A stretch of DNA of 64,000 bases from Methanolinea sp. Lineage in GTDB: Archaea; Halobacteriota; Methanomicrobia; Methanomicrobiales; Methanospirillaceae. Numbering within the stretch: position 1 is the first letter of the stretch; every line of letters starts with the position of its first letter. The position numbers and the translations under genes are program-made. Under the pieces are notes generated by a model that saw only the letters and a program-made list of their open reading frames with translations, was not told the origin of the DNA and did not search any database. Shown here piece by piece: positions 1 to 64,000 of the stretch. Where the stretch lies: positions 1 to 64,000 of the forward strand of contig JALOPW010000005.1 in assembly GCA_025453675.1 (NCBI GenBank). The letters run 5' to 3'.

Positions 1-122
1 CGGGGGAATGTGTGGTATTGAGCACTCTTGATACTGATTGCACACCTGTGCAGGGGTGGAGGCATTTTTTGGTGTTTTGCACATCCTTTTATGGATTTAC
101 TGTGAATCATCATTTCAATACT

Positions 123-926
123 ATGAGCGAAGCACTGAAACACTCACTCCGGGAGTGGTGCGAAATGAGGGAGATACCGGTAATGGGGGTGGCGGAGGCC
201 ACTCGGTGGGAGAAACCTCCATTCTCCCCCTGGATGCCGGAATCCTTTTATCCCCGCTCCATCTATCCGGACACCCGTTCGGTGATTGTTATCGGCCTGC
301 CCGTTCACCTGCCAATCATCGAGACCACCCCTTCAATCTATTACCACGAGCTTTACCAGACCCTGAACCGGCTACTGGACCAGTATACCTACCAGATGGC
401 TGAATGGCTGAACCAGAAAGGATACCCCTCCCTCTTTGTCCCCAGGGACGGGTACGGGAGTATCGAGGTGCTTCTGAAGAACCCCGTGGCATTCTTCTCC
501 CACCGGCACGCCGCCTATCTCGCCGGCCTTGGTACCTTCGGGATGAACAACATGATCCTCACCCCAGGGTATGGTCCGAGAATCCGGTTTGGTTCTGTGT
601 TGACCAGCGCCCAGCTCCCCTCTGATCCGATCATTTTGGAAGATCTCTGTATCCGTTGCATGCGGTGCGTCGAGATGTGTCCCACCCACGCACTTCCAGG
701 GGAGATGTATCCGGGGGGACTCACCGATACGCATGCCTGTGCGAGTTACAGTGCCGGACTCTTCCGACGCTCTGTCTCCCCGTGTGGGGTCTGCATCAAG
801 GTCTGCCCTGTTGGGAATGACAGGGTTCACTTTCACCGGGAAGACCCGGGTATGTATACCATGGGGCATTCTCCCCCGGACCTTTCGGAGGCCTGGGACC
901 ATGTCAGGGCATATGGCGGCAAATAA
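123..926 (+). CDS. 4Fe-4S binding protein, epoxyqueuosine reductase (QueG)-like
   Basis: ORF 12..926 with likely ATG at 123; C-terminal CIRCMRCVEMCP and CGVCIKVCP ferredoxin motifs, QueG-like fold residues (YLAGLGTFGMNNMILTP). Confidence 0.75.
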   Translation: MSEALKHSLREWCEMREIPVMGVAEATRWEKPPFSPWMPESFYPRSIYPDTRSVIVIGLPVHLPIIETTPSIYYHELYQTLNRLLDQYTYQMAEWLNQKGYPSLFVPRDGYGSIEVLLKNPVAFFSHRHAAYLAGLGTFGMNNMILTPGYGPRIRFGSVLTSAQLPSDPIILEDLCIRCMRCVEMCPTHALPGEMYPGGLTDTHACASYSAGLFRRSVSPCGVCIKVCPVGNDRVHFHREDPGMYTMGHSPPDLSEAWDHVRAYGGK

Positions 927-1073
927 GAGATCAACACATTCTTAACCCCCCCTTTTCCGTCTCTTCTTTCCATTTGGGGGATTACCCTTTCAGAACACCC
1001 GGCACAGGGTCCGCAAGAGTACCATTTATGCCCTTGAAATACCAATATACCGGTGATATACCGGGTGAAGGTT

Positions 1074-1304
1074 ATGTGTATCGCAGTTCCTGCAGAAGTG
1101 GTGGAGATCAAAGAGGGGAGCATCGGGGTGGTGGACTATGGCGATCTCAGACAGGAAGTCCGTCTCGATCTTGTGGATGTGAAAGTAGGGGAGTTTGTAC
1201 TGGTGCACGTGGGCTTTGCCATTCAGAAGCTCTCACGTGAGGAGGGCCTGGAGACCAGGGAGATCTTCCGCCAGGTATACGCGGCAATGGAAGAAACAGA
1301 CTAA
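1074..1304 (+). CDS. hypC: HypC/HupF family hydrogenase maturation chaperone
   Basis: N-terminal MCIAVPAEVVEI signature, size ~76 aa. Confidence 0.85.
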   Translation: MCIAVPAEVVEIKEGSIGVVDYGDLRQEVRLDLVDVKVGEFVLVHVGFAIQKLSREEGLETREIFRQVYAAMEETD

Positions 1305-1463
1305 TTCCCTCTTTTTATTCCTTCATTTTCTACACAGTAGCGAAGAATGTGTGAAAAGAGCGGGAATATGATTTTTTCTCGTATCTGTTCTCGTGGGAAT
1401 CAATATGCTTATCTTCTCGGAGATCGAAAACTGATAAAAAAAAGTGGAGAGGACGTAGTCAGA

Positions 1464-1643
1464 ATGGATAAAACTGGTGTTGCAAGTCTTATTGCGGGAA
1501 TTATTCTCCTCATTCTTGGGGTGTATGGTGTATGGATCTTCCTCCCTGATGTGATCATATTCCTGAAAGGAGTGATAGGTATCCTCGCGATTCTTATCGG
1601 AATTTTCCTGCTCATATTCGGGGCTATCCTGGTAAAAGACTGA
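1464..1643 (+). CDS. Small two-TM membrane protein of unknown function
   Basis: Internal ATG at 1464 in ORF 1347..1643; hydrophobic helices separated by a short loop. Confidence 0.5.
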   Translation: MDKTGVASLIAGIILLILGVYGVWIFLPDVIIFLKGVIGILAILIGIFLLIFGAILVKD

Positions 1644-1808
1644 AAATCTCGCCATTTTGGACATACTCTACGCTCCTGCACCCGGGCGAGGCATTCCTCC
1701 CCCGGGTTTCCCGTTCTGGTGAGATATCAACCTATAAGGTTTCCCAACTCTTACTCTTAAGAGGTAAAGGAGTGATCTCCACCTCTCCTGCATCCAACAG
1801 GTGTGACA

Positions 1809-2735
1809 ATGGACAAAGTCAAGGTTCTCCTGGTGCTCCTGGCAATCTCTCTTGGGGGGAATGTCTTTCTCATCCTTGCTTCGAGTGAAAGCCCGGTCTC
1901 TGGTGCAGTCACCCAGCCCCTCCTGTATGCCTATCACCAGGCTTTTCCTCCACTCGAGAATACCACGGCTGAATTCCCCGTGAGTGAGAATATGACATCC
2001 GGGGAAAATATCACCGCGAGCGATATAGGAGAGTTCACGCCGGGCAAGGGCTTTTCAGGGAACGACACCCTCCTTCTGCGCGAACTCCTCCTCCAGATGG
2101 AAGAAGAGGGAACGCTCGACGAGTTTCTCATAACGACACTGATGAGTGAAGAAGAAGGAAATATTCGCATGGATGTGGAGAGCATGGACACAAAGCCGGA
2201 ACCGACTCCTGATCCTGACGCCTGGAAGGAGTATTCCTCTTCCAGGTGGCGGTTCTCAATACCTTACCCGCCTTCCTGGGAGGTCAAGGAAGGGGGGACA
2301 TCATCAAACCCTGCGGTCACCTTTACTGCCCCACCTGATACCAAATGCAGTGCCGTGACCACCGAATGTTACCAGTACGTAGCATCCCTGGCCATCTCCA
2401 TAGACCAGAAGCCGGAGACCATTGAGCTCGAGGAGTATTTCAATAAGAAGGTAGCAAAGCTCCAGCAGGATTTGGCGATCACGGCGACCAGCAAGAGCGC
2501 CCCCACCATCATTTCGGGGAACAAGGCGTACTGGATAGAATATTACACCCGCGACTCCAGGGGCAACCCCTCCAAGAGGTACATGCAGTATTTTACGATC
2601 CTTGACAAGAAGGTGTATGTCCTCACTTACAGCGGCCCCTACTCAACTGCCGAAAATGTGTATAGCATTCACAAGCCGGATGTCCAGAAGATGATAAATG
2701 CGTTCGAGGTGGAGAGGGAGTACAAGGTTGTGTAG
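1809..2735 (+). CDS. Secreted/membrane-anchored protein, possibly PsbP-like C-terminal domain
   Basis: N-terminal signal-like segment; C-terminal WRFSIPYPPSWEVKEGG...PAVTFTAP pattern. Confidence 0.55.
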   Translation: MDKVKVLLVLLAISLGGNVFLILASSESPVSGAVTQPLLYAYHQAFPPLENTTAEFPVSENMTSGENITASDIGEFTPGKGFSGNDTLLLRELLLQMEEEGTLDEFLITTLMSEEEGNIRMDVESMDTKPEPTPDPDAWKEYSSSRWRFSIPYPPSWEVKEGGTSSNPAVTFTAPPDTKCSAVTTECYQYVASLAISIDQKPETIELEEYFNKKVAKLQQDLAITATSKSAPTIISGNKAYWIEYYTRDSRGNPSKRYMQYFTILDKKVYVLTYSGPYSTAENVYSIHKPDVQKMINAFEVEREYKVV

Positions 2736-3010
2736 GGAGAGTGTCTGTTGTGGTTCACCAGGCAGTCCCCGGGAATCCTTTTTCTTCTCATGAACCGGAA
2801 AACCCCTGCATTCCTGGCCTGAGGGTGAATTTTTCCTCCCGAACCGCGACCGAAGGAGAGACTCACACGAAGGTATCACGGGGAATGGCGAAATATCTGC
2901 CTTTTTAAGGGTGAGAACATGAAAATAAAACCCCGGATGGCCGCCAGAAATAGGGTATACCTGCACTGAATGCCGGCATGCCGACGTTCACCATGAAAAA
3001 TGGGGACCTT

Positions 3011-3265
3011 TCAGCACTTCTCCACGTCTTCGGCCTTGATGGTCTTCCTTCCTTCTGATGCCGCTGCATTTGCGGCTTCCCTGGCGACAGCGGCGATATA
3101 TTTCTCGGTCCTGGCTACAATTGCCCTGGTCCCGTCCATGCTGATGCGTTCAGCTCCGCTGTTCTTTGCGATCCTGATGACCGGGGCGATCGGAAGGTCG
3201 AAGGCACCGCTGCGGGTGGCTTTCGCCTTCTTCTTTGCAGGTGCTTTTTTCACTGGTTTTGGCAT
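3011..3265 (-). CDS. Archaeal histone with Lys-rich N-terminal extension
   Basis: LPIAPVIRIAKNSGAERIS...GRKTIKAEDVE histone fold; preceded by MPKPVKKAPAKKKAKATRSGAFD. Confidence 0.9.
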   Translation of the reverse strand: MPKPVKKAPAKKKAKATRSGAFDLPIAPVIRIAKNSGAERISMDGTRAIVARTEKYIAAVAREAANAAASEGRKTIKAEDVEKC

Positions 3266-3297
3266 AATATGTGCCTCAAAAGGGAATTGAACAGGAA

Positions 3298-3311
3298 GTA
3301 TTTAAATATTG
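3298..3311 (-). promoter_or_regulatory. Putative archaeal TATA box of the histone gene
   Basis: gtatttaaatattg ~35-45 nt upstream of the histone ATG on the minus strand. Confidence 0.4.
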
Positions 3312-3479
3312 TTGATAACACAGGTTAAAAAAACCCCAATGAGTCCATCACTGGAGTAAATAAACGAATCTCGTGTCATTCCATCCTTTTCAGAGTGAGA
3401 CGGCCGGCCGGTCATTCATGCTTGGTCACCCCCCGTCGCGGGGTATGAACTTGATGCACCGTCCGGGAGATTTCGTAGA

Positions 3480-4130
3480 TCAGCTCAATCCAACCACGGC
3501 ATGATGCAGTATATCCACAGTGGCCCGGAGCGCCCTCCCTGCGTCCCTGAGGTGGTGGTACACCTCTCTTTTCCTCATGGCCTCCATGGCATTGTCGGTG
3601 CGAAAAAGATCCGCCATGCTCTGGATGTAGAGATCATCGATGATATGCATGGATCTTCTGGCCGACCTGATCAGGTCTTCCACTTTCTTCCTGTCAGTGC
3701 TCATCGCCCGTACTCCTGCCGCCGTGCATCTGGTCCCCTGGAGGAGGGCATCTGCCATAGAGCGTATCGCATCATCCGGCAGCACGCCGAATGCATACAT
3801 CTCCCTTGCAATCTCGTAGGAGTAGTTCACGATGTAGTCCATCTGCCGCGAAAGGCTATAGATGTCCTGCCGGTCGAAAGGGGTGGAGAACGACTCCAGG
3901 AGCCTCTCCTCCATGTTGTAACGCATGGTATCCACTCCAGCCTCCATCTGCTGGAGCAGTTGGGGCTCTTCAAGCGGGATCTTTCCCAGCCACTGTGCGA
4001 GGGTGTACACGCACTCCAGGGTCTTCTCTGCCTGGGAGGCGAGCATGGCTTCAAAATCATGTTCCACCGGGAATATTGACTGGAACAGACCTCTCTTCCG
4101 ATATCCTTTGCGGTTCGTTTCTTCACTCAT
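3480..4130 (-). CDS. DUF47/PhoU-like phosphate transport regulator
   Basis: Start MSEETNRK at 4130; helical PhoU-like sequence; overlaps the PiT gene stop by 4 nt. Confidence 0.8.
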   Translation of the reverse strand: MSEETNRKGYRKRGLFQSIFPVEHDFEAMLASQAEKTLECVYTLAQWLGKIPLEEPQLLQQMEAGVDTMRYNMEERLLESFSTPFDRQDIYSLSRQMDYIVNYSYEIAREMYAFGVLPDDAIRSMADALLQGTRCTAAGVRAMSTDRKKVEDLIRSARRSMHIIDDLYIQSMADLFRTDNAMEAMRKREVYHHLRDAGRALRATVDILHHAVVGLS

Positions 4131-5161
4131 GATATGCCTCGTGTGATGGGGATGAGAAGGAGAGAGATCCCAAATGCGAGGACCATGGTGACCGGGATGG
4201 TCACTATCATGGCCAGGAGTATCTCCCTTCCTACAGACCAATGCATTTTCCTCGGGTTTTCCGCGGCTCCGACCCCGATGACCGACGTGGAGATGATGTG
4301 ACTCGATGATACGGGAGCCCCGGCAAGCGTTGATCCGACCAGGACGGCCCCTGACGAAATTTGTGAATCAAATGAATGAATGGGATCGATTTTGAAGATC
4401 TTTCTTCCGAGCGTGGTCATGATGCGCCAACCTCCTGTAAGAGTACCTGCACCCAGCAGGATTGCACATCCCATCCGTGCCCAGAGCGGGATATCATATG
4501 ACGTGGAGAATCCTGCAGAGAGGAGTACCAGGGCGATGACTCCGAGTTGTTTCTGTGAATCATTCGCGCCGTTGGAAAAGGCCATTATTGCCGCAGCAGC
4601 CCAGTTGAGCCGGATTATATCCTGGTTCAGCGATCTTTTTGTATTCATCAACAGTGTGCGGGTGGCCTTACGCATGATATACCCTGCTATGAGGCCGAGG
4701 ATGACGGAGAGTACCAGGAAGGCGATGACTTTCACGAGTCCGGTCATCTCATGGGGCGGTGCCAGAAGCTCCTCGAGCCCCCAATACACACCTCCCATGC
4801 CCCCTGCAGCGATGCCTGCACCCACAAGGCCGCCGATGAGACTATGGGTCGAAGAAGACGGGAGTCCCGATCTCCATGTGACAAGATTCCAGATGATCGC
4901 GGCTGTCAGTCCTGCGAGGATGACGGGAACAAGCCGGGTTTCGGGTTCCATTGCGAGGAGCCCGGAGATGGTGAATGCCACCGCGGTTCCCCCAAGGAGT
5001 GCGCCCATGAAGTCCATTGCGGCAACGAAGATGATGCCCTGCTTCGGTGTGGCCGAGCGGGAGGCAATGAATGTGGCGGCCACGGCACTGGCGTCCTGGA
5101 AACCATTGGTGAAAGTGAAGGCAAATGCAAGGAGTATCGTGAGCCAGGCGACCTCGATCAT
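4127..5161 (-). CDS. PiT family inorganic phosphate transporter
   Basis: FTNGFQDASAVAATFIASR and FSNGANDSQKQLGV signature repeats; adjacent DUF47. Confidence 0.9.
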   Translation of the reverse strand: MIEVAWLTILLAFAFTFTNGFQDASAVAATFIASRSATPKQGIIFVAAMDFMGALLGGTAVAFTISGLLAMEPETRLVPVILAGLTAAIIWNLVTWRSGLPSSSTHSLIGGLVGAGIAAGGMGGVYWGLEELLAPPHEMTGLVKVIAFLVLSVILGLIAGYIMRKATRTLLMNTKRSLNQDIIRLNWAAAAIMAFSNGANDSQKQLGVIALVLLSAGFSTSYDIPLWARMGCAILLGAGTLTGGWRIMTTLGRKIFKIDPIHSFDSQISSGAVLVGSTLAGAPVSSSHIISTSVIGVGAAENPRKMHWSVGREILLAMIVTIPVTMVLAFGISLLLIPITRGIS

Positions 5162-5427
5162 CTGCAGTTCTCCTGATGCTTTCAGGTTCAGGCTCTGGTT
5201 ATTTCAGGTTTGCCTTTCGGGATCATCCAAAAAGACCCGGTACACCACACCCGGGATGATCTTCATATGGCGGGGATGCCAGGTCCAATGGATCGAGGAG
5301 AGCATGACCATACCCACATTTCTTTGTCGTGAGGAAAGACCGGGGCCGGGGTCATAGAACGGGTTACACCGAGAGACGGGGGAGTTAAGTTCGCTGCAAG
5401 AGGGATAATGAGGGAGGGAAGACCAGT

Positions 5428-6647
5428 ATGAATGTCAGACCACGTATGAACACTCTGTCTGCAATGCGGCTGATCCTCCTCCTTGGGGTGGTGAGTCTCC
5501 TCGGTGACTGGTGAGTCTCCTCGGTGACATCATCTACGAGGGTGGCCGCAGTGTGACAGGCCCCTATCTCCTCTTCCTCGGAGCATCTGCCTTCACCGTG
5601 GCCTGGATATCAGGCCTCGGAGAGTTCACAGGGTATGCCGTACGCCTTGTATCCGGGTATTTCGCGGATCGCACGGGGGATTACTGGATCTTCACCATAG
5701 CAGGGTACCTGATGATCGGGGCCATCCCTCTGCTGGTGTATGCCAGGTCATGGGAGGCAGCAGTGGTATTGCTCCTCATTGAACGGCTGGGAAAAGGCAT
5801 CCGCTCACCTTCGAAGGACACCATCCTCTCCCATGCCTCGCACCAGGTGGGGAGGGGATGGGGTTTTGGCATCCACGAAGCCATGGACCAGGTGGGGGCG
5901 GTCGCCGGCCCCCTTGTCTTTGCGGTCTCCCTGGTCATGCTGGGCGGGTACGGTGAAGGATTTGCCATTCTTGTCATTCCTTTTATCCTCCTGGTCGCTG
6001 CACTGGTGGTTGCCTGGAGGCGTGTCCCTGACCCTGCATCTTTTGAGAGAGGCGAACAAATACGCCGCGATGAGGGTCAGAACGCCCGCATTCTCCTCCC
6101 GTATGGGATCTTCACTGTGCTCTCCATGGCCGGCTTCCTGGTCTTCCCCCTGATGGCCTATCATTTCAGTGCATCATCCGTGGTCCCTGAAGCTCAGATC
6201 CCGGTGTTCTTTGCCATCGCCATGGCGGCGGACGCACTGTGCGCCCTGGGAATGGGAAGGCTCTATGACCGGGCAGGACTGTCGGTTTTGATCCTCATTC
6301 CCCTTGCGAACATCCCTATCGCATCCCTTGCGTTCTCCTTCGGCTACCATGGCGCCCTTGCCGCCGCCGTCCTGTGGGGGGTCTCGATGGGGGGGCAGGA
6401 GACCATCCTGCGGGCAGCGCTCGCCGATCTCACTTCCATCAGGAAACGGGGTATGGCCTACGGGATATTCAACACATTATACGGGGGTTCATGGTTTGCC
6501 GGCAGTATTGTCTTTGGCCTGCTCTACGATGTGGGGGGGAGTGCCATTTCCGCATATTCCATCCTGATGCAGGTCGCGGCATTGGGGGCCTTTTCCTGGC
6601 TCTGGCTCGTGTTAAAGAGAAATCGAGGCGGTGATCCATCAGAGTAA
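5428..6647 (+). pseudogene. MFS transporter interrupted (or re-initiated) by a 20-bp tandem duplication; intact downstream ORF 5511..6647
   Basis: Upstream frame MNVRPRMNTLSAMRLILLLGVVSLLGDW* ends at 5514; downstream frame starts GTG 5511 MSLLGDIIYEGGRSVTGPYLL. 5491-5510 and 5511-5530 are near-identical 20-mers. Confidence 0.7.
5491..5530 (+). repeat. 20-bp direct tandem duplication gtgagtctcctcggtgac(tg/at)
   Basis: Read directly from sequence. Confidence 0.95.
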
Positions 6648-6961
6648 TACCTGTTTCCAGGGGCCCTTCTCATACAGGAGTGCAGGACTCGTTTCCGGCC
6701 TGTGGATGAACCCGGTTTTCGGGTGACGGGCACGATGCGTGAAACCCGCGAATGCGGGATATCCCAAAAATAAAGGCTTCTGATTCTCTCTACCTGTGCG
6801 GGAAATTCATCAGGATTTTCATGGGTAAAAATTTCATACAGAATGATACATCGGAGAGAATCGGGGGACTATTGTAGCAGGGAAAGTGCTCTATTCATCA
6901 CATTTATAAAAAGCAAAAGATGATATGAATAATGATTATTGCTTCACCGAATGGTGGTGCC

Positions 6962-7207
6962 ATGAGACTGACACTCAAGGACGAACTCGAATTCGCGATC
7001 TGGAAGATCACCGGACTCTCCATTCCCTACAACGAACATGTGATTCCCCGCCTGTCCCGGGAGATTGCGGAGAGGACAGGGGAAGATCCGGGGGAGGTCA
7101 GCATGAGGCTTGCTGCCCAGATCAAGGAGATCATCTGGGAGGACATGCAGAACCACTACCGGAACCGGGAACCCTGCCAGAAAGCGCTGGAACGCTCTCC
7201 TGACTGA
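6962..7207 (+). CDS. Conserved hypothetical protein
   Basis: ATG at 6962, MRLTLKDELEFAIWKITGLSIPYNEHVIPRLSREIAERTGEDP; coding-like composition. Confidence 0.55.
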   Translation: MRLTLKDELEFAIWKITGLSIPYNEHVIPRLSREIAERTGEDPGEVSMRLAAQIKEIIWEDMQNHYRNREPCQKALERSPD

Positions 7208-7338
7208 ATGATTTTTCCTGGATCCCCGCCCAATTTTTCCCTGTCCTCTCCCGGTTGACAGGAGTATCTCCCTGAATCGCGCCCGTAGAGAGAAATCCTT
7301 TATTCTCCCGTATCCTCATCTAGTATGGAGAATCTGGT

Positions 7339-7773
7339 ATGTCTTTCCAGGATTGTGCCGAATTTGCCAACCATCACCCGGTATGTGCCGTGGCCACTGC
7401 AGACGGCGATCAGCCCCGGGTCAGGTATTTCATGATGTGGTTCGCGGATAAGACAGGTTTTTACTTTCACACCGGCATGATGAAGCAGATCTACCGCCAG
7501 TTGCAGAAGAACCCGAAGGTGGAGCTCTGCTTCTATGACAACTCTCCCCCGGAACAGGGCGGGGGAAAGATGCTGCGGGCCACCGGGAGGGTGGAATGGC
7601 GAAAGGAAACGGCACTGATAGACCGGCTTCTTGAAGAGAGGCCATGGATCAGGTCGCTTGGACCGGATATCGAAAAATCCCTGGCAATCTTCCAGGTAAA
7701 AGACGGGGAAGCCTGGGTATGGACCATGGCAGATAATCTCAGGGAAGACCAGATCCCGCGCTGGAGATTCTGA
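7339..7773 (+). CDS. Pyridoxamine 5'-phosphate oxidase family protein
   Basis: HPVCAVATADGDQPRVRYFMMWFADKTGFYFHTG, flavin split-barrel pattern. Confidence 0.8.
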   Translation: MSFQDCAEFANHHPVCAVATADGDQPRVRYFMMWFADKTGFYFHTGMMKQIYRQLQKNPKVELCFYDNSPPEQGGGKMLRATGRVEWRKETALIDRLLEERPWIRSLGPDIEKSLAIFQVKDGEAWVWTMADNLREDQIPRWRF

Positions 7774-7829
7774 CAGACTCCTGCGGTCGTCCCTGTGGAG
7801 TAAGCAACCAGTATGCGACGAGTTGATCA

Positions 7830-8276
7830 ATGACGGAAACACACATGCACATCGGAGGACTGTTCCTTCTCATCCTCATCGGGGTGGGGGGTGCAGTCCT
7901 TGCGTCAGGATGTATCCAGCAGGCAAACCCTCCCCAGGAGAACCCTTTTCCAGGGATATGGGTGTATTATGGGAAGATCGGCAATTACAATGCCACCATC
8001 GTGTTCACCTTCCATGAGAACATGACCGGCCGTTACGACATGGCGGTACCAGAGGTGACACCTCCCCACGCCAGTTCCATGGAGTTCCCATGGGAGTCCG
8101 AGGGTGACCGGCTCTTTATCGGGTCCAGCAGCGAACAGCAGCACCTGGACATCAGGTATTACCCGGACCGGGACAGGCTGGTGGTCCTTGCCGATGCAGA
8201 GTCAGGGATCTTTGTGGGAGACGAGTTCGTGACCGGACCTTTTACCTGGGAGTTCTTCCGGGTGAAGAATGTATAG
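7830..8276 (+). CDS. Predicted lipoprotein of unknown function
   Basis: Signal peptide with lipobox-like LASGC. Confidence 0.55.
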   Translation: MTETHMHIGGLFLLILIGVGGAVLASGCIQQANPPQENPFPGIWVYYGKIGNYNATIVFTFHENMTGRYDMAVPEVTPPHASSMEFPWESEGDRLFIGSSSEQQHLDIRYYPDRDRLVVLADAESGIFVGDEFVTGPFTWEFFRVKNV

Positions 8277-8307
8277 CGGCGATCCTGCGGAAAAGTGGTG
8301 AACAGGA

Positions 8308-8643
8308 TTGAAAGAGATCGCAATCCTCCTCGTCCTCGCTCTTTCGTGTGTCATGTTCTCCGGGTGCCTTGACGAGGAGAGCAACTCCGTGATCGGCACC
8401 TGGGAGTGGTCGGACGGGAAGGGGTATGCCGAGCGCTACACCTTCCACGCAAACCAGTCTTTCCAGGCAGAGGCATTAGGGTCGGCATTTTTCGGGACAT
8501 GGGAGGAAGTATCCCCGGGCCATTACCAGGTGACCTACTGGAACAGGAACGATGCTGAAAAGGCCGAGACCCTCACCGAGAGAGTGATCTACGACGAGGA
8601 GACGGACCAGGTGTACTTCCCGGGCCACCGGCGGGTGGGATAA
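8308..8643 (+). CDS. Predicted lipoprotein of unknown function (TTG start)
   Basis: Signal peptide with FSGC lipobox; downstream of another lipoprotein gene. Confidence 0.5.
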   Translation: MKEIAILLVLALSCVMFSGCLDEESNSVIGTWEWSDGKGYAERYTFHANQSFQAEALGSAFFGTWEEVSPGHYQVTYWNRNDAEKAETLTERVIYDEETDQVYFPGHRRVG

Positions 8644-8815
8644 GAGGGTCCGGCTGTGCCGAATAATATTGTAAAGAGGGCGAATCACTCCTGTATGAAC
8701 AGGATATCTCTCCAATAATAGATCTGACAGTAAAATGGTCTGGTTGCCACCATTGTTCCACGGGTGTTCTCGCAGGAAAGAGGTAAACTATAGGGAACTG
8801 GATTTCAGAACAGGA

Positions 8816-8890
8816 TGCTGCTATGGGGATTCGAACCCCAGTCGTCGGCGTGAGAGGCCGACATGATTGGCCGGACTACACTATAGCAGC
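8816..8890 (-). tRNA. tRNA-Glu (anticodon CTC)
   Basis: Reverse complement GCTGCTATAGTGTAGTCCGGCCAATCATGTCGGCCTCTCACGCCGACGACTGGGGTTCGAATCCCCATAGCAGCA folds as a cloverleaf; anticodon loop CTCTCAC. Confidence 0.93.
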
Positions 8891-9080
8891 AAATTGCCAG
8901 ATTCAATGGGACTTCCCGGCACTTATAATTGTTGATACCTGACCCGGATAAAAGAGAATATACCTGCATTTCCCCTCCCAATCTCACCTTCACGCGTCAT
9001 CCATGCCTGCAATGGCGTCCTTTTCTGACCCTACCCACAACTATATGTCGAGAATCCCGCCATTGATATAGGAACAGCGA

Positions 9081-10193
9081 ATGGCAGGCCTGGAAGAGCA
9101 GATAAAGGAGCTCGAGGACGAGCTGCAGAGAACAACCTACAACAAGGCTACTTCCAAGCATATCGGCCGGGTGAAGGCTAAGATCGCCAAGCTCAAGGAC
9201 GAGGCCGTGACCCGGGCAATGCGGGCCGGCGGAGGGGGGGAAGGCTACTCGGTGAAGAAGTCCGGGGACGCAACCGTGGTGCTGGTGGGGTTCCCCTCCA
9301 CGGGAAAGAGCACACTCTTAAACGCCCTGACCGGCACGAAGAGCGAGGTGGCCGCCTACGCGTTCACCACCCTCACCGTGGTCCCGGGGGCCCTGGAGCA
9401 CAAGGGGGCGAAGATCCAGATTCTCGATATCCCCGGCCTCATTGCAGGGGCGGCCATGGGAAAGGGCCGTGGCAAGGAGGTGATTGGGGTGGTGAGGGGA
9501 GCCGATATGATCGTGATCCTCGTCGACGTCTTCAACGCAAACCACGTGGAGGTGCTGATGAAGGAGCTCTACGATGCAGGGATCCGCATCAACCGGCCCC
9601 GGCCGGACATCACCATCAAGAAGACGGCGTACGGGGGGGTGAGGATGAACCATGTGGGCATACTTGATCTCGACATTGAGGAGGTCCGATCAATCCTCTC
9701 CGAGAATAAGATGATGAACGCCGACGTGCTGATCCGCGGGAACGCCACGCAGGACGATATCATCGATGCCGTGCTCGGCAGCCGCATGTACATACCAGCC
9801 TTCGTGGCGGTGAACAAGGTTGATTTGGTGGATGATGCGGCCAGGAAAGCTATTGAAGAGGATATTTTCGAGCGGTTCGGGAGCAAGCCCCTGCTCATCT
9901 CCGCTCATACCGGCTACCACATGGAGGAGGTGAAGGACGAGATCTACGACCGGTTGGGATTCATGCGGGTCTACCTCAAGCCCCAGAGCGAGGCAGCCGA
10001 CCTGGAGGAGCCGCTCATCATCCGGTCAGGGAGCACAGTGGAAGACGTGTGCCGGAAACTCCACCGGGAATTCGTGGACCGTTTCCGCTATGCCAGGGTG
10101 TGGGGGCACTCCGTGAAGCATCCCGGCCAGCGGGTTGGGCTCCCCCACCGGCTGAAGGAAGGGGACCTTCTCACCATCATTATCGAGCACTGA
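9081..10193 (+). CDS. DRG/Obg-family GTPase with TGS domain
   Basis: GFPSTGKSTLLNALTGT P-loop, DIPGLI, NKVDL, C-terminal TGS-like region. Confidence 0.92.
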   Translation: MAGLEEQIKELEDELQRTTYNKATSKHIGRVKAKIAKLKDEAVTRAMRAGGGGEGYSVKKSGDATVVLVGFPSTGKSTLLNALTGTKSEVAAYAFTTLTVVPGALEHKGAKIQILDIPGLIAGAAMGKGRGKEVIGVVRGADMIVILVDVFNANHVEVLMKELYDAGIRINRPRPDITIKKTAYGGVRMNHVGILDLDIEEVRSILSENKMMNADVLIRGNATQDDIIDAVLGSRMYIPAFVAVNKVDLVDDAARKAIEEDIFERFGSKPLLISAHTGYHMEEVKDEIYDRLGFMRVYLKPQSEAADLEEPLIIRSGSTVEDVCRKLHREFVDRFRYARVWGHSVKHPGQRVGLPHRLKEGDLLTIIIEH

Positions 10194-10319
10194 AGTGTTC
10201 CGGGCGGGGATGATGCGTCCGGCTCTCATATCCTCATTTTTTTTAAAAACACGCAGTATATCTGGGTATTCCTTTCCGGAAAGGACGACCACGTTGCGTG
10301 CGGCTTCCCTGCAAGGGCC

Positions 10320-10835
10320 TTATCCCTTGAGAGAGTGGATGATCGCCGCTGCAAATTCCTTTGCCGCCACCGGCCCGTTCGCGGTGATGATTGTACCGTC
10401 TACTACCACGGGTTTTTCTGAGAGGTATGCACCCTCCTTGAGGATCTCCCTCTTGGACGCCGGGCTCAGATAACAGGCGGCGGTCTTCCCCTTCAGGATC
10501 CCTGCATGGGCCAGCACCACGGGGGAGAGGCAGATGGCCGCCACGATCTTCCGGTTCTTGTAGAAGTACTGCACCAGCTTGATGAGCATCTCGTTCTCCC
10601 AGAGATGGGTGGGAGAGCCGGATCCCCCGACGATCATGATCCCTGCATACTCCCCGGGGTCCACATCCTCGAGGGAGTGGGTGGCCATTGCCCGTGCGCC
10701 GAGCATCCCCTTGCACACCCCCTTACGGGTCGAGGCGATATCAAAGGAGATGCCTGCCTTCTCGAATGCCGCGACAGGGTCTGCCAGCTCCTCGTCCCTG
10801 AATTGGTCGGGGGGTATCACAACCAGGATCTTCAT
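10320..10835 (-). CDS. DJ-1/PfpI family protein
   Basis: MKILVVIPPDQFRDEEL..., nucleophile-elbow-like AAICLSPVVLA. Confidence 0.85.
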   Translation of the reverse strand: MKILVVIPPDQFRDEELADPVAAFEKAGISFDIASTRKGVCKGMLGARAMATHSLEDVDPGEYAGIMIVGGSGSPTHLWENEMLIKLVQYFYKNRKIVAAICLSPVVLAHAGILKGKTAACYLSPASKREILKEGAYLSEKPVVVDGTIITANGPVAAKEFAAAIIHSLKG

Positions 10836-10926
10836 ACAGGTAAAGGTTCCCTCATTGAAAATAAGCATATTCTTAGGGGTATTGTGAAGATCCTCTTGCA
10901 GGAGAAGACTGGAAGAGTGGAGATAT

Positions 10927-10950
10927 AAAAAAAGGGCGGCCTTCCCGCCC
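10927..10950 (-). terminator. Hairpin plus T7 terminator-like structure after trm1
   Basis: Minus strand GGGCGG-GAAGG-CCGCCC-TTTTTTT directly after the trm1 stop codon. Confidence 0.6.
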
Positions 10951-10952
10951 GT

Positions 10953-12098
10953 TCAGTCATCACCTTCATTGAACTCCCTGGTTGTCCTCGCAGTGAAAAC
11001 CTCGCGGATTATCTCGAGGGGTGCATCCGTCTTCACCGCCGTTCCGCTGTAGTGGGCCCGGGCGGCAGTGTATCCCTCTGCTTCCAGGGATTTTATGAGA
11101 TTTTCAATAGGGGGAGGGGAGAGGCGGAAATGACGCGAGAGCTGGTGGTAATCATAGTGGAAAGAGATCCCGGGTTCCTGCCGGCAGGTGGCCACCAGCT
11201 GCTGGAGATCTTTTCCTCTCCCGAGCTGGAATTGCGGGAGTGCTCCCTCCATCCTCTCCAGGAGATCCATGTCCTGCAGTGACCCGGTCCACAGCGGCCC
11301 GATGGGCACAAGTCCGGCAGCACACTGGGGGCAGGTCATCGGTTCCGGCAACAACCCGGCCTCCTCCGACCGGAACAGGCATGAAGGGCACTGCATTACA
11401 TACCCCATCCGGGCCACGGACCGGTCAGCAGCCCCTGCCCCTCTTGAGAGGCGGGTGTGCACCCGCACGTAATGCTCCCGCGAGAAGCAGAAGAGCGGCT
11501 CGATGCCCCGGTCATACTTCACCGCCTCCCGGACCAGGAACCCGAGCAGTATCCGGAGTGCCGTCTCGGCATGGTACTCATTGTTCATGGCAGAGGCAAA
11601 GTAACGGCGTATCCCGGCTTTTTTATGGGCACCGCACAGGGGAGCGGTATCCGTGGCGGTGACAAAGAGGTACCTGCCGCTTCCCCGGATCCCTGAGTCC
11701 ATGAACGGTGCCGGGGACCCGAACGGATCGAGGTCAACGGCCTCGAAACACCTCCCCGAGAGGAGCACGTTGGTGTCCGAGTGCACCACCTCGATGGGAA
11801 GCCCGAGGAATTCGGCGTTTTTGCGTATGAGCGCAACAGCCCTGCTGTCACGGTCGTTGATGGTGACCGGGACACCGCACTCCGAGGCGATCCGGAGCCC
11901 GCGGATACCGGAGGCCCCCATGGCGTCAAGGTACTGCGCCGGAGAAAGAAGGGAGACCAGGACCACGGTGGCATCCCGTGAGAGCTCCATTCTCTGGTTG
12001 TAGAAGACCGGGGCAGAACCGGGAGGGAATGGGTGGGATGGGTCCTGTAACGGGATGAAAAACCGGGTATTTCCCTCTTTCGCCTCTAGATAATCCAT
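10953..12098 (-). CDS. trm1: tRNA (guanine-26-N2)-dimethyltransferase
   Basis: LDAMGASGIRGLRIASE, DLDPFGSPAPFMDS, zinc-binding CPSC...CPQC. Confidence 0.92.
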   Translation of the reverse strand: MDYLEAKEGNTRFFIPLQDPSHPFPPGSAPVFYNQRMELSRDATVVLVSLLSPAQYLDAMGASGIRGLRIASECGVPVTINDRDSRAVALIRKNAEFLGLPIEVVHSDTNVLLSGRCFEAVDLDPFGSPAPFMDSGIRGSGRYLFVTATDTAPLCGAHKKAGIRRYFASAMNNEYHAETALRILLGFLVREAVKYDRGIEPLFCFSREHYVRVHTRLSRGAGAADRSVARMGYVMQCPSCLFRSEEAGLLPEPMTCPQCAAGLVPIGPLWTGSLQDMDLLERMEGALPQFQLGRGKDLQQLVATCRQEPGISFHYDYHQLSRHFRLSPPPIENLIKSLEAEGYTAARAHYSGTAVKTDAPLEIIREVFTARTTREFNEGDD

Positions 12099-12157
12099 TG
12101 CCGGAGATGTGGCTGTTCGACAGCCTTATACCTTCTTCTTTATAATGTGTATAGGCA

Positions 12158-12232
12158 GGGCGTGTGGCCTAGTCAGGACAGGGCGGCAGCCTCCTAAGCT
12201 GTAGGTCGGGGGTTCAAATCCCCCCACGCCCG
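12158..12232 (+). tRNA. tRNA-Arg (anticodon CCT)
   Basis: GGGCGTGTGGCCTAGTCAGGACAGGGCGGCAGCCTCCTAAGCTGTAGGTCGGGGGTTCAAATCCCCCCACGCCCG cloverleaf; TATA-like tttataat upstream. Confidence 0.93.
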
Positions 12233-12325
12233 TGAAATATCCCTGTTCTTCCCGGGCATTCTGGAAGAGATAGCTATTTTCAGCTGCTGGTGCACTTAGA
12301 AGGAAGTGTGAAGGAGGAAGGAGAC

Positions 12326-13168
12326 ATGTTCCCCGTTTCCCCATATGTGCGGGTGATCCGACCCCTCAACGCCCTGGTTGCCGGGTGTGCCGCACTCATC
12401 GGCTACCTGATGGCAACCGGCACTGTGGTCCCCGGCGTGGGGCTCCTCTTCCTGGTCGTATTCCTGGTCACCGGCGCAGGAAACGCCATCAACGACTATT
12501 TTGACGTGGAGATCGACCGCATCAACCGTCCGGACCGCCCCATCCCCTCGGGGGCCATCCGGGCCAGGGCAGTGATGCTCTATGCCGCGTTCCTCTTCCT
12601 GGCCGGGATCGCGCTCTCCCTCTTTACCAATCCGTACTGCATGGTGATTGCGATTGCAAATTCCCTCCTCCTCATCTGGTACGCTGCCACCCTGAAGAGG
12701 ACCCCCGGTGCCGGAAATGTGGCTATCTCGTACCTCACGGCTTCTATCTTCCTCTTCGGTGGTGCGTATGCCGGCCCGGAGAGGCTGGTGCTGGTCGCAC
12801 CGGTTGCCCTGATCACCTTCTTTGCCATGCTCGCGAGGGAACTCTGGAAGGATGCAGAGGATGTGGAGGGGGATCTCGCCCACGGCGCAGACACCCTCCC
12901 CATCCGCATGGGGGTCTACCCCGCCATATGCCTCGGGTTCGTGTTCCTTGTCGGTGCGGTCATCGCAAGCCTGATCCCGGTCCTGTGGTGGGGGTGGTAT
13001 TACCTGGCAGGGATCGTTCTCGTGGACCTGCTCATCCTCTGGGTGGGATTCACAGTCCTCCCCTGCAGGACGGCAACCTGCCTGAAAGGAACGCGGGCCA
13101 CTACCCTGGTGAAGTATGCCATGTTTGCCTCACTGGTGGTATTTTTTACATCTGCAATCCTGCTATGA
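12326..13168 (+). CDS. UbiA-family prenyltransferase, probable digeranylgeranylglyceryl phosphate synthase
   Basis: NAINDYFDVEIDRINRPDRPIPSG, RELWKDAEDVEGD motifs. Confidence 0.85.
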   Translation: MFPVSPYVRVIRPLNALVAGCAALIGYLMATGTVVPGVGLLFLVVFLVTGAGNAINDYFDVEIDRINRPDRPIPSGAIRARAVMLYAAFLFLAGIALSLFTNPYCMVIAIANSLLLIWYAATLKRTPGAGNVAISYLTASIFLFGGAYAGPERLVLVAPVALITFFAMLARELWKDAEDVEGDLAHGADTLPIRMGVYPAICLGFVFLVGAVIASLIPVLWWGWYYLAGIVLVDLLILWVGFTVLPCRTATCLKGTRATTLVKYAMFASLVVFFTSAILL

Positions 13169-13222
13169 AATGCCTGTGAAATGGGAAAAACCAAGAATAT
13201 CTCTCAAGGAAAAAAGCATCCA

Positions 13223-13453
13223 GAATGAAAATGCCGGAGGCATCCCCCTAAAAAAAAACCACATGATTCTCATCGAGACACATGCATACAGAATGAAAAT
13301 CACGGATGCGATTTTCATAGTAACACACTATGAACTCCTTTCAGGATTTCGAACATAAATTATGAAAATGGCGAAGCCATTTTGGCATGAAAACCGCATC
13401 CGCGGTTTTTATCACGGGGGGCATGTGACCCGACAGTCTCATGTGCGTTTCAT
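13223..13453. repeat. Palindrome-rich dispersed repeat, locus 1 (inverted-tail / P1 / A / P2 / P3 / tail)
   Basis: P1 13293-13318, module A 13322-13360, P2 13362-13383, P3 13387-13410, tail to 13453; shared with 17798-17931 and 45150-45216. Confidence 0.85.
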
Positions 13454-13477
13454 TAAAAAAAGGTATTCACGGACGAT

Positions 13478-14179
13478 TCAGAGATGCAGTTCTTTTATCT
13501 CGGCAGGAATATCGCCTGGTGCCACTCCGAGGATTGCGACCTCCATCACCTGGTCCCAGTTCACGATGGTCTCGACGCACCCGTCCTTGAGAGTCACCAC
13601 CCCCATGGAGACGAGACCGATCTTGTCGGACATCTCCAGACCTTCCTTCACCTCGGAGAGGCAGCCGATCCCGAGGATTGCCCGGGGATGGTACTTCTTC
13701 ACCATCCGCTTGATGAACGAGGAACCGGGGACGATGAATACCCGGTAACCCATCTTCTCCAGGACCTTCCTCCAGAATCCCACAGTGCATTCCCCGCAGC
13801 TCCTGCACTTCAGCCCCTCGGGAGTGAGGTGGGCCGGGCACCGGGATGACCGGAGGCACTGGGGGAGGAACACCGCCCTATCAGAGACAGGGATCTCGGA
13901 GAAGCTCTTCTTGTTCATGGTATTGTGCAGGTTGATGAAGAACGTCAGGACCTCGCTGTCCTCCAGCCCGAAGAGACGGAACAGTGCCTTGGCGAGCCCT
14001 TCCACGAGCACCATGCCCGCCTTCAGGAAACGGGGGAAGTAGAGCCTGCCCGTGCTGATAGAGTAGATGGAGAGGCCAACGAGTATGAGTGAAAAGAGAA
14101 AGATCCCGAAGACGACCACGATGGTGATCTCGCCGATCAGGAAGACAATGTTCTGCCACACTGCGGTATCAATCTGCAC
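13478..14179 (-). CDS. DUF116 family membrane protein
   Basis: N-terminal TM segments; Cys-rich CLRSSRCPAHLTPEGLKCRSCGEC; GIGCLSEVKEG. Confidence 0.8.
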   Translation of the reverse strand: MQIDTAVWQNIVFLIGEITIVVVFGIFLFSLILVGLSIYSISTGRLYFPRFLKAGMVLVEGLAKALFRLFGLEDSEVLTFFINLHNTMNKKSFSEIPVSDRAVFLPQCLRSSRCPAHLTPEGLKCRSCGECTVGFWRKVLEKMGYRVFIVPGSSFIKRMVKKYHPRAILGIGCLSEVKEGLEMSDKIGLVSMGVVTLKDGCVETIVNWDQVMEVAILGVAPGDIPAEIKELHL

Positions 14180-14193
14180 AGTTCCGAATCTCC

Positions 14194-15243
14194 TTACCTC
14201 TTTTGGTCTTTCCGGCCGGCTTCTATCATTTTCCAGTCGATCGGTGGGGTCAGGATCCCGATATCGGTGACAAAGGCCGTAACCAGGTCGTGGGGGGTGA
14301 TATCAAAGGCATAATTCTTCACACCGACCCCTTCAGGGACCATGGCCGCCCTGCCGCAGGATGCCACCTCTTCCCTCCCCCGCTCCTCGACAATGACCTC
14401 CCGTGCAGAACGGCCGGGGTCGAACGTGGAGAGCGGGGCTGCCACGTAGAAAGGCACGTCGTGGTGGCGGGCAGTGATTGCATGCATGTAGGTCCCAATC
14501 TTGTTGAATACCGCGTCAGGGGTGATCCGGTCCGCACCCACGATGACCAGGTCGATATCACCCCTCTTCATGAGGAAGGCAGCGGAAGAGTCCGGGATCA
14601 CGGTCACGGGGATCCCATCTCTCTGCAGTTCCCATGCCGTGAGCCGGGCTCCCTGAAGGAGGGGACGGGTCTCGCAGGCGATCACCTCCACCTCCTTTCC
14701 CCCTTCAACTGCAGAGCGGACCACGCCGAGTGCGGTCCCCCACTCGCTGCATGCCAGTGCCCCCGCGTTGCAGTGGGTGAGCACCGTGCAGTGTTCCCCA
14801 AGGAGGGTGGCCCCGGCCTTCCCCAGAGTATGGCAAGCCCTGGCATCAGCGGCGGCAACCCCTTGGGCGGACTCCAGGGCTTTGGTTCTTGCTTCGTGGA
14901 TGGAGTGGGCGTCCTCGACTGCCCTCATCACCTGTTCCACCCCCCACGAGAGATTCACCGCGGTGGGCCTGGCGTTCATAATCCGCCCTGCCTCGGATCG
15001 GAGGGCCCTCATGAAGCGGGAATGCTCCTTCTCCCGAATCGTCCTGGTGGCGAGCACCACCCCATAGGCCCCGGCTACCCCAAGGGCCGGGGCTCCCCGG
15101 ATCTCCAGGCGCGCAATCGCGGTGATCAGGCGGTCCACGGTCCGGCAGCGGACCAGGCGGAAGATTCCCGGAAGGCGGGTCTGGTCAATAAGGGTGACGC
15201 ACCCCGCTTCAGCATCCAGGGATATGGTCTCTACCACTCTCAT
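14194..15243 (-). CDS. mtnA: S-methyl-5-thioribose-1-phosphate isomerase family
   Basis: RGAPALGVAGAYG, THCNAGALACSEWGTALGV, GADRITPDAVFNKIGTY. Confidence 0.9.
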   Translation of the reverse strand: MRVVETISLDAEAGCVTLIDQTRLPGIFRLVRCRTVDRLITAIARLEIRGAPALGVAGAYGVVLATRTIREKEHSRFMRALRSEAGRIMNARPTAVNLSWGVEQVMRAVEDAHSIHEARTKALESAQGVAAADARACHTLGKAGATLLGEHCTVLTHCNAGALACSEWGTALGVVRSAVEGGKEVEVIACETRPLLQGARLTAWELQRDGIPVTVIPDSSAAFLMKRGDIDLVIVGADRITPDAVFNKIGTYMHAITARHHDVPFYVAAPLSTFDPGRSAREVIVEERGREEVASCGRAAMVPEGVGVKNYAFDITPHDLVTAFVTDIGILTPPIDWKMIEAGRKDQKR

Positions 15244-16523
15244 TCTGCAGATCCTTCCCTGGTGGCATCGATAAAGGCGCGCATGGCCGCCGCCCCGGCA
15301 TGCGCGACACAGTCAGGGATATCCCGGGGCTGGGTCGCGGTCCCTGCCAGGTAGATCCCCGGTTTTATGGTGGCCACAGTCTCGATCTTGTCATCCAGTG
15401 GCTTGAAAAATCCAGTGGACTCCCTGGGAAGGTCAAAGAGGGCGGCGATATCCTCTGCCTCTGCAGGGGGCTGGAGGCCCACCGAGAGGACCACCAGTTC
15501 AGGTACGAGTTCCACCATCTTTCCGTTCTCCGTGTTCTCCACCCTGATTATCAACTGCTTCCCGCTTGTTAGGACCTCCCCTGGTATGCCTCGCACGAAC
15601 CTGACCCCGGCATCCACGGCCCGCTGGTAATATTCCTCGTAGCCCTTGCCGTAGGCCCTGATATCCATATAGAGGATGGTCACCTCGCATTCAGGGTACT
15701 TCTCCCGCAGAAGCATGGCATTTTTTATGGCATACATGCAGCAGACGCCGGAGCAGTAAGGCCTGTCCGCCTGCATGTCCCTTGAGCCCACGCATTGTAC
15801 GAAGACGACCGATTTGGGGGTCTGCCCGGTCGAGAGCCGGAGTATCTTCCCCCCGGTCGGGCCGCTGGCATTCATCATCCGCTCGAACTCGAGGCTTGTA
15901 ATGACGTCAGGGAAACGGAGGTACTGGAACTGCTCCTTTTTCCTCGCGTCGAAGACATCGTACCCGCAGGCGATAATCACGCTCACCGCCTCGACAGCGA
16001 ATTGCTGCTCTGTATCCTCTTTCCGGATAGCCTCACGGCCGCAGACGTCATAGCAGAGGCCGCATTCGATGCAATGGTCAGGGTCCTTGATCACGATATC
16101 AGGGACCGCCTGCTGGTGGGGCTTGTAGATGGCTTTCCTGACCCCGAGGCCGGCGTCGAACCGGTTGTAGACCTCCACAGGGCAGACAGCGATACAGTCC
16201 CCGCACCCGTTGCAGCGTTCCTCATCGATGTAGCGGGGCATTTTGGTGACGGTAACCCGGAAATGGCCGGGTCCGCCGGAGATGCCGCTCACACGTGCAC
16301 AGGTATGGATATGGATACGGGGGTGACGGGATACATCCATCATCTTCGGGGAGAGGATGCACATCGAGCAGTCGTTCGTCGGGAAGGTCTTGTCAAGCAT
16401 CGCCATGTGGCCGCCGATGGAGGGCTCCTTCTCGATGAGATGGACATCGATGCCGTGGTTCGCAAGGTCGAGGGCTGCCTGGATACCGGTGACTCCTGCC
16501 CCGATGATCACCACGTCAGGCAT
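15240..16523 (-). CDS. CoB-CoM heterodisulfide reductase HdrA-like iron-sulfur flavoprotein
   Basis: FAD GAGVTGIQAALDLANHG, CSMCILSPKM, two [4Fe-4S] motifs, CVGSRD...YCSGVCC. Confidence 0.88.
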   Translation of the reverse strand: MPDVVIIGAGVTGIQAALDLANHGIDVHLIEKEPSIGGHMAMLDKTFPTNDCSMCILSPKMMDVSRHPRIHIHTCARVSGISGGPGHFRVTVTKMPRYIDEERCNGCGDCIAVCPVEVYNRFDAGLGVRKAIYKPHQQAVPDIVIKDPDHCIECGLCYDVCGREAIRKEDTEQQFAVEAVSVIIACGYDVFDARKKEQFQYLRFPDVITSLEFERMMNASGPTGGKILRLSTGQTPKSVVFVQCVGSRDMQADRPYCSGVCCMYAIKNAMLLREKYPECEVTILYMDIRAYGKGYEEYYQRAVDAGVRFVRGIPGEVLTSGKQLIIRVENTENGKMVELVPELVVLSVGLQPPAEAEDIAALFDLPRESTGFFKPLDDKIETVATIKPGIYLAGTATQPRDIPDCVAHAGAAAMRAFIDATREGSAE

Positions 16524-17007
16524 GCAGGTAGCTCCCGGCCAGGTCCCAGTAGTTCCTGGCGTTCTGCATGATATGCTGCCTCTGCGCATCCGTCACCTGC
16601 TTGATGACCTTTCCGGGGACCCCCACGACCACGGATCCCGGGGGTACCACGGTGCCCTCGGTGACCACCGAGCCGGCTCCGATGAGGCATTCTTCGCCCA
16701 CCATCGCGCCGTTGAGCACGATAGCCCCCATCCCTACCAGGACCCGATCAGAGATGGTGCACCCATGCAGGATGGCCCCGTGGCCTATGGATACCTCGTT
16801 TCCAATGAGTGCAGGGAACCCCTTGCTGGTGTGGATCACCGCGTTGTCCTGCACATTGGACCGGTCTGCAATAACGATACGATCTTTGTCTGCACGGACC
16901 ACCGCTCCGAACCAGATGCTCACTTCGGACCCTATCTCCACGTCCCCGAGCACTGTTGCATTCTCTGCGATAAAGGTCTGTGCCGTGCGCGTGCGACCAA
17001 CAGCCAT
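16516..17007 (-). CDS. Gamma-class carbonic anhydrase family protein (LbetaH)
   Basis: Hexapeptide repeats with conserved His (VIHTSKG, GHGAILHGC). Confidence 0.88.
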   Translation of the reverse strand: MAVGRTRTAQTFIAENATVLGDVEIGSEVSIWFGAVVRADKDRIVIADRSNVQDNAVIHTSKGFPALIGNEVSIGHGAILHGCTISDRVLVGMGAIVLNGAMVGEECLIGAGSVVTEGTVVPPGSVVVGVPGKVIKQVTDAQRQHIMQNARNYWDLAGSYLHA

Positions 17008-17037
17008 AATAGCATTAAAAATTCAATATCAGGCACC

Positions 17038-17496
17038 ATGAAGGTTATGGTCGGGGGAACGTTTGATCCCCTCCACGATGGCCATAAACGGCTGATTACC
17101 CGTTCATTTGAACTGGCGGGTGGAGACGGAACGGTGATCCTCGGCCTGACCACCGATCTCTTCGCATCACAAAAAAGCCACCCGGTGCGTCCTTTCAACG
17201 AGAGGAGGGACTCGCTTGAGAGATTTATCCAGCAGAACCGCTTTGCGGCCACCTGGGTAATCGAGCCGCTGAATGACCGTTTTGGCTCGGCACTGGACGA
17301 GGAGTTCGATGCCCTGGTGGTGAGCGAGGAGACCCTTCCCATCGCCAGGGACATCAATGTGCTCCGGCGTGAGCGGGGCCACCCGAAAGTGGACATCCAC
17401 CAGATCACCTGCGTCCTGGCTGAGGATGGCAGATGGATATCCAGCACCAGGATCTACCGTGGCGAGATCGACGATCACGGAAAGCTCCTTTCGTGA
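17038..17496 (+). CDS. coaD: Archaeal phosphopantetheine adenylyltransferase
   Basis: MKVMVGGTFDPLHDGHKRLI nucleotidyltransferase motif; WISSTRIYRGEID. Confidence 0.88.
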   Translation: MKVMVGGTFDPLHDGHKRLITRSFELAGGDGTVILGLTTDLFASQKSHPVRPFNERRDSLERFIQQNRFAATWVIEPLNDRFGSALDEEFDALVVSEETLPIARDINVLRRERGHPKVDIHQITCVLAEDGRWISSTRIYRGEIDDHGKLLS

Positions 17497-17797
17497 ACGG
17501 GATGAAAGACCCGGGATGTGGGCCATGGATTGAACCGCGGGCATCATATCAATATATACGCGGTGATGCAGGAGAATGGATCCGGTACTCACAGCATCTC
17601 TTTTTCATTCTCGTTGCGTTCGGTCTTCTTTCCATGTGCCTGTGTATTCCGGTCCGAAACTCTGTATCTCCCCGAATACGGACATTCTCATATCCTCAAG
17701 GTCACCCTGGCATGATGGTTGAACCGATGGTATCATGCACATTCATATCAGGGAACACCCCACCAGGAGAGTGATACTCTCAACATCATTTTTTCGA

Positions 17798-17931
17798 ATG
17801 AAAATGGCTTCGCTATTTTCATGATTTATGTCCGAAATCCTGAAAGGAGTTCATAGTGTGTTGGTATGAAAACCGCATCCGCGGTTTTCATCAGGGGGGC
17901 ATGTGACCGGACTGTCTCATGTGCGTTTCAT
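17798..17931. repeat. Palindrome-rich dispersed repeat, locus 2, with the A-P2 module inverted relative to locus 1
   Basis: 17824-17862 is the reverse complement of 13322-13360 with one mismatch; P3+tail 17866-17931 is in the same orientation as 13387-13453. Confidence 0.88.
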
Positions 17932-17974
17932 GTATTCGCATCTCTTCCAGGGAAATACGAAAAAAAGTGGAGTT

Positions 17975-18583
17975 TTATAGGCTGTCTCTCTTCTTCAGAA
18001 AGTATCCCAGGGCTGCTCCCATCGCAGAGGGGACAAGGATCCAGGAGAGAGGAGCTTTTGCAGTGGTGGCCACCGGGGAAGTGACGGCCTCGGGCTCCTG
18101 GGTAAGGAATTTGACCATCTGCATGGCCTCATCTGCCTCCTGGGTGCGGCCCAGGTTGGAGAGCGCCGTTGCCCGGTCGATCCAGGCTTCGGAGAGCCTG
18201 GGGTCCAGCTCGATAGCCCTGTCAGCCGACTCCAGTCCCTCCACATCCCGGCCCAGGGAGATGAGGGCGCTCGCCCGGTTGGTCCAGGCCTCCGGCTGGT
18301 TCTGGTCGATGGCCAGTGCCCGTTCAGATGCCTCCAGCGACTGGTTGAAATCCCCCATCACGTTCAGGATGCCAGCCCGGGTGACCCAGGCCAGGGTGAA
18401 GTTCTGGTCCAGGGCGAGTGCCTGGTCGATGGATTCGAGTGCCTGTGAAAAATTCCCCCCTACTGCCAGATCTACACCCTTGTTGTAGGCATTGATCGCC
18501 TGCTCAGAAGGAGCAGCCGTTCCTGGACAGACGAGCATAATCATGGTAAAAAGAGCAATCAGGAGAATAATGCCGCGTTTCAT
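17975..18583 (-). CDS. TPR-repeat protein, secreted/membrane anchored
   Basis: Signal peptide, TPR-like repeats (AWxxRAxxLxxLGRxxEA), C-terminal TM segment. Confidence 0.75.
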   Translation of the reverse strand: MKRGIILLIALFTMIMLVCPGTAAPSEQAINAYNKGVDLAVGGNFSQALESIDQALALDQNFTLAWVTRAGILNVMGDFNQSLEASERALAIDQNQPEAWTNRASALISLGRDVEGLESADRAIELDPRLSEAWIDRATALSNLGRTQEADEAMQMVKFLTQEPEAVTSPVATTAKAPLSWILVPSAMGAALGYFLKKRDSL

Positions 18584-18845
18584 GGAAAAATCCCTTCTTT
18601 TTTATCTGTTTTGAGAGTAGGATGGGAAATACTTTCTCATTACTCGCCCGGACAACTCGCGGCAGGTTTACCACCGAGCGTGATCAGGGCATTCTCTTTC
18701 GAGACTGATACCTACAATAAAAATGCATCTGCCATGTGAATGGCGATACTGCCGCTGGTCTGTTCAGCGGGTTAAAATGCCCTGCAGTCCCTCATTCGAA
18801 AGACAGACTGATCCTTCATGGGTTTTCCATCAGGCAGGAAAAAGT

Positions 18846-19517
18846 TTAGATCTCCCCTGCCACCAGGCCAACAAACCCGGATGTGAAGGGGACCCATGAT
18901 CGCTCGAATCCTGCATCCAAGAGTGATTTCTGGAAGTCTGATATTGTCGAGAGTTCGGGCAACCTCCCTGCACGCTGCCGGATCATTCCTTCGATCACGG
19001 TATTCGGTGCACCCTCCCGTTTCATGGCCCTCACCCAGGACACAGTGAGCATTCGCTCTTCCCATTCCTGGCCTGCACGGAAAATATCACCACAGATAAA
19101 CCGTCCTGCTGGATTCAGAGCCGTTACAGCTCTTTGCGCGACTGAACGGCGGTCAGATGGAGGGACATGGTGCAGGCAGAGTGAACTGACTATCGCATCG
19201 AACTTCCCTTCAGGCCAGGGTTCCCGGAGGTCCTGGGCAATAAAACTGACCCCCTTCGAATTAGATTTATCCGATGCCACCTCAAGCATGTCGGAGGAGA
19301 GATCGATTCCAATAATCTCTGCCCCCGGGAACGCATCCCCAATCATTCCGGTCAATATACCTGTCCCGCAGCCCAGGTCGAGGACTTTTTTGCAGTTCAC
19401 CGGAAGGTTATCGATGATTGTGGAAAGGAGCAGGCTCTGGCCGGGGACGATTGCCCGTATGAGGTGGTCATACTGTGCGGCACCCATGACACCATGTACC
19501 TGCTCTGTCCGTTTCAT
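18846..19517 (-). CDS. Class I SAM-dependent methyltransferase
   Basis: VLDLGCGTGILTGMI, FDAIVSSLCLHHV. Confidence 0.85.
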   Translation of the reverse strand: MKRTEQVHGVMGAAQYDHLIRAIVPGQSLLLSTIIDNLPVNCKKVLDLGCGTGILTGMIGDAFPGAEIIGIDLSSDMLEVASDKSNSKGVSFIAQDLREPWPEGKFDAIVSSLCLHHVPPSDRRSVAQRAVTALNPAGRFICGDIFRAGQEWEERMLTVSWVRAMKREGAPNTVIEGMIRQRAGRLPELSTISDFQKSLLDAGFERSWVPFTSGFVGLVAGEI

Positions 19518-19657
19518 GGATATCCTCCGGGCTTGGATAAAGGAAAATTCATATCGATACTGTTTACGTTCATAAAATTATGTGGGAAATTATTGTATTT
19601 ATTTCATACCAAATCCGAATTGCCAATTTTTAAATATCATTCTGGAGACATTACTTC

Positions 19658-20101
19658 ATGGATGCTCACACCCATTCCCACTGTAAATATTATAATCTTA
19701 CCCAGGAATTTTCCGTCGCGGATCTTGCCGCCTTCCATGGGCATCTCGGCCCCTACATCGTGCTCGGGTACCGCATCGGGAAGTATGTGCGGAAACATTT
19801 CTGCGACGATCCCTTTCAGATGAAAGCAGAGGTCCATTGTGCAGGAACGCCTCCCCAGTCCTGCCTTGCAGACGGGGTACAGTTGGGGAGCGGATGTACG
19901 CTCGGGAAGCGGAATATCGAGATCGTTCCCTCGGAGAAGATCAGTTGCGTGTTCCTGATCAATGGGAAAAAGATGACCATTGCTCCACGTCCCTTCCCCC
20001 TCCCGAAGAAAGACATGGACTACGAGGCCGCTATCGAGGCGATCGCCGAGGAGATGTATTCCCGGCCGGAAAGGGAGCTATTCGATGTTGACGCATGGTA
20101 A
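19658..20101 (+). CDS. FmdE family protein
   Basis: FHGHLGPYIVLGYRIGKY, AGTPPQSCLADGVQLGSGCTLGKRNI. Confidence 0.88.
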   Translation: MDAHTHSHCKYYNLTQEFSVADLAAFHGHLGPYIVLGYRIGKYVRKHFCDDPFQMKAEVHCAGTPPQSCLADGVQLGSGCTLGKRNIEIVPSEKISCVFLINGKKMTIAPRPFPLPKKDMDYEAAIEAIAEEMYSRPERELFDVDAW

Positions 20102-20107
20102 GGGGCT

Positions 20108-20857
20108 ATGACATCTGTAGGACCAGCCATTGAGATACAGGGTGTGTATACCGCATACGAAGGAGCGGAGCGTCCCACCCTCACCGATGTTTCCCTCACC
20201 ATCGGCAGGGGCGAGTATGTAGTAATCGGGGGCCCGAACGGAGCGGGAAAGACGACCCTGCTTGAGACCATCAACGGGATGCTTCCCATCACCCATGGGA
20301 ATGCTCTCGTCTGCGGTCATAATGTACGGGGGAATGGTGTGCAGGTCCGGTGCCGGGTCGGATACCTCCTCCAGAATTTTTCCTTTGACCCGCTCACTCC
20401 TTTCACCGTTGAGGAAGTGGTCATGATGGGAAGGTTCGGGAAGATGGGACTTTTCCGGAAACCGGGGAAGGAGGATCACGATGCAGTGAAGAAGGCGCTC
20501 GCCCTGCTGGAAATCGAGGATCTCGCTGACCGACCTATCGGCCACCTCTCCGGGGGGCAGCAGCAGAAGGTGCTGCTTGCCCAGAACCTGGCCCGGGACC
20601 CGGAAATTCTTCTTCTGGATGAACCCTTTTCCAACCTGGACATGTTTGCCAGGGAAGCCATCAACCGTCTCCTCACCCGGCTGGTTATTGACGGGATCAC
20701 GGTGATTATCGTCTCACATGCCTTTGACGACCTCCCCGACCGCCCGGTGCGGGTGTTGGTGATGCAGGAGGGGAAGATCGCGCTCGACCGGGAATGCTCC
20801 CCGGGTGAGGTGGAGCAGGTCATCCGGAATGCCGGAAACGGGACAAGAAATGCTTGA
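20108..20857 (+). CDS. Metal-type ABC transporter ATP-binding protein
   Basis: GPNGAGKTTLLE, LSGGQQQKVLLAQNLARDPEILLLDEP. Confidence 0.9.
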   Translation: MTSVGPAIEIQGVYTAYEGAERPTLTDVSLTIGRGEYVVIGGPNGAGKTTLLETINGMLPITHGNALVCGHNVRGNGVQVRCRVGYLLQNFSFDPLTPFTVEEVVMMGRFGKMGLFRKPGKEDHDAVKKALALLEIEDLADRPIGHLSGGQQQKVLLAQNLARDPEILLLDEPFSNLDMFAREAINRLLTRLVIDGITVIIVSHAFDDLPDRPVRVLVMQEGKIALDRECSPGEVEQVIRNAGNGTRNA

Positions 20858-21680
20858 ATTCCTCATCCCGAACAACATCGTCTGCCACGCAGTTGAAGCC
20901 ATGCTCTTTGCCTCCGTTGCATGTGCTGTCCTTGGGGTGATCATCACCCAGATACAGATCTCTTCCATCGGGTTCACCATGGCCCACGCCGCCTTTGCCG
21001 GCGCCGCGGTGGGAATGTTCCTCTCGCTCAATTCCACGATCTGCGCGATTATCGCGGGTGTATGCGTGGCCTTCCTCATCGGGCCGCTGTCCGACAAGGC
21101 CCGGGTCTCCGCGGATACCGCGCTCGGACTGCTCTTCGGGATCAGTATGGCCGTGGCTATCTTCTTTATCGCCTACATGCAGACGCTTGGCAAGGGTTTC
21201 TCGGCCATGGGGCTCCTCTTCGGGGACGTCATCTCACTCTACAGGGAGGAGATCTACCTCCTTGCCATCATCTGTGTGGTGGCTGTGGTATTCGTAGTCG
21301 TGCTCTACAAGGAGATTACCGGTATCATCTTCAACAAGAAGATCGCAGAATCGGTCGGAATCCGGGTCAAGCCAGTCTACTACGCGATGCTGTTCGTAAT
21401 CGCGCTGACCGTGGCCCTCTGCATTCCCATTATCGGTGGACTCCTCCTCTATGTATGGCTCGTGACCCCGGCGGCAATCGCTCTCCAGTTCTGCTATCGC
21501 CTCTCTGCCATGTTCGTGGTCGCACCCCTGGTAGCTGCCGCCATCAGTGTCTCGGGGGCACTTGCGGGCCTGGAATATTCGTTGCCGGTTGCGCCGCTCA
21601 CTGCAGTCCTCTTATCACTCGTGTTTATCATTGCAGTAGTAATTTCACCTAAAAGGCGGATCACATTTCGAAAATCTTAA
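20850..21680 (+). CDS. Metal-type (ZnuB/MntB family) ABC transporter permease
   Basis: Overlaps the ATPase gene; SSIGFTMAHAAFAGAAVGMFL; multiple TM helices. Confidence 0.88.
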   Translation: MLEFLIPNNIVCHAVEAMLFASVACAVLGVIITQIQISSIGFTMAHAAFAGAAVGMFLSLNSTICAIIAGVCVAFLIGPLSDKARVSADTALGLLFGISMAVAIFFIAYMQTLGKGFSAMGLLFGDVISLYREEIYLLAIICVVAVVFVVVLYKEITGIIFNKKIAESVGIRVKPVYYAMLFVIALTVALCIPIIGGLLLYVWLVTPAAIALQFCYRLSAMFVVAPLVAAAISVSGALAGLEYSLPVAPLTAVLLSLVFIIAVVISPKRRITFRKS

Positions 21681-21705
21681 TCTTATCCTCGCAAAAAGTA
21701 AATGT

Positions 21706-22704
21706 ATGCTTCAAAAATCCATACTCTTTATGCTATTCTTCTCACTCTTGTTCATACCGGGAGTGAGTGCGCTGAATGTGGTCTCTACAACCGCGGTACT
21801 CTGGGACCCCGCCCAGTACATCGGCGGGGAGAAGGTCCAGGCCATCTACATCGCGGACCCCACCATCTGCCCTCATATGCAGGCCGACATCATCCCAAAC
21901 CGGATCCAGATGCAGAAGGATTTCATCCAGAATGCTGACCTCTACATTGCTCATAATGGATCGGTCGACGTGTCCTATGTCATGCCCTACGTGGACGATT
22001 TCATGGCTGCTAACAACTACGGGACGGTGAAGTGGGTCACCCTTAAGAATCCCTCGATGACCTGGAACACGCCTGATGGTGCAAAGGCACTCTCACAGGA
22101 GGTTGCGGGATGGCTGATTGAGGCAGACCCTGCGAACAAGACCTATTACGAGTCCCGGCTGGCCGAATACCTCGCTCAAATCGATGCTGCAGATGTATCA
22201 GTCGATGAGAAGAAGCTGATTGCAGGCCAGGACGTGGTCGTGATGGTCTGGCAGCAGGATGCGGCCGAGAAATGGCTCGGGCTGAACGCGGTGAGTATCT
22301 ATGCCCCGGATTTCTACCAGGGAGGTAAATTCACCCCTGTAAAAGTTGTTGATAACATCAATAACAACACCGCGAAGTATCGGAACGTGCAGTATGTCAT
22401 AGAGAATATGCAGTCAGGAGAACTTGCCAAGGGTCTCGAAGAGGCGCTTCGGAACAAGGGAATCCCTGCAAAACGGGTAATTTTCACCAATTTCCCGAAG
22501 TCGATTCCTGGTGTGGAGACACTCCCCGATGTGCTGCAATACAACAAGAACCTGGTGAAACCCACGCCTTCAACTACTTCCGCCACTTCGGCAGCACAGC
22601 AGACGCTTGTGGCAGCTCAGACCAAGACGCCGCTGGATATAATGATAGTGTGTATGTCTGTCGCAGGTGCTGCTGTCCTGCTTTCCCGGAGAGCAAAGGA
22701 ATAA
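21706..22704 (+). CDS. TroA/ZnuA-like substrate-binding protein with C-terminal TM anchor
   Basis: Signal peptide, ADPTICPHMQADIIPNRIQ, C-terminal hydrophobic segment followed by RRAKE; operonic with ATPase/permease. Confidence 0.78.
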   Translation: MLQKSILFMLFFSLLFIPGVSALNVVSTTAVLWDPAQYIGGEKVQAIYIADPTICPHMQADIIPNRIQMQKDFIQNADLYIAHNGSVDVSYVMPYVDDFMAANNYGTVKWVTLKNPSMTWNTPDGAKALSQEVAGWLIEADPANKTYYESRLAEYLAQIDAADVSVDEKKLIAGQDVVVMVWQQDAAEKWLGLNAVSIYAPDFYQGGKFTPVKVVDNINNNTAKYRNVQYVIENMQSGELAKGLEEALRNKGIPAKRVIFTNFPKSIPGVETLPDVLQYNKNLVKPTPSTTSATSAAQQTLVAAQTKTPLDIMIVCMSVAGAAVLLSRRAKE

Positions 22705-22773
22705 CTTCCCTCTCTCCCTTTTCTCCAGCATATTCAAACTCATGAAAACAGCAATGATTATTTTTGCATCGTT

Positions 22774-22798
22774 AATTATGGAAGATTATTCCATAATT
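22774..22798 (+). terminator. Strong 10-bp hairpin after the metal ABC operon
   Basis: AATTATGGAA-GATTA-TTCCATAATT followed by a T-rich tract. Confidence 0.55.
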
Positions 22799-22942
22799 TT
22801 CTTTATTCTAATTTGAATTACAGGGTATGAATCGGCTGCGCTCATCACTATGCCGCCATGTGGGGGACCGGTGTCACGGCCCCCCAGGTGAGGGGACGGT
22901 AACGGCGGCGTGTGTGTACAATCACTCCTGCTCTTCGGGCCT

Positions 22943-23275
22943 TCAGAACTCTTCCAGGATACCGTATCCCCAGGATCGCAGTATTGCTGCTCCCCGCAGG
23001 TCTCCGGTGTCAGGGCAGAAAAGCCCTTTTTCTTCCAGGAACCGGCCGGCCATGACCGGTGAGATGAGGGAGAGCGTCTCCCGCTCACCAGGTACACGCG
23101 ACCAGCGGTGAATGTAGAAGAGGGATGGCAAACCCCTGCGTGTGTGCTCGTAAAGGTCTTTACCCCTTGGATAGGCACTGTCTGCCGGGCCTCTCTGGGC
23201 CCGGAACAGGCAGGAATCCCTGTTGGTATCGAGTGTGGAATTACTCTTTTCATGCACGGTCAATTCCATGCCCAT
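22943..23275 (-). CDS. Hypothetical protein
   Basis: 110-aa ORF with plausible protein-like composition; no recognised family. Confidence 0.35.
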   Translation of the reverse strand: MGMELTVHEKSNSTLDTNRDSCLFRAQRGPADSAYPRGKDLYEHTRRGLPSLFYIHRWSRVPGERETLSLISPVMAGRFLEEKGLFCPDTGDLRGAAILRSWGYGILEEF

Positions 23276-23549
23276 TTCTCTCCTTTTGCGCTGATTCTTC
23301 CATGAGGCGATGTATGCAGGCGCTCACAGGTTGAAGGTCCCTGAGATCCCTGCGGCAGCGAATCACATGGCTGATTCTGCCGGTGGAGTATATGATCATT
23401 CTTGTAATAAATATTTTTATTATTGTAATACTTAGTATGATAAAAATATATTAATATGCTATTTTTAGGTATCGGCCTTGAACCGCGATCCTGCACTCCC
23501 ACACCCATCGCACGGAATTCTACGGGTTCCCCGGGGATTATTATACCCC

Positions 23550-24275
23550 CTACAGGGTGACCTTCCGGAACTGCCGCACGCTGATGCCTACCACCACGGT
23601 GGCAAGGAAGAGGAGCGCCCCGATCCTTGACCAGGCCAGGACCCCCTCCTGGAGGGCACGAATCGCGTCGATGGCGTAGCTCACAGGGTTCCAGTATGCA
23701 AGGGCCGAAAGCCAGGCGGGCATCACCGAGTACGGCATCAATGCGCTGCTGGTGAAGAAGAGCGGCATGCTCACCATGGCATTGAAGGCTGCATAGGCAT
23801 CGTGGTCCGAGAGGTACAGGGCGATTGTCGTGGAGAAGGCTGAGAGGAGAACGCCGAAAAGTGCCAGGATGGCGTAGGTCAGCACGAGGCTCCAGGGGGA
23901 GAGGAACGATGCACCGAGCACGAGGGCCAGGAGGAGGATCACCGTGGCCTGCAGCAACCCCCTGGCGGTGATGAAGAGAATCTTGCCGAAGAGGATGCTC
24001 TCGCGCGAGGAGGGCAGTGCCAGGAACTTGTTCAGGAATCCCAGGATCTTGTCGAATATGAGCAGGGATCCACCCTGGAGTGAGGCGCCGAGCATCGTCA
24101 GCACCAGGATGCCCGGGGTGATGAAGTCGATATAGTTCTCGGTGAACGTGGTGGGAAGCGCCAGGCCGACAAATATCAGCCAGGCGGCAGGCATGACCAG
24201 CGCGGAAATAACGGAGACCCGGCCCCGGACCCAGCGGAGCATGTCCCGCTCGAAGTAGTAGAAGATATCCTTCAT
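23550..24275 (-). CDS. ABC-2 type transporter permease
   Basis: Six-TM ABC-2 pattern; overlaps ATPase gene stop. Confidence 0.88.
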   Translation of the reverse strand: MKDIFYYFERDMLRWVRGRVSVISALVMPAAWLIFVGLALPTTFTENYIDFITPGILVLTMLGASLQGGSLLIFDKILGFLNKFLALPSSRESILFGKILFITARGLLQATVILLLALVLGASFLSPWSLVLTYAILALFGVLLSAFSTTIALYLSDHDAYAAFNAMVSMPLFFTSSALMPYSVMPAWLSALAYWNPVSYAIDAIRALQEGVLAWSRIGALLFLATVVVGISVRQFRKVTL

Positions 24276-25231
24276 CCTCTCCTCCGCAGCATCGTCCTGA
24301 ACTTATGGTCATCAAAAGCAGAACCATCCTCCCTGCTCCCCACCAGGGCAAGGAAGACATCATCGAGCGTGGGTTCCCGGACAGAGAGAGAATGGACGAC
24401 CGCCCCCTGCTCCTCGAGCCTGCGGAAGAGCTCCGGCACTCTCTCGGATGCATGCTCGGAGGAGAATACGACCTCGCCGTTCTCCTTGCCTCCCATCATG
24501 GTCACTCCCTCTGGGAGGTCCCGGCAATACTCCCCGCTTATTCTTGCACTGATGAGGTCTTTCCCGAGAAGCCCCTTCAGGTGTGAAGGGGAATCCACCG
24601 CCGCTACCCTCCCGTGGTCGAGGATGGCCACCCGGTCGCAGGAGTGGTCGGCCTCGTCCATGTAGTGGGTGGTTACAAAAATCGTCATGCCCCGGGACTT
24701 CAGGGTGCCGATGTGTTCCCAGATCTTCTTCCTGGCAGCGACATCGAGACCGATGGTCGGCTCATCGAGGAAGAGGACTTTCGGCTCGTGGACGAGTGCC
24801 TGTGCAAGCTCAAGCCTCCGCCGCATGCCCCCCGAGTAGGTCCGCACCAGGTCATCGGCCCGCTCGGAAAGGTCCATCATCCCGAGTACGCGGTCGATGG
24901 TCTCGTCACGGCGGGATATCCCGTAGAGTTTGGCAAAGAGGGCCACGTTCTCCCTCCCGGTGAGCTTGATGTCGACTGCCATGTCCTGGGGGACGTAGCT
25001 AATCAGCCTGCGTACCTCCTGCGCCTCCCTGCCTACGTCGTGCCCGCATACCAGGGCGGACCCTTCCGTCGGTCGCAGCAGCGTGGTGAGCATCAGAACC
25101 GTGGTGGTCTTCCCTGATCCATTTGGCCCAAGAAGCCCGAAGATCTCGTTTCCCACCTCCAGGTCTATATGGTCCACGGCGCAGAGGGACCCGTAGTACT
25201 TCGTGAGGCCATGTGTCTCGATCGGGATCAT
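24272..25231 (-). CDS. ABC-2 type exporter ATP-binding protein (DrrA-like)
   Basis: GPNGSGKTTTVLML, YSGGMRRRLELAQALVHEPKVLFLDEPTIGLD. Confidence 0.92.
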   Translation of the reverse strand: MIPIETHGLTKYYGSLCAVDHIDLEVGNEIFGLLGPNGSGKTTTVLMLTTLLRPTEGSALVCGHDVGREAQEVRRLISYVPQDMAVDIKLTGRENVALFAKLYGISRRDETIDRVLGMMDLSERADDLVRTYSGGMRRRLELAQALVHEPKVLFLDEPTIGLDVAARKKIWEHIGTLKSRGMTIFVTTHYMDEADHSCDRVAILDHGRVAAVDSPSHLKGLLGKDLISARISGEYCRDLPEGVTMMGGKENGEVVFSSEHASERVPELFRRLEEQGAVVHSLSVREPTLDDVFLALVGSREDGSAFDDHKFRTMLRRRG

Positions 25232-25603
25232 AATGACTAATCTTCTCCCAGGAAGATTCTCGAACCAGTGTATTAGTTCCGGAAAGATATCCCTTCTGAA
25301 TTTCCTGTGCCGGCGGGATGAACTGGTATCCGGAATAGAGAAGTTATCTCTCGAAAAACGGCAGACCTCGTCAGTATAAACTCCCGCGGCTGAAACCCTT
25401 TCACATGCTATCCAAACATATTAGAGAATGAAAATATCGTATTGGTATCGCTGAACAGGTATATTCTGGAATGAGAAATCCACGCTCTGATACCCTCCCA
25501 CCCTCTCTCCTTCCTGGCAACAACCGGTCTTGCCGGGTATACCAGAAGGGCGATCCATCATAATACATACCCGCTCAAACAGGAAAAAAAACCAACGCGA
25601 GAT

Positions 25604-26074
25604 TCACATGATGTGGCTCGTGATATCTTTCGAGATCAGCCAGTCGCAGTAGACGCACCGGAGCCCCTTGGCCTGGACAAGGAAGCAGGACTGGATGGGT
25701 TCATTCGTGTTGGATATGCAGCCGGGGTTCGGGCACCGCACGATGCCGATCACCTCTGCGGGGATCTCCACCCCCTTCTTCACCCAGACCTTGTAGTTCC
25801 GGATGATATTGATGGAGGCCCGGGGGGCAATGAGAGCGATCCTGTCAACCTCCTCCTTCCGGAGCTCCCTGTTCTTGATCTTCACGATATCTTTCAGTCC
25901 AATCTTGCCGCTCTCCACGTTGGTCGCGACAGAGATCGACTCCTGGGTGGTCCCCGTGATGCCGATGATCCGCAGCACGTTCAGGGCCTCCCCGGCGGTG
26001 ATGTGATCGATCACCGTGCCATTCTCGATGGGGCTGATGAAGAGGCCTTTCCTGGCATCCTTCCCTCCCTTCAT
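25604..26074 (-). CDS. pyrI: Aspartate carbamoyltransferase regulatory subunit
   Basis: IENGTVIDHITAG, CPNPGCISNTNEP...CVYCDW zinc site. Confidence 0.95.
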   Translation of the reverse strand: MKGGKDARKGLFISPIENGTVIDHITAGEALNVLRIIGITGTTQESISVATNVESGKIGLKDIVKIKNRELRKEEVDRIALIAPRASINIIRNYKVWVKKGVEIPAEVIGIVRCPNPGCISNTNEPIQSCFLVQAKGLRCVYCDWLISKDITSHIM

Positions 26075-26967
26075 TCCATCACCCGCAGGAGCATGGCCAT
26101 CCGCACCGGGATGCCGTTTGCGGACTGCTCGAAGTACCGCGCATAGGGCAGGCGGTCCACCCGTGGGTCGATCTCGTTCACCCTCGGGAGGGGATGCAGT
26201 ACCACCAGGTGAGTGCGAACCCCTGCGAGGAGCTCCGGGGTGACCCGGTAGCTCGATGCGACCTTAAAGTAGGAGGACGAGTCCGGGAACCGCTCCCTCT
26301 GGATCCTGGTGACATAGAGGACGTCGAGATCCTTCACCACCTCCAGCACGTCATCATGCTCTATCACCTCGGTCCCCCCGTCTCTCAGTTCACTGGCAAG
26401 GCCTGAGGGGAGTTCGAGTCCCTTGGGAGAGATGGTATGGAGGGTGGCGCCATAAAGGGAGAGTGCATGGGCCAGCGAGTGTGCGGTCCTCCCGTAGCGG
26501 AGGTCCCCGAGGAGACCCACAGATATCCCCTCGAGCGGCATGGACTGGCGGATGGTGAAGAGGTCAAGGAGAGTCTGGGAGGGGTGCTGGCCGGCGCCGT
26601 CGCCTGCATTGATCACCGGTACCTGTGCAAACTCGCTTGCCAGGCGGGCTGCCCCCTCTTTCGGGTGACGGAGCACGATGGCGTCCACGTACCCGCTCAC
26701 CACGCGGATGGTGTCGGCGAGGGTCTCGCCCTTGACCATCGAGCTCGCCTCCACGCTGTCCATGGAGATCGACTGCCCCCCCAGGCGGGCTACGGCGGAG
26801 GCAAAAGACATCCTGGTCCGGGTACTTGGCTCGAAGAAGAGCAGGCCGAGTATCTTCCCTTTCAGGGCCTGTGGATTGTAGGGGTGGGTCTGGAGGTCCT
26901 GGGCCTGATCCAGGACCTCGTCGATCTCACCCCTGTTCAGATCACGGATGGAGATGATGTGCCGCAA
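26071..26967 (-). CDS. pyrB: Aspartate carbamoyltransferase catalytic subunit
   Basis: FEPSTRTRMSFASA, GDGAGQHPSQTLLDLFTI, HPLPRVNEID. Confidence 0.95.
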   Translation of the reverse strand: MRHIISIRDLNRGEIDEVLDQAQDLQTHPYNPQALKGKILGLLFFEPSTRTRMSFASAVARLGGQSISMDSVEASSMVKGETLADTIRVVSGYVDAIVLRHPKEGAARLASEFAQVPVINAGDGAGQHPSQTLLDLFTIRQSMPLEGISVGLLGDLRYGRTAHSLAHALSLYGATLHTISPKGLELPSGLASELRDGGTEVIEHDDVLEVVKDLDVLYVTRIQRERFPDSSSYFKVASSYRVTPELLAGVRTHLVVLHPLPRVNEIDPRVDRLPYARYFEQSANGIPVRMAMLLRVME

Positions 26968-27296
26968 TGTTCTTCGCGCCCCCTTGTGCAGATTCCTCCG
27001 GGATGGCCATCGATCCTGCCTGGATCTCCTGTTACTCCTGTTGGGCGGGCCATGTCATAAATGCATATCCATGGAACTCCGGGGGGGGATCACACGTTGC
27101 GAACACGTGGAGAATGCACCCATTCATATCCAGTGCGGTGCACTCTGGATGTCCTGCGAAAGGAGGCTCTCTCGCGAGACAGAACAAACGCGATTCAGGG
27201 TATTTGGCCGTGCGGAATGGTATTCAGGAGTTCAGGATGGATAATTCGCATTTCACACTCTCACAGGCGATGCGTATTCCAATTCTCCACCCTTCC

Positions 27297-28868
27297 TCAT
27301 CCCTTCTTCTTCCGGGAACGGGGTCGCCTGGTACCCTCACCCGCCCGGATCGCGGAGAGTGGTCCCACTCTGCTCTCTCTCGTCACCAGGAGATTGTAGG
27401 CATGGTATTTTGGGTTGAACCGGACCAGGACAGAGTGAAATGCGGCAATAGTTGCGTAGGGGATGGAAAGGAGCATCTTGTTCGTGTCAGACAGGTGGTA
27501 GGCGGGAAGGATGGCGTAGACCGGTTTCCTGGTGGTCCCGTCGCATATCCTGAAGACAGAGGTTCTCTGGTCGCCCAGATTCCCGGACATCACCACTGCT
27601 GCCACATTGATCCTCCGGTTGAGGTGTCGCGCAAGAGTGGAGAGACGGGCAAATTCCCGGGCCGAGAGCGGGATTCCCCGGGGCCTGGAAGGAGGGACCT
27701 TCCGGAGGAGCGCGTACGAGTACTTGATATCGGTATTACGGTACCGGTAACCCTCGTCCCCTGATGCCAGGGCTTCCATGAGGTCCGGGGCCCGGATGGG
27801 CGGCTTCTCCACGAAACTCCAGCAATTATCAGGGGTGCAGGGGGTGTTCCAGAGGAACTGGCATGGTGCATGGAGAGAGAGGCCCGGACCTGCCGCATGG
27901 TGAGCTACCCGTCTCAGTTCCATGGAATTGACCATATCTGCAGGTTCTACGAGAAGGATGCACCCGTCGGCGGAGAGTGCCTTTGCATAGTCCTGCACCA
28001 GCCTCCCCTTCTCTTCCGGGGTGAGCCCTGTCATCTCGTTGAAGACATTCTGAAAGACCAGAAGATCCAGCGAGGGGGGAAGGTCATGGAGGGGGAGTGT
28101 GCGGAGGTCTGCCTGGAGTGGGGGGCGGAGGGTGACCGGGCCCTTGCCAGGATTCACGATGCAGGAGATGAACCGGTAGGCTTCGATGAACTCCTCTGAC
28201 TGTTCGATCGTATAGATATCGGCGGAACATCCCCCAATCCTCCCCAAAAAATCAGCGATCGCCAGGGGGACCACGCCGGGGCCGCAGCCGAGATCCAGCA
28301 CCCGCATGGACTGCTTCAGCAGGCCTGCAAGGGCGAGATCGTACAGGAGGTGCTCGGCCTGGAGAATATAGACCGGGGCCTGGTAGGCAAGGTACCCGAG
28401 CACGCTGTAGCCTTTCTGGTAGGTTATCTGTTTCTTCTCCCCCTCTCTCCAGTAGGCGTCTTTCTGCGACACGATGGCCTTTTTGATCTTCACGAGAACG
28501 GACGGGTCGTTCCAGGACTTCCCTGTCTTGGCATGGATATATTCGTGGATGCCGTCCGCGATGACGGGGGGCAGTTCAGGCCGTCTGAAGAACGCCTCCA
28601 TACGGCTGCGTTCCTCCGCACTCAGGGTTCTTGGGGGAGAAGGGGCCTTTTTCCACAGGCGCAGGTCGCCGGGTATCCGCTCGGTGACGAGATCCAGGGT
28701 GGTGAAGAGGGGCCAGAGGAGAGCGGCCGTCCCCGGAATGTCTCTTCTCTCTCCGGCCTGCTCCAGGACCTCCGAGAGGAGAAAAGCGTCCCTGGTCTTC
28801 GCACACAGAGCCAGTATTTCATCGGGTCCCCGGTCGGGCATGCAGTAGGGATAGGTCATCATCGACAT
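27297..28868 (-). CDS. Rsm22-like methyltransferase
   Basis: VLDLGCGPGVVPLAIADFL; architecture resembles the small-ribosomal-subunit Rsm22 family. Confidence 0.65.
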   Translation of the reverse strand: MSMMTYPYCMPDRGPDEILALCAKTRDAFLLSEVLEQAGERRDIPGTAALLWPLFTTLDLVTERIPGDLRLWKKAPSPPRTLSAEERSRMEAFFRRPELPPVIADGIHEYIHAKTGKSWNDPSVLVKIKKAIVSQKDAYWREGEKKQITYQKGYSVLGYLAYQAPVYILQAEHLLYDLALAGLLKQSMRVLDLGCGPGVVPLAIADFLGRIGGCSADIYTIEQSEEFIEAYRFISCIVNPGKGPVTLRPPLQADLRTLPLHDLPPSLDLLVFQNVFNEMTGLTPEEKGRLVQDYAKALSADGCILLVEPADMVNSMELRRVAHHAAGPGLSLHAPCQFLWNTPCTPDNCWSFVEKPPIRAPDLMEALASGDEGYRYRNTDIKYSYALLRKVPPSRPRGIPLSAREFARLSTLARHLNRRINVAAVVMSGNLGDQRTSVFRICDGTTRKPVYAILPAYHLSDTNKMLLSIPYATIAAFHSVLVRFNPKYHAYNLLVTRESRVGPLSAIRAGEGTRRPRSRKKKG

Positions 28869-28985
28869 AATTCCTTCCGGGAAACCCGTCTCCTGCAATT
28901 ATGTGCTTGGGCGATACGTACATAATATCCCGGGGCAAAGGTGAGGGATAGGAGAATAAAACCCGGGTTTGAGAGGAGAACAGGC

Positions 28986-31058
28986 GTGAATACGATACAT
29001 GGGGGCCAGGACTCCCAAAGGCTCCTCACCGAGAAGGAGGGGTTGGACCTCCTGGCCAGGGCAGGTGTCCCGGTCCCGGAACACGGGGTTGCAAAATCAG
29101 CAGAAGAGGCAGGACAGATCGCGCAAAGCCTGGGGTTTCCGGTGGTGATGAAGGTGATATCACCGCAGGTGGTGCACAAGAGCGATGCAGGGGGTGTCAC
29201 CACCGGCATCAGGAATGCTGAGGAAGCCCGGGAGGCGTTCCTGCACATATCCCGTTCGGTCCGGGAGAAAGTTCCCGGTGCGGTCCTTGAGGGGATGATG
29301 GTGGAGAGGGAATATCCACCGGGTCTCGAACTCCTGGTGGGGGGAAAGACGGACCCTGCATTCGGGAAGGTGATCACCTTCGGAATGGGGGGGACCCTGG
29401 TGGAGTTGCTCCGTGACGTCGCCATCAGGGTGCTCCCTGTTGACATAACCATGGTGAAAGAGATGATCCGGGAGATCAGGGGGTATCCCCTTGTCAGGGG
29501 TTACCGCAATTCCCTCCCCCTTGACGAGGAGGCACTCGCGGATGCCATCCTGCGCGTGGCGGACCGCTTCCTGCATGACCCGGAATGGGATGAATTCGAT
29601 ATCAATCCCCTGATCCTGTACCAGCATGGCTGCGTGGCGGTGGATGCCCGGGTATATATCACTCCCGGGAGAAAACCAGGTGAGATCGCCCTGCACGATC
29701 CCGCGGACCCGGCCCTCTTCTATCCGCGATCGGTTGCCGTCATCGGGGCCTCATCAGACCCCCATAAGATTGGGTATGTGGTCCTTCGAAACCTGCTCCA
29801 GTTCCCGGGATCCCTCTACCCTGTCAACCCCCGGCATCCCGAGATCCTGGGGAAGCATGCCTACCCCTCCGTGGGGGACATACCCGGGGATATCGATGCT
29901 GCCGTCATTGCCATCCCGGCCAGGGCGGTCCCCGGTGTTCTCAAAGAGTGTGCAGACAAAGGTGTGAAGCTCGCCATCATCCTCTCCTCCGGTTTTCGCG
30001 AGAGCGGTGATGAGGGGAAGGCACTTGAGGAGGAGATCCTGGAGATTGGAAAGGCCGGGGGTATACGCATCGTGGGCCCCAACTGCCTCGGGATCATCGT
30101 ACCCCATGAAAGTCTCAACACCACCTTTGATCCCGTATCACCGAGGGAGGGGCCTATCGGCTTTATCTCCCAGAGCGGAGCGGTCATCACCACCATCGTC
30201 GACTGGAGCATCCCTGAGCATATCGGCTTCTCCATGATCCTCAGCGTGGGCAACCAGGTTGACCTTGGATTCGTGGACTTTCTCCGCGTGGTAGCTGCCG
30301 ATCCCCATACCCACGCCATTATCCTGTACATAGAGGAGATACGGCGCGGGCGGGAGTTCCTGGCAGCAGTGAAGGATATCACCGGGAAGAAACCGGTTAT
30401 CGCCCTCAAGTCCGGCTCGTCAGGGATAGGGCAGAAGGCTGCAGCCTCGCACACCGGGTCCCTTGCCGGGAACTACCAGGTCTACCAGGCGGCCTTCCTC
30501 CAGGCAGGGGTCATCCCTGTCTATACCATCCAGGAGGCATTTGACGTGGCAGAACTCCTGGCTTCAGAAGGGTACCCAAGAGGGAACCGTGCCCTTGTGG
30601 TCACCACGGCGGGTGGCTTTGCGGTCATGGCCTCTGATTACGCCGAATGGTATGGCATCACCCTCCCCCCGCTCCCTGCGAGGATTATCGAGGCACTGGA
30701 TGCGTTCCTGCCCTCGATGTGGAGCAGGGAGAATCCCCTCGACATCATAGGGGACGGGGGGGCGGAACGGTATGCCAGGGTTTTTGACGTGCTGACACGC
30801 TTCCAGGACGACTGGGATATCGCGGTGGTTATCGCGGTCCCGTCAGCCATCCTTGACCCCACGCACCTGGGCCAGGAGATCGCCCGGTTCTCAAAGAACA
30901 CCCACAAGATGGTGATCGGTTGCCTTCTCGGGGGCGACAGCATGAGGAGCGGGGAGCGGGTGCTGCGGGAGCGGCATATCCCGAATTATCGCGAGATTGA
31001 TGGGGCCTTCAGGGCAGTGGGAAGGGCTCTTTCCGCCCGCCTGCACAAAGACGATTGA
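28986..31058 (+). CDS. Fused ADP-forming acyl/acetyl-CoA synthetase, beta(ATP-grasp)-alpha(CoA-binding) order
   Basis: N-terminal ATP-grasp_5 (VVMKVISPQVVHKSDAGGV), then CoA-binding FYPRSVAVIGASSDPHKIGYVVLRNL and ligase ISQSGAVITTI, SHTGSLAG. GTG start preceded by gagaggag. Confidence 0.88.
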   Translation: MNTIHGGQDSQRLLTEKEGLDLLARAGVPVPEHGVAKSAEEAGQIAQSLGFPVVMKVISPQVVHKSDAGGVTTGIRNAEEAREAFLHISRSVREKVPGAVLEGMMVEREYPPGLELLVGGKTDPAFGKVITFGMGGTLVELLRDVAIRVLPVDITMVKEMIREIRGYPLVRGYRNSLPLDEEALADAILRVADRFLHDPEWDEFDINPLILYQHGCVAVDARVYITPGRKPGEIALHDPADPALFYPRSVAVIGASSDPHKIGYVVLRNLLQFPGSLYPVNPRHPEILGKHAYPSVGDIPGDIDAAVIAIPARAVPGVLKECADKGVKLAIILSSGFRESGDEGKALEEEILEIGKAGGIRIVGPNCLGIIVPHESLNTTFDPVSPREGPIGFISQSGAVITTIVDWSIPEHIGFSMILSVGNQVDLGFVDFLRVVAADPHTHAIILYIEEIRRGREFLAAVKDITGKKPVIALKSGSSGIGQKAAASHTGSLAGNYQVYQAAFLQAGVIPVYTIQEAFDVAELLASEGYPRGNRALVVTTAGGFAVMASDYAEWYGITLPPLPARIIEALDAFLPSMWSRENPLDIIGDGGAERYARVFDVLTRFQDDWDIAVVIAVPSAILDPTHLGQEIARFSKNTHKMVIGCLLGGDSMRSGERVLRERHIPNYREIDGAFRAVGRALSARLHKDD

Positions 31059-31069
31059 CCCGGCAGAGA

Positions 31070-31906
31070 TCAGTCTGTCGGCAGATGGTCCGGCATCCTG
31101 CACTCCCTGCAGGTCACGAGAAATCCCGAGTGTTTCCCCTTCTCGGCCCGGAGGGGGAGAAAAGTGCAATCGACGATGAGGTGGTGATTATCCGGAATCG
31201 ACACATCCAGGGTGGCAGAGATCCGGCTCTCCTCCTCATCTTCACATCTGTTGATGGCACGCTCCAGAGAAGCAAGGAGGTCCATAGACGACTCCCTGGT
31301 CAGAAAACGAGTGAATGTGTGGGGCCCAGTAGCATATTCAGGAGTGGCGAAGACCCTGGCGGCGGAGCGGTTCAGGTAACAGATGTGCAGTCCGGCATCC
31401 AGGACCAGTACCGGTTCGGGCAGGCATTCAAGTATCTGTGCCGGGCCGAGAGAGGCAGCATCTCCCATCCAGTGAGACGGGCTTTTCTGTGCGGCACTGA
31501 CCACGTAGTCTCTCATGCGACCGAAGACTTCCTGGGGAGACCCGGATTTGGTGAGGTAATAATCGATCCCCGCGTTGCAGGCATCCATGGCCACCTGCTC
31601 GTTCCCCTTCCCTGTGAAGAGGATGAACGGAGTACTGACACCCGATTCCCTGAGGCCCCGCACGAAAGAGATACCGTTCTCGAGAGGCATGTCATAGTCA
31701 GAGATGATTACGTGGTAGGAGTGTTCTTTTAAGCGTGCCCTGGCCTCCCGCACTGATCCGCACAGGTCAACCTTTACCCCCCCATCCCGTTCGAGGGCCA
31801 GTTTGGTCACATTGAAGAGCGCAGGGTCGTCATCCACCAGGAGCACACGGATCACCGGTTCACCTCCATGCCTTATCCCATATCTCCCCATGTATTCTCT
31901 TCTCAT
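31070..31906 (-). CDS. Response regulator receiver-PAS protein
   Basis: VLLVDDDPAL, ISDYDMPLENGI, FTGKGNE receiver signature followed by a PAS-like segment. Confidence 0.88.
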   Translation of the reverse strand: MRREYMGRYGIRHGGEPVIRVLLVDDDPALFNVTKLALERDGGVKVDLCGSVREARARLKEHSYHVIISDYDMPLENGISFVRGLRESGVSTPFILFTGKGNEQVAMDACNAGIDYYLTKSGSPQEVFGRMRDYVVSAAQKSPSHWMGDAASLGPAQILECLPEPVLVLDAGLHICYLNRSAARVFATPEYATGPHTFTRFLTRESSMDLLASLERAINRCEDEEESRISATLDVSIPDNHHLIVDCTFLPLRAEKGKHSGFLVTCRECRMPDHLPTD

Positions 31907-32561
31907 TTCACATGATCGGTTATGCCGTTGCAGGGAGGCAACAGGAGAATATTCCCGGATTCATGAGAATGTGTGTATCCTGGTGAGGTTTGACATGGTA
32001 TGCCTTCTCCCATGCGGTTGAACCGCCCGGTTCAATCATTGAAATGATGATTTTGCCGTTCGTACCTGCGCGATGTGTCCAATTTAAGTGAGATACCGGG
32101 GGACATTGATATGGTGAGGCATGGAAGAGAGGCCGGAGGACAGCCACCCCGAAGCAGGGGCGACCGGTGACAGGACAGAAAGTGGCGGTGAAAGGAATCA
32201 TGTTCATCCCGATCACCGGCGAGGCACGATGCCCGTCCCTAGAGTGCCAATCTGTCCCCGTGCCCCGCTGTCCCCTGTCGGAAGACATCGGGCAGCATGC
32301 AACACCACCCATGAATCATCCACCGAATCGTCAGAGGAGCATACACATCCTTGAAGCATAACTCCACTTCGGCAATTGGACACTTGTAGCGCATGCCAGA
32401 TCCTGAAAAAAAGCACACACACACTCACAACCGATGCAGGGCTCCCCCGGCAGGACAACAGAGAGCCGGGAGAGCTTCCATACTCTTTTTTCCCTGGCTT
32501 TCTCAAATGAACGCTTCCCGTTCTCCTGGCAAGGTCGCGGGCAGTATTGACCAGCACAGGG

Positions 32562-34883
32562 TCAATCTTCGAATATGTTGTAGCGATCCCCCTTCTCATC
32601 CACGAGAAGGAACCGCTCCAGGTCCATGATCAGGTCCCGCACATTCTGGTAGCGATCCTCTGGTCTCTTCTCCAGGCACCGCATGACGATGGGATCAAGG
32701 GGCTTTGCATTGGGATTTTGGCGTGACGGAAGTCTCGGCACCTCGGAGGTGATGAGAGAGCTGACCTGCACCATGTCATTCCCGGGGAAGGGGACGGTTC
32801 CCGTGATCAACTCGTAGAGCACGCACCCCAGCTGGTAGATATCGGTACGCTGGTCGGTCTCCCCGAATGTCAGTGGCGCCAGCTGCTCCGGTGCGGCGTA
32901 GGCGAGGGAAAAGCCGGTGATGGTGGGCATCCCGGTCACTCCCATCACCTTGCTCATCCCCCAGTCCGTGATCTTGGGAACGCCGTTGGAGGTCACAAGG
33001 ATATTCTGGGGCTTGATGTCCCTGTGAATGATCCCCCGATCGTGGGCAAACATGAGGCCACGGGCCACGTCCCGGCAGATCCGGGCGGCGGACCGGACAG
33101 GGAGGGGTCTTTGGAGGTCTGAGAGGGTCTTTTCGATAAATTCCATCTCAACGTACGGAATGGGGAGGATGTTCACCCCTGTCACCCGTACAATATTCTC
33201 GTGCTCCAGCCCCTCCCAGCCCACGATCTCCTTTAAAAAGGATTTCCCTGTATTCTCATCAGACTGCAGGGGGATCTTCAATGCTACCTCCTGTCCCGTC
33301 AGGAGATTTCTGGCCTTGAAGACCCGGGCAAGGCCACCCGAGCCGACGAATTCAGTTACGTCGTATTTATCGGCGAGTTCGGGGGGGAACATTCCTTTTC
33401 CGGCAAGGGGGAGGGCGCTTGTCTTGTCCGGTCCGTTCCGGAGCACAACACTCTCCCCTGCCGGGCCACCATTCCCTCCCCGATCATGGCTGTAATTCCC
33501 GTCCTGCCAGCGGGCTGCGAGAGTGGAGAGTACACCCGCGAGGAGCGCCACTCCCATGATAAAACGCCTTGCCGGGTCTCCCGCGATCAATGCCATGAGG
33601 GCAAGGAAGATGACCAGGACCCCTGCGACGGTATGGGCCTTCAGCATTCCCTGAAACGGCCATGAAAGCAGGGCTCCCATCATCAGGGCGACCGATGAGA
33701 GGATGAGATACACCAAAAGGGGCAGGACCACGATGACCAGTTCGGGAGAGAGTCCTCCTGCATTCCCCCCGGGGAACTGCAGGTACCAGTGCAGCACCAC
33801 TCCCATCGCAGTGCAGGGAATGGCGAAGAGTACACATGCCAGCAGGCGTCTGCGAAGCGGGACATCTCTCACTCGCGTGGAGCTGAGCACGTCCCTGGAG
33901 AGGATGATGGTGGCAAGTCCCCCTGCTGCAAGTATGATGAAGATCCCCGGAATTGGCGGGGAGGAAGGGGGGATTCCCCCATTGCCTGGCATGGGGGGTG
34001 TGGTGACCGGGGGACTGGTGGTTTCTTCAGTGGTAATGGTGACAGTCGGTTGAATCTCCGTTCCAGTGGGAGTAGGGGATGTGGTTGGCTGGGTAGTGGG
34101 AGCGGTAGTAGTGACAGTGGCAGTGGGTTGAGTGGTGGTGGCAGTGGTGGTGGGGGATGTGGTTGGCTGGGTAGTGGGAGCGGTAGTAGTGACAGTGGTA
34201 GTGGGTTGGGTGGTGGTGACAGTGGTGGTGGGGGAGGTGGTGGCAGTGGTGGTTGGAACAGTTGTGGCAGTGGTAGTGGGTTGGGTGGTGGTGACAGTGG
34301 TGGTGGGGGAGGTGGTGGCAGTGGTGGTTGGAACAGTCGTGGCAGTGGTAGGGACAGGAAGAAGTATTGCAACCGGGAGCACGGTTGTCTGGCCTTCCGT
34401 AACCTGCACCTCTGCCCGGTATTCCTGGTATCCCTGCATCAGCATGCGAACAGTATGAGAGCCAGGGATGATACGCGTAAAGGTAACCGGTCCACCAGGA
34501 TCAGTGACCCCATAGAAGGTATTGTCGATGAACACCTCCGCTCCCGCAGGTCTCGAGTCCACCTGTAATGATCCAAAGAGGGGCTGGAATGCGACGGAGA
34601 TGACGTGGTTGGTATTGACTTTGTTGAAGGTATACAGCGGGATAGCTCCCAGCGATTTCTGATCCACCTGCACATTCTGTATCTTATAACCCTGGAATGC
34701 CTCGATCACGAAAGCCTGGTCGCTTCCCCTGGAGACGATCACTTCACCTGAAGGGGAGATCTTCCCCCCGGTACCCGCGCTCGCCGTGATGGTATAGGTG
34801 TCCGCACAAAAACCGGGGATGGGGAGGAGTAGGAGGGCGAGGATCAGGAGCGAAACAACAGTCCAGGGAGAAGAGCGGGCCAT
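32562..34883 (-). CDS. Membrane Ser/Thr protein kinase with N-terminal PEGA domain and Thr/Pro repeat linker
   Basis: SRPAGAEVFIDNTFYGVTDPGGPVTF (PEGA), Thr-rich stalk, TM helices, kinase motifs VALKIP, IIHRDIKPQNILV, TDWG. Confidence 0.92.
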   Translation of the reverse strand: MARSSPWTVVSLLILALLLLPIPGFCADTYTITASAGTGGKISPSGEVIVSRGSDQAFVIEAFQGYKIQNVQVDQKSLGAIPLYTFNKVNTNHVISVAFQPLFGSLQVDSRPAGAEVFIDNTFYGVTDPGGPVTFTRIIPGSHTVRMLMQGYQEYRAEVQVTEGQTTVLPVAILLPVPTTATTVPTTTATTSPTTTVTTTQPTTTATTVPTTTATTSPTTTVTTTQPTTTVTTTAPTTQPTTSPTTTATTTQPTATVTTTAPTTQPTTSPTPTGTEIQPTVTITTEETTSPPVTTPPMPGNGGIPPSSPPIPGIFIILAAGGLATIILSRDVLSSTRVRDVPLRRRLLACVLFAIPCTAMGVVLHWYLQFPGGNAGGLSPELVIVVLPLLVYLILSSVALMMGALLSWPFQGMLKAHTVAGVLVIFLALMALIAGDPARRFIMGVALLAGVLSTLAARWQDGNYSHDRGGNGGPAGESVVLRNGPDKTSALPLAGKGMFPPELADKYDVTEFVGSGGLARVFKARNLLTGQEVALKIPLQSDENTGKSFLKEIVGWEGLEHENIVRVTGVNILPIPYVEMEFIEKTLSDLQRPLPVRSAARICRDVARGLMFAHDRGIIHRDIKPQNILVTSNGVPKITDWGMSKVMGVTGMPTITGFSLAYAAPEQLAPLTFGETDQRTDIYQLGCVLYELITGTVPFPGNDMVQVSSLITSEVPRLPSRQNPNAKPLDPIVMRCLEKRPEDRYQNVRDLIMDLERFLLVDEKGDRYNIFED
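34020..34350. repeat. Imperfect tandem repeats encoding the Thr/Pro stalk of the kinase
   Basis: Two ~73-bp near-identical units (~34198-34270 and ~34271-34343) plus degenerate units. Confidence 0.85.
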
Positions 34884-34913
34884 GGGAGGAACAGGTGAAC
34901 ACCGTTGTGTGTA

Positions 34914-35705
34914 TTACTTCTTGCCCGGGAGGATGACCAGAAGGCGGGCACCTGCGGTCCCTTTGGCAAGCTCGATCAGGTCACCATCGGACACCTCCAC
35001 GGGGACCCTCTTCTGCAGGGGAGTGCTGTTCAGGAATGTCCCCCCCGTGCTTCCCCGATCCTCAAGCAGCCATTTTGTCCCCTCCTTCCGGAACATGGCA
35101 TGGGGGCGACTGACCCTGCTGACAGAGGTATATTCCCGTGCAAGGATCACGTCCCCCTCCTGGTCACCGATTCCCTCCTCTCTGGTGTCCACCCTCCCGA
35201 TCCGCACCGCGTTTTCCGGGATACAGAAGCATTTCCCATCATCGGGCCCGCCCAGGAGGATGAGCATGGGATGGTGTCCTATCACATCCCCTTCTATTGC
35301 GTTCCTCACCTCATCCAGGCGCTTTTTGAGATCAGAATCTGCCATCTGGATGCGCATGTTGGAGAAGATGCCAAGATTCCGCACTACCGCCTCCATAGCC
35401 CCGGGCACGAGGGAATATTTCCAGACAGGATGCACCCCCTTGGAAGTCTGCTGCCCCAGGCCCACTTCTTTGCGGATGAGCCCCATTCCCATCAATTTGT
35501 CCAGGTGCTTCTTGGTGTTCTCGTAGCTGGTTGCGATCTCCGAGGCGATCATGCGCACGTCACGGGGTTTCTTCTCCAGCATCTTGAGGATCTTCAGGCG
35601 CTGGCTGTTGGAGAGGACTTCCAGGTATTCGGAGAGTTCCATGTAGTAATCAGGAACTTCGTCAAGTACGACGGTCCGGGCTGCGTCCTGCGATTCCCTG
35701 GTCAT
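34914..35705 (-). CDS. Winged-helix (ArsR-like) HTH plus FHA domain protein
   Basis: N-terminal LSNSQRLKILKMLEKKPRDVRMIASEIATSYENTKKHLDKLMGMGLI; C-terminal VRIGR...VSRPHAMFRKEGTKWLLEDRGSTGGTFLN. Confidence 0.9.
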   Translation of the reverse strand: MTRESQDAARTVVLDEVPDYYMELSEYLEVLSNSQRLKILKMLEKKPRDVRMIASEIATSYENTKKHLDKLMGMGLIRKEVGLGQQTSKGVHPVWKYSLVPGAMEAVVRNLGIFSNMRIQMADSDLKKRLDEVRNAIEGDVIGHHPMLILLGGPDDGKCFCIPENAVRIGRVDTREEGIGDQEGDVILAREYTSVSRVSRPHAMFRKEGTKWLLEDRGSTGGTFLNSTPLQKRVPVEVSDGDLIELAKGTAGARLLVILPGKK

Positions 35706-35962
35706 CCTCAGATCCACCTTGTATATAGTGTGAGCCTGTAGGAACAAAAAAGATTCTCAAGAGGCCGTGTGAGAAGAGAGGTTCCCGGCCGACCAGGCAA
35801 TCCCATAATCCAGTATCCCTCGCCCCAGCCACAATGACAGATCCCCCGGGTCATGCCATTGTGATCCTCGGCTCTCAGCCACTCCGGAATAGCGAAGGAA
35901 AAGAGGATATCTGAGTCGAGCATGGATATAAATGCCAGGCAGATCTACTCCAGGGTGAAGAG

Positions 35963-36637
35963 ATGGAACCATTTCACCTGCCCTCCTCGCTGGAGGAGGC
36001 AGAGGAGATACAGATTGAGCTTCTCCGGGCATTGGAGAGGGAATCACAGGTATTTTGCGGGGATCCATCCCTTGTTGCCGGAATGGACGTCAGTTATGGA
36101 GGTGAGTCTGCATGTGCCTGCGTGGTGGTGGTCACCTACCCGGCCCTTACCCCGGTCTCCCGTTGTATGGCCCGGTCGCCGGTGCGATTTCCGTATATCC
36201 CTGGCTATTTTGCATTCAGGGAGATCCCTGCCCTCCTTCATGCTTTCTCCCTGGTGGCACCTCTCCCCGATCTCCTGCTGGTTCATGGGCACGGGTATGC
36301 CCACCCCCGGAGGGTGGGGCTGGCCACGCATCTTGGGGCCATCCTGCAAATCCCGAGTCTCGGTGTGGCCGGCCGTGGTTCTTTGGGGATGCAGGCATCA
36401 GAACCCGGAACTTACCGGGGGGCAACCTCCCCCATCCTCCTTGAAGGAGAAGTAGTGGGAGTGCTGCTGAGGACCAGGGAAGGAAATCCACCGGTATATG
36501 TGTCAGCGGGGTACCGGACCACCCTGGTGCAGGCAAGGGAGTACACCCTGCGGTGCTGCCGGAATTCGCGGTTCCCGGAGCCGATAGTGCGTGCGGATCG
36601 TGCAGCCAGGAGGATGCGCCGGTGGTGCGCGGGATAA
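35963..36637 (+). CDS. Endonuclease V family protein, active-site variant
   Basis: AGMDVSYGG, YIPGYFAFREIPALL, LLVHGHGYAHPRRVGLATHLG. Confidence 0.85.
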   Translation: MEPFHLPSSLEEAEEIQIELLRALERESQVFCGDPSLVAGMDVSYGGESACACVVVVTYPALTPVSRCMARSPVRFPYIPGYFAFREIPALLHAFSLVAPLPDLLLVHGHGYAHPRRVGLATHLGAILQIPSLGVAGRGSLGMQASEPGTYRGATSPILLEGEVVGVLLRTREGNPPVYVSAGYRTTLVQAREYTLRCCRNSRFPEPIVRADRAARRMRRWCAG

Positions 36638-36665
36638 TATGATCAAGGGAGAGAGTCTGGTTTAT

Positions 36666-36894
36666 ATGAAGAGAGATGAAGCCCGCACCCTGATGCGCGG
36701 ATCCCTCGAGAAGGAGAGTCTCCGGGTGCATTGCCTGGCCACGGCTGCGATCATGAAGGTTCTCGCGGTCCGGATGGGAGGAGGACCCGGAGCGCTGGGA
36801 GATGATAGGGGTCCTCCATGATATCGATTACGAGAGAGTGGGAGGTGATATGAGCCGGCACGAATCGAAAAGAAAACCGGCGGCGGTCCGGTGA
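36666..36894 (+). pseudogene. Frameshifted and truncated HD-domain protein
   Basis: Frame 1 MKRDEARTLMRGSLEKESLRVHCLATAAIMKVLAVRMG, then from 36781 in a shifted frame EDPERWEMIGVLHDIDYERVGGDMSRHESKRKPAAVR*. Confidence 0.75.
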
Positions 36895-36987
36895 CCAGGT
36901 CACAATATGTTCGAGGAACACACTCTCATCCCCCGTGACACACAGCGGGGAGGCGAAAAAAAGAACAGAGATGGAACTCTATCCAAG

Positions 36988-37389
36988 TCAGGAATCCTGC
37001 CCGCCCTTCTCATCCGGTTCTTTTCGGGGAGGCCGTTCAGGCTTCACATAGGTGATAGGGATGACCTCGACCCCCTGGTGCCGGGTCATGCTGGGTGAGT
37101 ATCCTGTCTCCATGGTCAGGCAGTGGACGGGGCATACGTCAACGCAGCAGTTGCAGACCACGCATTTCAGGCGGTCGATACTCCAGGTCTTCTCGTCCTT
37201 GACCACGCATATGGCCCCTGAAGGGCACTTCTTCATGCACATGCCGCAGGAGATGCAGCGTGCAGGATCTATCACCACCTTCCCCCTGGAGAGGGGGGTC
37301 ACCTTCGCCGGGACTGCCGGGTATCTCCTCGTGGACGGTCTCTTCAGGGTGGTCAGTATCGCGGTTTTTGCCATCTCAAAGAATGCCAT
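36988..37389 (-). CDS. echF: Ech-type hydrogenase 2x[4Fe-4S] subunit
   Basis: CISCGMCMKKCPSG and CVVCNCCVDVCPVHC; end of ech operon. Confidence 0.85.
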   Translation of the reverse strand: MAFFEMAKTAILTTLKRPSTRRYPAVPAKVTPLSRGKVVIDPARCISCGMCMKKCPSGAICVVKDEKTWSIDRLKCVVCNCCVDVCPVHCLTMETGYSPSMTRHQGVEVIPITYVKPERPPRKEPDEKGGQDS

Positions 37390-37396
37390 GCTCTTC

Positions 37397-38476
37397 TCAC
37401 CTCTCCATGCACCCGATACACGGGTCTATACTGAGCACAATCACCGGCACATCCGCAAGCTCACACCCACCAAGCATCTTCACGAGCGGGGGAAGGTTCG
37501 TGAGGGTGGGGGTTCGTATCCGTGAGCGGACAAGGTGCCTGCTCCCGTCACCTTTGATATAATGCACCAGTTCGCCGCGCGGTTGTTCGGCCCGGGAGAA
37601 GCACTCACCATCCGGATTTCCCTTTGGCTTGACCTCTATCTCGCCTTCCGGGATCTTGCCTGCAGCCTGCCTGATCAGGTCAACTGATGCAATGACCTCT
37701 TTCATTCTCACTGCGCACCGGGAATAACAATCACCGTCCATCTCCACTACCGGCCTGAAATTCATTTTACCATAGGCAGCGTATCCTGTCTCTCTCAGGT
37801 CGATGGCAACACCGCTGCCACGTGCAGTGGGACCCATCGCGCCCATGTAATACGCGTCGTCGCGGGAGAGCACCCCTACTCCCCGCGTACGGGCAATGAT
37901 GGATTCATCCCGGAGGAACACGTGTGCGAGTTCCTTCAGATCGCGTTCGAAGCAAGAAAGGTCACTGACCATGCGGTCGAGCGTTTCGCCCGGGATGTCT
38001 CTTCTTACTCCTCCCACCTTGCAGCTCCCCTGGATAACCCGGCCACCGGTGGTCTCCTCCAGGACATCAAGCACGAATTCGCGCAGCTTCCAGGAGGCCA
38101 TGAAGAGGTTCTCGAATCCGAGGGCATCGGCGAAGAGCCCGAGCCACAGGAGGTGCGAGTGCATCCTGGAATATTCGGACCATATGGTCCTGAGGAATAG
38201 TGCACGGTCGGGCACCTCCAGGTTCATGACCTGCTCAACTGCCTGGCAGTAGGTCATCCCGTGGATGAAACTGCATATGCCGCACGTCCTCTCGGCGATG
38301 TAGACATATTCAGGGAATTCCCGCTTTGCCACCAGGGTCTCGAGGCCCCTGTGCACATACCCGATGGAGGGAATGGCCTCCACGACCCGTTCGTCCTGGA
38401 GCACCAGGTCAAGGTGGATAGGCTCGGGGAGCACGGGGTGCTGGGGCCCGAATGGGACGATTATTCTCCGGGACAT
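37397..38476 (-). CDS. echE: Ech-type [NiFe]-hydrogenase large subunit
   Basis: RTCGICSFIHGMTYC and C-terminal DPCIGCMER Ni-ligating motifs. Confidence 0.92.
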   Translation of the reverse strand: MSRRIIVPFGPQHPVLPEPIHLDLVLQDERVVEAIPSIGYVHRGLETLVAKREFPEYVYIAERTCGICSFIHGMTYCQAVEQVMNLEVPDRALFLRTIWSEYSRMHSHLLWLGLFADALGFENLFMASWKLREFVLDVLEETTGGRVIQGSCKVGGVRRDIPGETLDRMVSDLSCFERDLKELAHVFLRDESIIARTRGVGVLSRDDAYYMGAMGPTARGSGVAIDLRETGYAAYGKMNFRPVVEMDGDCYSRCAVRMKEVIASVDLIRQAAGKIPEGEIEVKPKGNPDGECFSRAEQPRGELVHYIKGDGSRHLVRSRIRTPTLTNLPPLVKMLGGCELADVPVIVLSIDPCIGCMER

Positions 38477-38841
38477 GGCCCCTCCCCCCTGAAGGTGGGA
38501 TTCGCGAAGGGATTCTTCTTCGCGGTCCGGATGAGGTTCCCGCCAAAGTCGACGTTCATTCCCACGACCCGGATGCCGAAGAGGTCATGCATCTCGTTCT
38601 CGTATACAAATGCTCCCCAGTATATCCCGGAGATACTGGCGATTTCAGTCTGACCGTCCATAACGATCCTGAGGTTCCGGAACTGGTAGTTCAGGTCAAA
38701 TGAGTAATTGATCTCGTAAAGATCCCCCACTTTGGTGCAGCTCATCTGCACCAGCCGATACCCCTGCTTTTTGAATTCTTCGACTCTTCCGATCAGGTGG
38801 TCCCGCTCGATAACGGTCGTGGTCTGCTCTTCAATGGTCAT
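38461..38841 (-). CDS. echD: Ech-type hydrogenase NuoC-like subunit
   Basis: EIASISGIYWGAFVYENEMHDLFGIRVVGMNVD. Confidence 0.85.
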   Translation of the reverse strand: MTIEEQTTTVIERDHLIGRVEEFKKQGYRLVQMSCTKVGDLYEINYSFDLNYQFRNLRIVMDGQTEIASISGIYWGAFVYENEMHDLFGIRVVGMNVDFGGNLIRTAKKNPFANPTFRGEGPCPGE

Positions 38842-39296
38842 TGTTCACCTCCCGAAGCGACCCGCACGGGTAGTGCCATCTTCTCCTTCTTCTCCTCCAG
38901 GATTGAGAGGGCTTTCACGATCCCGTCGATGATGGATTCCGGCCGGGCAGCGCAGCCAGGAACATAGACATCCACGGGGATCAGGCAGTCGATCCCTCCT
39001 ACAATATTATAGCATTCCCTGAACACCCCGCCGGAACTTGCACAGATTCCCACTGCGACCACAACCTTCGGATCTGGCATCTGGTGGTAGAGGTTCTTGA
39101 TCACCTCACGGTTCTGCTCATTGACACCGCCGGTGATCACCAGCACATCAGCATGTTTGGGGTTACCGGTGTTGATGATCCCGAAACGCTCCACATCGTA
39201 GAGCGGTGAGAGGCAGGCCAGCACTTCGATATCGCACCCGTTGCAGCTTGATGCATCGTAGTGCAGGATCCATGGGGACTTTGAGAGGGTACTCAT
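38838..39296 (-). CDS. echC: Ech-type hydrogenase small subunit
   Basis: CNGCDIEVLAC, VTGGVNEQN, VPVDVYVPGCAARPE. Confidence 0.9.
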   Translation of the reverse strand: MSTLSKSPWILHYDASSCNGCDIEVLACLSPLYDVERFGIINTGNPKHADVLVITGGVNEQNREVIKNLYHQMPDPKVVVAVGICASSGGVFRECYNIVGGIDCLIPVDVYVPGCAARPESIIDGIVKALSILEEKKEKMALPVRVASGGEQ

Positions 39297-40159
39297 ACCG
39301 GCACCACCGCCGAAAGGTAGTAGAGCACCCCGAGATTCACGAGTCCCATCATCCCTGCGATGATCCAGGAACTCTTCAGGGTGAACTTCCAGGTCGCCCG
39401 GGAGAAGGTGTTGTCGACCAGGATCTCGAGGAGATAGACGATGATGATGGCGAGGATTGCAACCGGGGGACTCCAGGCGAAGAAGAGATAGATGAACCCC
39501 AGGAGGAATACGTTCTCGTACCAGTGGGCGATCTCAACCCTCGCCAGCATTGGTCCGGAGAACTCGGTGGTCACGCCTTTGACGATCTCCTGGTGTGCAT
39601 GGTGTGAGGTCGAGAGATCAAAGGGAGACTTCCGGAGCTTGATCGTCAGCACCATCAAAAATCCCAGGAAGACTCCCGGGAGGTAGAGGATCAGGGGGAG
39701 GGAGCTCCCCATGATCTCCCATACGAAGAAGCTCTTCGTCACCAGGTACATACCCACCGCAGAGAGGATGATCATCGGTTCGTAGGCGATGATCTGGATC
39801 AGCTCCCTCTCCGCGCCGATGAAACTGTAGGGGGAGTATGAGGAGTAGGCCCCGAGCACGAGGAATATATGGGCCAGGGTAAAGGCGAATATCACCAGCA
39901 GCAGGTCCCCTCCGGCGAAGAAGAGGGCGCCGCTCACGACGATGAAGACCAGGTAGGAAAGGATGTAGAAGTGCTGAGAGGGTGTGACCACTATCTGCTC
40001 CTTCTGGAGTAACTTTCCGACATCGTAGAATGGCTGGAGAAGCGGTGGTCCCACCCTCCCCTGCATCCTGGCGGTCAGTTTCCGGTCAATCCCCGCTACC
40101 AGCCCCCCGATGAAGGGAGCCAGTATGATGAAGAGCAGGGCGTTCTCTAACAGGATCAT
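39293..40159 (-). CDS. echB: Ech-type hydrogenase NuoH-like membrane subunit
   Basis: RKLTARMQGRVGPPLLQPFYDVGKLLQKE. Confidence 0.92.
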   Translation of the reverse strand: MILLENALLFIILAPFIGGLVAGIDRKLTARMQGRVGPPLLQPFYDVGKLLQKEQIVVTPSQHFYILSYLVFIVVSGALFFAGGDLLLVIFAFTLAHIFLVLGAYSSYSPYSFIGAERELIQIIAYEPMIILSAVGMYLVTKSFFVWEIMGSSLPLILYLPGVFLGFLMVLTIKLRKSPFDLSTSHHAHQEIVKGVTTEFSGPMLARVEIAHWYENVFLLGFIYLFFAWSPPVAILAIIIVYLLEILVDNTFSRATWKFTLKSSWIIAGMMGLVNLGVLYYLSAVVPV

Positions 40160-42060
40160 AGTGCCACCCCCGCGGTGAGTGTCCCCATGAGCAGGATCAG
40201 GCCGAAGCAGAGAGCGGTCCCGGCCATAAAGAGCCTCTTCTCCCCGAAGACCTCTTCAAAGTAGTAGTTCCCCAGGTTTACCTGGCGCTGGACCCCCATG
40301 GAGCCGAGGAAATGCATATCGGGAGTCGTAGGTCTTCCAGCCATGTAGGGTGGGACCACTTTTGTGCTTTTCCGGTACCAGAGCATGGAGAATGGCATGA
40401 TCATCAGGAGGAAGAGCATCATGGCCATGATGGTGATATTATCCTGAGAGAGCCGGGCAGTCTGGCCATAGACCGAGAGGACAAACGGCTCGATCAGGTG
40501 GGAGGAGATGACCGGGAAGGCGAGGCATATGAACACCGTCATGGCGGTTAAAAACGAGAGCGCGATCCACTTCTCCCGCGGGATGCCGTTCTCCACCTTC
40601 GTGGCCACCGGGCAGACAGAGATGATCTTCCCCATCCATTTTGACCAGAAGAGGACCGTGATCGATCCTCCGAATGCCAGGATAGCCACAAAGATAAGCC
40701 CGAACTGGGCCTCGATGAAGGCTTCTATGGCCGCCCACTTGGATATCAGCATCCCGAATGGCGCGAGGAACATCCCTGCGATGCCGATGAACATCATCAC
40801 CGCGACCTTCGGCATGCGCACGATCAGCCCGGTCATGTCTTCGATATCCTTGCTGCCGATGCGGTGCTCCACTGTGCCCACGCAGAGGAAGAGGAGTGAC
40901 TTGGCGATGGCGTGGAAGATGATCAGGAGGATTGCTGCCCACACCAGTTTGTAGGTCCCCACCCCGGCGCAGGCCACGATAAGGCCGAGATTGGCGATCG
41001 TGGAGTAGGCCAGCACCTTCTTTGCGTTGCTCTGGGATATCGCAATCGCCGATGCCAGCAGGAAGGTGAACCCGCCTACCAGTCCGATGATGAGGCCCTC
41101 CATGGTCCCGGTCAGCACCGGGGCGAAACGGACGATGATATAGACCCCGGCTTTGACCATGGTGCTGGAATGCAGGAGTGCCGAGACAGGGGTCGGCGCC
41201 ACCATGGCCCCGACGAGCCATGCCGAGAATGGCATCAGTGCAGCCTTGGTGATCCCGGCAAAGGCAATCAGCACTGCCGGGACCAGGGCAACAACGTGAC
41301 CCGACTGGATAAGGGTGCTGATCTCCAGGAGCTGGCCGCCAGGGCTGACGAAGGCCAGGTAGAGGAGGGCTCCTGCAAATGCAAGTCCGCCCAGCAGGTT
41401 CATGTTCAGGGCCAGAAACGCATTGTTCACCGCTTCTCCGGTGCCTGAGTATCCAATCAGGAGGAAGGAACAGAGGGTGGTGAGCTCCCAGAAGAAGAAG
41501 ACCCAGGGGAGGTAGTTGGAGAACACGACCCCGAACATGGCAGAGAGGAAGAAGAACATCAGGAAGAAGAATGTCCTTCGCCTGTCCCTCACGTCAGGGT
41601 GGTGCTCCTGGTATGTCGACATGTATCCCAGGGCATACACGCAGATGAGGCTCCCGATTATCCCGATGATCAGTGCCATGATCAGGGAGAACTGGTCGAT
41701 AAAGAGGTTCGGGACGGTGTGCACCCCTGCAGCCGCCGTGGTCTCGAAATAGACGAGCAGTGCAGCCTGGGCCAGTACCAGGAAAATGGCCAGGTACTTC
41801 TTGTATTTGATCCCCAGGTAAATGAGGAACGCCGCAATGACCATCTCTGCCAGGAACATCAATCCGGTGAGCGGTTCAAACGCGACCGGAAAAAATTCCG
41901 GGCCCGCTTCAGGGGTGATGAACAGGAGGTAGAGGGAGGCAATGCCGATGATAAGTGCGCCTGCCTTGACGATCAGCCGTCTCCAGGAATCGCTCGCAAC
42001 GAGCAGGAGAAGGGCAGCGACCGCAGCAGGGAAGAGTATCAGGAATGGCAGTGTGATCAT
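40156..42060 (-). CDS. echA: Ech-type hydrogenase NuoL-like antiporter subunit
   Basis: FFFWELTTLCSFLLIGY, MPFSAWLVGAMVAPTPVSALLHSSTMVKAGVYI. Confidence 0.9.
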   Translation of the reverse strand: MITLPFLILFPAAVAALLLLVASDSWRRLIVKAGALIIGIASLYLLFITPEAGPEFFPVAFEPLTGLMFLAEMVIAAFLIYLGIKYKKYLAIFLVLAQAALLVYFETTAAAGVHTVPNLFIDQFSLIMALIIGIIGSLICVYALGYMSTYQEHHPDVRDRRRTFFFLMFFFLSAMFGVVFSNYLPWVFFFWELTTLCSFLLIGYSGTGEAVNNAFLALNMNLLGGLAFAGALLYLAFVSPGGQLLEISTLIQSGHVVALVPAVLIAFAGITKAALMPFSAWLVGAMVAPTPVSALLHSSTMVKAGVYIIVRFAPVLTGTMEGLIIGLVGGFTFLLASAIAISQSNAKKVLAYSTIANLGLIVACAGVGTYKLVWAAILLIIFHAIAKSLLFLCVGTVEHRIGSKDIEDMTGLIVRMPKVAVMMFIGIAGMFLAPFGMLISKWAAIEAFIEAQFGLIFVAILAFGGSITVLFWSKWMGKIISVCPVATKVENGIPREKWIALSFLTAMTVFICLAFPVISSHLIEPFVLSVYGQTARLSQDNITIMAMMLFLLMIMPFSMLWYRKSTKVVPPYMAGRPTTPDMHFLGSMGVQRQVNLGNYYFEEVFGEKRLFMAGTALCFGLILLMGTLTAGVAL

Positions 42061-42272
42061 AAACTCACCCTCGAATGGGTATACTTCTGGGATTCTGTCA
42101 TTATTAATCATTCTCATTTGACCCAAAACCGGCAATCCATCGCTGAAAAGAGGATTTTCGTCGATTGAACCCGATATACCGGGGGATGCGACAGGCAAAA
42201 ATCGCCTGGCAAACCCTTATCCTTCCATGGGTCTATGAGCGCATACCTGACATGGGGTGAGGTGACGGGCAA

Positions 42273-42614
42273 ATGCCGGATGTATCAAGGACAGAGATCG
42301 GGAGGCGTATCTTCAATCTGCAGAAGGAGAAGAACGTGGAGCAGGTTATCGAGAAGATCAGGACGCACATGGGGTCAGACTGGGCCGTGTTCTCCCAGGA
42401 CGACCAAAAAGTGCTGAAGTTTATACTCGGAGAGACATGGGTCTACCTTGAGCGGGATCTCTGGGAGAAGGTATCCTTCTCCCGTGTTACCAGGATTGAA
42501 CTCCTGGATATCATCTCCATCGGCAGGAAATCGCTTGGAAACGAGATGAATTCGAGGAAGGCCGTGGAGGATGTCACGGCTATCCTGCTGCCCGGTGCGG
42601 GGGTGAGCATGTGA
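42273..42614 (+). CDS. Small protein of unknown function, paralogue of 43235..43570
   Basis: GRRIFNLQKEKNVEQVIEKIRTHMGSDWAVFSQDD..KFILGETW aligns through its length with the 43235 ORF. Confidence 0.7.
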   Translation: MPDVSRTEIGRRIFNLQKEKNVEQVIEKIRTHMGSDWAVFSQDDQKVLKFILGETWVYLERDLWEKVSFSRVTRIELLDIISIGRKSLGNEMNSRKAVEDVTAILLPGAGVSM

Positions 42615-43234
42615 CTGAAGTGTGCCGGATCCCCCTCTTTTATGCAGTGTAGGAGTGCAATGCAATAGTTTATTGCCGCACTCTGCGTACTTTCGCTGTT
42701 CCAAAGTGAAAGGGGTTGTCCGCATCCTGGAATATTCAATGCGGAATTATGTACACAGGTGATCCTTCGATGAAATCCTACCGCCACCTTCGGCATGTGC
42801 TGGCCACGTCACGTTCAGGCCATGGGTTCTGCAGGGAGACCGATCAGCAGGGTCTTATTGCTATCTACGAGAGGATAGAGAGGAAGGGTACGCGCCAGGA
42901 ATAGTCATCCTCTACACCCGCAACGGTGGAGCCTTCGAAAACGCTACTGTGTGATTGGAACATTTTCTTGTCTTCCCGAATTGAGTTGATACGCTGACCC
43001 GGTATATCGCTCCATTCCTGTTCTCAAGTGAAGAATTCTCTCTTATCTTTCGAACGTATTCTCCTGGATTTCCCTGACGGTTTTTTCGCATCTGCCACGG
43101 GAATGCAGAAACCTGCTTTGAATATGTCATTTCCATATTTTTGGCACAGTCTGTTCGTGGACAAAGCACCGGGATGGCAGGGGGGACAGTGTCCGAAAAG
43201 ATATATACCCTCACGAGGATTGTAGAGTGAGCTG

Positions 43235-43570
43235 GTGGGAATGCCTGAGGTGACTGACGACGAGCGGGGAAGGAGAGTATTCCAGATCCATAAAGAGATG
43301 GCTGTTGAGAAGGCGCTGGAGAAAATTCGCCAGAATATCGGGCAGGACTGGAAGATCTATTCGGCAACAGACATCGAACTACTCAAGTATCTGCTTGGGG
43401 AGGGCTGGATCTCTATGGATCGTCGGAGGTGGGAGGGGTTCACCTTCACCCGCCTTACAAGGAATGATCTCGATGAGATCATCCGGATGGCAAAAGAGGT
43501 AAAGAGGAAGGAGCGGCTGGAGAGTGATGCGGTCAGGGACGTGACAGAGATACTAGGAAGGGTCTCATGA
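43235..43570 (+). CDS. Small protein of unknown function, paralogue of 42273..42614
   Basis: GRRVFQIHKEMAVEKALEKIRQNIGQDWKIYSATD..KYLLGEGW. Confidence 0.7.
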   Translation: MGMPEVTDDERGRRVFQIHKEMAVEKALEKIRQNIGQDWKIYSATDIELLKYLLGEGWISMDRRRWEGFTFTRLTRNDLDEIIRMAKEVKRKERLESDAVRDVTEILGRVS

Positions 43571-44066
43571 GGTCTTCCCGGGAGCAGCGGCCTTCTTCTT
43601 CCGATCGATGATCTTCTTCACTTTTTTTCAGCCGGTAGAGGTCTTCGCGTTCGCGTTCGTCTATCGTGATCTCGATATATTTTGCCTGGCGTGTTAATTC
43701 GGGGATGAGCACCTGCTCCAGGGCATTCGCTATCCTTCGGGTCATCTGGATCTCGCTGCTTATTCTCCGGATCGATGTCTCGGTCTCTGCGAGGCTGATT
43801 ATGAGATCCAGTTCTGCTCCGTATTTCTCCGCAGCCTCGTCAATTCGCCCGCTCACCCCCAGGATACTACAGCTCCTCTTCATGAGGCCCTTCACGAACC
43901 GCTTCTTCTCGATGATGGGGACAGGGACACCCACGATATTCTTCCCCTTGATGTCGAGGGTGATGCCGCTCCTGGTGGCAAAAGAGGCAGACTTCAGGGT
44001 GATGGGATCATCGACCGCCAGCGCGATCAGCAGAGAGTGCTGGGCAACGTTGGCGAGTGTCTTCAT
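43565..44066 (-). pseudogene. Decayed second A-ATP synthase D subunit (atpD')
   Basis: Highly similar to 45433..46065 but lacks ~50 N-terminal residues. A7 homopolymer (plus-strand T7 43622-43628) shifts the frame; restoring A6 gives LKKVKKIIDRKKKAAAPGKTS*. Confidence 0.8.
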
Positions 44067-44393
44067 CCCCCTGGATATGTGACATTATGATTATTCACGA
44101 ATGCATGATTTCGTGGTGATATGTTATCATATCCCATAGGAAAGGAAAATAGCGTCCCTCTATTTTTCATCTTTATATCTCCACCCAAAGACACCGTCAC
44201 GGCGATTTTCCACGTATATTCGTGTCCTGACATGATATCGTCCCATGCAATGTCTGGACCCACGACTGATCGGCAAGGATAGGAATGCCTGATTTTAATA
44301 CCTGGAATAAATGGATCTTCGCATCCCTTGCTTTTTTTAAAAAAGGATTATTCAGTATCGCCAAGGATGCTGAATAACACCTCATACACTCCT

Positions 44394-44612
44394 TCAGGCC
44401 ATCAAAATGATCAATGTTGCAACAACGAACCCTAAAATGACAAGGGTTTCAGGAAGAGCTTCAAGAATAATAATGACACCTGCAGTTTCCGGTTTTTCTG
44501 CGACCGTGCCCGCTCCAGCCGCACCGATTCTTGATTGTGCATAACCACATGCAACCGCACCACCAAAAAAAGCAACCCCTGCCCCGATTGGTACTGCCCA
44601 TTCTGCCATCAA
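44394..44612 (-). CDS. Second A-type ATP synthase proteolipid subunit K (K')
   Basis: PIGAGVAFFGGAVACGYAQSRIGAAGAGTVAEKPET...ALPETLVILGFVVA; aggtga SD and ttataaaat upstream. Confidence 0.88.
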   Translation of the reverse strand: MMAEWAVPIGAGVAFFGGAVACGYAQSRIGAAGAGTVAEKPETAGVIIILEALPETLVILGFVVATLIILMA

Positions 44613-45149
44613 ATCACCTTTTCCTACCTCATATGATCCTGGACCACACCATTTTATAACCTGATCCCTGTGTCGCTCACATTAGATTATGGTGAATGAA
44701 TACCCACTTCTGAATAGAAATGCCTCCCAATTTGAAAACGACAAGTGACCAACTTTGTATTGAAGCTTTTCGTATGCGGGATTTTCTCTACAATAAACCA
44801 CCTCCTTTAGTGTGGATGTCACAAAAAAACGAGACACAATTTTTTATCTCTTATGATTATCTTTAAGTGCAAAAATAGCACTTGTAATCGTAAATATTAT
44901 TTATAATATAATAACTTTCCTATGGATAGTAGATTTGGTGATACATAGGATCCGCCCCTAACCGTTCGTGATGAAGGGGATATGGACCAAATGGGTGTTT
45001 TTATTTATCGGCCAAGCTCATTTATGTATATCTATTTTCCCTCGATTTTCTTATGAAAGTCGAAATACCATCTCTCCCTCCGAATTCTATTCTCACAGGA
45101 AATGAAAGTAACGTCAAAAGGATGTAAAAGGAAATACTGGTCATTTGGC

Positions 45150-45216
45150 ATGAAAACCGCATCCGCGGTTTTCATCAGGGGGGGTCTGTGAACGTAAGTT
45201 ATCATGAGCGTTTCAT
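45150..45216. repeat. Palindrome-rich dispersed repeat, locus 3 (P3+tail only)
   Basis: atgaaaaccgcatccgcggttttcatca identical to locus 2; degenerate tail ending gcgtttcat. Confidence 0.8.
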
Positions 45217-45432
45217 AGGACCGGATTCTTTTTCCTCCAGAATTCGTCTCTTTATTGGCCTGCACTTCACACGATATCCAAGCTCTCGGCATCAACCCGA
45301 AAAACCACCCAAGAAGTGAGATGGGAGGCGACGCTCCTTTACCAGGCTTGCAGGAAGCGGCTGAAGTGAGATATGATCAGAGATATGAATGTGATATTAA
45401 GGGAGATCTCGCGATCTTCAGGTCTTTTTTAT

Positions 45433-46065
45433 TCATTTTTTCTTCCTTTCTATAATCTTTTTCACCTTTTTCAACCGGAAAAGGTCTTCCCGATCCCGTT
45501 CATCTATCGTAGTCTTAATATATTTAGCCTGTTTTTTCAATTCGGGGATAAGTATCTGCTCTAGTGCATTTACCCGCCGCCGGGTCATCTGGATTTCACT
45601 TCCTAATCGTCGTAGCGATGTCTCGGTCTCTGCGAGACTGATGATGAGATCCAGTTCCGCTTCATATTTTTCTGCTGCTTCGTCGATCCGTCCGCTCACT
45701 CCCAAAATACTATAGCCCCGATCCAGGATGCTTTTTACAAAACGCTTTTTTTCGATAATTGGAACAGGTACACCCATGACATTTTTTCCCTTGATATCAA
45801 GGGTGATACCCCGCCTGGTGGCGAATGAAGCAGACTTGAGGGTAACAGGATCATCTATTGCCTGGGCGATAAGCAGAGCATGCTGGGCGATATCGGATAG
45901 TTTCTCAAGCTCGCTTCGTGACTGTGAAACCGATTCCATGACATTGAAGAACTCCTGGATCAGCGCATCCATCTTTTCCCGGAGGAGATCACGTCCCTGT
46001 TCTGCGAGCTTTATCTGGGCATTCTTCTTTATGAGCTCCATCCGGGTGGGATTAATTTGTTCCAT
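45433..46065 (-). CDS. atpD: A-type ATP synthase subunit D
   Basis: NPTRMELIKKNAQIKLAEQGRDLLREKMDALIQEF; end of A-ATPase operon. Confidence 0.93.
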   Translation of the reverse strand: MEQINPTRMELIKKNAQIKLAEQGRDLLREKMDALIQEFFNVMESVSQSRSELEKLSDIAQHALLIAQAIDDPVTLKSASFATRRGITLDIKGKNVMGVPVPIIEKKRFVKSILDRGYSILGVSGRIDEAAEKYEAELDLIISLAETETSLRRLGSEIQMTRRRVNALEQILIPELKKQAKYIKTTIDERDREDLFRLKKVKKIIERKKK

Positions 46066-46067
46066 AA

Positions 46068-47465
46068 TTATCCCTTTTGATAGGCAGGGTGATATTTCTG
46101 GATGTATTCACGTTTGATCCGTTTCAATTCCTCCTCAGGCAGCAGCGTGAATAACTGCCATCCAATTTCGAGTGTTCTCTCGATGCTCCGGTTCTCATCT
46201 CCCTGTGTAATGAACTGACGCTCGAATTCATCGGCGATTTTCAGGTATTTCTTGTCAAGTTCAGTAAGTGCCTCTTCTCCGACGATAGCTACGAGCCTTC
46301 TCAAGTCCCTCCCATACGCATATGAAGCATAGAGCTGATCGGCAACATTCCGATGGTCTTCCCTGGTTTTTCCCGGCCCAATTCCGAGGTTCATCAGACG
46401 TGAAAGGCAGGGAAGCGTGTCGACCGGAGGATCAGCACCACGACGAAACAGGTCTCGCGAGAGAACAATCTGTCCTTCTGTAATGTAACCTGTTAGGTCA
46501 GGGACAGGATGGGTGATATCATCATCCGGCATGGTAAGAATCGGGATCTGGGTGATAGAACCTTTCTTTCCCTTTACCCTGCCTGCACGTTCATAGATTG
46601 ATGCCAGGTCAGTATACATGTAACCGGGATATCCCCGTCTGCCCGGAACTTCCTCCCGGGCTGTGGAGATTTCCCGCAGCGCTTCACAATAATTGATCAT
46701 ATCGGTCAGGATGACCAGTACGTGAAGATCATGCTCAAAGGCCAGGAATTCTGCGGCTGTGAGTGCACATCGGGGGGTTGCTATTCTCTCAATTGTTGGA
46801 TCATCTGCAAGGTTCATGAAAAAAACAACGCGTTCCAGTGCGCCCGTCTTTTCAAAATCCCTCATAAAGAACGAGGCTTCTTTATAGGTAATTCCCATGG
46901 CTACAAAAATGACTGCAAACTTCTCTTCTTCCCCGAGTACCCGTGCCTGTCGTGCAATCTGTGCGGCCAGTTTGTTCGCAGGAAGGCCTGCGCCAGAGAA
47001 AATAGGTAATTTCTGGCCCCGGACAAGGGTATTCAGACCATCAATTGTTGACATCCCGGTCTGGATGAAATCGGCGGGTTTGTCGCGGGCTGATGGATTG
47101 ATCGGCATTCCATTGATATCCAGGTTTGCTTCTTCGATGATATCAGGCCCGCCGTCACGGGGTTTACCAATCCCATCAAAAGTCCGTCCCAGCATATCGA
47201 TTGAGACCTTGACTTTTGGGGGTTCTCCTGTAAATCGGACCCGGGTATCCTTATTGTCGATACCACTGGTACCTTCATAGACCTGGGTTACTGCAATATC
47301 CTTTGAGATATCAAGTACCTGCCCGGTGCGTTCCTCACCAGTAGGAAGAATGATCCGAACAATTTCTCCATATGAGACGCCCTTGACATTCTGGATAAAT
47401 ATCAATGGGCCTGAAACGTAACTGATTGCCCTGGCCTCTTTGGTATAAAGCGGGGCTTTTTTCAT
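46068..47465 (-). CDS. atpB: A-type ATP synthase subunit B
   Basis: [41 protein letters not shown]. Confidence 0.95.
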
Positions 47466-49201
47466 CGTTCCGCCTCCAGTGCACTAATAGCGCCATCAAT
47501 CTTTGTGATCAGGTCCTTTATCTGGTCAAATCCGGAAAGTTCCTTCATTCGACCAATCTCATTTTTCACGGGGAGTTTCAGAATCTTTGTGAGCGGGACC
47601 CCTTTTCCCATAGCCAGGTCCACCCGTTCGTGGAAGGAAAGGATCACCCGGAGCATCCAATACTGCTTTTCAAGTGAGCAAAAGGAATCAATGTCATGGT
47701 ATGCACTCTGTTGCAGGAAGTCCTCCCGAATCATGCGAGTGATCTCAAGAATTGCTTTTTCGCTTTCGGGTAATGCATCAGGACCGACGAGTTGCACAAT
47801 CTCCTGCAGCTCAACCTCCTTCTGGAGGAGATACATCGTACGTGCCCGTAGATCCTTCCAGTCAGAAAAACCACTTGCGGTAAACCAATCCTGAACCTGA
47901 TCCAGATATAGTGAGTAACTTTTTATCCAGTTCACCGAGGGGAAGTGCCGCCGATACGCGAGACTCGTATCGAGAGCCCAGAATGTACCTGCAATACGCA
48001 GGGTATTCTGGGTGATTGGTTCTGAGAAATCACCCCCCGGGGGAGAAACAGCACCGACCACCGTGACCGACCCTTTTCGTTCATCTGAACCGAGACAGAC
48101 CACTCGCCCTGCCCGTTCGTAGAATGCAGCCAGTCTCGTTGCAAGATACGCAGGGTATCCTTCTTCTCCTGGCATTTCTTCGAGCCGGCCTGACACCTCA
48201 CGCAAGGCTTCACCCCATCGTGATGTTGAGTCAGCCATGAGAGCAACATCGTATCCCATATCGCGATAGTATTCAGCGAGGGTGATCCCGGTATAGATGG
48301 ATGCTTCCCGTGCAGCGACTGGCATATTGGATGTATTTGCAATCAGAATGGTCCGCTGGATAAGGGGATACTTCGTCCTTGGATCGACAAGTTCCGGAAA
48401 TTCTGTGAGCACATCCGTCATCTCGTTCCCCCGCTCTCCGCAACCGATATAGACAACGACCTGGGTATCGGACCATTTGGCGAGTGTCTGCTCAGCAACG
48501 GTTTTTCCCGTACCGAATCCGCCAGGAATCATCGCAGTTCCCCCCTTGGTCACGGGAAAAAGTGAATCAAAGACACGCTGACCAGTCACAAGTAATGTAT
48601 CGGGGTCCATCTTCCGTTGATAGGGTCTCCCTTTCCGTACTGGCCACGTCTGCAACATGGGGATTTGAGTACCATCCTCTAAAGTACAGACCGGCTCGTC
48701 TACAGTAAACTCACCACTATGTATCTCTTTTACAATACCGGAAACAAACGGGGGCATCATCACACGGTGTTCGAGGTGATACTCTGTGACAGTTCCGATT
48801 ATATCACCCCCAGTCACCTGGTCCCCCATTTTCACTCGTGGCCTAAACTCCCATCTCCTTACATGCGAGAGCCCGGGGAGCGTAACGCCCCGCGAGATGA
48901 AACTTCCGGTCTTTTCTGCAAGGAGAGGGAGGGGTCTTTGAATACCGTCATAGATAGAAGAGAGGAGGCCGGGTCCGAGCTCTACTGAAAGTGGCAGCCC
49001 GGTATTTGTAACTTTTTCACCCACCTTCAGACCCGTAGTGTCCTCATAGACCTGAATGACCGCCTGATCACCATCAAGCCGTATAATCTCTCCATTCAGC
49101 TCCTGCTCTCCGACCTTTACGACGTCATACATCCGGCATCCCCGCATCCCTTCAGACAGGACAACGGGCCCCGAAATTCTGGAAATATCTCCGACAATCA
49201 T
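47462..49201 (-). CDS. atpA: A-type ATP synthase catalytic subunit A (variant P-loop GGFGTGKT)
   Basis: [71 protein letters not shown]. Confidence 0.95.
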
Positions 49202-49205
49202 ACTG

Positions 49206-49526
49206 CTACTTCCTCAGCACGATGTTATACCCGATTGCTCTTCTCAGCAGCCCCTCTATGTAACTCGTCCGGTCCAACCGCTTTACACGGGAGGGAATAG
49301 GGATGATGATCGGCCGATACGATTTTTCAATCTTCTCCATCATCTTTTCATCCAGTGATGTCATGTAATCCTCGTTAATCGCAATAATACCGGTATCATC
49401 CTTCAGGAGCAGAGAGGGCAGCAGCGTACGAACCTCTTCGGAATTCTGGATCTCCATCACATCAATTCCAGCAAGGCGAAATCCCGTGGCGGTATCGGGA
49501 TCCGTTACCACAATAAATTTATACAC
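49206..49526 (-). CDS. atpF: A-type ATP synthase subunit F (GTG start)
   Basis: [20 protein letters not shown]; between C and A genes. Confidence 0.85.
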
Positions 49527-50580
49527 TGATAAGCGCCTCCCTGAGGTCTTTTTCCGACATTCCGGAGGCTTTACAGCGGGCAATAACCCTGATATTTGTA
49601 ACCTCGGTATATTTTGCCCAGATATAGGCAATCGGGATAGCGATGGAGAGAGGATCTCCGAGAAACTGACTTATCGCCTTTTTTACAAGGTAGTTCTCCA
49701 GTTCCTTTTCAAAGGCCGAGATCTTCTCTACCGCGACGTATTCAGGTGGAATCTTCGTGAGAAATTGGAAAGGTGTTTGCTCTAGCTTCTTGAGTACTCC
49801 TTCAATCGTCCCTATTCTCACCAATGAGGTAAGAGTTTCAATATTAAACTCGGTGCTCCCTTTTATGAAATACCTTTTTGCTTCTTCATGGGCAATCCGA
49901 TCCCGAATCACCCGTAATACCGTTTTTATGTTGGTAATATCGATTTCTGTAATGATCAATCGCTTAAGAATGCGAGCATCCTCCGATTCATCGCTTTTAA
50001 TGACGGAAAGGGCATCTTCATAGTAGAATGTGTCAAGTGCGTACTCAAGCACCATCATATCTCTGGTCTCAGCAAATTCCTTGAAGTTGAGGGTCAGTGG
50101 ATGAGAATAGACGAAACTCCATGTGGCGAGAAGATCAATGACTGCCTTGACATCAGGCTGTTTGACCAGCTCGGTGAGTGCTGCTTCATCAAGCTCCCCG
50201 GCCGGGATAAGACATTCGAAAATTTCCTTTGGACTCGCCTGAATTTTTTTACCTCTTAAGATGGTCTTGATATTCTGGATGTCCCAGCGGTGGAGGATGA
50301 TAGTGAGGAGCGTCTCTGCATCCTCTCCCTTTATAAAATTCAAGATGGTTCTGAAAGACCTGACGAGGTCTTTACGAATCGCGACCTCTATATGGTTTAT
50401 ACCAGAAACCAGAATCCCCGCCTTCTCCAGTTCCTCCCTGTACGAGGTTTTTTGAAGTTCCGCAATGAGGGAATCAAGGTCAGGTTTATTAATTAATTGT
50501 TCAAGGAGCGATCGATCAAGCAGGCGGCTCTTCATGGCTCGTATCCGTGCGTTGACGTACGCGTACTCCATCTCACTCAC
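49519..50580 (-). CDS. atpC: A-type ATP synthase subunit C
   Basis: YAYVNARIRAMKSRLLDRSLLEQLI; operon position. Confidence 0.9.
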   Translation of the reverse strand: MSEMEYAYVNARIRAMKSRLLDRSLLEQLINKPDLDSLIAELQKTSYREELEKAGILVSGINHIEVAIRKDLVRSFRTILNFIKGEDAETLLTIILHRWDIQNIKTILRGKKIQASPKEIFECLIPAGELDEAALTELVKQPDVKAVIDLLATWSFVYSHPLTLNFKEFAETRDMMVLEYALDTFYYEDALSVIKSDESEDARILKRLIITEIDITNIKTVLRVIRDRIAHEEAKRYFIKGSTEFNIETLTSLVRIGTIEGVLKKLEQTPFQFLTKIPPEYVAVEKISAFEKELENYLVKKAISQFLGDPLSIAIPIAYIWAKYTEVTNIRVIARCKASGMSEKDLREALISV

Positions 50581-51157
50581 CGAACAATATTGAGAAAATT
50601 TCTGGCCTGTAAATCTCTTTCGCTCTTTTTAGCCGGGATTCAAGGGTATTGAATATAATAAAGCGTTCATCACGAGTGGATATGTTCAATCCACCAGCAC
50701 AGGTGAGATCGGTTACAACCTGGTAGTGTTCTTTTGATTCATTCAGGATTTCCTTCCAGAGCGCCTCATCTCTTTTATCGATATGAAGAACGACATCACT
50801 ATCACCCAGCCCGGTAAGTGCTTCATTCAATAATAATTTCAGACTATCCCTGTATTGCGGGCGTTCGCGAACAGATTCAAGTTGGTGCAGTGCTTCATCG
50901 AATATCTTCTGGAATACCTCGTTTTTTGTTTTGATGATCTCCATACGACGTTTTTCACGTGCCGCGGAGAGAAGTTTATTCCTCTGAATTTCAACCGACT
51001 TTTTCGCTTCATCGACGTGTCGCTTTCTGAGTGGTTCGTCTCTCACCTGCGCTTCTTTAATAATTTCTTCTGCCTCGGCTTTTGAGCGTTCCATTATCTC
51101 GGTGATACGCTCCTGGCCACTCACCTCTACAGCCTTGATCAGATCTTCAATTGCCAT
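50573..51157 (-). CDS. atpE: A-type ATP synthase subunit E
   Basis: Coiled-coil stalk sequence; operon position between K and C. Confidence 0.9.
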   Translation of the reverse strand: MAIEDLIKAVEVSGQERITEIMERSKAEAEEIIKEAQVRDEPLRKRHVDEAKKSVEIQRNKLLSAAREKRRMEIIKTKNEVFQKIFDEALHQLESVRERPQYRDSLKLLLNEALTGLGDSDVVLHIDKRDEALWKEILNESKEHYQVVTDLTCAGGLNISTRDERFIIFNTLESRLKRAKEIYRPEIFSILFGE

Positions 51158-51227
51158 GATTCACCCTTCACGGTTCGCAGTCCGGAGTGATTCTGTTCAC
51201 ATATGGTATTCGCGGGATTTTACCGGT

Positions 51228-51449
51228 TCATACCAGCATGATCATGATCATGGCTGCGACCACGAAACCCAGGATCACGAGAGTTTCGGGAATGGCAACC
51301 AGAATAATCATTAATCCAAATGTTTCCGGTTTTTCTGCAATCGTTCCCGCCCCCGCTGCGCCAATCTTTGATTGTGCAATCCCGGTGCCGAGCGCTCCAA
51401 GCCCAAATGCGATACCTGCCCCAATGGGGATTCCGAAATCAACCACCAT
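51228..51449 (-). CDS. atpK: A-type ATP synthase proteolipid subunit K
   Basis: PIGAGIAFGLGALGTGIAQSKIGAAGAGTIAEKPET...IPETLVILGFVVA. Confidence 0.93.
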   Translation of the reverse strand: MVVDFGIPIGAGIAFGLGALGTGIAQSKIGAAGAGTIAEKPETFGLMIILVAIPETLVILGFVVAAMIMIMLV

Positions 51450-51653
51450 TCACACTTACCTCCTTACAAAGCGCCGCCCTGTGCACAGGCGGCACATCAT
51501 TTTCACGTTACGATTCTTGCCTGATACCGCTTTCAGATAATGGCGGCACTCGGCGATGGAATTTAAATCCATTTGATATCTTTCACTTACATGGATCATT
51601 CTCCTCCGATGGTATGTCAATAAATATTGGAATAATGAATAATCCCTGCCGAT

Positions 51654-53606
51654 TCACAGCGATTTTCCCCCGTTTTCCTTCTTGAAAGGTTTGTACATCT
51701 CCCCGCCACCCTCGTAGAATTTTGAGTCGAACTCGACAAGGTGCAAACGGAGGGAGTGGAGGAATGGGCTGAACATGGCGAGGACGATATTGAGTGTATG
51801 GAGCATCGCAGCAATCAGGAGTCCCAGGAGTGCCACATCCATCATACCCCCAAGTTTATTGGCGACAACGGCAAGGATGACCGATGCCATGCCGATCGCC
51901 ATGATACGCGCATACGAGAGGATATTTCCGACCGTGCTCATGATCTCGAATACGCCAAAAAATCCTCCACCGTAGATGATGAGGGGAAGGGCCACAACCA
52001 ATAGCACCACCCCCAGCGTGAGCAGGGGCTCAGCGAGCACCTTTGTTGCCGCAGCAATTACCAGGATCAGGCCGGTGATCACGACAATCATCCCTGCTTT
52101 TTCGCAGATGTGTTTTTTCGCTTTGCTCACATGCCGGTTGCAGCTGATCTCCGTATAGGCATTCAGGATCCCGAGGGAAAGACCCAGGAAGATATGGAAG
52201 ACACCGATTGCGATGGACAGTATGAGGAGGGGGACGATGATTTCGATACGGTTCCACGTAATGCCGAACAGATCCATGGGATGGATCCACCCCATATGCT
52301 CGCCGAAATCGCCGAAGAATTCCCCGTATATCCAACCGAAAAATATTGTCGGGATCGATACGATGATAAGGATGTTCATGAGATGCTGGAGCCATTCATA
52401 ATCGGGGAATCTCCACCTCACGATAAGGGCAAAGGCGAGAATGATCAGGCCATATGCGATATCTCCCACCATAATCCCGAAGAATATGGGGAAAAAAATA
52501 GCGAGGATCGGACTGGGGTCGATCTCATGGGACCTGGCTGGGCTGATGACCCGCATGAGGTATTCGAACGGTTTTACAATCCGGGGATTGTCGTAGAATG
52601 TGGGGGCATTCGCCATCTCCTCGGGGCTGACAGGCAGTTCATTGACAACTAAACGACCCCCAAAGGTATCTCTGAGTGCCGATGCAGTATCTTTGAGGAA
52701 CTTCTTTGGTATCCATCCCAAGACGACAAATGTAAACTCTGTCTGCCCGATTTTTGAGAAGATACTCAATTCTTCGGATCTTTCTTCTAGTATCTGGTAT
52801 AAGGCTGAGAGTTCAATATACCATATCAAAGAGATTTTCGCGAGTTCCGCATTTATTCGGGCAATATTCTCTGTTGCCGTGTTTTTCCTCTCGTCGATCA
52901 AGGAAAAGATCTCGTTGAATGGTTTTCCCAGATATTCGGCGGGCAATCGAACCTCATTCACATTCTGGGTAAAAGCGAAGGAATGTACCTGTTCTGAGTA
53001 CCGCTTGTTGAAAATCGTGACTGCTGCGATGGTTTTCTCATCCACATCTGCGGAGAGCAATTCAAACTGGTTCCTCGTTATTTCGGTAAGAGCATTCCGG
53101 ATGATGTCAATGACGTCCTTAAATTCCCTCTGGATCAGGAGAACGGTGACTTCGAAACCTTCCAATTGAGGCAGGCTGCTCTCAAGTGGCCGAATCTTGT
53201 CGAGAATCTTTTCATACCGGCTGAGGTTGGTGAGTTCGATCTCCAGGTCTCCTTTCTCAGTCGCGAGTGTTTTTGTGACCGGTTCCAATTCATCAATGAC
53301 CGAGTTTACATGGAGGAGAAGGTCCGCATGGCTTTGTGCTCTCAGGGTGGAATGCATATTGGATAATGCTTTTTCATCCACCTTGATTTTTGGAAGTGTG
53401 AGGAGGATGCCACCAATTTTTGGGACTGCAGCGGCAATATCACCGACCTGGTCAACAGTCATTCTTTTAAGGCTAATTTCCCCTGGTGTGTTTTGTGCAG
53501 ATGCATCTTCAAGCTGTACTGTTCCTTTGGCATACAGTAAATCCAGTGCGGAATGAAGGTCTCTCTTCGGACCTATTACCTGGATTTTCACCATTTTCTG
53601 GAGCAT
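51654..53606 (-). CDS. atpI: A-type ATP synthase subunit I (a)
   Basis: FFPIFFGIMVGDIAYGLI, AYTEISCNRHVSKAKK; membrane domain. Confidence 0.93.
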   Translation of the reverse strand: MLQKMVKIQVIGPKRDLHSALDLLYAKGTVQLEDASAQNTPGEISLKRMTVDQVGDIAAAVPKIGGILLTLPKIKVDEKALSNMHSTLRAQSHADLLLHVNSVIDELEPVTKTLATEKGDLEIELTNLSRYEKILDKIRPLESSLPQLEGFEVTVLLIQREFKDVIDIIRNALTEITRNQFELLSADVDEKTIAAVTIFNKRYSEQVHSFAFTQNVNEVRLPAEYLGKPFNEIFSLIDERKNTATENIARINAELAKISLIWYIELSALYQILEERSEELSIFSKIGQTEFTFVVLGWIPKKFLKDTASALRDTFGGRLVVNELPVSPEEMANAPTFYDNPRIVKPFEYLMRVISPARSHEIDPSPILAIFFPIFFGIMVGDIAYGLIILAFALIVRWRFPDYEWLQHLMNILIIVSIPTIFFGWIYGEFFGDFGEHMGWIHPMDLFGITWNRIEIIVPLLILSIAIGVFHIFLGLSLGILNAYTEISCNRHVSKAKKHICEKAGMIVVITGLILVIAAATKVLAEPLLTLGVVLLVVALPLIIYGGGFFGVFEIMSTVGNILSYARIMAIGMASVILAVVANKLGGMMDVALLGLLIAAMLHTLNIVLAMFSPFLHSLRLHLVEFDSKFYEGGGEMYKPFKKENGGKSL

Positions 53607-53612
53607 GGCTCT

Positions 53613-53933
53613 CTATCCTGATAGCACGATGGTAACGATTTTTTCAACCGCCTTAGGTATATTCTTCTCGCCGTTTTCACGAACCTTTTTTACCTCTTCG
53701 ATGGCGTGAATCCCGATATTATCTGCCTCTCCCTGGATTTTTTCCATTTCTTTACGGAGAAATTCACTCGCTGCTTTTTTTCCTTCTGTTTCTGATGATG
53801 AGATTAGCACAGAAGATTCTTTCTTGGCTTGCTCAATCACACGATCGGCGGCACTTCTGGATTCGTCAATCTTCACGCCCATCTCAAGTTCCTTTTCCCG
53901 GATTTTCGCTAATACTGATTTCTCAGATGCCAT
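53613..53933 (-). CDS. atpH: A-type ATP synthase subunit H
   Basis: Short coiled-coil upstream of atpI, MASEKSVLAKIREKELEMGVKIDESRSAADRVIEQAKKES. Confidence 0.85.
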   Translation of the reverse strand: MASEKSVLAKIREKELEMGVKIDESRSAADRVIEQAKKESSVLISSSETEGKKAASEFLRKEMEKIQGEADNIGIHAIEEVKKVRENGEKNIPKAVEKIVTIVLSG

Positions 53934-53944
53934 GTCACAACTCC

Positions 53945-54118
53945 TCACATCCCGCGGAGTTGCCGCAGGTGTCTGCCGATCCCATGGGTGGCTGGATCCA
54001 CTTGTCCCTCTCTCTCTTCACGGGGCTTGAGCAGTTTTGCAGCCAGGCGGTCCCTGCAACGGTCTACCACGGTCTGCCTCAACTTCCGTACCAGTTCGGG
54101 CTGATCTGCACATGCCAT
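53945..54118 (-). CDS. Small ORF (57 aa) preceding atpH, below ORF-track cutoff
   Basis: Manual translation MACADQPELVRKLRQTVVDRCRDRLAAKLLKPREEREGQVDPATHGIGRHLRQLRGM*; stop followed by ggag then atpH ATG; ungapped similarity to 54200..54376. Confidence 0.5.
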   Translation of the reverse strand: MACADQPELVRKLRQTVVDRCRDRLAAKLLKPREEREGQVDPATHGIGRHLRQLRGM

Positions 54119-54199
54119 TGAATGCCTGTATCTCCAAGCTCAAATCACACGACTTTTTCTCTTCGGCCTTTCCCCTTCGATGAAATCCTTCACCCCAAT

Positions 54200-54376
54200 T
54201 TAAAGTCCGTGGCGATGGCGAAGTATGGCAGTGACGCCGTGACAGTGTACGTAAGTGGATCTCTCGGGGGGTTTAGAGTGCATACTCCCTGAAGCGTTCT
54301 GGACCCGCTCTTCGCACCGCTTCAGGACAAGAAGTTTCATTCTCTCGATTGTCTCGAGCGTCTTCCCGTTGACCAT
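54200..54376 (-). CDS. Small ORF (58 aa), possible paralogue of 53945..54118
   Basis: Manual translation MVNGKTLETIERMKLLVLKRCEERVQNASGSMHSKPPERSTYVHCHGVTAILRHRHGL*. Confidence 0.4.
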   Translation of the reverse strand: MVNGKTLETIERMKLLVLKRCEERVQNASGSMHSKPPERSTYVHCHGVTAILRHRHGL

Positions 54377-54965
54377 ATCGCATCTGTGCCTCCCTCTGAA
54401 GGACTACCTAAGTATCTATTTTAGGATATATATTTTACTACAGGGCAATTCAAAATTACAGTTATTTTTTCTATTTGTTAACAATTATCGAATTTTGGTA
54501 AAAATGCGCGCAAAATTATCTCCCCTTTATAAATGTTGGGGTGAGACAGGGTTTCGTATGAATATCATGAATCAAAATACCCTGTTTTTTCGTTCATTTC
54601 AACGCTGCATCGTTCATTTTTACTGAAGGACTCAATATCCCCTGGTACCTGTGATCGCCACACGGCTGAAACCAGAATCTCCAGCCAGATGCAGTAAGAA
54701 CTCCATTCATGCAGTCATAATCCCGGTTGTCCCGGTCTTCGAACAAGGGCGATATCCAGTTGCCGATGAAAAGGGAATGACAGATGGATGATTGGGAATA
54801 TTGGTAGAGAACCGCAAAATGAGGTTGTTCGATGAAGGAGTCAGAATGCGTTTGAGGGACCCGGGATTTCCTTCTGCCCGTACGAAACGGCAAGGGGAGA
54901 TAAAAGGCAAAGTCTTTTTCAGTTGGAAGGAACAGGAACAGTGTAAGGGTACGACAGGGAAGTGT

Positions 54966-55832
54966 ATGTTTTCTCGAATCCTATTTCCCACTGATTTCTC
55001 GGAATATGCAGCAAAGACACTTGAATGCATAGCCGGTTTTCCCGGAGCCAGGGACGTGATACTGCTGCATGTAATCAAAGAGACCTGGTCTCCCCGCGGT
55101 GGTGGCGAGATCGGAGGTGCACTGTTCCATAACGAAAAAAATACTCTCCGGGAAGAGAAGCACCATCTTGAGACACTCGGAGAGAACCTCAGGGTTACAT
55201 CGGTGGTAAAAATCTCATCCGATACAGCCGGAGCAATTATCCAGGCAGCTGAAGAGAATAACGTGTCCCTGATCGTGATCGGTGCACGCGGGAAGGGCAC
55301 CATGGAAGGGATTCTCCTTGGGAGCGTATCGAATGCAGTCCTCCGCCGCAGCAGGACCAGTGTCCTGATCATGCGCCATAAGATCACCAGGAGCCTGGAA
55401 GGAAAGAAGTATGAAATGTTCTGCCCGATGATCCTCTCAAAGGTCCTCTGCCCTGTTGATTTCTCCCGATTCTCTGAGAATGCGATTGCCGTGGTAAACG
55501 CGACACACGGGGTGGGAGAGGTTATCCTTCTCTACGTGGTATCACGCGGTGAGACCGAGGAGGAGATTGAGAATTGTTACGCGAAGGCAAAGGATCGGAT
55601 AGAGGCAATCCAGAGCAGGCTTGCAGCACAGGGTATCAATTCAAGGGCGATGGTGAGAAAGGGGAACCCTGCATCCGAGATCACGAAAGTTGCCGAGGAG
55701 GAGGATGTGTCGGTCATCTGGATGAGTTCCGTCGGAAAAGGCTGGTTCCGTGAGCTCCTGATCGGCAGTACTGCGGATGCGGTTGCAGTGAACGCTAGAC
55801 GGCCGGTGATCATCATCCGTTCGGCCCCATAA
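54966..55832 (+). CDS. Universal stress protein with two tandem UspA domains
   Basis: RILFPTDFSEYAAKTLECI ... VIGARGKGTMEGILLGSVSNAVLRRSRTSVLIM and second KVLCPVDFSRFSENAI ... GSTADAVAVNARRPVIII. Confidence 0.9.
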   Translation: MFSRILFPTDFSEYAAKTLECIAGFPGARDVILLHVIKETWSPRGGGEIGGALFHNEKNTLREEKHHLETLGENLRVTSVVKISSDTAGAIIQAAEENNVSLIVIGARGKGTMEGILLGSVSNAVLRRSRTSVLIMRHKITRSLEGKKYEMFCPMILSKVLCPVDFSRFSENAIAVVNATHGVGEVILLYVVSRGETEEEIENCYAKAKDRIEAIQSRLAAQGINSRAMVRKGNPASEITKVAEEEDVSVIWMSSVGKGWFRELLIGSTADAVAVNARRPVIIIRSAP

Positions 55833-56044
55833 ACAACATCGATGGAATTGGGGAGAATCTCTCACACGGGCATCATGAGGATAATGGATACAGCCCGGTA
55901 GAAACTACAAGTGGAATCCGATGGGCTGGACCCATCGACCATCCTGCGGGAGGGAACGGACAGGGGATCACCGGAATCACTTCCGGCTCACCATTTATCT
56001 CAGATTGTAATGGAAAAATGGATGGATATCCAGATTTGTTCGTC

Positions 56045-56500
56045 TCACGTGCCGAACCTGCCAAGAATACCCAGGGTAAATGCCATTACAAGTAACGCAA
56101 CGGTCTCGGTCATCCCCAGGACGATCATATAATTGCCGAATCCTTTTCCGGTCTCTCCCATGGCGTCACAGGCACAGGCGGCGCATTTACCCTGGAAATA
56201 TGCTGAGAGACCTATGGCCGCGCCACAAAAGGCTCCGATACCCCACAGGTAAATCCCCTGTGCGGCAAGGTCATACATCCTGTTCATCACGATCATGCCA
56301 TAGATCGTCTGGGTAAGCGGTGCACCAACAAACGCAACGAGCATGAAGGCTGCTGGTTTATTCTGGCTGTAATTCTTTTTCCATGCCCCTATTGCAGCCA
56401 TTCCGGCCGTTCCTGCTCCTGCGGCAGAACCGAGAGCGGCCAGGGCGAGCACCATACTCAATCCAAGGTCCTGAAATTGTGCCAGTAAGTTCGCATCCAT
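56045..56500 (-). CDS. Bacterial-type V-ATPase subunit K (four-TM proteolipid)
   Basis: 151 aa; APLTQTIYG in helix 2, AYFQGKCAACA, MTETVALLVMA in helix 4. Confidence 0.92.
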   Translation of the reverse strand: MDANLLAQFQDLGLSMVLALAALGSAAGAGTAGMAAIGAWKKNYSQNKPAAFMLVAFVGAPLTQTIYGMIVMNRMYDLAAQGIYLWGIGAFCGAAIGLSAYFQGKCAACACDAMGETGKGFGNYMIVLGMTETVALLVMAFTLGILGRFGT

Positions 56501-56515
56501 AATATCCTCCTGGTG

Positions 56516-58300
56516 TCACTCCTCTCTGAGCGGTTCGAAGGCCGTCCCGCTCCATATTACATTCGCGTGTCCGGAAAATTCGAGCACGTTCAGCCTGACG
56601 CCGTGCACGAGAACTGACATCGGTCCTAAAATGATGTTTAAGCCATGGCCGGTTATAAGAATTCCTACGCCTGCCACCAACGCAACAATCCCATCACCGA
56701 ATCCAAATGCCAGGGTGTTCGTTGTCTCTGCTATCGCCAGGGTTGCGAGGCCAACCGCGAAGAGGCGTATGTAGGAGATTACGTCAGTAAAATTGTTCAT
56801 GAGACTCAGCGCTACAGTTCCTAATCCAGTCCCGATCCCTTTCAGGACGTTTCGCTGGGGGTGAGTGAACAGAATTACGAGTATAATCCCTGATGCAATC
56901 AGCCATATCCCGAAGGGAGGGAATGCATCTCCCAGGATTAATGTCCTGGCGACGAAAAAAGCAGTCCAGAGCACACATATCCAGCCAATATCAGCAAATA
57001 ATGTCAGTGACGGAAATTTCAGTAGTGCTCTCCAGGAATGGGCTATGGACAGGTGCAGGGCTCCAAGGAAGAAACAGAACGTCTGCATGAAGCTGGTATC
57101 GTTTAACTGGGGAACAAGAGGCTTGTAACCGAGAGCCAGGAACCAGGCCTGGCCAAAGAAGGTACCGGTGAGAAGGCCCCATATGACTGCACAGGTTCCC
57201 AGGAGATAAAACAATACAAAAGTCGTCTTCATCCCGGCATTCTGTATCATCATCTTTTTCAGCACGAGTTTCTGCAATACCAGTGTAATCAGGATATATG
57301 CCAGCCCGTATCCGGCATCACCAATGAGAATGCCAAAAAAAATGCCGAAAAATATCAGGAAAAGGCAACTTACATCAAGTTCACGATACCCTGGGGTGAG
57401 TCCCAGGAGCCCGAGTACAGGGGTAATCAGACTGACCCATTTTGGATTGCGAATGAGCGTCGGCACCTCATCAACCTCCGTTGGTTCAGTTACCATGACA
57501 CCCCATCTCCGCTGTCTGGCTTCGTCAACCAGTTGCTCTTCCATGTCAAACGGGATGTACCCTGTCACATAACTGATTGCTCCCTCCCTGCCCATGCCGC
57601 TCAATACCTGCTGGAATTCAATCTCTTTCATAAGGTTTCTCTTTATTTCTAAGAGCGCCTCGTGAAAACGAGCGGATTTGAGAATTTCTTTTTTTATCAT
57701 CCCAACCGTATCAGTATTTTCAGCAAGCTGCGTTTTGAGTGCAGAAAGGCCCTGCTTTGGCGGGATGATCTCAGGAAACGGGCATTCGAACTGCCTGCGC
57801 GATATCGCGGCGCAATGGGCGATGTTGCCTGCGGTAAATATCGTTTTCACGATCACGTCATCGGGAAAATCTCCGATCTTCTTTTCCGGCACCTGGTAAA
57901 GCCCAAGAAATATACCGTGCTCTCTCAGGTGCCGTATCTGGTGGAGATCAACGTCTCCCCAGCGCTCCCACTCATTGATCTGACCGATGATCCCCCTGGA
58001 TGTGGACTCCAGCTGTTCGTGGCGCTTGCCCAGTTCGATGATGCGGTCTACAACCGGTTTCCAGTCGCCGCTGATCGCGTCCTGCGGTGGAATATTCTTC
58101 CCTGACTCCAGCACCTGGTTCAGGACATCAAACGAGGAATTGACGAGGGTCACTTTTTCCTGGAGCGCGGTTATATCCCTGCTCTCGGGCAGGTTCTGGT
58201 GCTCCACGTGCAGGACCCCCAATGTGCGCAACCGTGTGACCGTTGCTTTTGCGTCGCCGGTTTCAAAAAGGATAGTGGCTTTTTTCATCGGGACGATCAC
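56516..58300 (-). CDS. Bacterial-type V-ATPase subunit I
   Basis: FFGIFFGILIGDAGYGLAYI; SLMNNFTDVISYIRLFAVGLA. Confidence 0.92.
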   Translation of the reverse strand: MIVPMKKATILFETGDAKATVTRLRTLGVLHVEHQNLPESRDITALQEKVTLVNSSFDVLNQVLESGKNIPPQDAISGDWKPVVDRIIELGKRHEQLESTSRGIIGQINEWERWGDVDLHQIRHLREHGIFLGLYQVPEKKIGDFPDDVIVKTIFTAGNIAHCAAISRRQFECPFPEIIPPKQGLSALKTQLAENTDTVGMIKKEILKSARFHEALLEIKRNLMKEIEFQQVLSGMGREGAISYVTGYIPFDMEEQLVDEARQRRWGVMVTEPTEVDEVPTLIRNPKWVSLITPVLGLLGLTPGYRELDVSCLFLIFFGIFFGILIGDAGYGLAYILITLVLQKLVLKKMMIQNAGMKTTFVLFYLLGTCAVIWGLLTGTFFGQAWFLALGYKPLVPQLNDTSFMQTFCFFLGALHLSIAHSWRALLKFPSLTLFADIGWICVLWTAFFVARTLILGDAFPPFGIWLIASGIILVILFTHPQRNVLKGIGTGLGTVALSLMNNFTDVISYIRLFAVGLATLAIAETTNTLAFGFGDGIVALVAGVGILITGHGLNIILGPMSVLVHGVRLNVLEFSGHANVIWSGTAFEPLREE

Positions 58301-58908
58301 ATTGCCACCTCTTCTGCATTTGCGGCTTCGATCTTCTTTTTGGCGATTTTACTCCGGCCTACAGCGTTGGTCATCTGGTCCCCGAGATGGATCTTTATCA
58401 GACGGATAGCCTCTTTTGCCTCCGGGATTTTCACTTTTTCAAACAGATTCACGCGTTGAGTGGTGATGCGCAGCTCATGGTTGAGAATTGATATTCCCTT
58501 TTCATAGACGCGGATCTCTTCAAGTACTGAGATCATCTCCCTCAATTCTTCCAGGCCCCTGTCCACCCAGGGGGGTGTTTGGAACAAGTCGTACTCTGCT
58601 GGTTCAAATTCTACCTGCACAAACACCGGGAGGTCAACACCAGCAACGTTCTTCCTTCCCGTGACGATATTTTTTGGCAGGAGCCATTCCCTGATACCGG
58701 GAGCCTCGATTAATAGTCCTGACCATTCTTCTGCGGCTTTCATCTTCAGGGACAGTGCATTCTTCATTCCTTTTAAAACGCCCTGCTGGTGCAGGATCTC
58801 GAGCTGCAATTGCTGTTTCTTCAGTTGCAGGGTGGGCAGGTACCTCTCGTACTGGCGCAACGCATCTCTTTGTCTTTTCAGCTCGCCCTGAGAGAGTTTA
58901 ATTTTCAT
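58297..58908 (-). CDS. Bacterial-type V-ATPase subunit D
   Basis: [33 protein letters not shown]; operon position. Confidence 0.9.
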
Positions 58909-60202
58909 GTGTGCCTGGCCAATAGATATCTATCATCGATTTTTTGATCCCTGTCTCTTCAGGAGAGAAGCAATCGTGCAGGATCTCCCAGCCCAGATCC
59001 AGCGCTCTTTCGAGCGGAATATTGACCTTGAGAGACATCATTCTCTCCTCAAAGAGTCTTCCGTATTTCAGGAGCTTCATATCCCAGGCACTCATCTCAA
59101 AACCCATTGCCTGCTTTTCCAGTGTCTCCCGGTATTCGGCAAAGAGCTGGATCATGGTATCCATGATAATCCTGTGGTCGTCGCGGGTATTGGCGTTGAC
59201 CTGCTGTTTCAGACGGCTCAGGGATCCGAATGGTTCTATCACACCGTTTTTCAGGTAAAACTGCCCCTCGGTGATATAACCGGTATTGTCCGGGATCGGA
59301 TGCGTCACATCATCCCCCGGCATGGTGGTCACGGCCAGGATGGTTATCGAACCTGCAGTATCAAAGTCAACTGCCTTCTCATAACGCGCTGCAAGCTGGC
59401 TGTATAAATCACCGGGGTATCCTCTGTTGGAAGGGATCTGCTCCATGGTAATGGAAATGACTTTCAATGCATCGCAAAAATTGCTCATATCCGTCAACAA
59501 TACCAGCACCCGTTTTCCCGCCAGGGCAAAATTCTCAGCCACAGCCAGACTGATATCCGGGACAAGCAGGCACTCCACAATCGGATCTGCTGCGGTGTGC
59601 ATAAACACGATCGAACGGGAAAGTGCGCCATGTTCTTCCAGGGTATCCCTGATGAAGAGATAATCATCATACTTCAGGCCCATGCCGCCCAGGATGATGA
59701 TGTCCACTTCAGCCTGGGTTGCAATTCTTGCTAAAAGCTCATTATACGGCTCTCCGGCAATGGAGAATATCGGGAGTTTCTGGGATTCAACCAGGGAATT
59801 GAATACATCTATCATCGGTATACCGGTTCGAATCATCTTGTTCGGTATGATTCGTTTTACCGGATTGACCGGTGGACCGCCGATATCCACGAGATTATCG
59901 GCGAGTTCCGGCCCGTTGTCGAGGGGCCTTCCGCTCCCGCTAAAAATACGGCCTAAGAGAGTGTGACCGGTAGGGATCCGCATGGGGTGTCCTAAAAATC
60001 TTACCTTGTCACCAGTGGAAATACCACGGCTTCCCGCAAAAACCTGGAGGAATACTTTCTTCCTGTCAAGGCGGATCACCTGTGCCAGGGAGGTCCCGCG
60101 CCTGGTCATCACCTGGGCCATCTCCATATTGCCCACGTTCTCCGCCTCGACAGTGATGACGTCGCCGACAATCTGAGATATACTGGAATAGAATTTCTGC
60201 AT
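58898..60202 (-). CDS. Bacterial-type V-ATPase subunit B
   Basis: [51 protein letters not shown]. Confidence 0.93.
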
Positions 60203-60203
60203 G

Positions 60204-61940
60204 CTAACCTTTCATCATCCGCTCGCGCAAGAGCACCCTGATCTCCTGTTCGGTCCTTTCAAACTCTTCACTCCCCCAGGGAGCGGAGTTCCATCCCCTG
60301 AAAACCTGTCTCAGTTGCTGGAAGAAATGCAAAGCTGAATTCTTGTCCTCAAATGTGAAATCCGACTCAAAGATCCGGTAAATAAAATCAAACACGTATA
60401 CCTGCCGGTCCTTCGGAGTCGCTTCGTCAACGACGTCAAAGGCATTCTGCTGGAGGTAGACAAAATCAAAAAATTCTGCTTTCAGATAGTCTATGTAATC
60501 GGGAAGCGATGTCCCTTCTTCTCCGACCACCTTCATCATCTGCGACACATCGTTGCCCTTGCGCAGAATCTGCTGCCCCCGTTCTTTCTGGTTCTCATCA
60601 ATGAAACTCCTGTACTTGCTCCAGCTGATCAACGGGTCTATGGCCGGGTACCTGCGTGCATCGGAACGGCTGCGGGAAAGCCCGTGGAATGCGCCGACGA
60701 CTTTTAATGTTGCCTGGGTTACCGGTTCTTCAAAGTTGCCCCCAGCAGGACTGACCGCTCCCCCGATGGTGACCGAACCGGTCGATCCGTCATATAACCG
60801 TACCATACCTGACCTTTCGTAGAAAGAGGCGATGTGAGACTCCAGGTAGGCAGGGAACGCCTCTTCTCCCGGGATCTCTTCGAGCCGTCCTGACATCTCA
60901 CGCATGGCCTGGGCCCAACGGGAAGTGGAATCAGCAAGCAATAGTACGTGAAGACCCATCTGGCGGAAATATTCTGCGATGGTGACTGCCGTGTAGACGC
61001 TTGATTCTCGCGCCGCTACAGGCATGGAGCTGGTATTGCAGATGATTACGGTGCGATCGCTCAGGGGGCGGTTGGTTCTTGGGTCAATCAACGTGGGGAA
61101 TGTTTTTATCGTCTCGACAACCTCTCCCGCCCGCTCACCACACGCAGCGATAATGACGACGTCCGCATCGGCATGTCGGCTGGTGAGCTGTTGCAGCACT
61201 GTTTTCCCCGCTCCGAAAGGACCGGGGATGCAATATGTTCCCCCCCTGGCAACCGGAAAAAGCGAATCAATAAGGCGCATCTTGGTGACCAGCGGTTCAC
61301 CGGGTTTGAGCTTCTCGGCGTACGCTTTTATCGGGATCTTTACAGGCCAGTTCTGGCTCAAAAATACAGGATGGATCTTTCCGTGTGCGTCCTTCAAACG
61401 GGCGACAGCCTGGTGCTTGGTGAACGCGGCCGCATTTTCAACCGAGACGACCTCAAAAATTCCCTCCCAGGAGAAGGGAACCATGCAGTAGTGCTGAAAA
61501 ATATTCTCGTTCACGAATCCGATTTTATCGCCGGCACGCACCTGGTCCCCGGGTTGGACCAGCGGGGAAAAATCCCATGCCCGGGAATCAGAAAGCGCAT
61601 CGACATATACACCCCGTTTTAAGAAAAAGCCGCATTGTTTGGCAAGTTCCGGGAGAGGATTCTGCAGGCCATCGAATATCTGCCCGAGCATCCCTGGCCC
61701 GAGCTCGACCGAGAGGAGCTCGCCGGTAAACTCAACCTCCTCACCAATTTTCAGACTGCTGGTATCCTCATATACCTGCATCTCCGCCAAATTGCCGCGC
61801 ACGCGGATTATTTCAGACTTGAGACGCTCTTTTTCATGCAGAATATAGGCAACCTCGTTCTGCATGACCGGTGAATCGAAACTGACAGTCACCATGTTGC
61901 CGCCGATTTTTGTTATCCGGCCTCTTCGCGGTGAAGTCAT
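60204..61940 (-). CDS. Bacterial-type V-ATPase catalytic subunit A
   Basis: [68 protein letters not shown]. Confidence 0.94.
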
Positions 61941-62480
61941 TTATCCTCGTGAATGCATGAGCGTATGTTCGAGCAGTTTTTTTGGATCCGCAGTGCGGAT
62001 GTTCTCCCAGCGGAGGAGTATCAGTAACTTATACGCATAGGTAATCAATGAATCCAAATCAAAATGATGGCCTGTTGCCAACATCTCCAGAGCCTTCCAC
62101 CGTATCTCGTCAAGGGCCATCTCTGCATCAAGGAGAGAAGGGTTGCTGGTCGCAGTCAATGCAACAGTGGTGAGTGATGAATCGCTGTACCACTCGGGAC
62201 GCAGATACAGCGCAGGCGGAGTATGTTTCCTGGTTGCGCGTACCTTTGCCAGCTCATTTCTCAAGGCAGTATCAAATTCTATCCATTTCTGGATGGTATT
62301 GTGTCTGTGGCGAGTTCCGGAATAGTGTTTGGGTTGAGGCAGGGTGCGTAACAGTTGAAAGTCCTGTTCCGGAATGAACTGGTGGCATATTTCAAGAAAC
62401 TGCTCGAAAGAAAATGGTGGTTTCATCCCAAAATGCAGCATGGGCAGGCTTGGAATCAGGTAAGGGTAAAAATCAACCAT
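61941..62480 (-). CDS. DUF2764-like V-ATPase operon protein
   Basis: YPYLIPSLPMLHFGMKPPFSFEQFLEIC; position between E and A as in bacterial V-ATPase operons. Confidence 0.8.
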   Translation of the reverse strand: MVDFYPYLIPSLPMLHFGMKPPFSFEQFLEICHQFIPEQDFQLLRTLPQPKHYSGTRHRHNTIQKWIEFDTALRNELAKVRATRKHTPPALYLRPEWYSDSSLTTVALTATSNPSLLDAEMALDEIRWKALEMLATGHHFDLDSLITYAYKLLILLRWENIRTADPKKLLEHTLMHSRG

Positions 62481-62486
62481 TCTGTT

Positions 62487-63098
62487 TCATTCCTTCATTG
62501 ATTCCCGGAGAATTCTATTTAATTTCGGCTTGAGGTATGTGCCGATATATTCTGCAAGGCTCCTGTCGGAAAAATCGTAACAGGATTTACCGCTGTCAAA
62601 ACTAATGATGAACCCTCCCGAAATTTCTTCCGCAGGCCTTAAAATAATGTTTTTCTTCGTCTCTTCCTTGAGTCTGGAAAAATAATGTCTCTCAAGGACT
62701 TCCAGGTCCTCTTTTGTCAATAAAACCTCGATATTCTCATGTTCCCCCTCATTATATTGTCTGGCTATTGTGGATATAAGACCTGATAATACCTCGGGGG
62801 ATAAAGCCTGCCGGACATCGGGAACTATTATGCGCTCGAGCATGGCATTCATCTCATTCCTTAGCGAGAGGAGAAGATCCCTTCCTGCCTGAGCAAGTAA
62901 TGCCTTTTCCCGCTCCTCTTCCTGTTGAATTCTTTCTTGTGCGGCAGCAATAATCCTCTCTGCTTCGAGCCGTGAGGAAGCAATAATCTCGTCAGCTTTC
63001 TGCTTTGCGTGAGCCTCGATGTGTGTAGCTTTTTCCTCTGCAGCCTGTATCCCATCCTGATTTATTTTATCGATTAAATCTCTGATCTCCTCTGCCAT
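62487..63098 (-). CDS. Bacterial-type V-ATPase subunit E
   Basis: MAEEIRDLIDKINQDGIQAAEEKATHIEAHAKQKADEIIASSRLEAERII coiled coil; first gene of operon. Confidence 0.88.
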   Translation of the reverse strand: MAEEIRDLIDKINQDGIQAAEEKATHIEAHAKQKADEIIASSRLEAERIIAAAQERIQQEEEREKALLAQAGRDLLLSLRNEMNAMLERIIVPDVRQALSPEVLSGLISTIARQYNEGEHENIEVLLTKEDLEVLERHYFSRLKEETKKNIILRPAEEISGGFIISFDSGKSCYDFSDRSLAEYIGTYLKPKLNRILRESMKE

Positions 63099-63368
63099 AG
63101 GGCACCCTCCACTTTGTGAATGCATGGTAGGTTTGCATACACCACAGCTATAAATCCGATCTCTTCCTGCATCATCATTCCGGGGGCTTCAAAGAGTGAT
63201 AAGGGATTGAAAATACCACATATAAATCTTTGTAAATGGGAATTTTCATCTCTTGCCAGAACACCAACCGGAACGCGTGGGCATTCATTCCCGGCAACTC
63301 CCGCACATTGAAAGAAGGATAGGTTGCCCTGCATCCGGCATTTTTCCCATATATATATCGAATTCATT

Positions 63369-63512
63369 ATGTCATTTTATGGTTCACATGATCAGGATTC
63401 AAGTATGTTCGGTCTACCATTGCTCACCATGTTCGCTGTTGGCGGCACTGTATTGCTCGTGGTGATTCTGCTCATCATCTGGGGACTTCGCTATCGGGTG
63501 ATTCTCCCATGA
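63369..63512 (+). CDS. Small single-TM protein upstream of symporter (likely symporter small accessory protein)
   Basis: MSFYGSHDQDSSMFGLPLLTMFAVGGTVLLVVILLIIWGLRYRVILP; ATGA overlap with the downstream symporter. Confidence 0.75.
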   Translation: MSFYGSHDQDSSMFGLPLLTMFAVGGTVLLVVILLIIWGLRYRVILP

Positions 63513-64000
63513 TCGATCCTGTGGATGCCACGATTGTGGCAATCTATTTCATTGGCCTGGTGGGAATTGGGGTGTGGGCATCAAAGAAGATCCACACCAT
63601 GAGCGATTACATGGTGGCAGGGCGCTCACTCGGTTTCTGGCTCTTCACCATGCTTATGATAGGATCGGTCTGCAGCGGGATGTCCCTCCTGGGGGTCTCG
63701 GGCCTTGGCTTCAATTTCGGGTGGCCAACTGTCTGGGAGCAGATCTTTGTCCCGCTCTCCGTCGCCTTCTGCATTATATTCTTCGGGGTGAAGATCCACG
63801 GGCTCGCCGGGAAGAACGGGTACCTGACAGTACAGGACTATTTTGTGCACCGGTACGACAGTCCGAAGGCGCTTCGATCCCTTTCAGCCCTTTCAGGCAT
63901 CGTGGTCTCCATGATATACCTGGCCGGCCAATACACCGCGGTCAGCATCGTGCTGATGTGGATCTTCAATCTCCCCCACTGGATGGCCCTGCTCCTCGGG
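63509..64000 (+). CDS. Sodium:solute symporter (SSS) family protein, truncated by window end
   Basis: MIDPVDATIVAIYFIGLVGIGVWASKKIHTMSDYMVAGRSLGFWLFTMLMIGSVCSGMSLLGVSGLGFNFG. Confidence 0.9.
   Translation, partial: MIDPVDATIVAIYFIGLVGIGVWASKKIHTMSDYMVAGRSLGFWLFTMLMIGSVCSGMSLLGVSGLGFNFGWPTVWEQIFVPLSVAFCIIFFGVKIHGLAGKNGYLTVQDYFVHRYDSPKALRSLSALSGIVVSMIYLAGQYTAVSIVLMWIFNLPHWMALLLG

Follow-up and report, generated by a model that had tools for sequence, protein, structure and literature searches.

Results and Discussion

Two composite loci in the window

The window, a stretch of 64,000 nucleotides, belongs to contig C13 of an archaeal assembly of 1,838,665 bases in 53 contigs (94% complete), and holds two composite repeat loci as well as a solitary copy of one of their parts. 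Locus 1 opens with what reads as the remnant of a hairpin with a C-type stem, ATGAAAATGCCGGAGGCAT, whose right arm has been lost (13226-13244, plus strand; direct repeat D5). This is followed on the minus strand by a T/B-like unit (13250-13318) that consists of the hairpin P1 (13293-13318), a tail with a second hairpin, and a T-run, and that folds as single-stranded DNA into two hairpins (z -4.5). The segment at 13260-13285, an 'inverted tail' in an earlier note on this DNA, is a diverged T-type tail by its nhmmer alignment to the T unit (13260-13319, minus strand, E = 0.0015). Next come the tail of unit A on the plus strand (13319-13361), within which lies the 'module A' of the earlier note (13322-13360), and the hairpin P2 of the same unit (13362-13383), broken after TTTT (13380-13383) and with its final CAT displaced to 13451-13453. 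The remainder of the locus is a plus-strand T unit of the form GGC-P3-tail-GTTT (13384-13450; nhmmer E = 5e-14), which lies between this TTTT and CAT in the 3' arm of P2; when it is removed, the joined flanks form an 11/11 palindrome.

Locus 2 comprises an unbroken P2 hairpin of unit A (17798-17822), with TTTTTTCGA before it, the A tail on the minus strand (17823-17862), and a plus-strand T unit (17863-17928; nhmmer E = 4e-15) made up of P3 (17866-17891) and a tail with a second hairpin (two-hairpin fold, z -4.2). Between the two loci P3 and its tail keep one orientation (13384-13453 and 17863-17931), as had been recognised; a third copy at 45147-45216, absent from the earlier note, is a solitary T unit with a diverged tail (45147-45213, plus strand; nhmmer E = 2e-8; direct repeat D3).

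Module A at 13322-13360 is the reverse complement of 17824-17862 with one mismatch in 39, exactly as previously reported and with correct coordinates, and the window holds no further copy of it at up to 14 mismatches. The inverted match extends well beyond this module: an ungapped alignment of 13279-13383 with 17801-17905 is identical at 91 of 105 positions; it pairs P1 with P3 and reaches into the beginning of the tail. Because the match covers P1, P1 is the counterpart of the locus-2 P3; by the same alignment the 'inverted tail' of locus 1 is the counterpart of the tail of that P3, and it is the entire composite, and not its centre alone, that is inverted between the loci. The earlier picture of an inverted central module thus gives way to that of an inverted whole. 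P1 does prove to be an inverted homologue of P3 with a compensatory change (C-G to T-A at positions 8 and 19), as claimed, although its comparison with reverse-complemented P3 gives differences at 3 of 26 positions, of which the third, an uncompensated G to A at position 10, had been missed.

The inverted hairpins on either side of A-P2 at locus 1, and the opposite orientation of A at the two loci, had also suggested a flippable cassette, in which a site-specific recombinase acting on the P1/P3 inverted repeats would invert A-P2. We regard this as scarcely credible. The inverted match continues through P1 and into the tail, and the outer P1, which flipping at locus 1 would have left in place, is absent from locus 2. 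Moreover, 38 of the 41 hits to A are readable on both sides, and none of the 38 is flipped relative to its tail-side neighbour: on that side stands a T, B, C or A hairpin, or none that our script recognised, the relative orientation is identical in every copy with a visible neighbour, and the P2 side is unbroken, T-unit-bearing or degraded. An invertible switch should occur in both orientations between inverted repeats, which is the case for 0/38 assembled A copies, and on this count the flipping cassette was rejected. That P1 and P3 face each other as inverted repeats at locus 1 is due to a second unit that sits in the arm of P2.

Copy number and anatomy of the units

With up to 2 mismatches allowed, the genome contains 76 copies of the P3 palindrome, ATGAAAACCGCNNNNGCGGTTTTCAT, spread over many contigs, and none of the reversed pattern, so that the palindrome is not a product of chance; the terms 'palindromic' and 'dispersed' first given to it hold genome-wide. 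At up to 1 mismatch there are 67 copies in the own genome and 0 to 11 in the 12 congeners (together the 13 genus genomes of our comparison set), which implies that copy number turns over quickly. The locus-2 composite as a query gave 60 genome matches, and in 21 cases the match covers almost the whole composite. In 275 kb of merged sequence, comprising 40 stretches around palindrome copies and the loci from the composite search, nhmmer with the T consensus gave 68 hits, of which 62 are full length. According to a home-made gene caller 67/68 lie between genes, with 31 hits in co-directional, 22 in convergent and 13 in divergent positions and 1 at a contig edge; the background gene junctions number 143, 50 and 40, respectively.

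The T sequence, GGT-ATGAAAACCGCATCCGCGGTTTTCAT-CAGGGGGGCATGTGACCCGACAGTCTCATGTGCGTTT, follows a unit plan of about 66 nt, with a leader (GGT, GGC or CGA), a hairpin of the form ATGAAAA...TTTTCAT, a tail of about 40 nt that contains a second hairpin, and terminal T's. Other unit types have the same ATGAAAA/TTTTCAT arms and different tails. The T unit ends in GGT and GTTT and is without terminal inverted repeats, its palindromes lying near the ends. Two hairpins are predicted in single-stranded DNA for T and A, for the B-like unit at locus 1, and for units from two other genomes of the order, G126 and G109 (z -4.2 to -7.9); the two-hairpin fold is less clear in units from G088 and G078 (z -1.6 to -2.7). 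For the tandem units of L011 and G008, hairpin 1 alone is firm. The two-hairpin fold recurs in members of other families within the order. In the genus, where 33 distinct hairpins were compared, 113 of 132 inner-stem pairs are kept, against 88.8 with shuffled partners (maximum 103 in 2000 shuffles); the input was 48 hairpins from a set of 50, two being left out, and the outer seven pairs, set by the search pattern, are uninformative for covariation. The inner stems of hairpin 1 within the genus change yet keep pairing. Outside the genus, 15 distinct hairpins give no inner-stem covariation beyond that of shuffles (34/60 against 31.7).

Nesting, chains and the insertion target

The 62 full-length T units fall into 23 for which the 3' arm of a different hairpin is the site (a class assigned by text pattern, one member of which, C14:15293, is doubtful on reading), 20 that follow an A tail, and 19 elsewhere. 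At least two T's precede the leader in 58/62, and many of the units placed elsewhere follow three or more. Directly 3' of the unit stands CAT in 38/61 by hand count, one unit being unplaceable by script, while no CAT separates the units of tandem T-T (C6, 66 nt) and T-A chains. Since CAT follows so many T units and is missing between chained ones, it belongs to the target, and TTTT|CAT emerges as the target preference. TTTT precedes the unit, and neither the T junctions nor the comparison of locus 2 with relatives shows any target duplication beyond the T's. A second tandem array, with a period of 68 nt, is found in G008:C31.

At C46:3170 and C29:49359 a B unit is split around T, with its hairpin to the left of T and its B tail to the right. 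The hosts of nested T units bear A, A2, B and C tails, and nesting must therefore have happened several times. Removal of the T unit restores a palindrome of at least 10/11 pairs in 21/62 cases, against 105/488 shifted junctions in a permissive control; this test is weak because the right flank contributes just CAT, and it does not carry the argument by itself. Some of the 21 restored palindromes are chance palindromes.

Orthologous sites in relatives

The congeners are about 70-90% identical to the own genome. At locus 1 and likewise at locus 2, the composite is absent by eye between the same pair of genes in the congeners that could be read, 6 of 12 for each locus, congener loci returned in reverse orientation being left out of both comparisons. 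Locus 2 is the one site at which the exact junction is usable, as the intergenic DNA of congeners, C46 included, is otherwise too diverged. There a relative reads TTTTTTCTCATCTATTC and the own genome TTTTTTC[A-T]TCATGTATTC, a difference that amounts to insertion without duplication. Two further sites lie on C46. At the one denoted X, congeners have 256-332 bases between the genes and the own genome has 554 (60 anchor bases subtracted). At site Y some congeners are short and one, G001, has a related but different mosaic of units, which suggests that insertions may long have favoured this site as a hot spot. At all four sites the same composite was found in none of the congeners read. The earlier suggestion that the element is transposable finds its support here, and in the nesting of units in one another.

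Spread in the order and the search for a mobilizing enzyme

The hairpin is not confined to the genus. The pattern ATGAAAAN{10,13}TTTTCAT has 138 matches in the own genome and 0 for the control, and in a survey of 232 genomes of the order 100 have at least one match; the 231 other genomes together contribute about 425, against 8 for the reversed control (hand sum). Within the genus the counts for this pattern range from 0 to 138. Elsewhere the hairpins cluster in certain genomes, which belong to several genera and at least three families; hairpin-rich examples are G140, G178, G220, G226, G231, G126 and G088. The plan of hairpin plus tail is seen at loci from G126, G088, G078, G109 and G008, with no clear tail at two hairpins read in G115. 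The strict hairpin plus one base is matched in genome_contigs by just two contigs, both 'Methanoregulaceae archaeon UBA10516', a search from which records like the own genome were possibly excluded; a host in the Methanoregulaceae, order Methanomicrobiales, may be supposed from this.

A REP-type transposase, which the earlier note had envisaged as a mover, did not turn up: Y1_Tnp (PF01797) is found in 0/13 genus genomes by a search whose control is positive in 5/14 genomes. In the order as a whole it is present in 30/232 genomes, namely 3/25 of those with at least 5 hairpins and 27/207 of the others (hand count). Not found in the genus and unassociated with the hairpin-rich genomes of the order, the Y1 transposase was set aside as the mover. 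For PF07282, 12/13 genus genomes give one hit each near the cut-off; the hit in the own genome, the only one of the 12 that was translated, is a 377-residue protein that resembles transcription factor B (TFB) by sequence, and TnpB was set aside on this ground. Retroposition primed by the T-run was likewise discarded, as reverse transcriptase is found in 0/13 genus genomes. A gene-bearing autonomous copy was looked for as well: in G000 the genes enclosed by closely spaced hairpin units are ordinary by eye, as are hairpin-adjacent genes in other genomes, among which no recurrent transposase was seen. Neither of two hairpin patterns has an exact match in viral_contigs, and no relevant Rfam match reaches threshold.

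Interpretation and alternatives

The reading that we favour, with a probability of roughly two-thirds, is that the units are self-targeting, non-autonomous mobile hairpin repeats, with a mobilizer that our searches for Y1_Tnp, PF07282 and reverse transcriptase did not bring to light. That the repeats are mobile, and not a switch, holds in all likelihood. A unit would insert on the 3' side of a T-run, with a preference for TTTT|CAT, and no duplication of the target is visible apart from the T's. Since both arms of the hairpin hold TTTTCAT, each inserted unit would offer new landing sites, and from these would follow both head-to-tail chains and nested composites: locus 2 is an A-T chain, and locus 1 a like chain in the opposite orientation with another T unit in its A hairpin. 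Beyond the choice of target, we infer a mechanism in which movement would proceed through a single-stranded hairpin intermediate, as in the IS200/IS605 and REP systems, with the mobilizing enzyme probably acting in trans. More tentatively, and at rather less than even odds, order-wide archaeal hairpin repeats that carry their own target TTTTCAT and are moved by an enzyme neither Y1, nor TnpB-linked, nor a reverse transcriptase might point to a new kind of mobilizer.

The units could alternatively be classical IS605-derived PATEs or REPs whose TnpA (Y1 HUH) is missing from the assembly, recently lost, or supplied by a virus or plasmid. Palindromes near the ends, the lack of inverted terminal repeats and of target duplication, and insertion both into palindromes and on the 3' side of a short T-rich oligonucleotide agree with the description of PATEs and SMR-A in PMC3119063, and an assembly 94% complete leaves room for a missing gene. 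This is unlikely, however, given the absence of Y1_Tnp from every genome of the genus despite the positive control, its occurrence in hairpin-rich genomes of the order no more often than in others, and viral contigs without an exact match to the two hairpin patterns.

Improbable, too, is an origin as functional RNA elements, in which selection and gene conversion would have spread terminators or hairpins of 3'-UTRs, a proposal made for some REPs. Some tails do end in a hairpin followed by T's, and convergent junctions account for 22/66 classifiable T hits against 50/233 in the background; yet between co-directional genes no strand preference is seen (14 units sense and 17 antisense, by hand count), 13 T hits lie in divergent regions, congeners read at the four orthologous sites have the same element at 0/4, and Rfam offers no match at threshold. 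Passive spread, by slippage, template switching or hairpin recombination without a dedicated enzyme, is less probable still. Slippage could produce the tandem arrays of C6 and G008:C31, but passive spread leaves unexplained the T units that stand alone, with the same left junction, at unrelated T-runs between genes, and the dozens of dispersed copies in one species where several congeners have none. Insertion of mobile, self-targeting units is the preferred account, and explains a confusing repeat without a DNA switch.

Relation to known repeat families

In bacteria, short palindromic repeats leave their mark on genomes by way of RAYT enzymes. REP, BIME and REPIN elements, bacterial and associated with RAYT (PMC2817692, PMC3116915, PMC3733652, PMC6006769), resemble the present family as high-copy intergenic palindromes in mosaic clusters. 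REPs, however, are defined by a GTAG or CGTC tag and a Y1 transposase, and the present units have no such tag beside hairpin 1, whose flanks are GGT/GGC/CGA and CAGGGG-type tails, GTAG occurring just at the far end of B tails. BIMEs alternate in orientation, whereas the present chains run mostly head to tail. Among the Y1 subclasses, Archaea have just the IS200-type one in the account of PMC6006769.

The comparable archaeal repeats that we found described are haloarchaeal. According to PMC3119063, Haloquadratum walsbyi has PATEs and the small mobile repeats SMR-A, which insert within the near-terminal palindromes of PATEs and whose mobilization is called enigmatic. Like both, the present units are short, non-coding, present in tens of copies and without target duplication; like PATEs they have palindromes near their ends and a short targeting sequence, and like SMR-A they insert into the palindromes of other repeats, as 23/62 T units do. 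There are also differences: SMR-A are about 110 bp with prominent inverted terminal repeats, which units of about 66 nt here do not have. The ends of PATEs recur in IS605-type transposons that the same genomes carry; in the 13 genomes of this genus no Y1_Tnp was found, and the one TnpB-family hit inspected is TFB-like. In addition, the target motif here lies in the element's own hairpin, unlike in PATEs and SMR-A.

The family shares some features with PATE/SMR-A and some with REP, and lacks a defining feature of REP and one of SMR-A; it is therefore placed in neither of these two, but as a variant among archaeal palindromic mobile repeats. Among the titles and abstract beginnings that searches of open-licence papers brought up, none describes such repeats in Methanomicrobiales. 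The family combines a compact anatomy and a readable target with genomes in which searches for the usual movers came back empty, and so makes what moves these repeats a concrete question, since gene content can be set against a copy number that runs from 0 to dozens among 13 congeners. Pneumococcal BOX and similar repeats, too, are modular mosaics of short conserved boxes; the modularity is alike, while sequence and domain of life differ.

Two related blocks of about 75 nt lie between two convergent genes in the window (17520-17605 and 17710-17795). Both start with TTGAACC and contain a TATA-like stretch, ending in GGTACTCACAGCATCTCTTTTT and GAGAGTGATACTCTCAACATCATTTTTT, respectively, and the orthologous intergenic regions of several congeners also carry them. 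A comparison of the blocks with Rfam gave no relevant match; we consider the pair candidate tandem small RNAs.

The intergenic site at 13680-13995 of contig C46, in the window's own genome (G000), has a counterpart in the congener G001 (fetched stretch L168) that holds a different mosaic of related units, and this site is possibly an insertion hot spot. In another congener, G008, eight 68-nt units, every one a hairpin plus tail, form a head-to-tail array (contig C31, L119:1687-2188). Outside the genus, in the hairpin-rich Methanomicrobiales genome G126, a gene judged by eye to be cas1-like (L107:326-1295) immediately adjoins a hairpin unit.

The window also contains a 300-nt direct repeat (43624-43923 and 45467-45766, 77% identical) whose copies fall in two neighbouring minus-strand ORFs, likely a gene duplication flanking the third T-type hairpin unit on both sides. 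Within a long minus-strand ORF (32562-34883), a low-complexity repeat with 12/15-nt steps (GTGGTGGCAGTGGTGGT...) occupies 34045-34370.

What the first reader, a model, noticed from the sequence alone, without database searches (positions are those of the whole stretch)
56045..56500. Cluster-2 K subunit carries an E. hirae NtpK-like Na+ ligand pattern and only one carboxylate per four helices
Helix 2 reads APLTQTIYGM (T-Q-x-x-Y as in NtpK T64/Q65/Y68), helix 3 has a Gln (AYFQG), and helix 4 has the Glu (MTETVALL). No acidic residue sits in helix 2. That predicts a Na+-translocating rotor with a low ion/ATP ratio, which favours ATP-driven Na+ export over synthesis.
Basis: partly seen in the sequence, partly recalled or inferred. 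Interest (0 to 1): 0.7.

Follow-up and report, generated by a model that had tools for sequence, protein, structure and literature searches.

The report
Sodium-type rotor subunit, swappable ATPase operon
A methane-producing archaeon carries a bacterial-style rotary ATPase whose rotor subunit has the complete known sodium-binding residue set; that part is a known kind, but related archaea hold a quite different, also sodium-type, ATPase operon in exactly the same chromosomal slot, which makes the two look interchangeable.

Summary
The gene at 56045-56500 (-) encodes a 151-aa, four-helix K subunit. Aligned with E. hirae NtpK (2BL2), T63, Q64, Y67, Q103 and E132 fall on T64, Q65, Y68, Q110 and E139, and Leu62 fills the helix-2 carboxylate position. 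All five are invariant across the ten aligned archaeal sequences. A Na+-type rotor with one site per subunit is the best reading, but it is a known kind: K belongs to NCBIfam PRK06649, and its operon (E-DUF2764-A-B-D-I-K) is a divergent bacterial-type V-ATPase beside a normal archaeal ATPase cluster. The step from 'one carboxylate' to 'low ion/ATP ratio, hence export' is not supported: ring size is unknown, E. hirae-like rings of ten can run either way, and this operon is exchanged in relatives for one with more sites per hairpin.

The unexpected result lies around it. In two genera, with both flanks conserved, this slot holds either this operon or an A-type operon whose K has six fused hairpins and five carboxylates. 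In 150 genomes of the order, 12 have the first, 47 the multi-hairpin type, none both. The exchange keeps the Na+ ligand set and changes sites per hairpin. Ion specificity and direction remain untested.

The parts
56045..56500 (-). K subunit (151 aa, two hairpins, PRK06649 type), the subject of the finding
56300..56317 (-). Helix-2 motif L62-T63-Q64-T65-I66-Y67: T63, Q64 and Y67 = NtpK T64, Q65, Y68; L62 at the lost carboxylate position
   Evidence: codons read; alignment
56192..56194 (-). Helix-3 Q103 codon = NtpK Q110
56105..56107 (-). Helix-4 E132 codon = NtpK E139, the single mid-membrane carboxylate
56516..58300 (-). Subunit I/a (stator); both conserved Arg-containing motifs present (SYIRLFAVGLA and HGVRLNVLEF)
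   Evidence: NF004429 433 bits (below its equivalog cut-off); sequence
58297..58908 (-). Subunit D, PRK02195
   Evidence: 206.7 bits against a cut-off of 189
58898..60202 (-). Subunit B, PRK02118
   Evidence: 731 bits against a cut-off of 431
60204..61940 (-). Catalytic subunit A with P-loop GPFGAGKT
   Evidence: 745.9 bits; 43% identical to cluster-1 A
61941..62480 (-). DUF2764 protein of this operon type
   Evidence: PF10962 29.4 bits against a cut-off of 24.1
62487..63125 (-). Subunit E-like, PRK01558 type
   Evidence: 146 bits, below the equivalog cut-off of 241
54792..55832 (+). Universal stress protein gene between the two ATPase operons; conserved right flank of the exchanged cassette
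   Evidence: PF00582; synteny
45433..53948 (-). Cluster 1: complete archaeal A-type operon (H-I-K-E-C-F-A-B-D), single-hairpin K at 51228-51449

Best explanation
The gene is the rotor (K) subunit of a bacterial-type V-ATPase operon in a Methanomicrobiales-like archaeon. One Na+ is bound per subunit inside the four-helix bundle by helix-2 Thr63, Gln64 and the A60 carbonyl, helix-3 Gln103 and helix-4 Glu132, with Tyr67 bonding the glutamate, as in E. hirae NtpK. The first hairpin lacks its own Gln and Glu, so each two-hairpin chain carries one site. The enzyme most likely works as an accessory, ATP-driven Na+ pump beside two ordinary archaeal ATP synthases, and it occupies a chromosomal slot that in sister species is filled by a different Na+-type rotary ATPase. 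Shown: gene, motif alignment, conservation, operon, slot exchange. Inferred: Na+ binding, one site per chain in an assembled ring, and ATP-driven direction.
For: Ligand-column coincidence with NtpK and invariance in relatives. Operon subunits D, B and K over their NCBIfam cut-offs. Polar Gln at the discriminating position (rule from PMC2359735), against Leu/Ile in the other K genes of the genome. Stator Arg motifs present. Two other A-type clusters with C and F in the genome. The alternative operon in the same slot has the same TQxxY + Q + E pattern.
Against: No structure: the AlphaFold model was low confidence (pLDDT 51.7). No biochemistry. The E. hirae site is reported as only very weakly H+-selective, and it is excess Na+ that makes it a Na+ pump (PMC3692424), so H+ coupling at low Na+ is possible. 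The operon lacks C, F and H, and the genome has C and F only in the other two clusters, so completeness is unproven. Direction cannot be read from sequence.
Confidence: 0.7

Rival explanations
1. It is a Na+-coupled ATP synthase using the Na+ gradient made by the methyltransferase Mtr.
For: Rings with one site per two hairpins can run either way (authors' statement in PMC2359735); A-type synthases with such rotors are known (established knowledge, Pyrococcus furiosus). Methanogens make a Na+ gradient with Mtr (established knowledge).
Against: Two standard A-type clusters are already present; the operon has no recognisable C or F gene of its own.
Confidence: 0.22
2. It is an H+ pump that retains Na+ ligands without using them.
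For: Some H+ enzymes keep part of the Na+ ligand set (PMC2359735).
Against: The whole set is kept and invariant, and a polar residue at the 65 position is not seen in predicted H+ enzymes.
Confidence: 0.1
3. The operon is a non-functional or rarely used acquired element.
For: Patchy distribution, 12 of 150 genomes of the order; missing C, F and H genes.
Against: All seven genes are present in order in the window and nine relatives at 56-95% protein identity, with A, B and K most conserved.
Confidence: 0.07

Closest known systems
Enterococcus hirae V-type Na+-ATPase, NtpK (PDB 2BL2)
   Same: Four helices, one mid-membrane Glu, identical T/Q/Y/Q/E residues at the aligned ligand positions
   Different: Only 32% identity; best family model is PRK06649 (178 bits), the next K model scores 60 bits; the operon has a different make-up
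Spirochete/Chlamydia/Bacteroidetes-type bacterial V-ATPase (PRK06649 K, PRK02118 B, PRK02195 D, DUF2764)
   Same: K, B and D over the curated cut-offs; DUF2764 gene in the operon; gene order E-DUF2764-A-B-D-I-K as recalled for Borrelia and Chlamydia (from memory, not tested)
   Different: Found in a methanogen next to an A-type operon; I and E are below the equivalog cut-offs and A is named only at subfamily level
Methanospirillum hungatei Aha1, Aha2, Aha3 (PMC4704411)
   Same: Three rotary ATPase clusters, two of them neighbours (Mhun_1757-1765, Mhun_1768-1775)
   Different: The passages read do not say which type Aha3 is; its K was not examined here
Multi-hairpin K of methanogens (M. jannaschii three, Methanopyrus kandleri thirteen hairpins; PMC2359735)
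   Same: Fused hairpins with NtpK-like ligands, as in the alternative operon of this slot
   Different: Here six hairpins, the first without acid, so five carboxylates per chain; M. kandleri keeps a full site in every hairpin
Thaumarchaeal V-ATPase operon transfers (PMC6863869)
   Same: Horizontal transfer of a rotary ATPase operon in archaea
   Different: That case ties H+ pumping to low pH and to pressure; this one exchanges two putative Na+ types at one locus

Membership tests
NtpK-like Na+ rotor subunit | Thr, Gln and Tyr in helix 2, Gln in helix 3, Glu in helix 4 at the 2BL2 ligand positions | tested here: met
NtpK-like Na+ rotor subunit | No carboxylate at the hairpin-1 site position | tested here: met
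   Leu62 aligned with Gly63
NtpK-like Na+ rotor subunit | Ten-subunit ring with bound Na+ | not testable with these tools
   low-confidence monomer model only
NtpK-like Na+ rotor subunit | Na+-dependent ATPase activity | not testable with these tools
   needs the enzyme
PRK06649-type bacterial V-ATPase | K over the curated cut-off | tested here: met
   178.5 against 127 bits
PRK06649-type bacterial V-ATPase | Operon with PRK02118 B, PRK02195 D and DUF2764 | tested here: met
PRK06649-type bacterial V-ATPase | Phylogenetic placement among named bacterial homologues | not tested
Archaeal A-type (Aha) synthase operon | C, F and H genes in the operon | tested here: not met
   searches place the genome's C and F only in the other two clusters; no H-like ORF seen in the operon

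The most novel reading that the evidence does not exclude
One chromosomal slot in this methanogen family is reserved for a dedicated Na+ rotary ATPase, filled interchangeably by two non-orthologous machines: a bacterial-type V-ATPase with one Na+ site per two hairpins, or an A-type enzyme with a six-hairpin K giving five sites per six hairpins. In multi-hairpin K chains of n hairpins, n-1 carry the carboxylate, so chain length helps set the gear ratio. Selection keeps Na+ specificity while the gear ratio is free to change.
Probability: 0.4. Interest if true: 0.7.

Novelty: new member of a known kind. Interest (0 to 1): 0.45.

Why it matters
The K subunit is a clean extra example of a Na+-type rotor, in an archaeon. 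The in-place exchange is more useful: close relatives differ by a natural swap of one putative Na+ rotary ATPase for another with a different number of sites per hairpin, which offers a test of what the cell needs from this enzyme, ion choice or ion/ATP ratio.

Tried and rejected
AlphaFold of K (pLDDT 51.7) and of DUF2764 (pLDDT 43.2) were too poor to use, so no fold search was run. DUF2764 as a subunit C relative: profile comparison gave probability 0.2% with shallow alignments and there was no PDB sequence match, so undecided. A regular-expression count of the helix-1 Gln hit a GxG motif upstream and was discarded; one search was used instead. Chance as an explanation of the motif was rejected because all five positions agree and are invariant. 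The idea that the extra K and truncated D at 43.5-44.6 kb are remnants of a replaced cluster 1 was looked at and left open: identities do not single out one source. Papers: no held text was found that describes the six-hairpin K or the exchange; most subscription journals are not in that library.

Full report
What is there. The gene at 56045-56500 (- strand) is a 151-residue two-hairpin K subunit. NCBIfam places it in PRK06649 at 178.5 bits against a cut-off of 127; the other K models score about 60 bits or less. It is the last gene of E-DUF2764-A-B-D-I-K, 62487-63125 down to 56045, with neighbouring genes overlapping or separated by a few bases. D (PRK02195) and B (PRK02118) are also over their curated cut-offs, and DUF2764 matches PF10962. 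This looks like the divergent bacterial V-ATPases that PMC2359735 and its reviewers discuss as the Chlamydia/Borrelia/Treponema/Bacteroides group; the gene order of those bacteria is from memory.

The motif. In the alignment the five side chains that coordinate or steady the Na+ in NtpK (T64, Q65, Y68, Q110, E139; roles) coincide with T63, Q64, Y67, Q103 and E132, and Leu62 stands at the helix-2 carboxylate position. All are invariant in ten archaeal sequences. A eukaryotic H+ proteolipid aligned to NtpK keeps the Tyr and the Glu but not the Thr, the helix-2 Gln or the helix-3 Gln. PMC2359735 reports a polar residue at the Gln65 position in all predicted Na+ enzymes and Leu, Ile or Val in H+ enzymes. 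The other K genes of this genome have Leu or Ile there: cluster 1 PETL, the extra K at 44409-44588 PETL, and the C44 cluster PETI, with Glu in place of the helix-1 Gln, which resembles the two-carboxylate layout described for F. nucleatum and predicted for M. acetivorans. So the canonical Na+ set in this genome is unique to the gene under study. The rule is a predictor, not a law: M. acetivorans is reported to couple both ions.

What does not follow. Ring size is not known from sequence. The authors of PMC2359735 say that enzymes with ten sites, E. hirae included, can run either way depending on conditions. Direction is therefore open; export is preferred here only because two further clusters with C and F genes exist (C13 cluster 1 and C44).

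Context. M. hungatei was described with three such clusters, two adjacent (PMC4704411), so possession of several rotary ATPases is known in this order. The operon under study has no C, F or H gene, and the genome holds C and F only in the other two clusters. Whether DUF2764 stands in for C could not be decided.

The exchange. Searching 150 genomes of the order, 12 have this K over the cut-off and 47 match a multi-hairpin K; none has both. Under independent assortment that has probability 0.009 (0.025 within the family, counts read), without correction for relatedness. In relatives the order is [this operon]-usp-[cluster 1], with ech hydrogenase genes beyond where the fetched stretch reaches them. 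In G029, G089, G035, G053, G101 and G146 the same place before usp holds instead an A-type operon, I-K-E-C-A-B-D, whose A is 46% identical to this operon's A (G029). The left flank is conserved across types too where it was compared: in the window's genus a 500-aa ORF is 75-79% identical between operon types, and in genus g4 five ORFs are 76-91% identical between G023 (this operon) and G035 (six-hairpin). On an EF-2 tree of 26 genomes the trait needs six changes, at least four forced by well supported branches; the window's genus splits into one clade of each kind. G140 has the operon and a usp gene but no cluster 1 within the fetched stretch, and outside the family the six-hairpin operon usually stands without cluster 1 beside it, so the slot is a feature of this family rather than of the order.

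The alternative rotor. Complete six-hairpin K chains read PQTQ(G/A)(I/M)YG in hairpin 1, four times (P/C)ETQAIYG, then (A/S)ETFAIFG; three-hairpin chains read PQTQ, CETQ, SETF. The helix-1 motif SAIGQG or a close variant recurs in later hairpins and is SAIGSG in the first where the pattern captured it. If sites form as in NtpK, between helix 2 of one hairpin and the Gln and Glu of the next, n hairpins give n-1 sites: five for six, two for three, one for two. The exchange therefore keeps the Na+ ligand set and changes sites per hairpin. That is an inference from motifs; ring composition is unknown.

Verdict. Observation confirmed. Na+ specificity likely. Energetic inference unsupported. The K subunit is a new member of a known kind; the slot exchange and the n-1 pattern are the parts worth following. 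No held paper was found that reports them, but the library lacks most subscription journals.

Noticed in passing
window 54792-63125 against G029, G089, G035, G053, G101, G146 (L082-L087, L097, L098, L102): In-place exchange of this operon for an A-type operon with a six- or three-hairpin K; right flank (usp + cluster 1) conserved in all, left flank shown conserved in two genera.
   Followed up: yes
L024, L028, L022, L082 and others: K subunits of about 480 aa with six fused hairpins, five with a carboxylate; also three-hairpin forms with two (L027, L030).
   Followed up: partly
window 43533-44066 and 44391-44609 (-): Extra single-hairpin K (68% identical to the cluster-1 K) and a truncated D copy (78% to the cluster-1 D) downstream of cluster 1. 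G105 also has an extra K beside its cluster (L079 4579-4782).
   Followed up: partly
G000 C44 near 52365 (L002): Third rotary ATPase cluster whose K has Glu in helix 1 as well as helix 2, resembling the two-carboxylate layout reported for F. nucleatum and predicted for M. acetivorans.
   Followed up: partly
window 61941-62480 (-): DUF2764 protein conserved in the operon; whether it replaces subunit C is undecided.
   Followed up: partly
cluster 1 in G035 (L087) against the window: Cluster 1 of a different genus (G035) is closer to the window's (I 82%, K 99%) than that of G029 in the same genus (I 55%), suggesting transfer of this block between genera.
   Followed up: no
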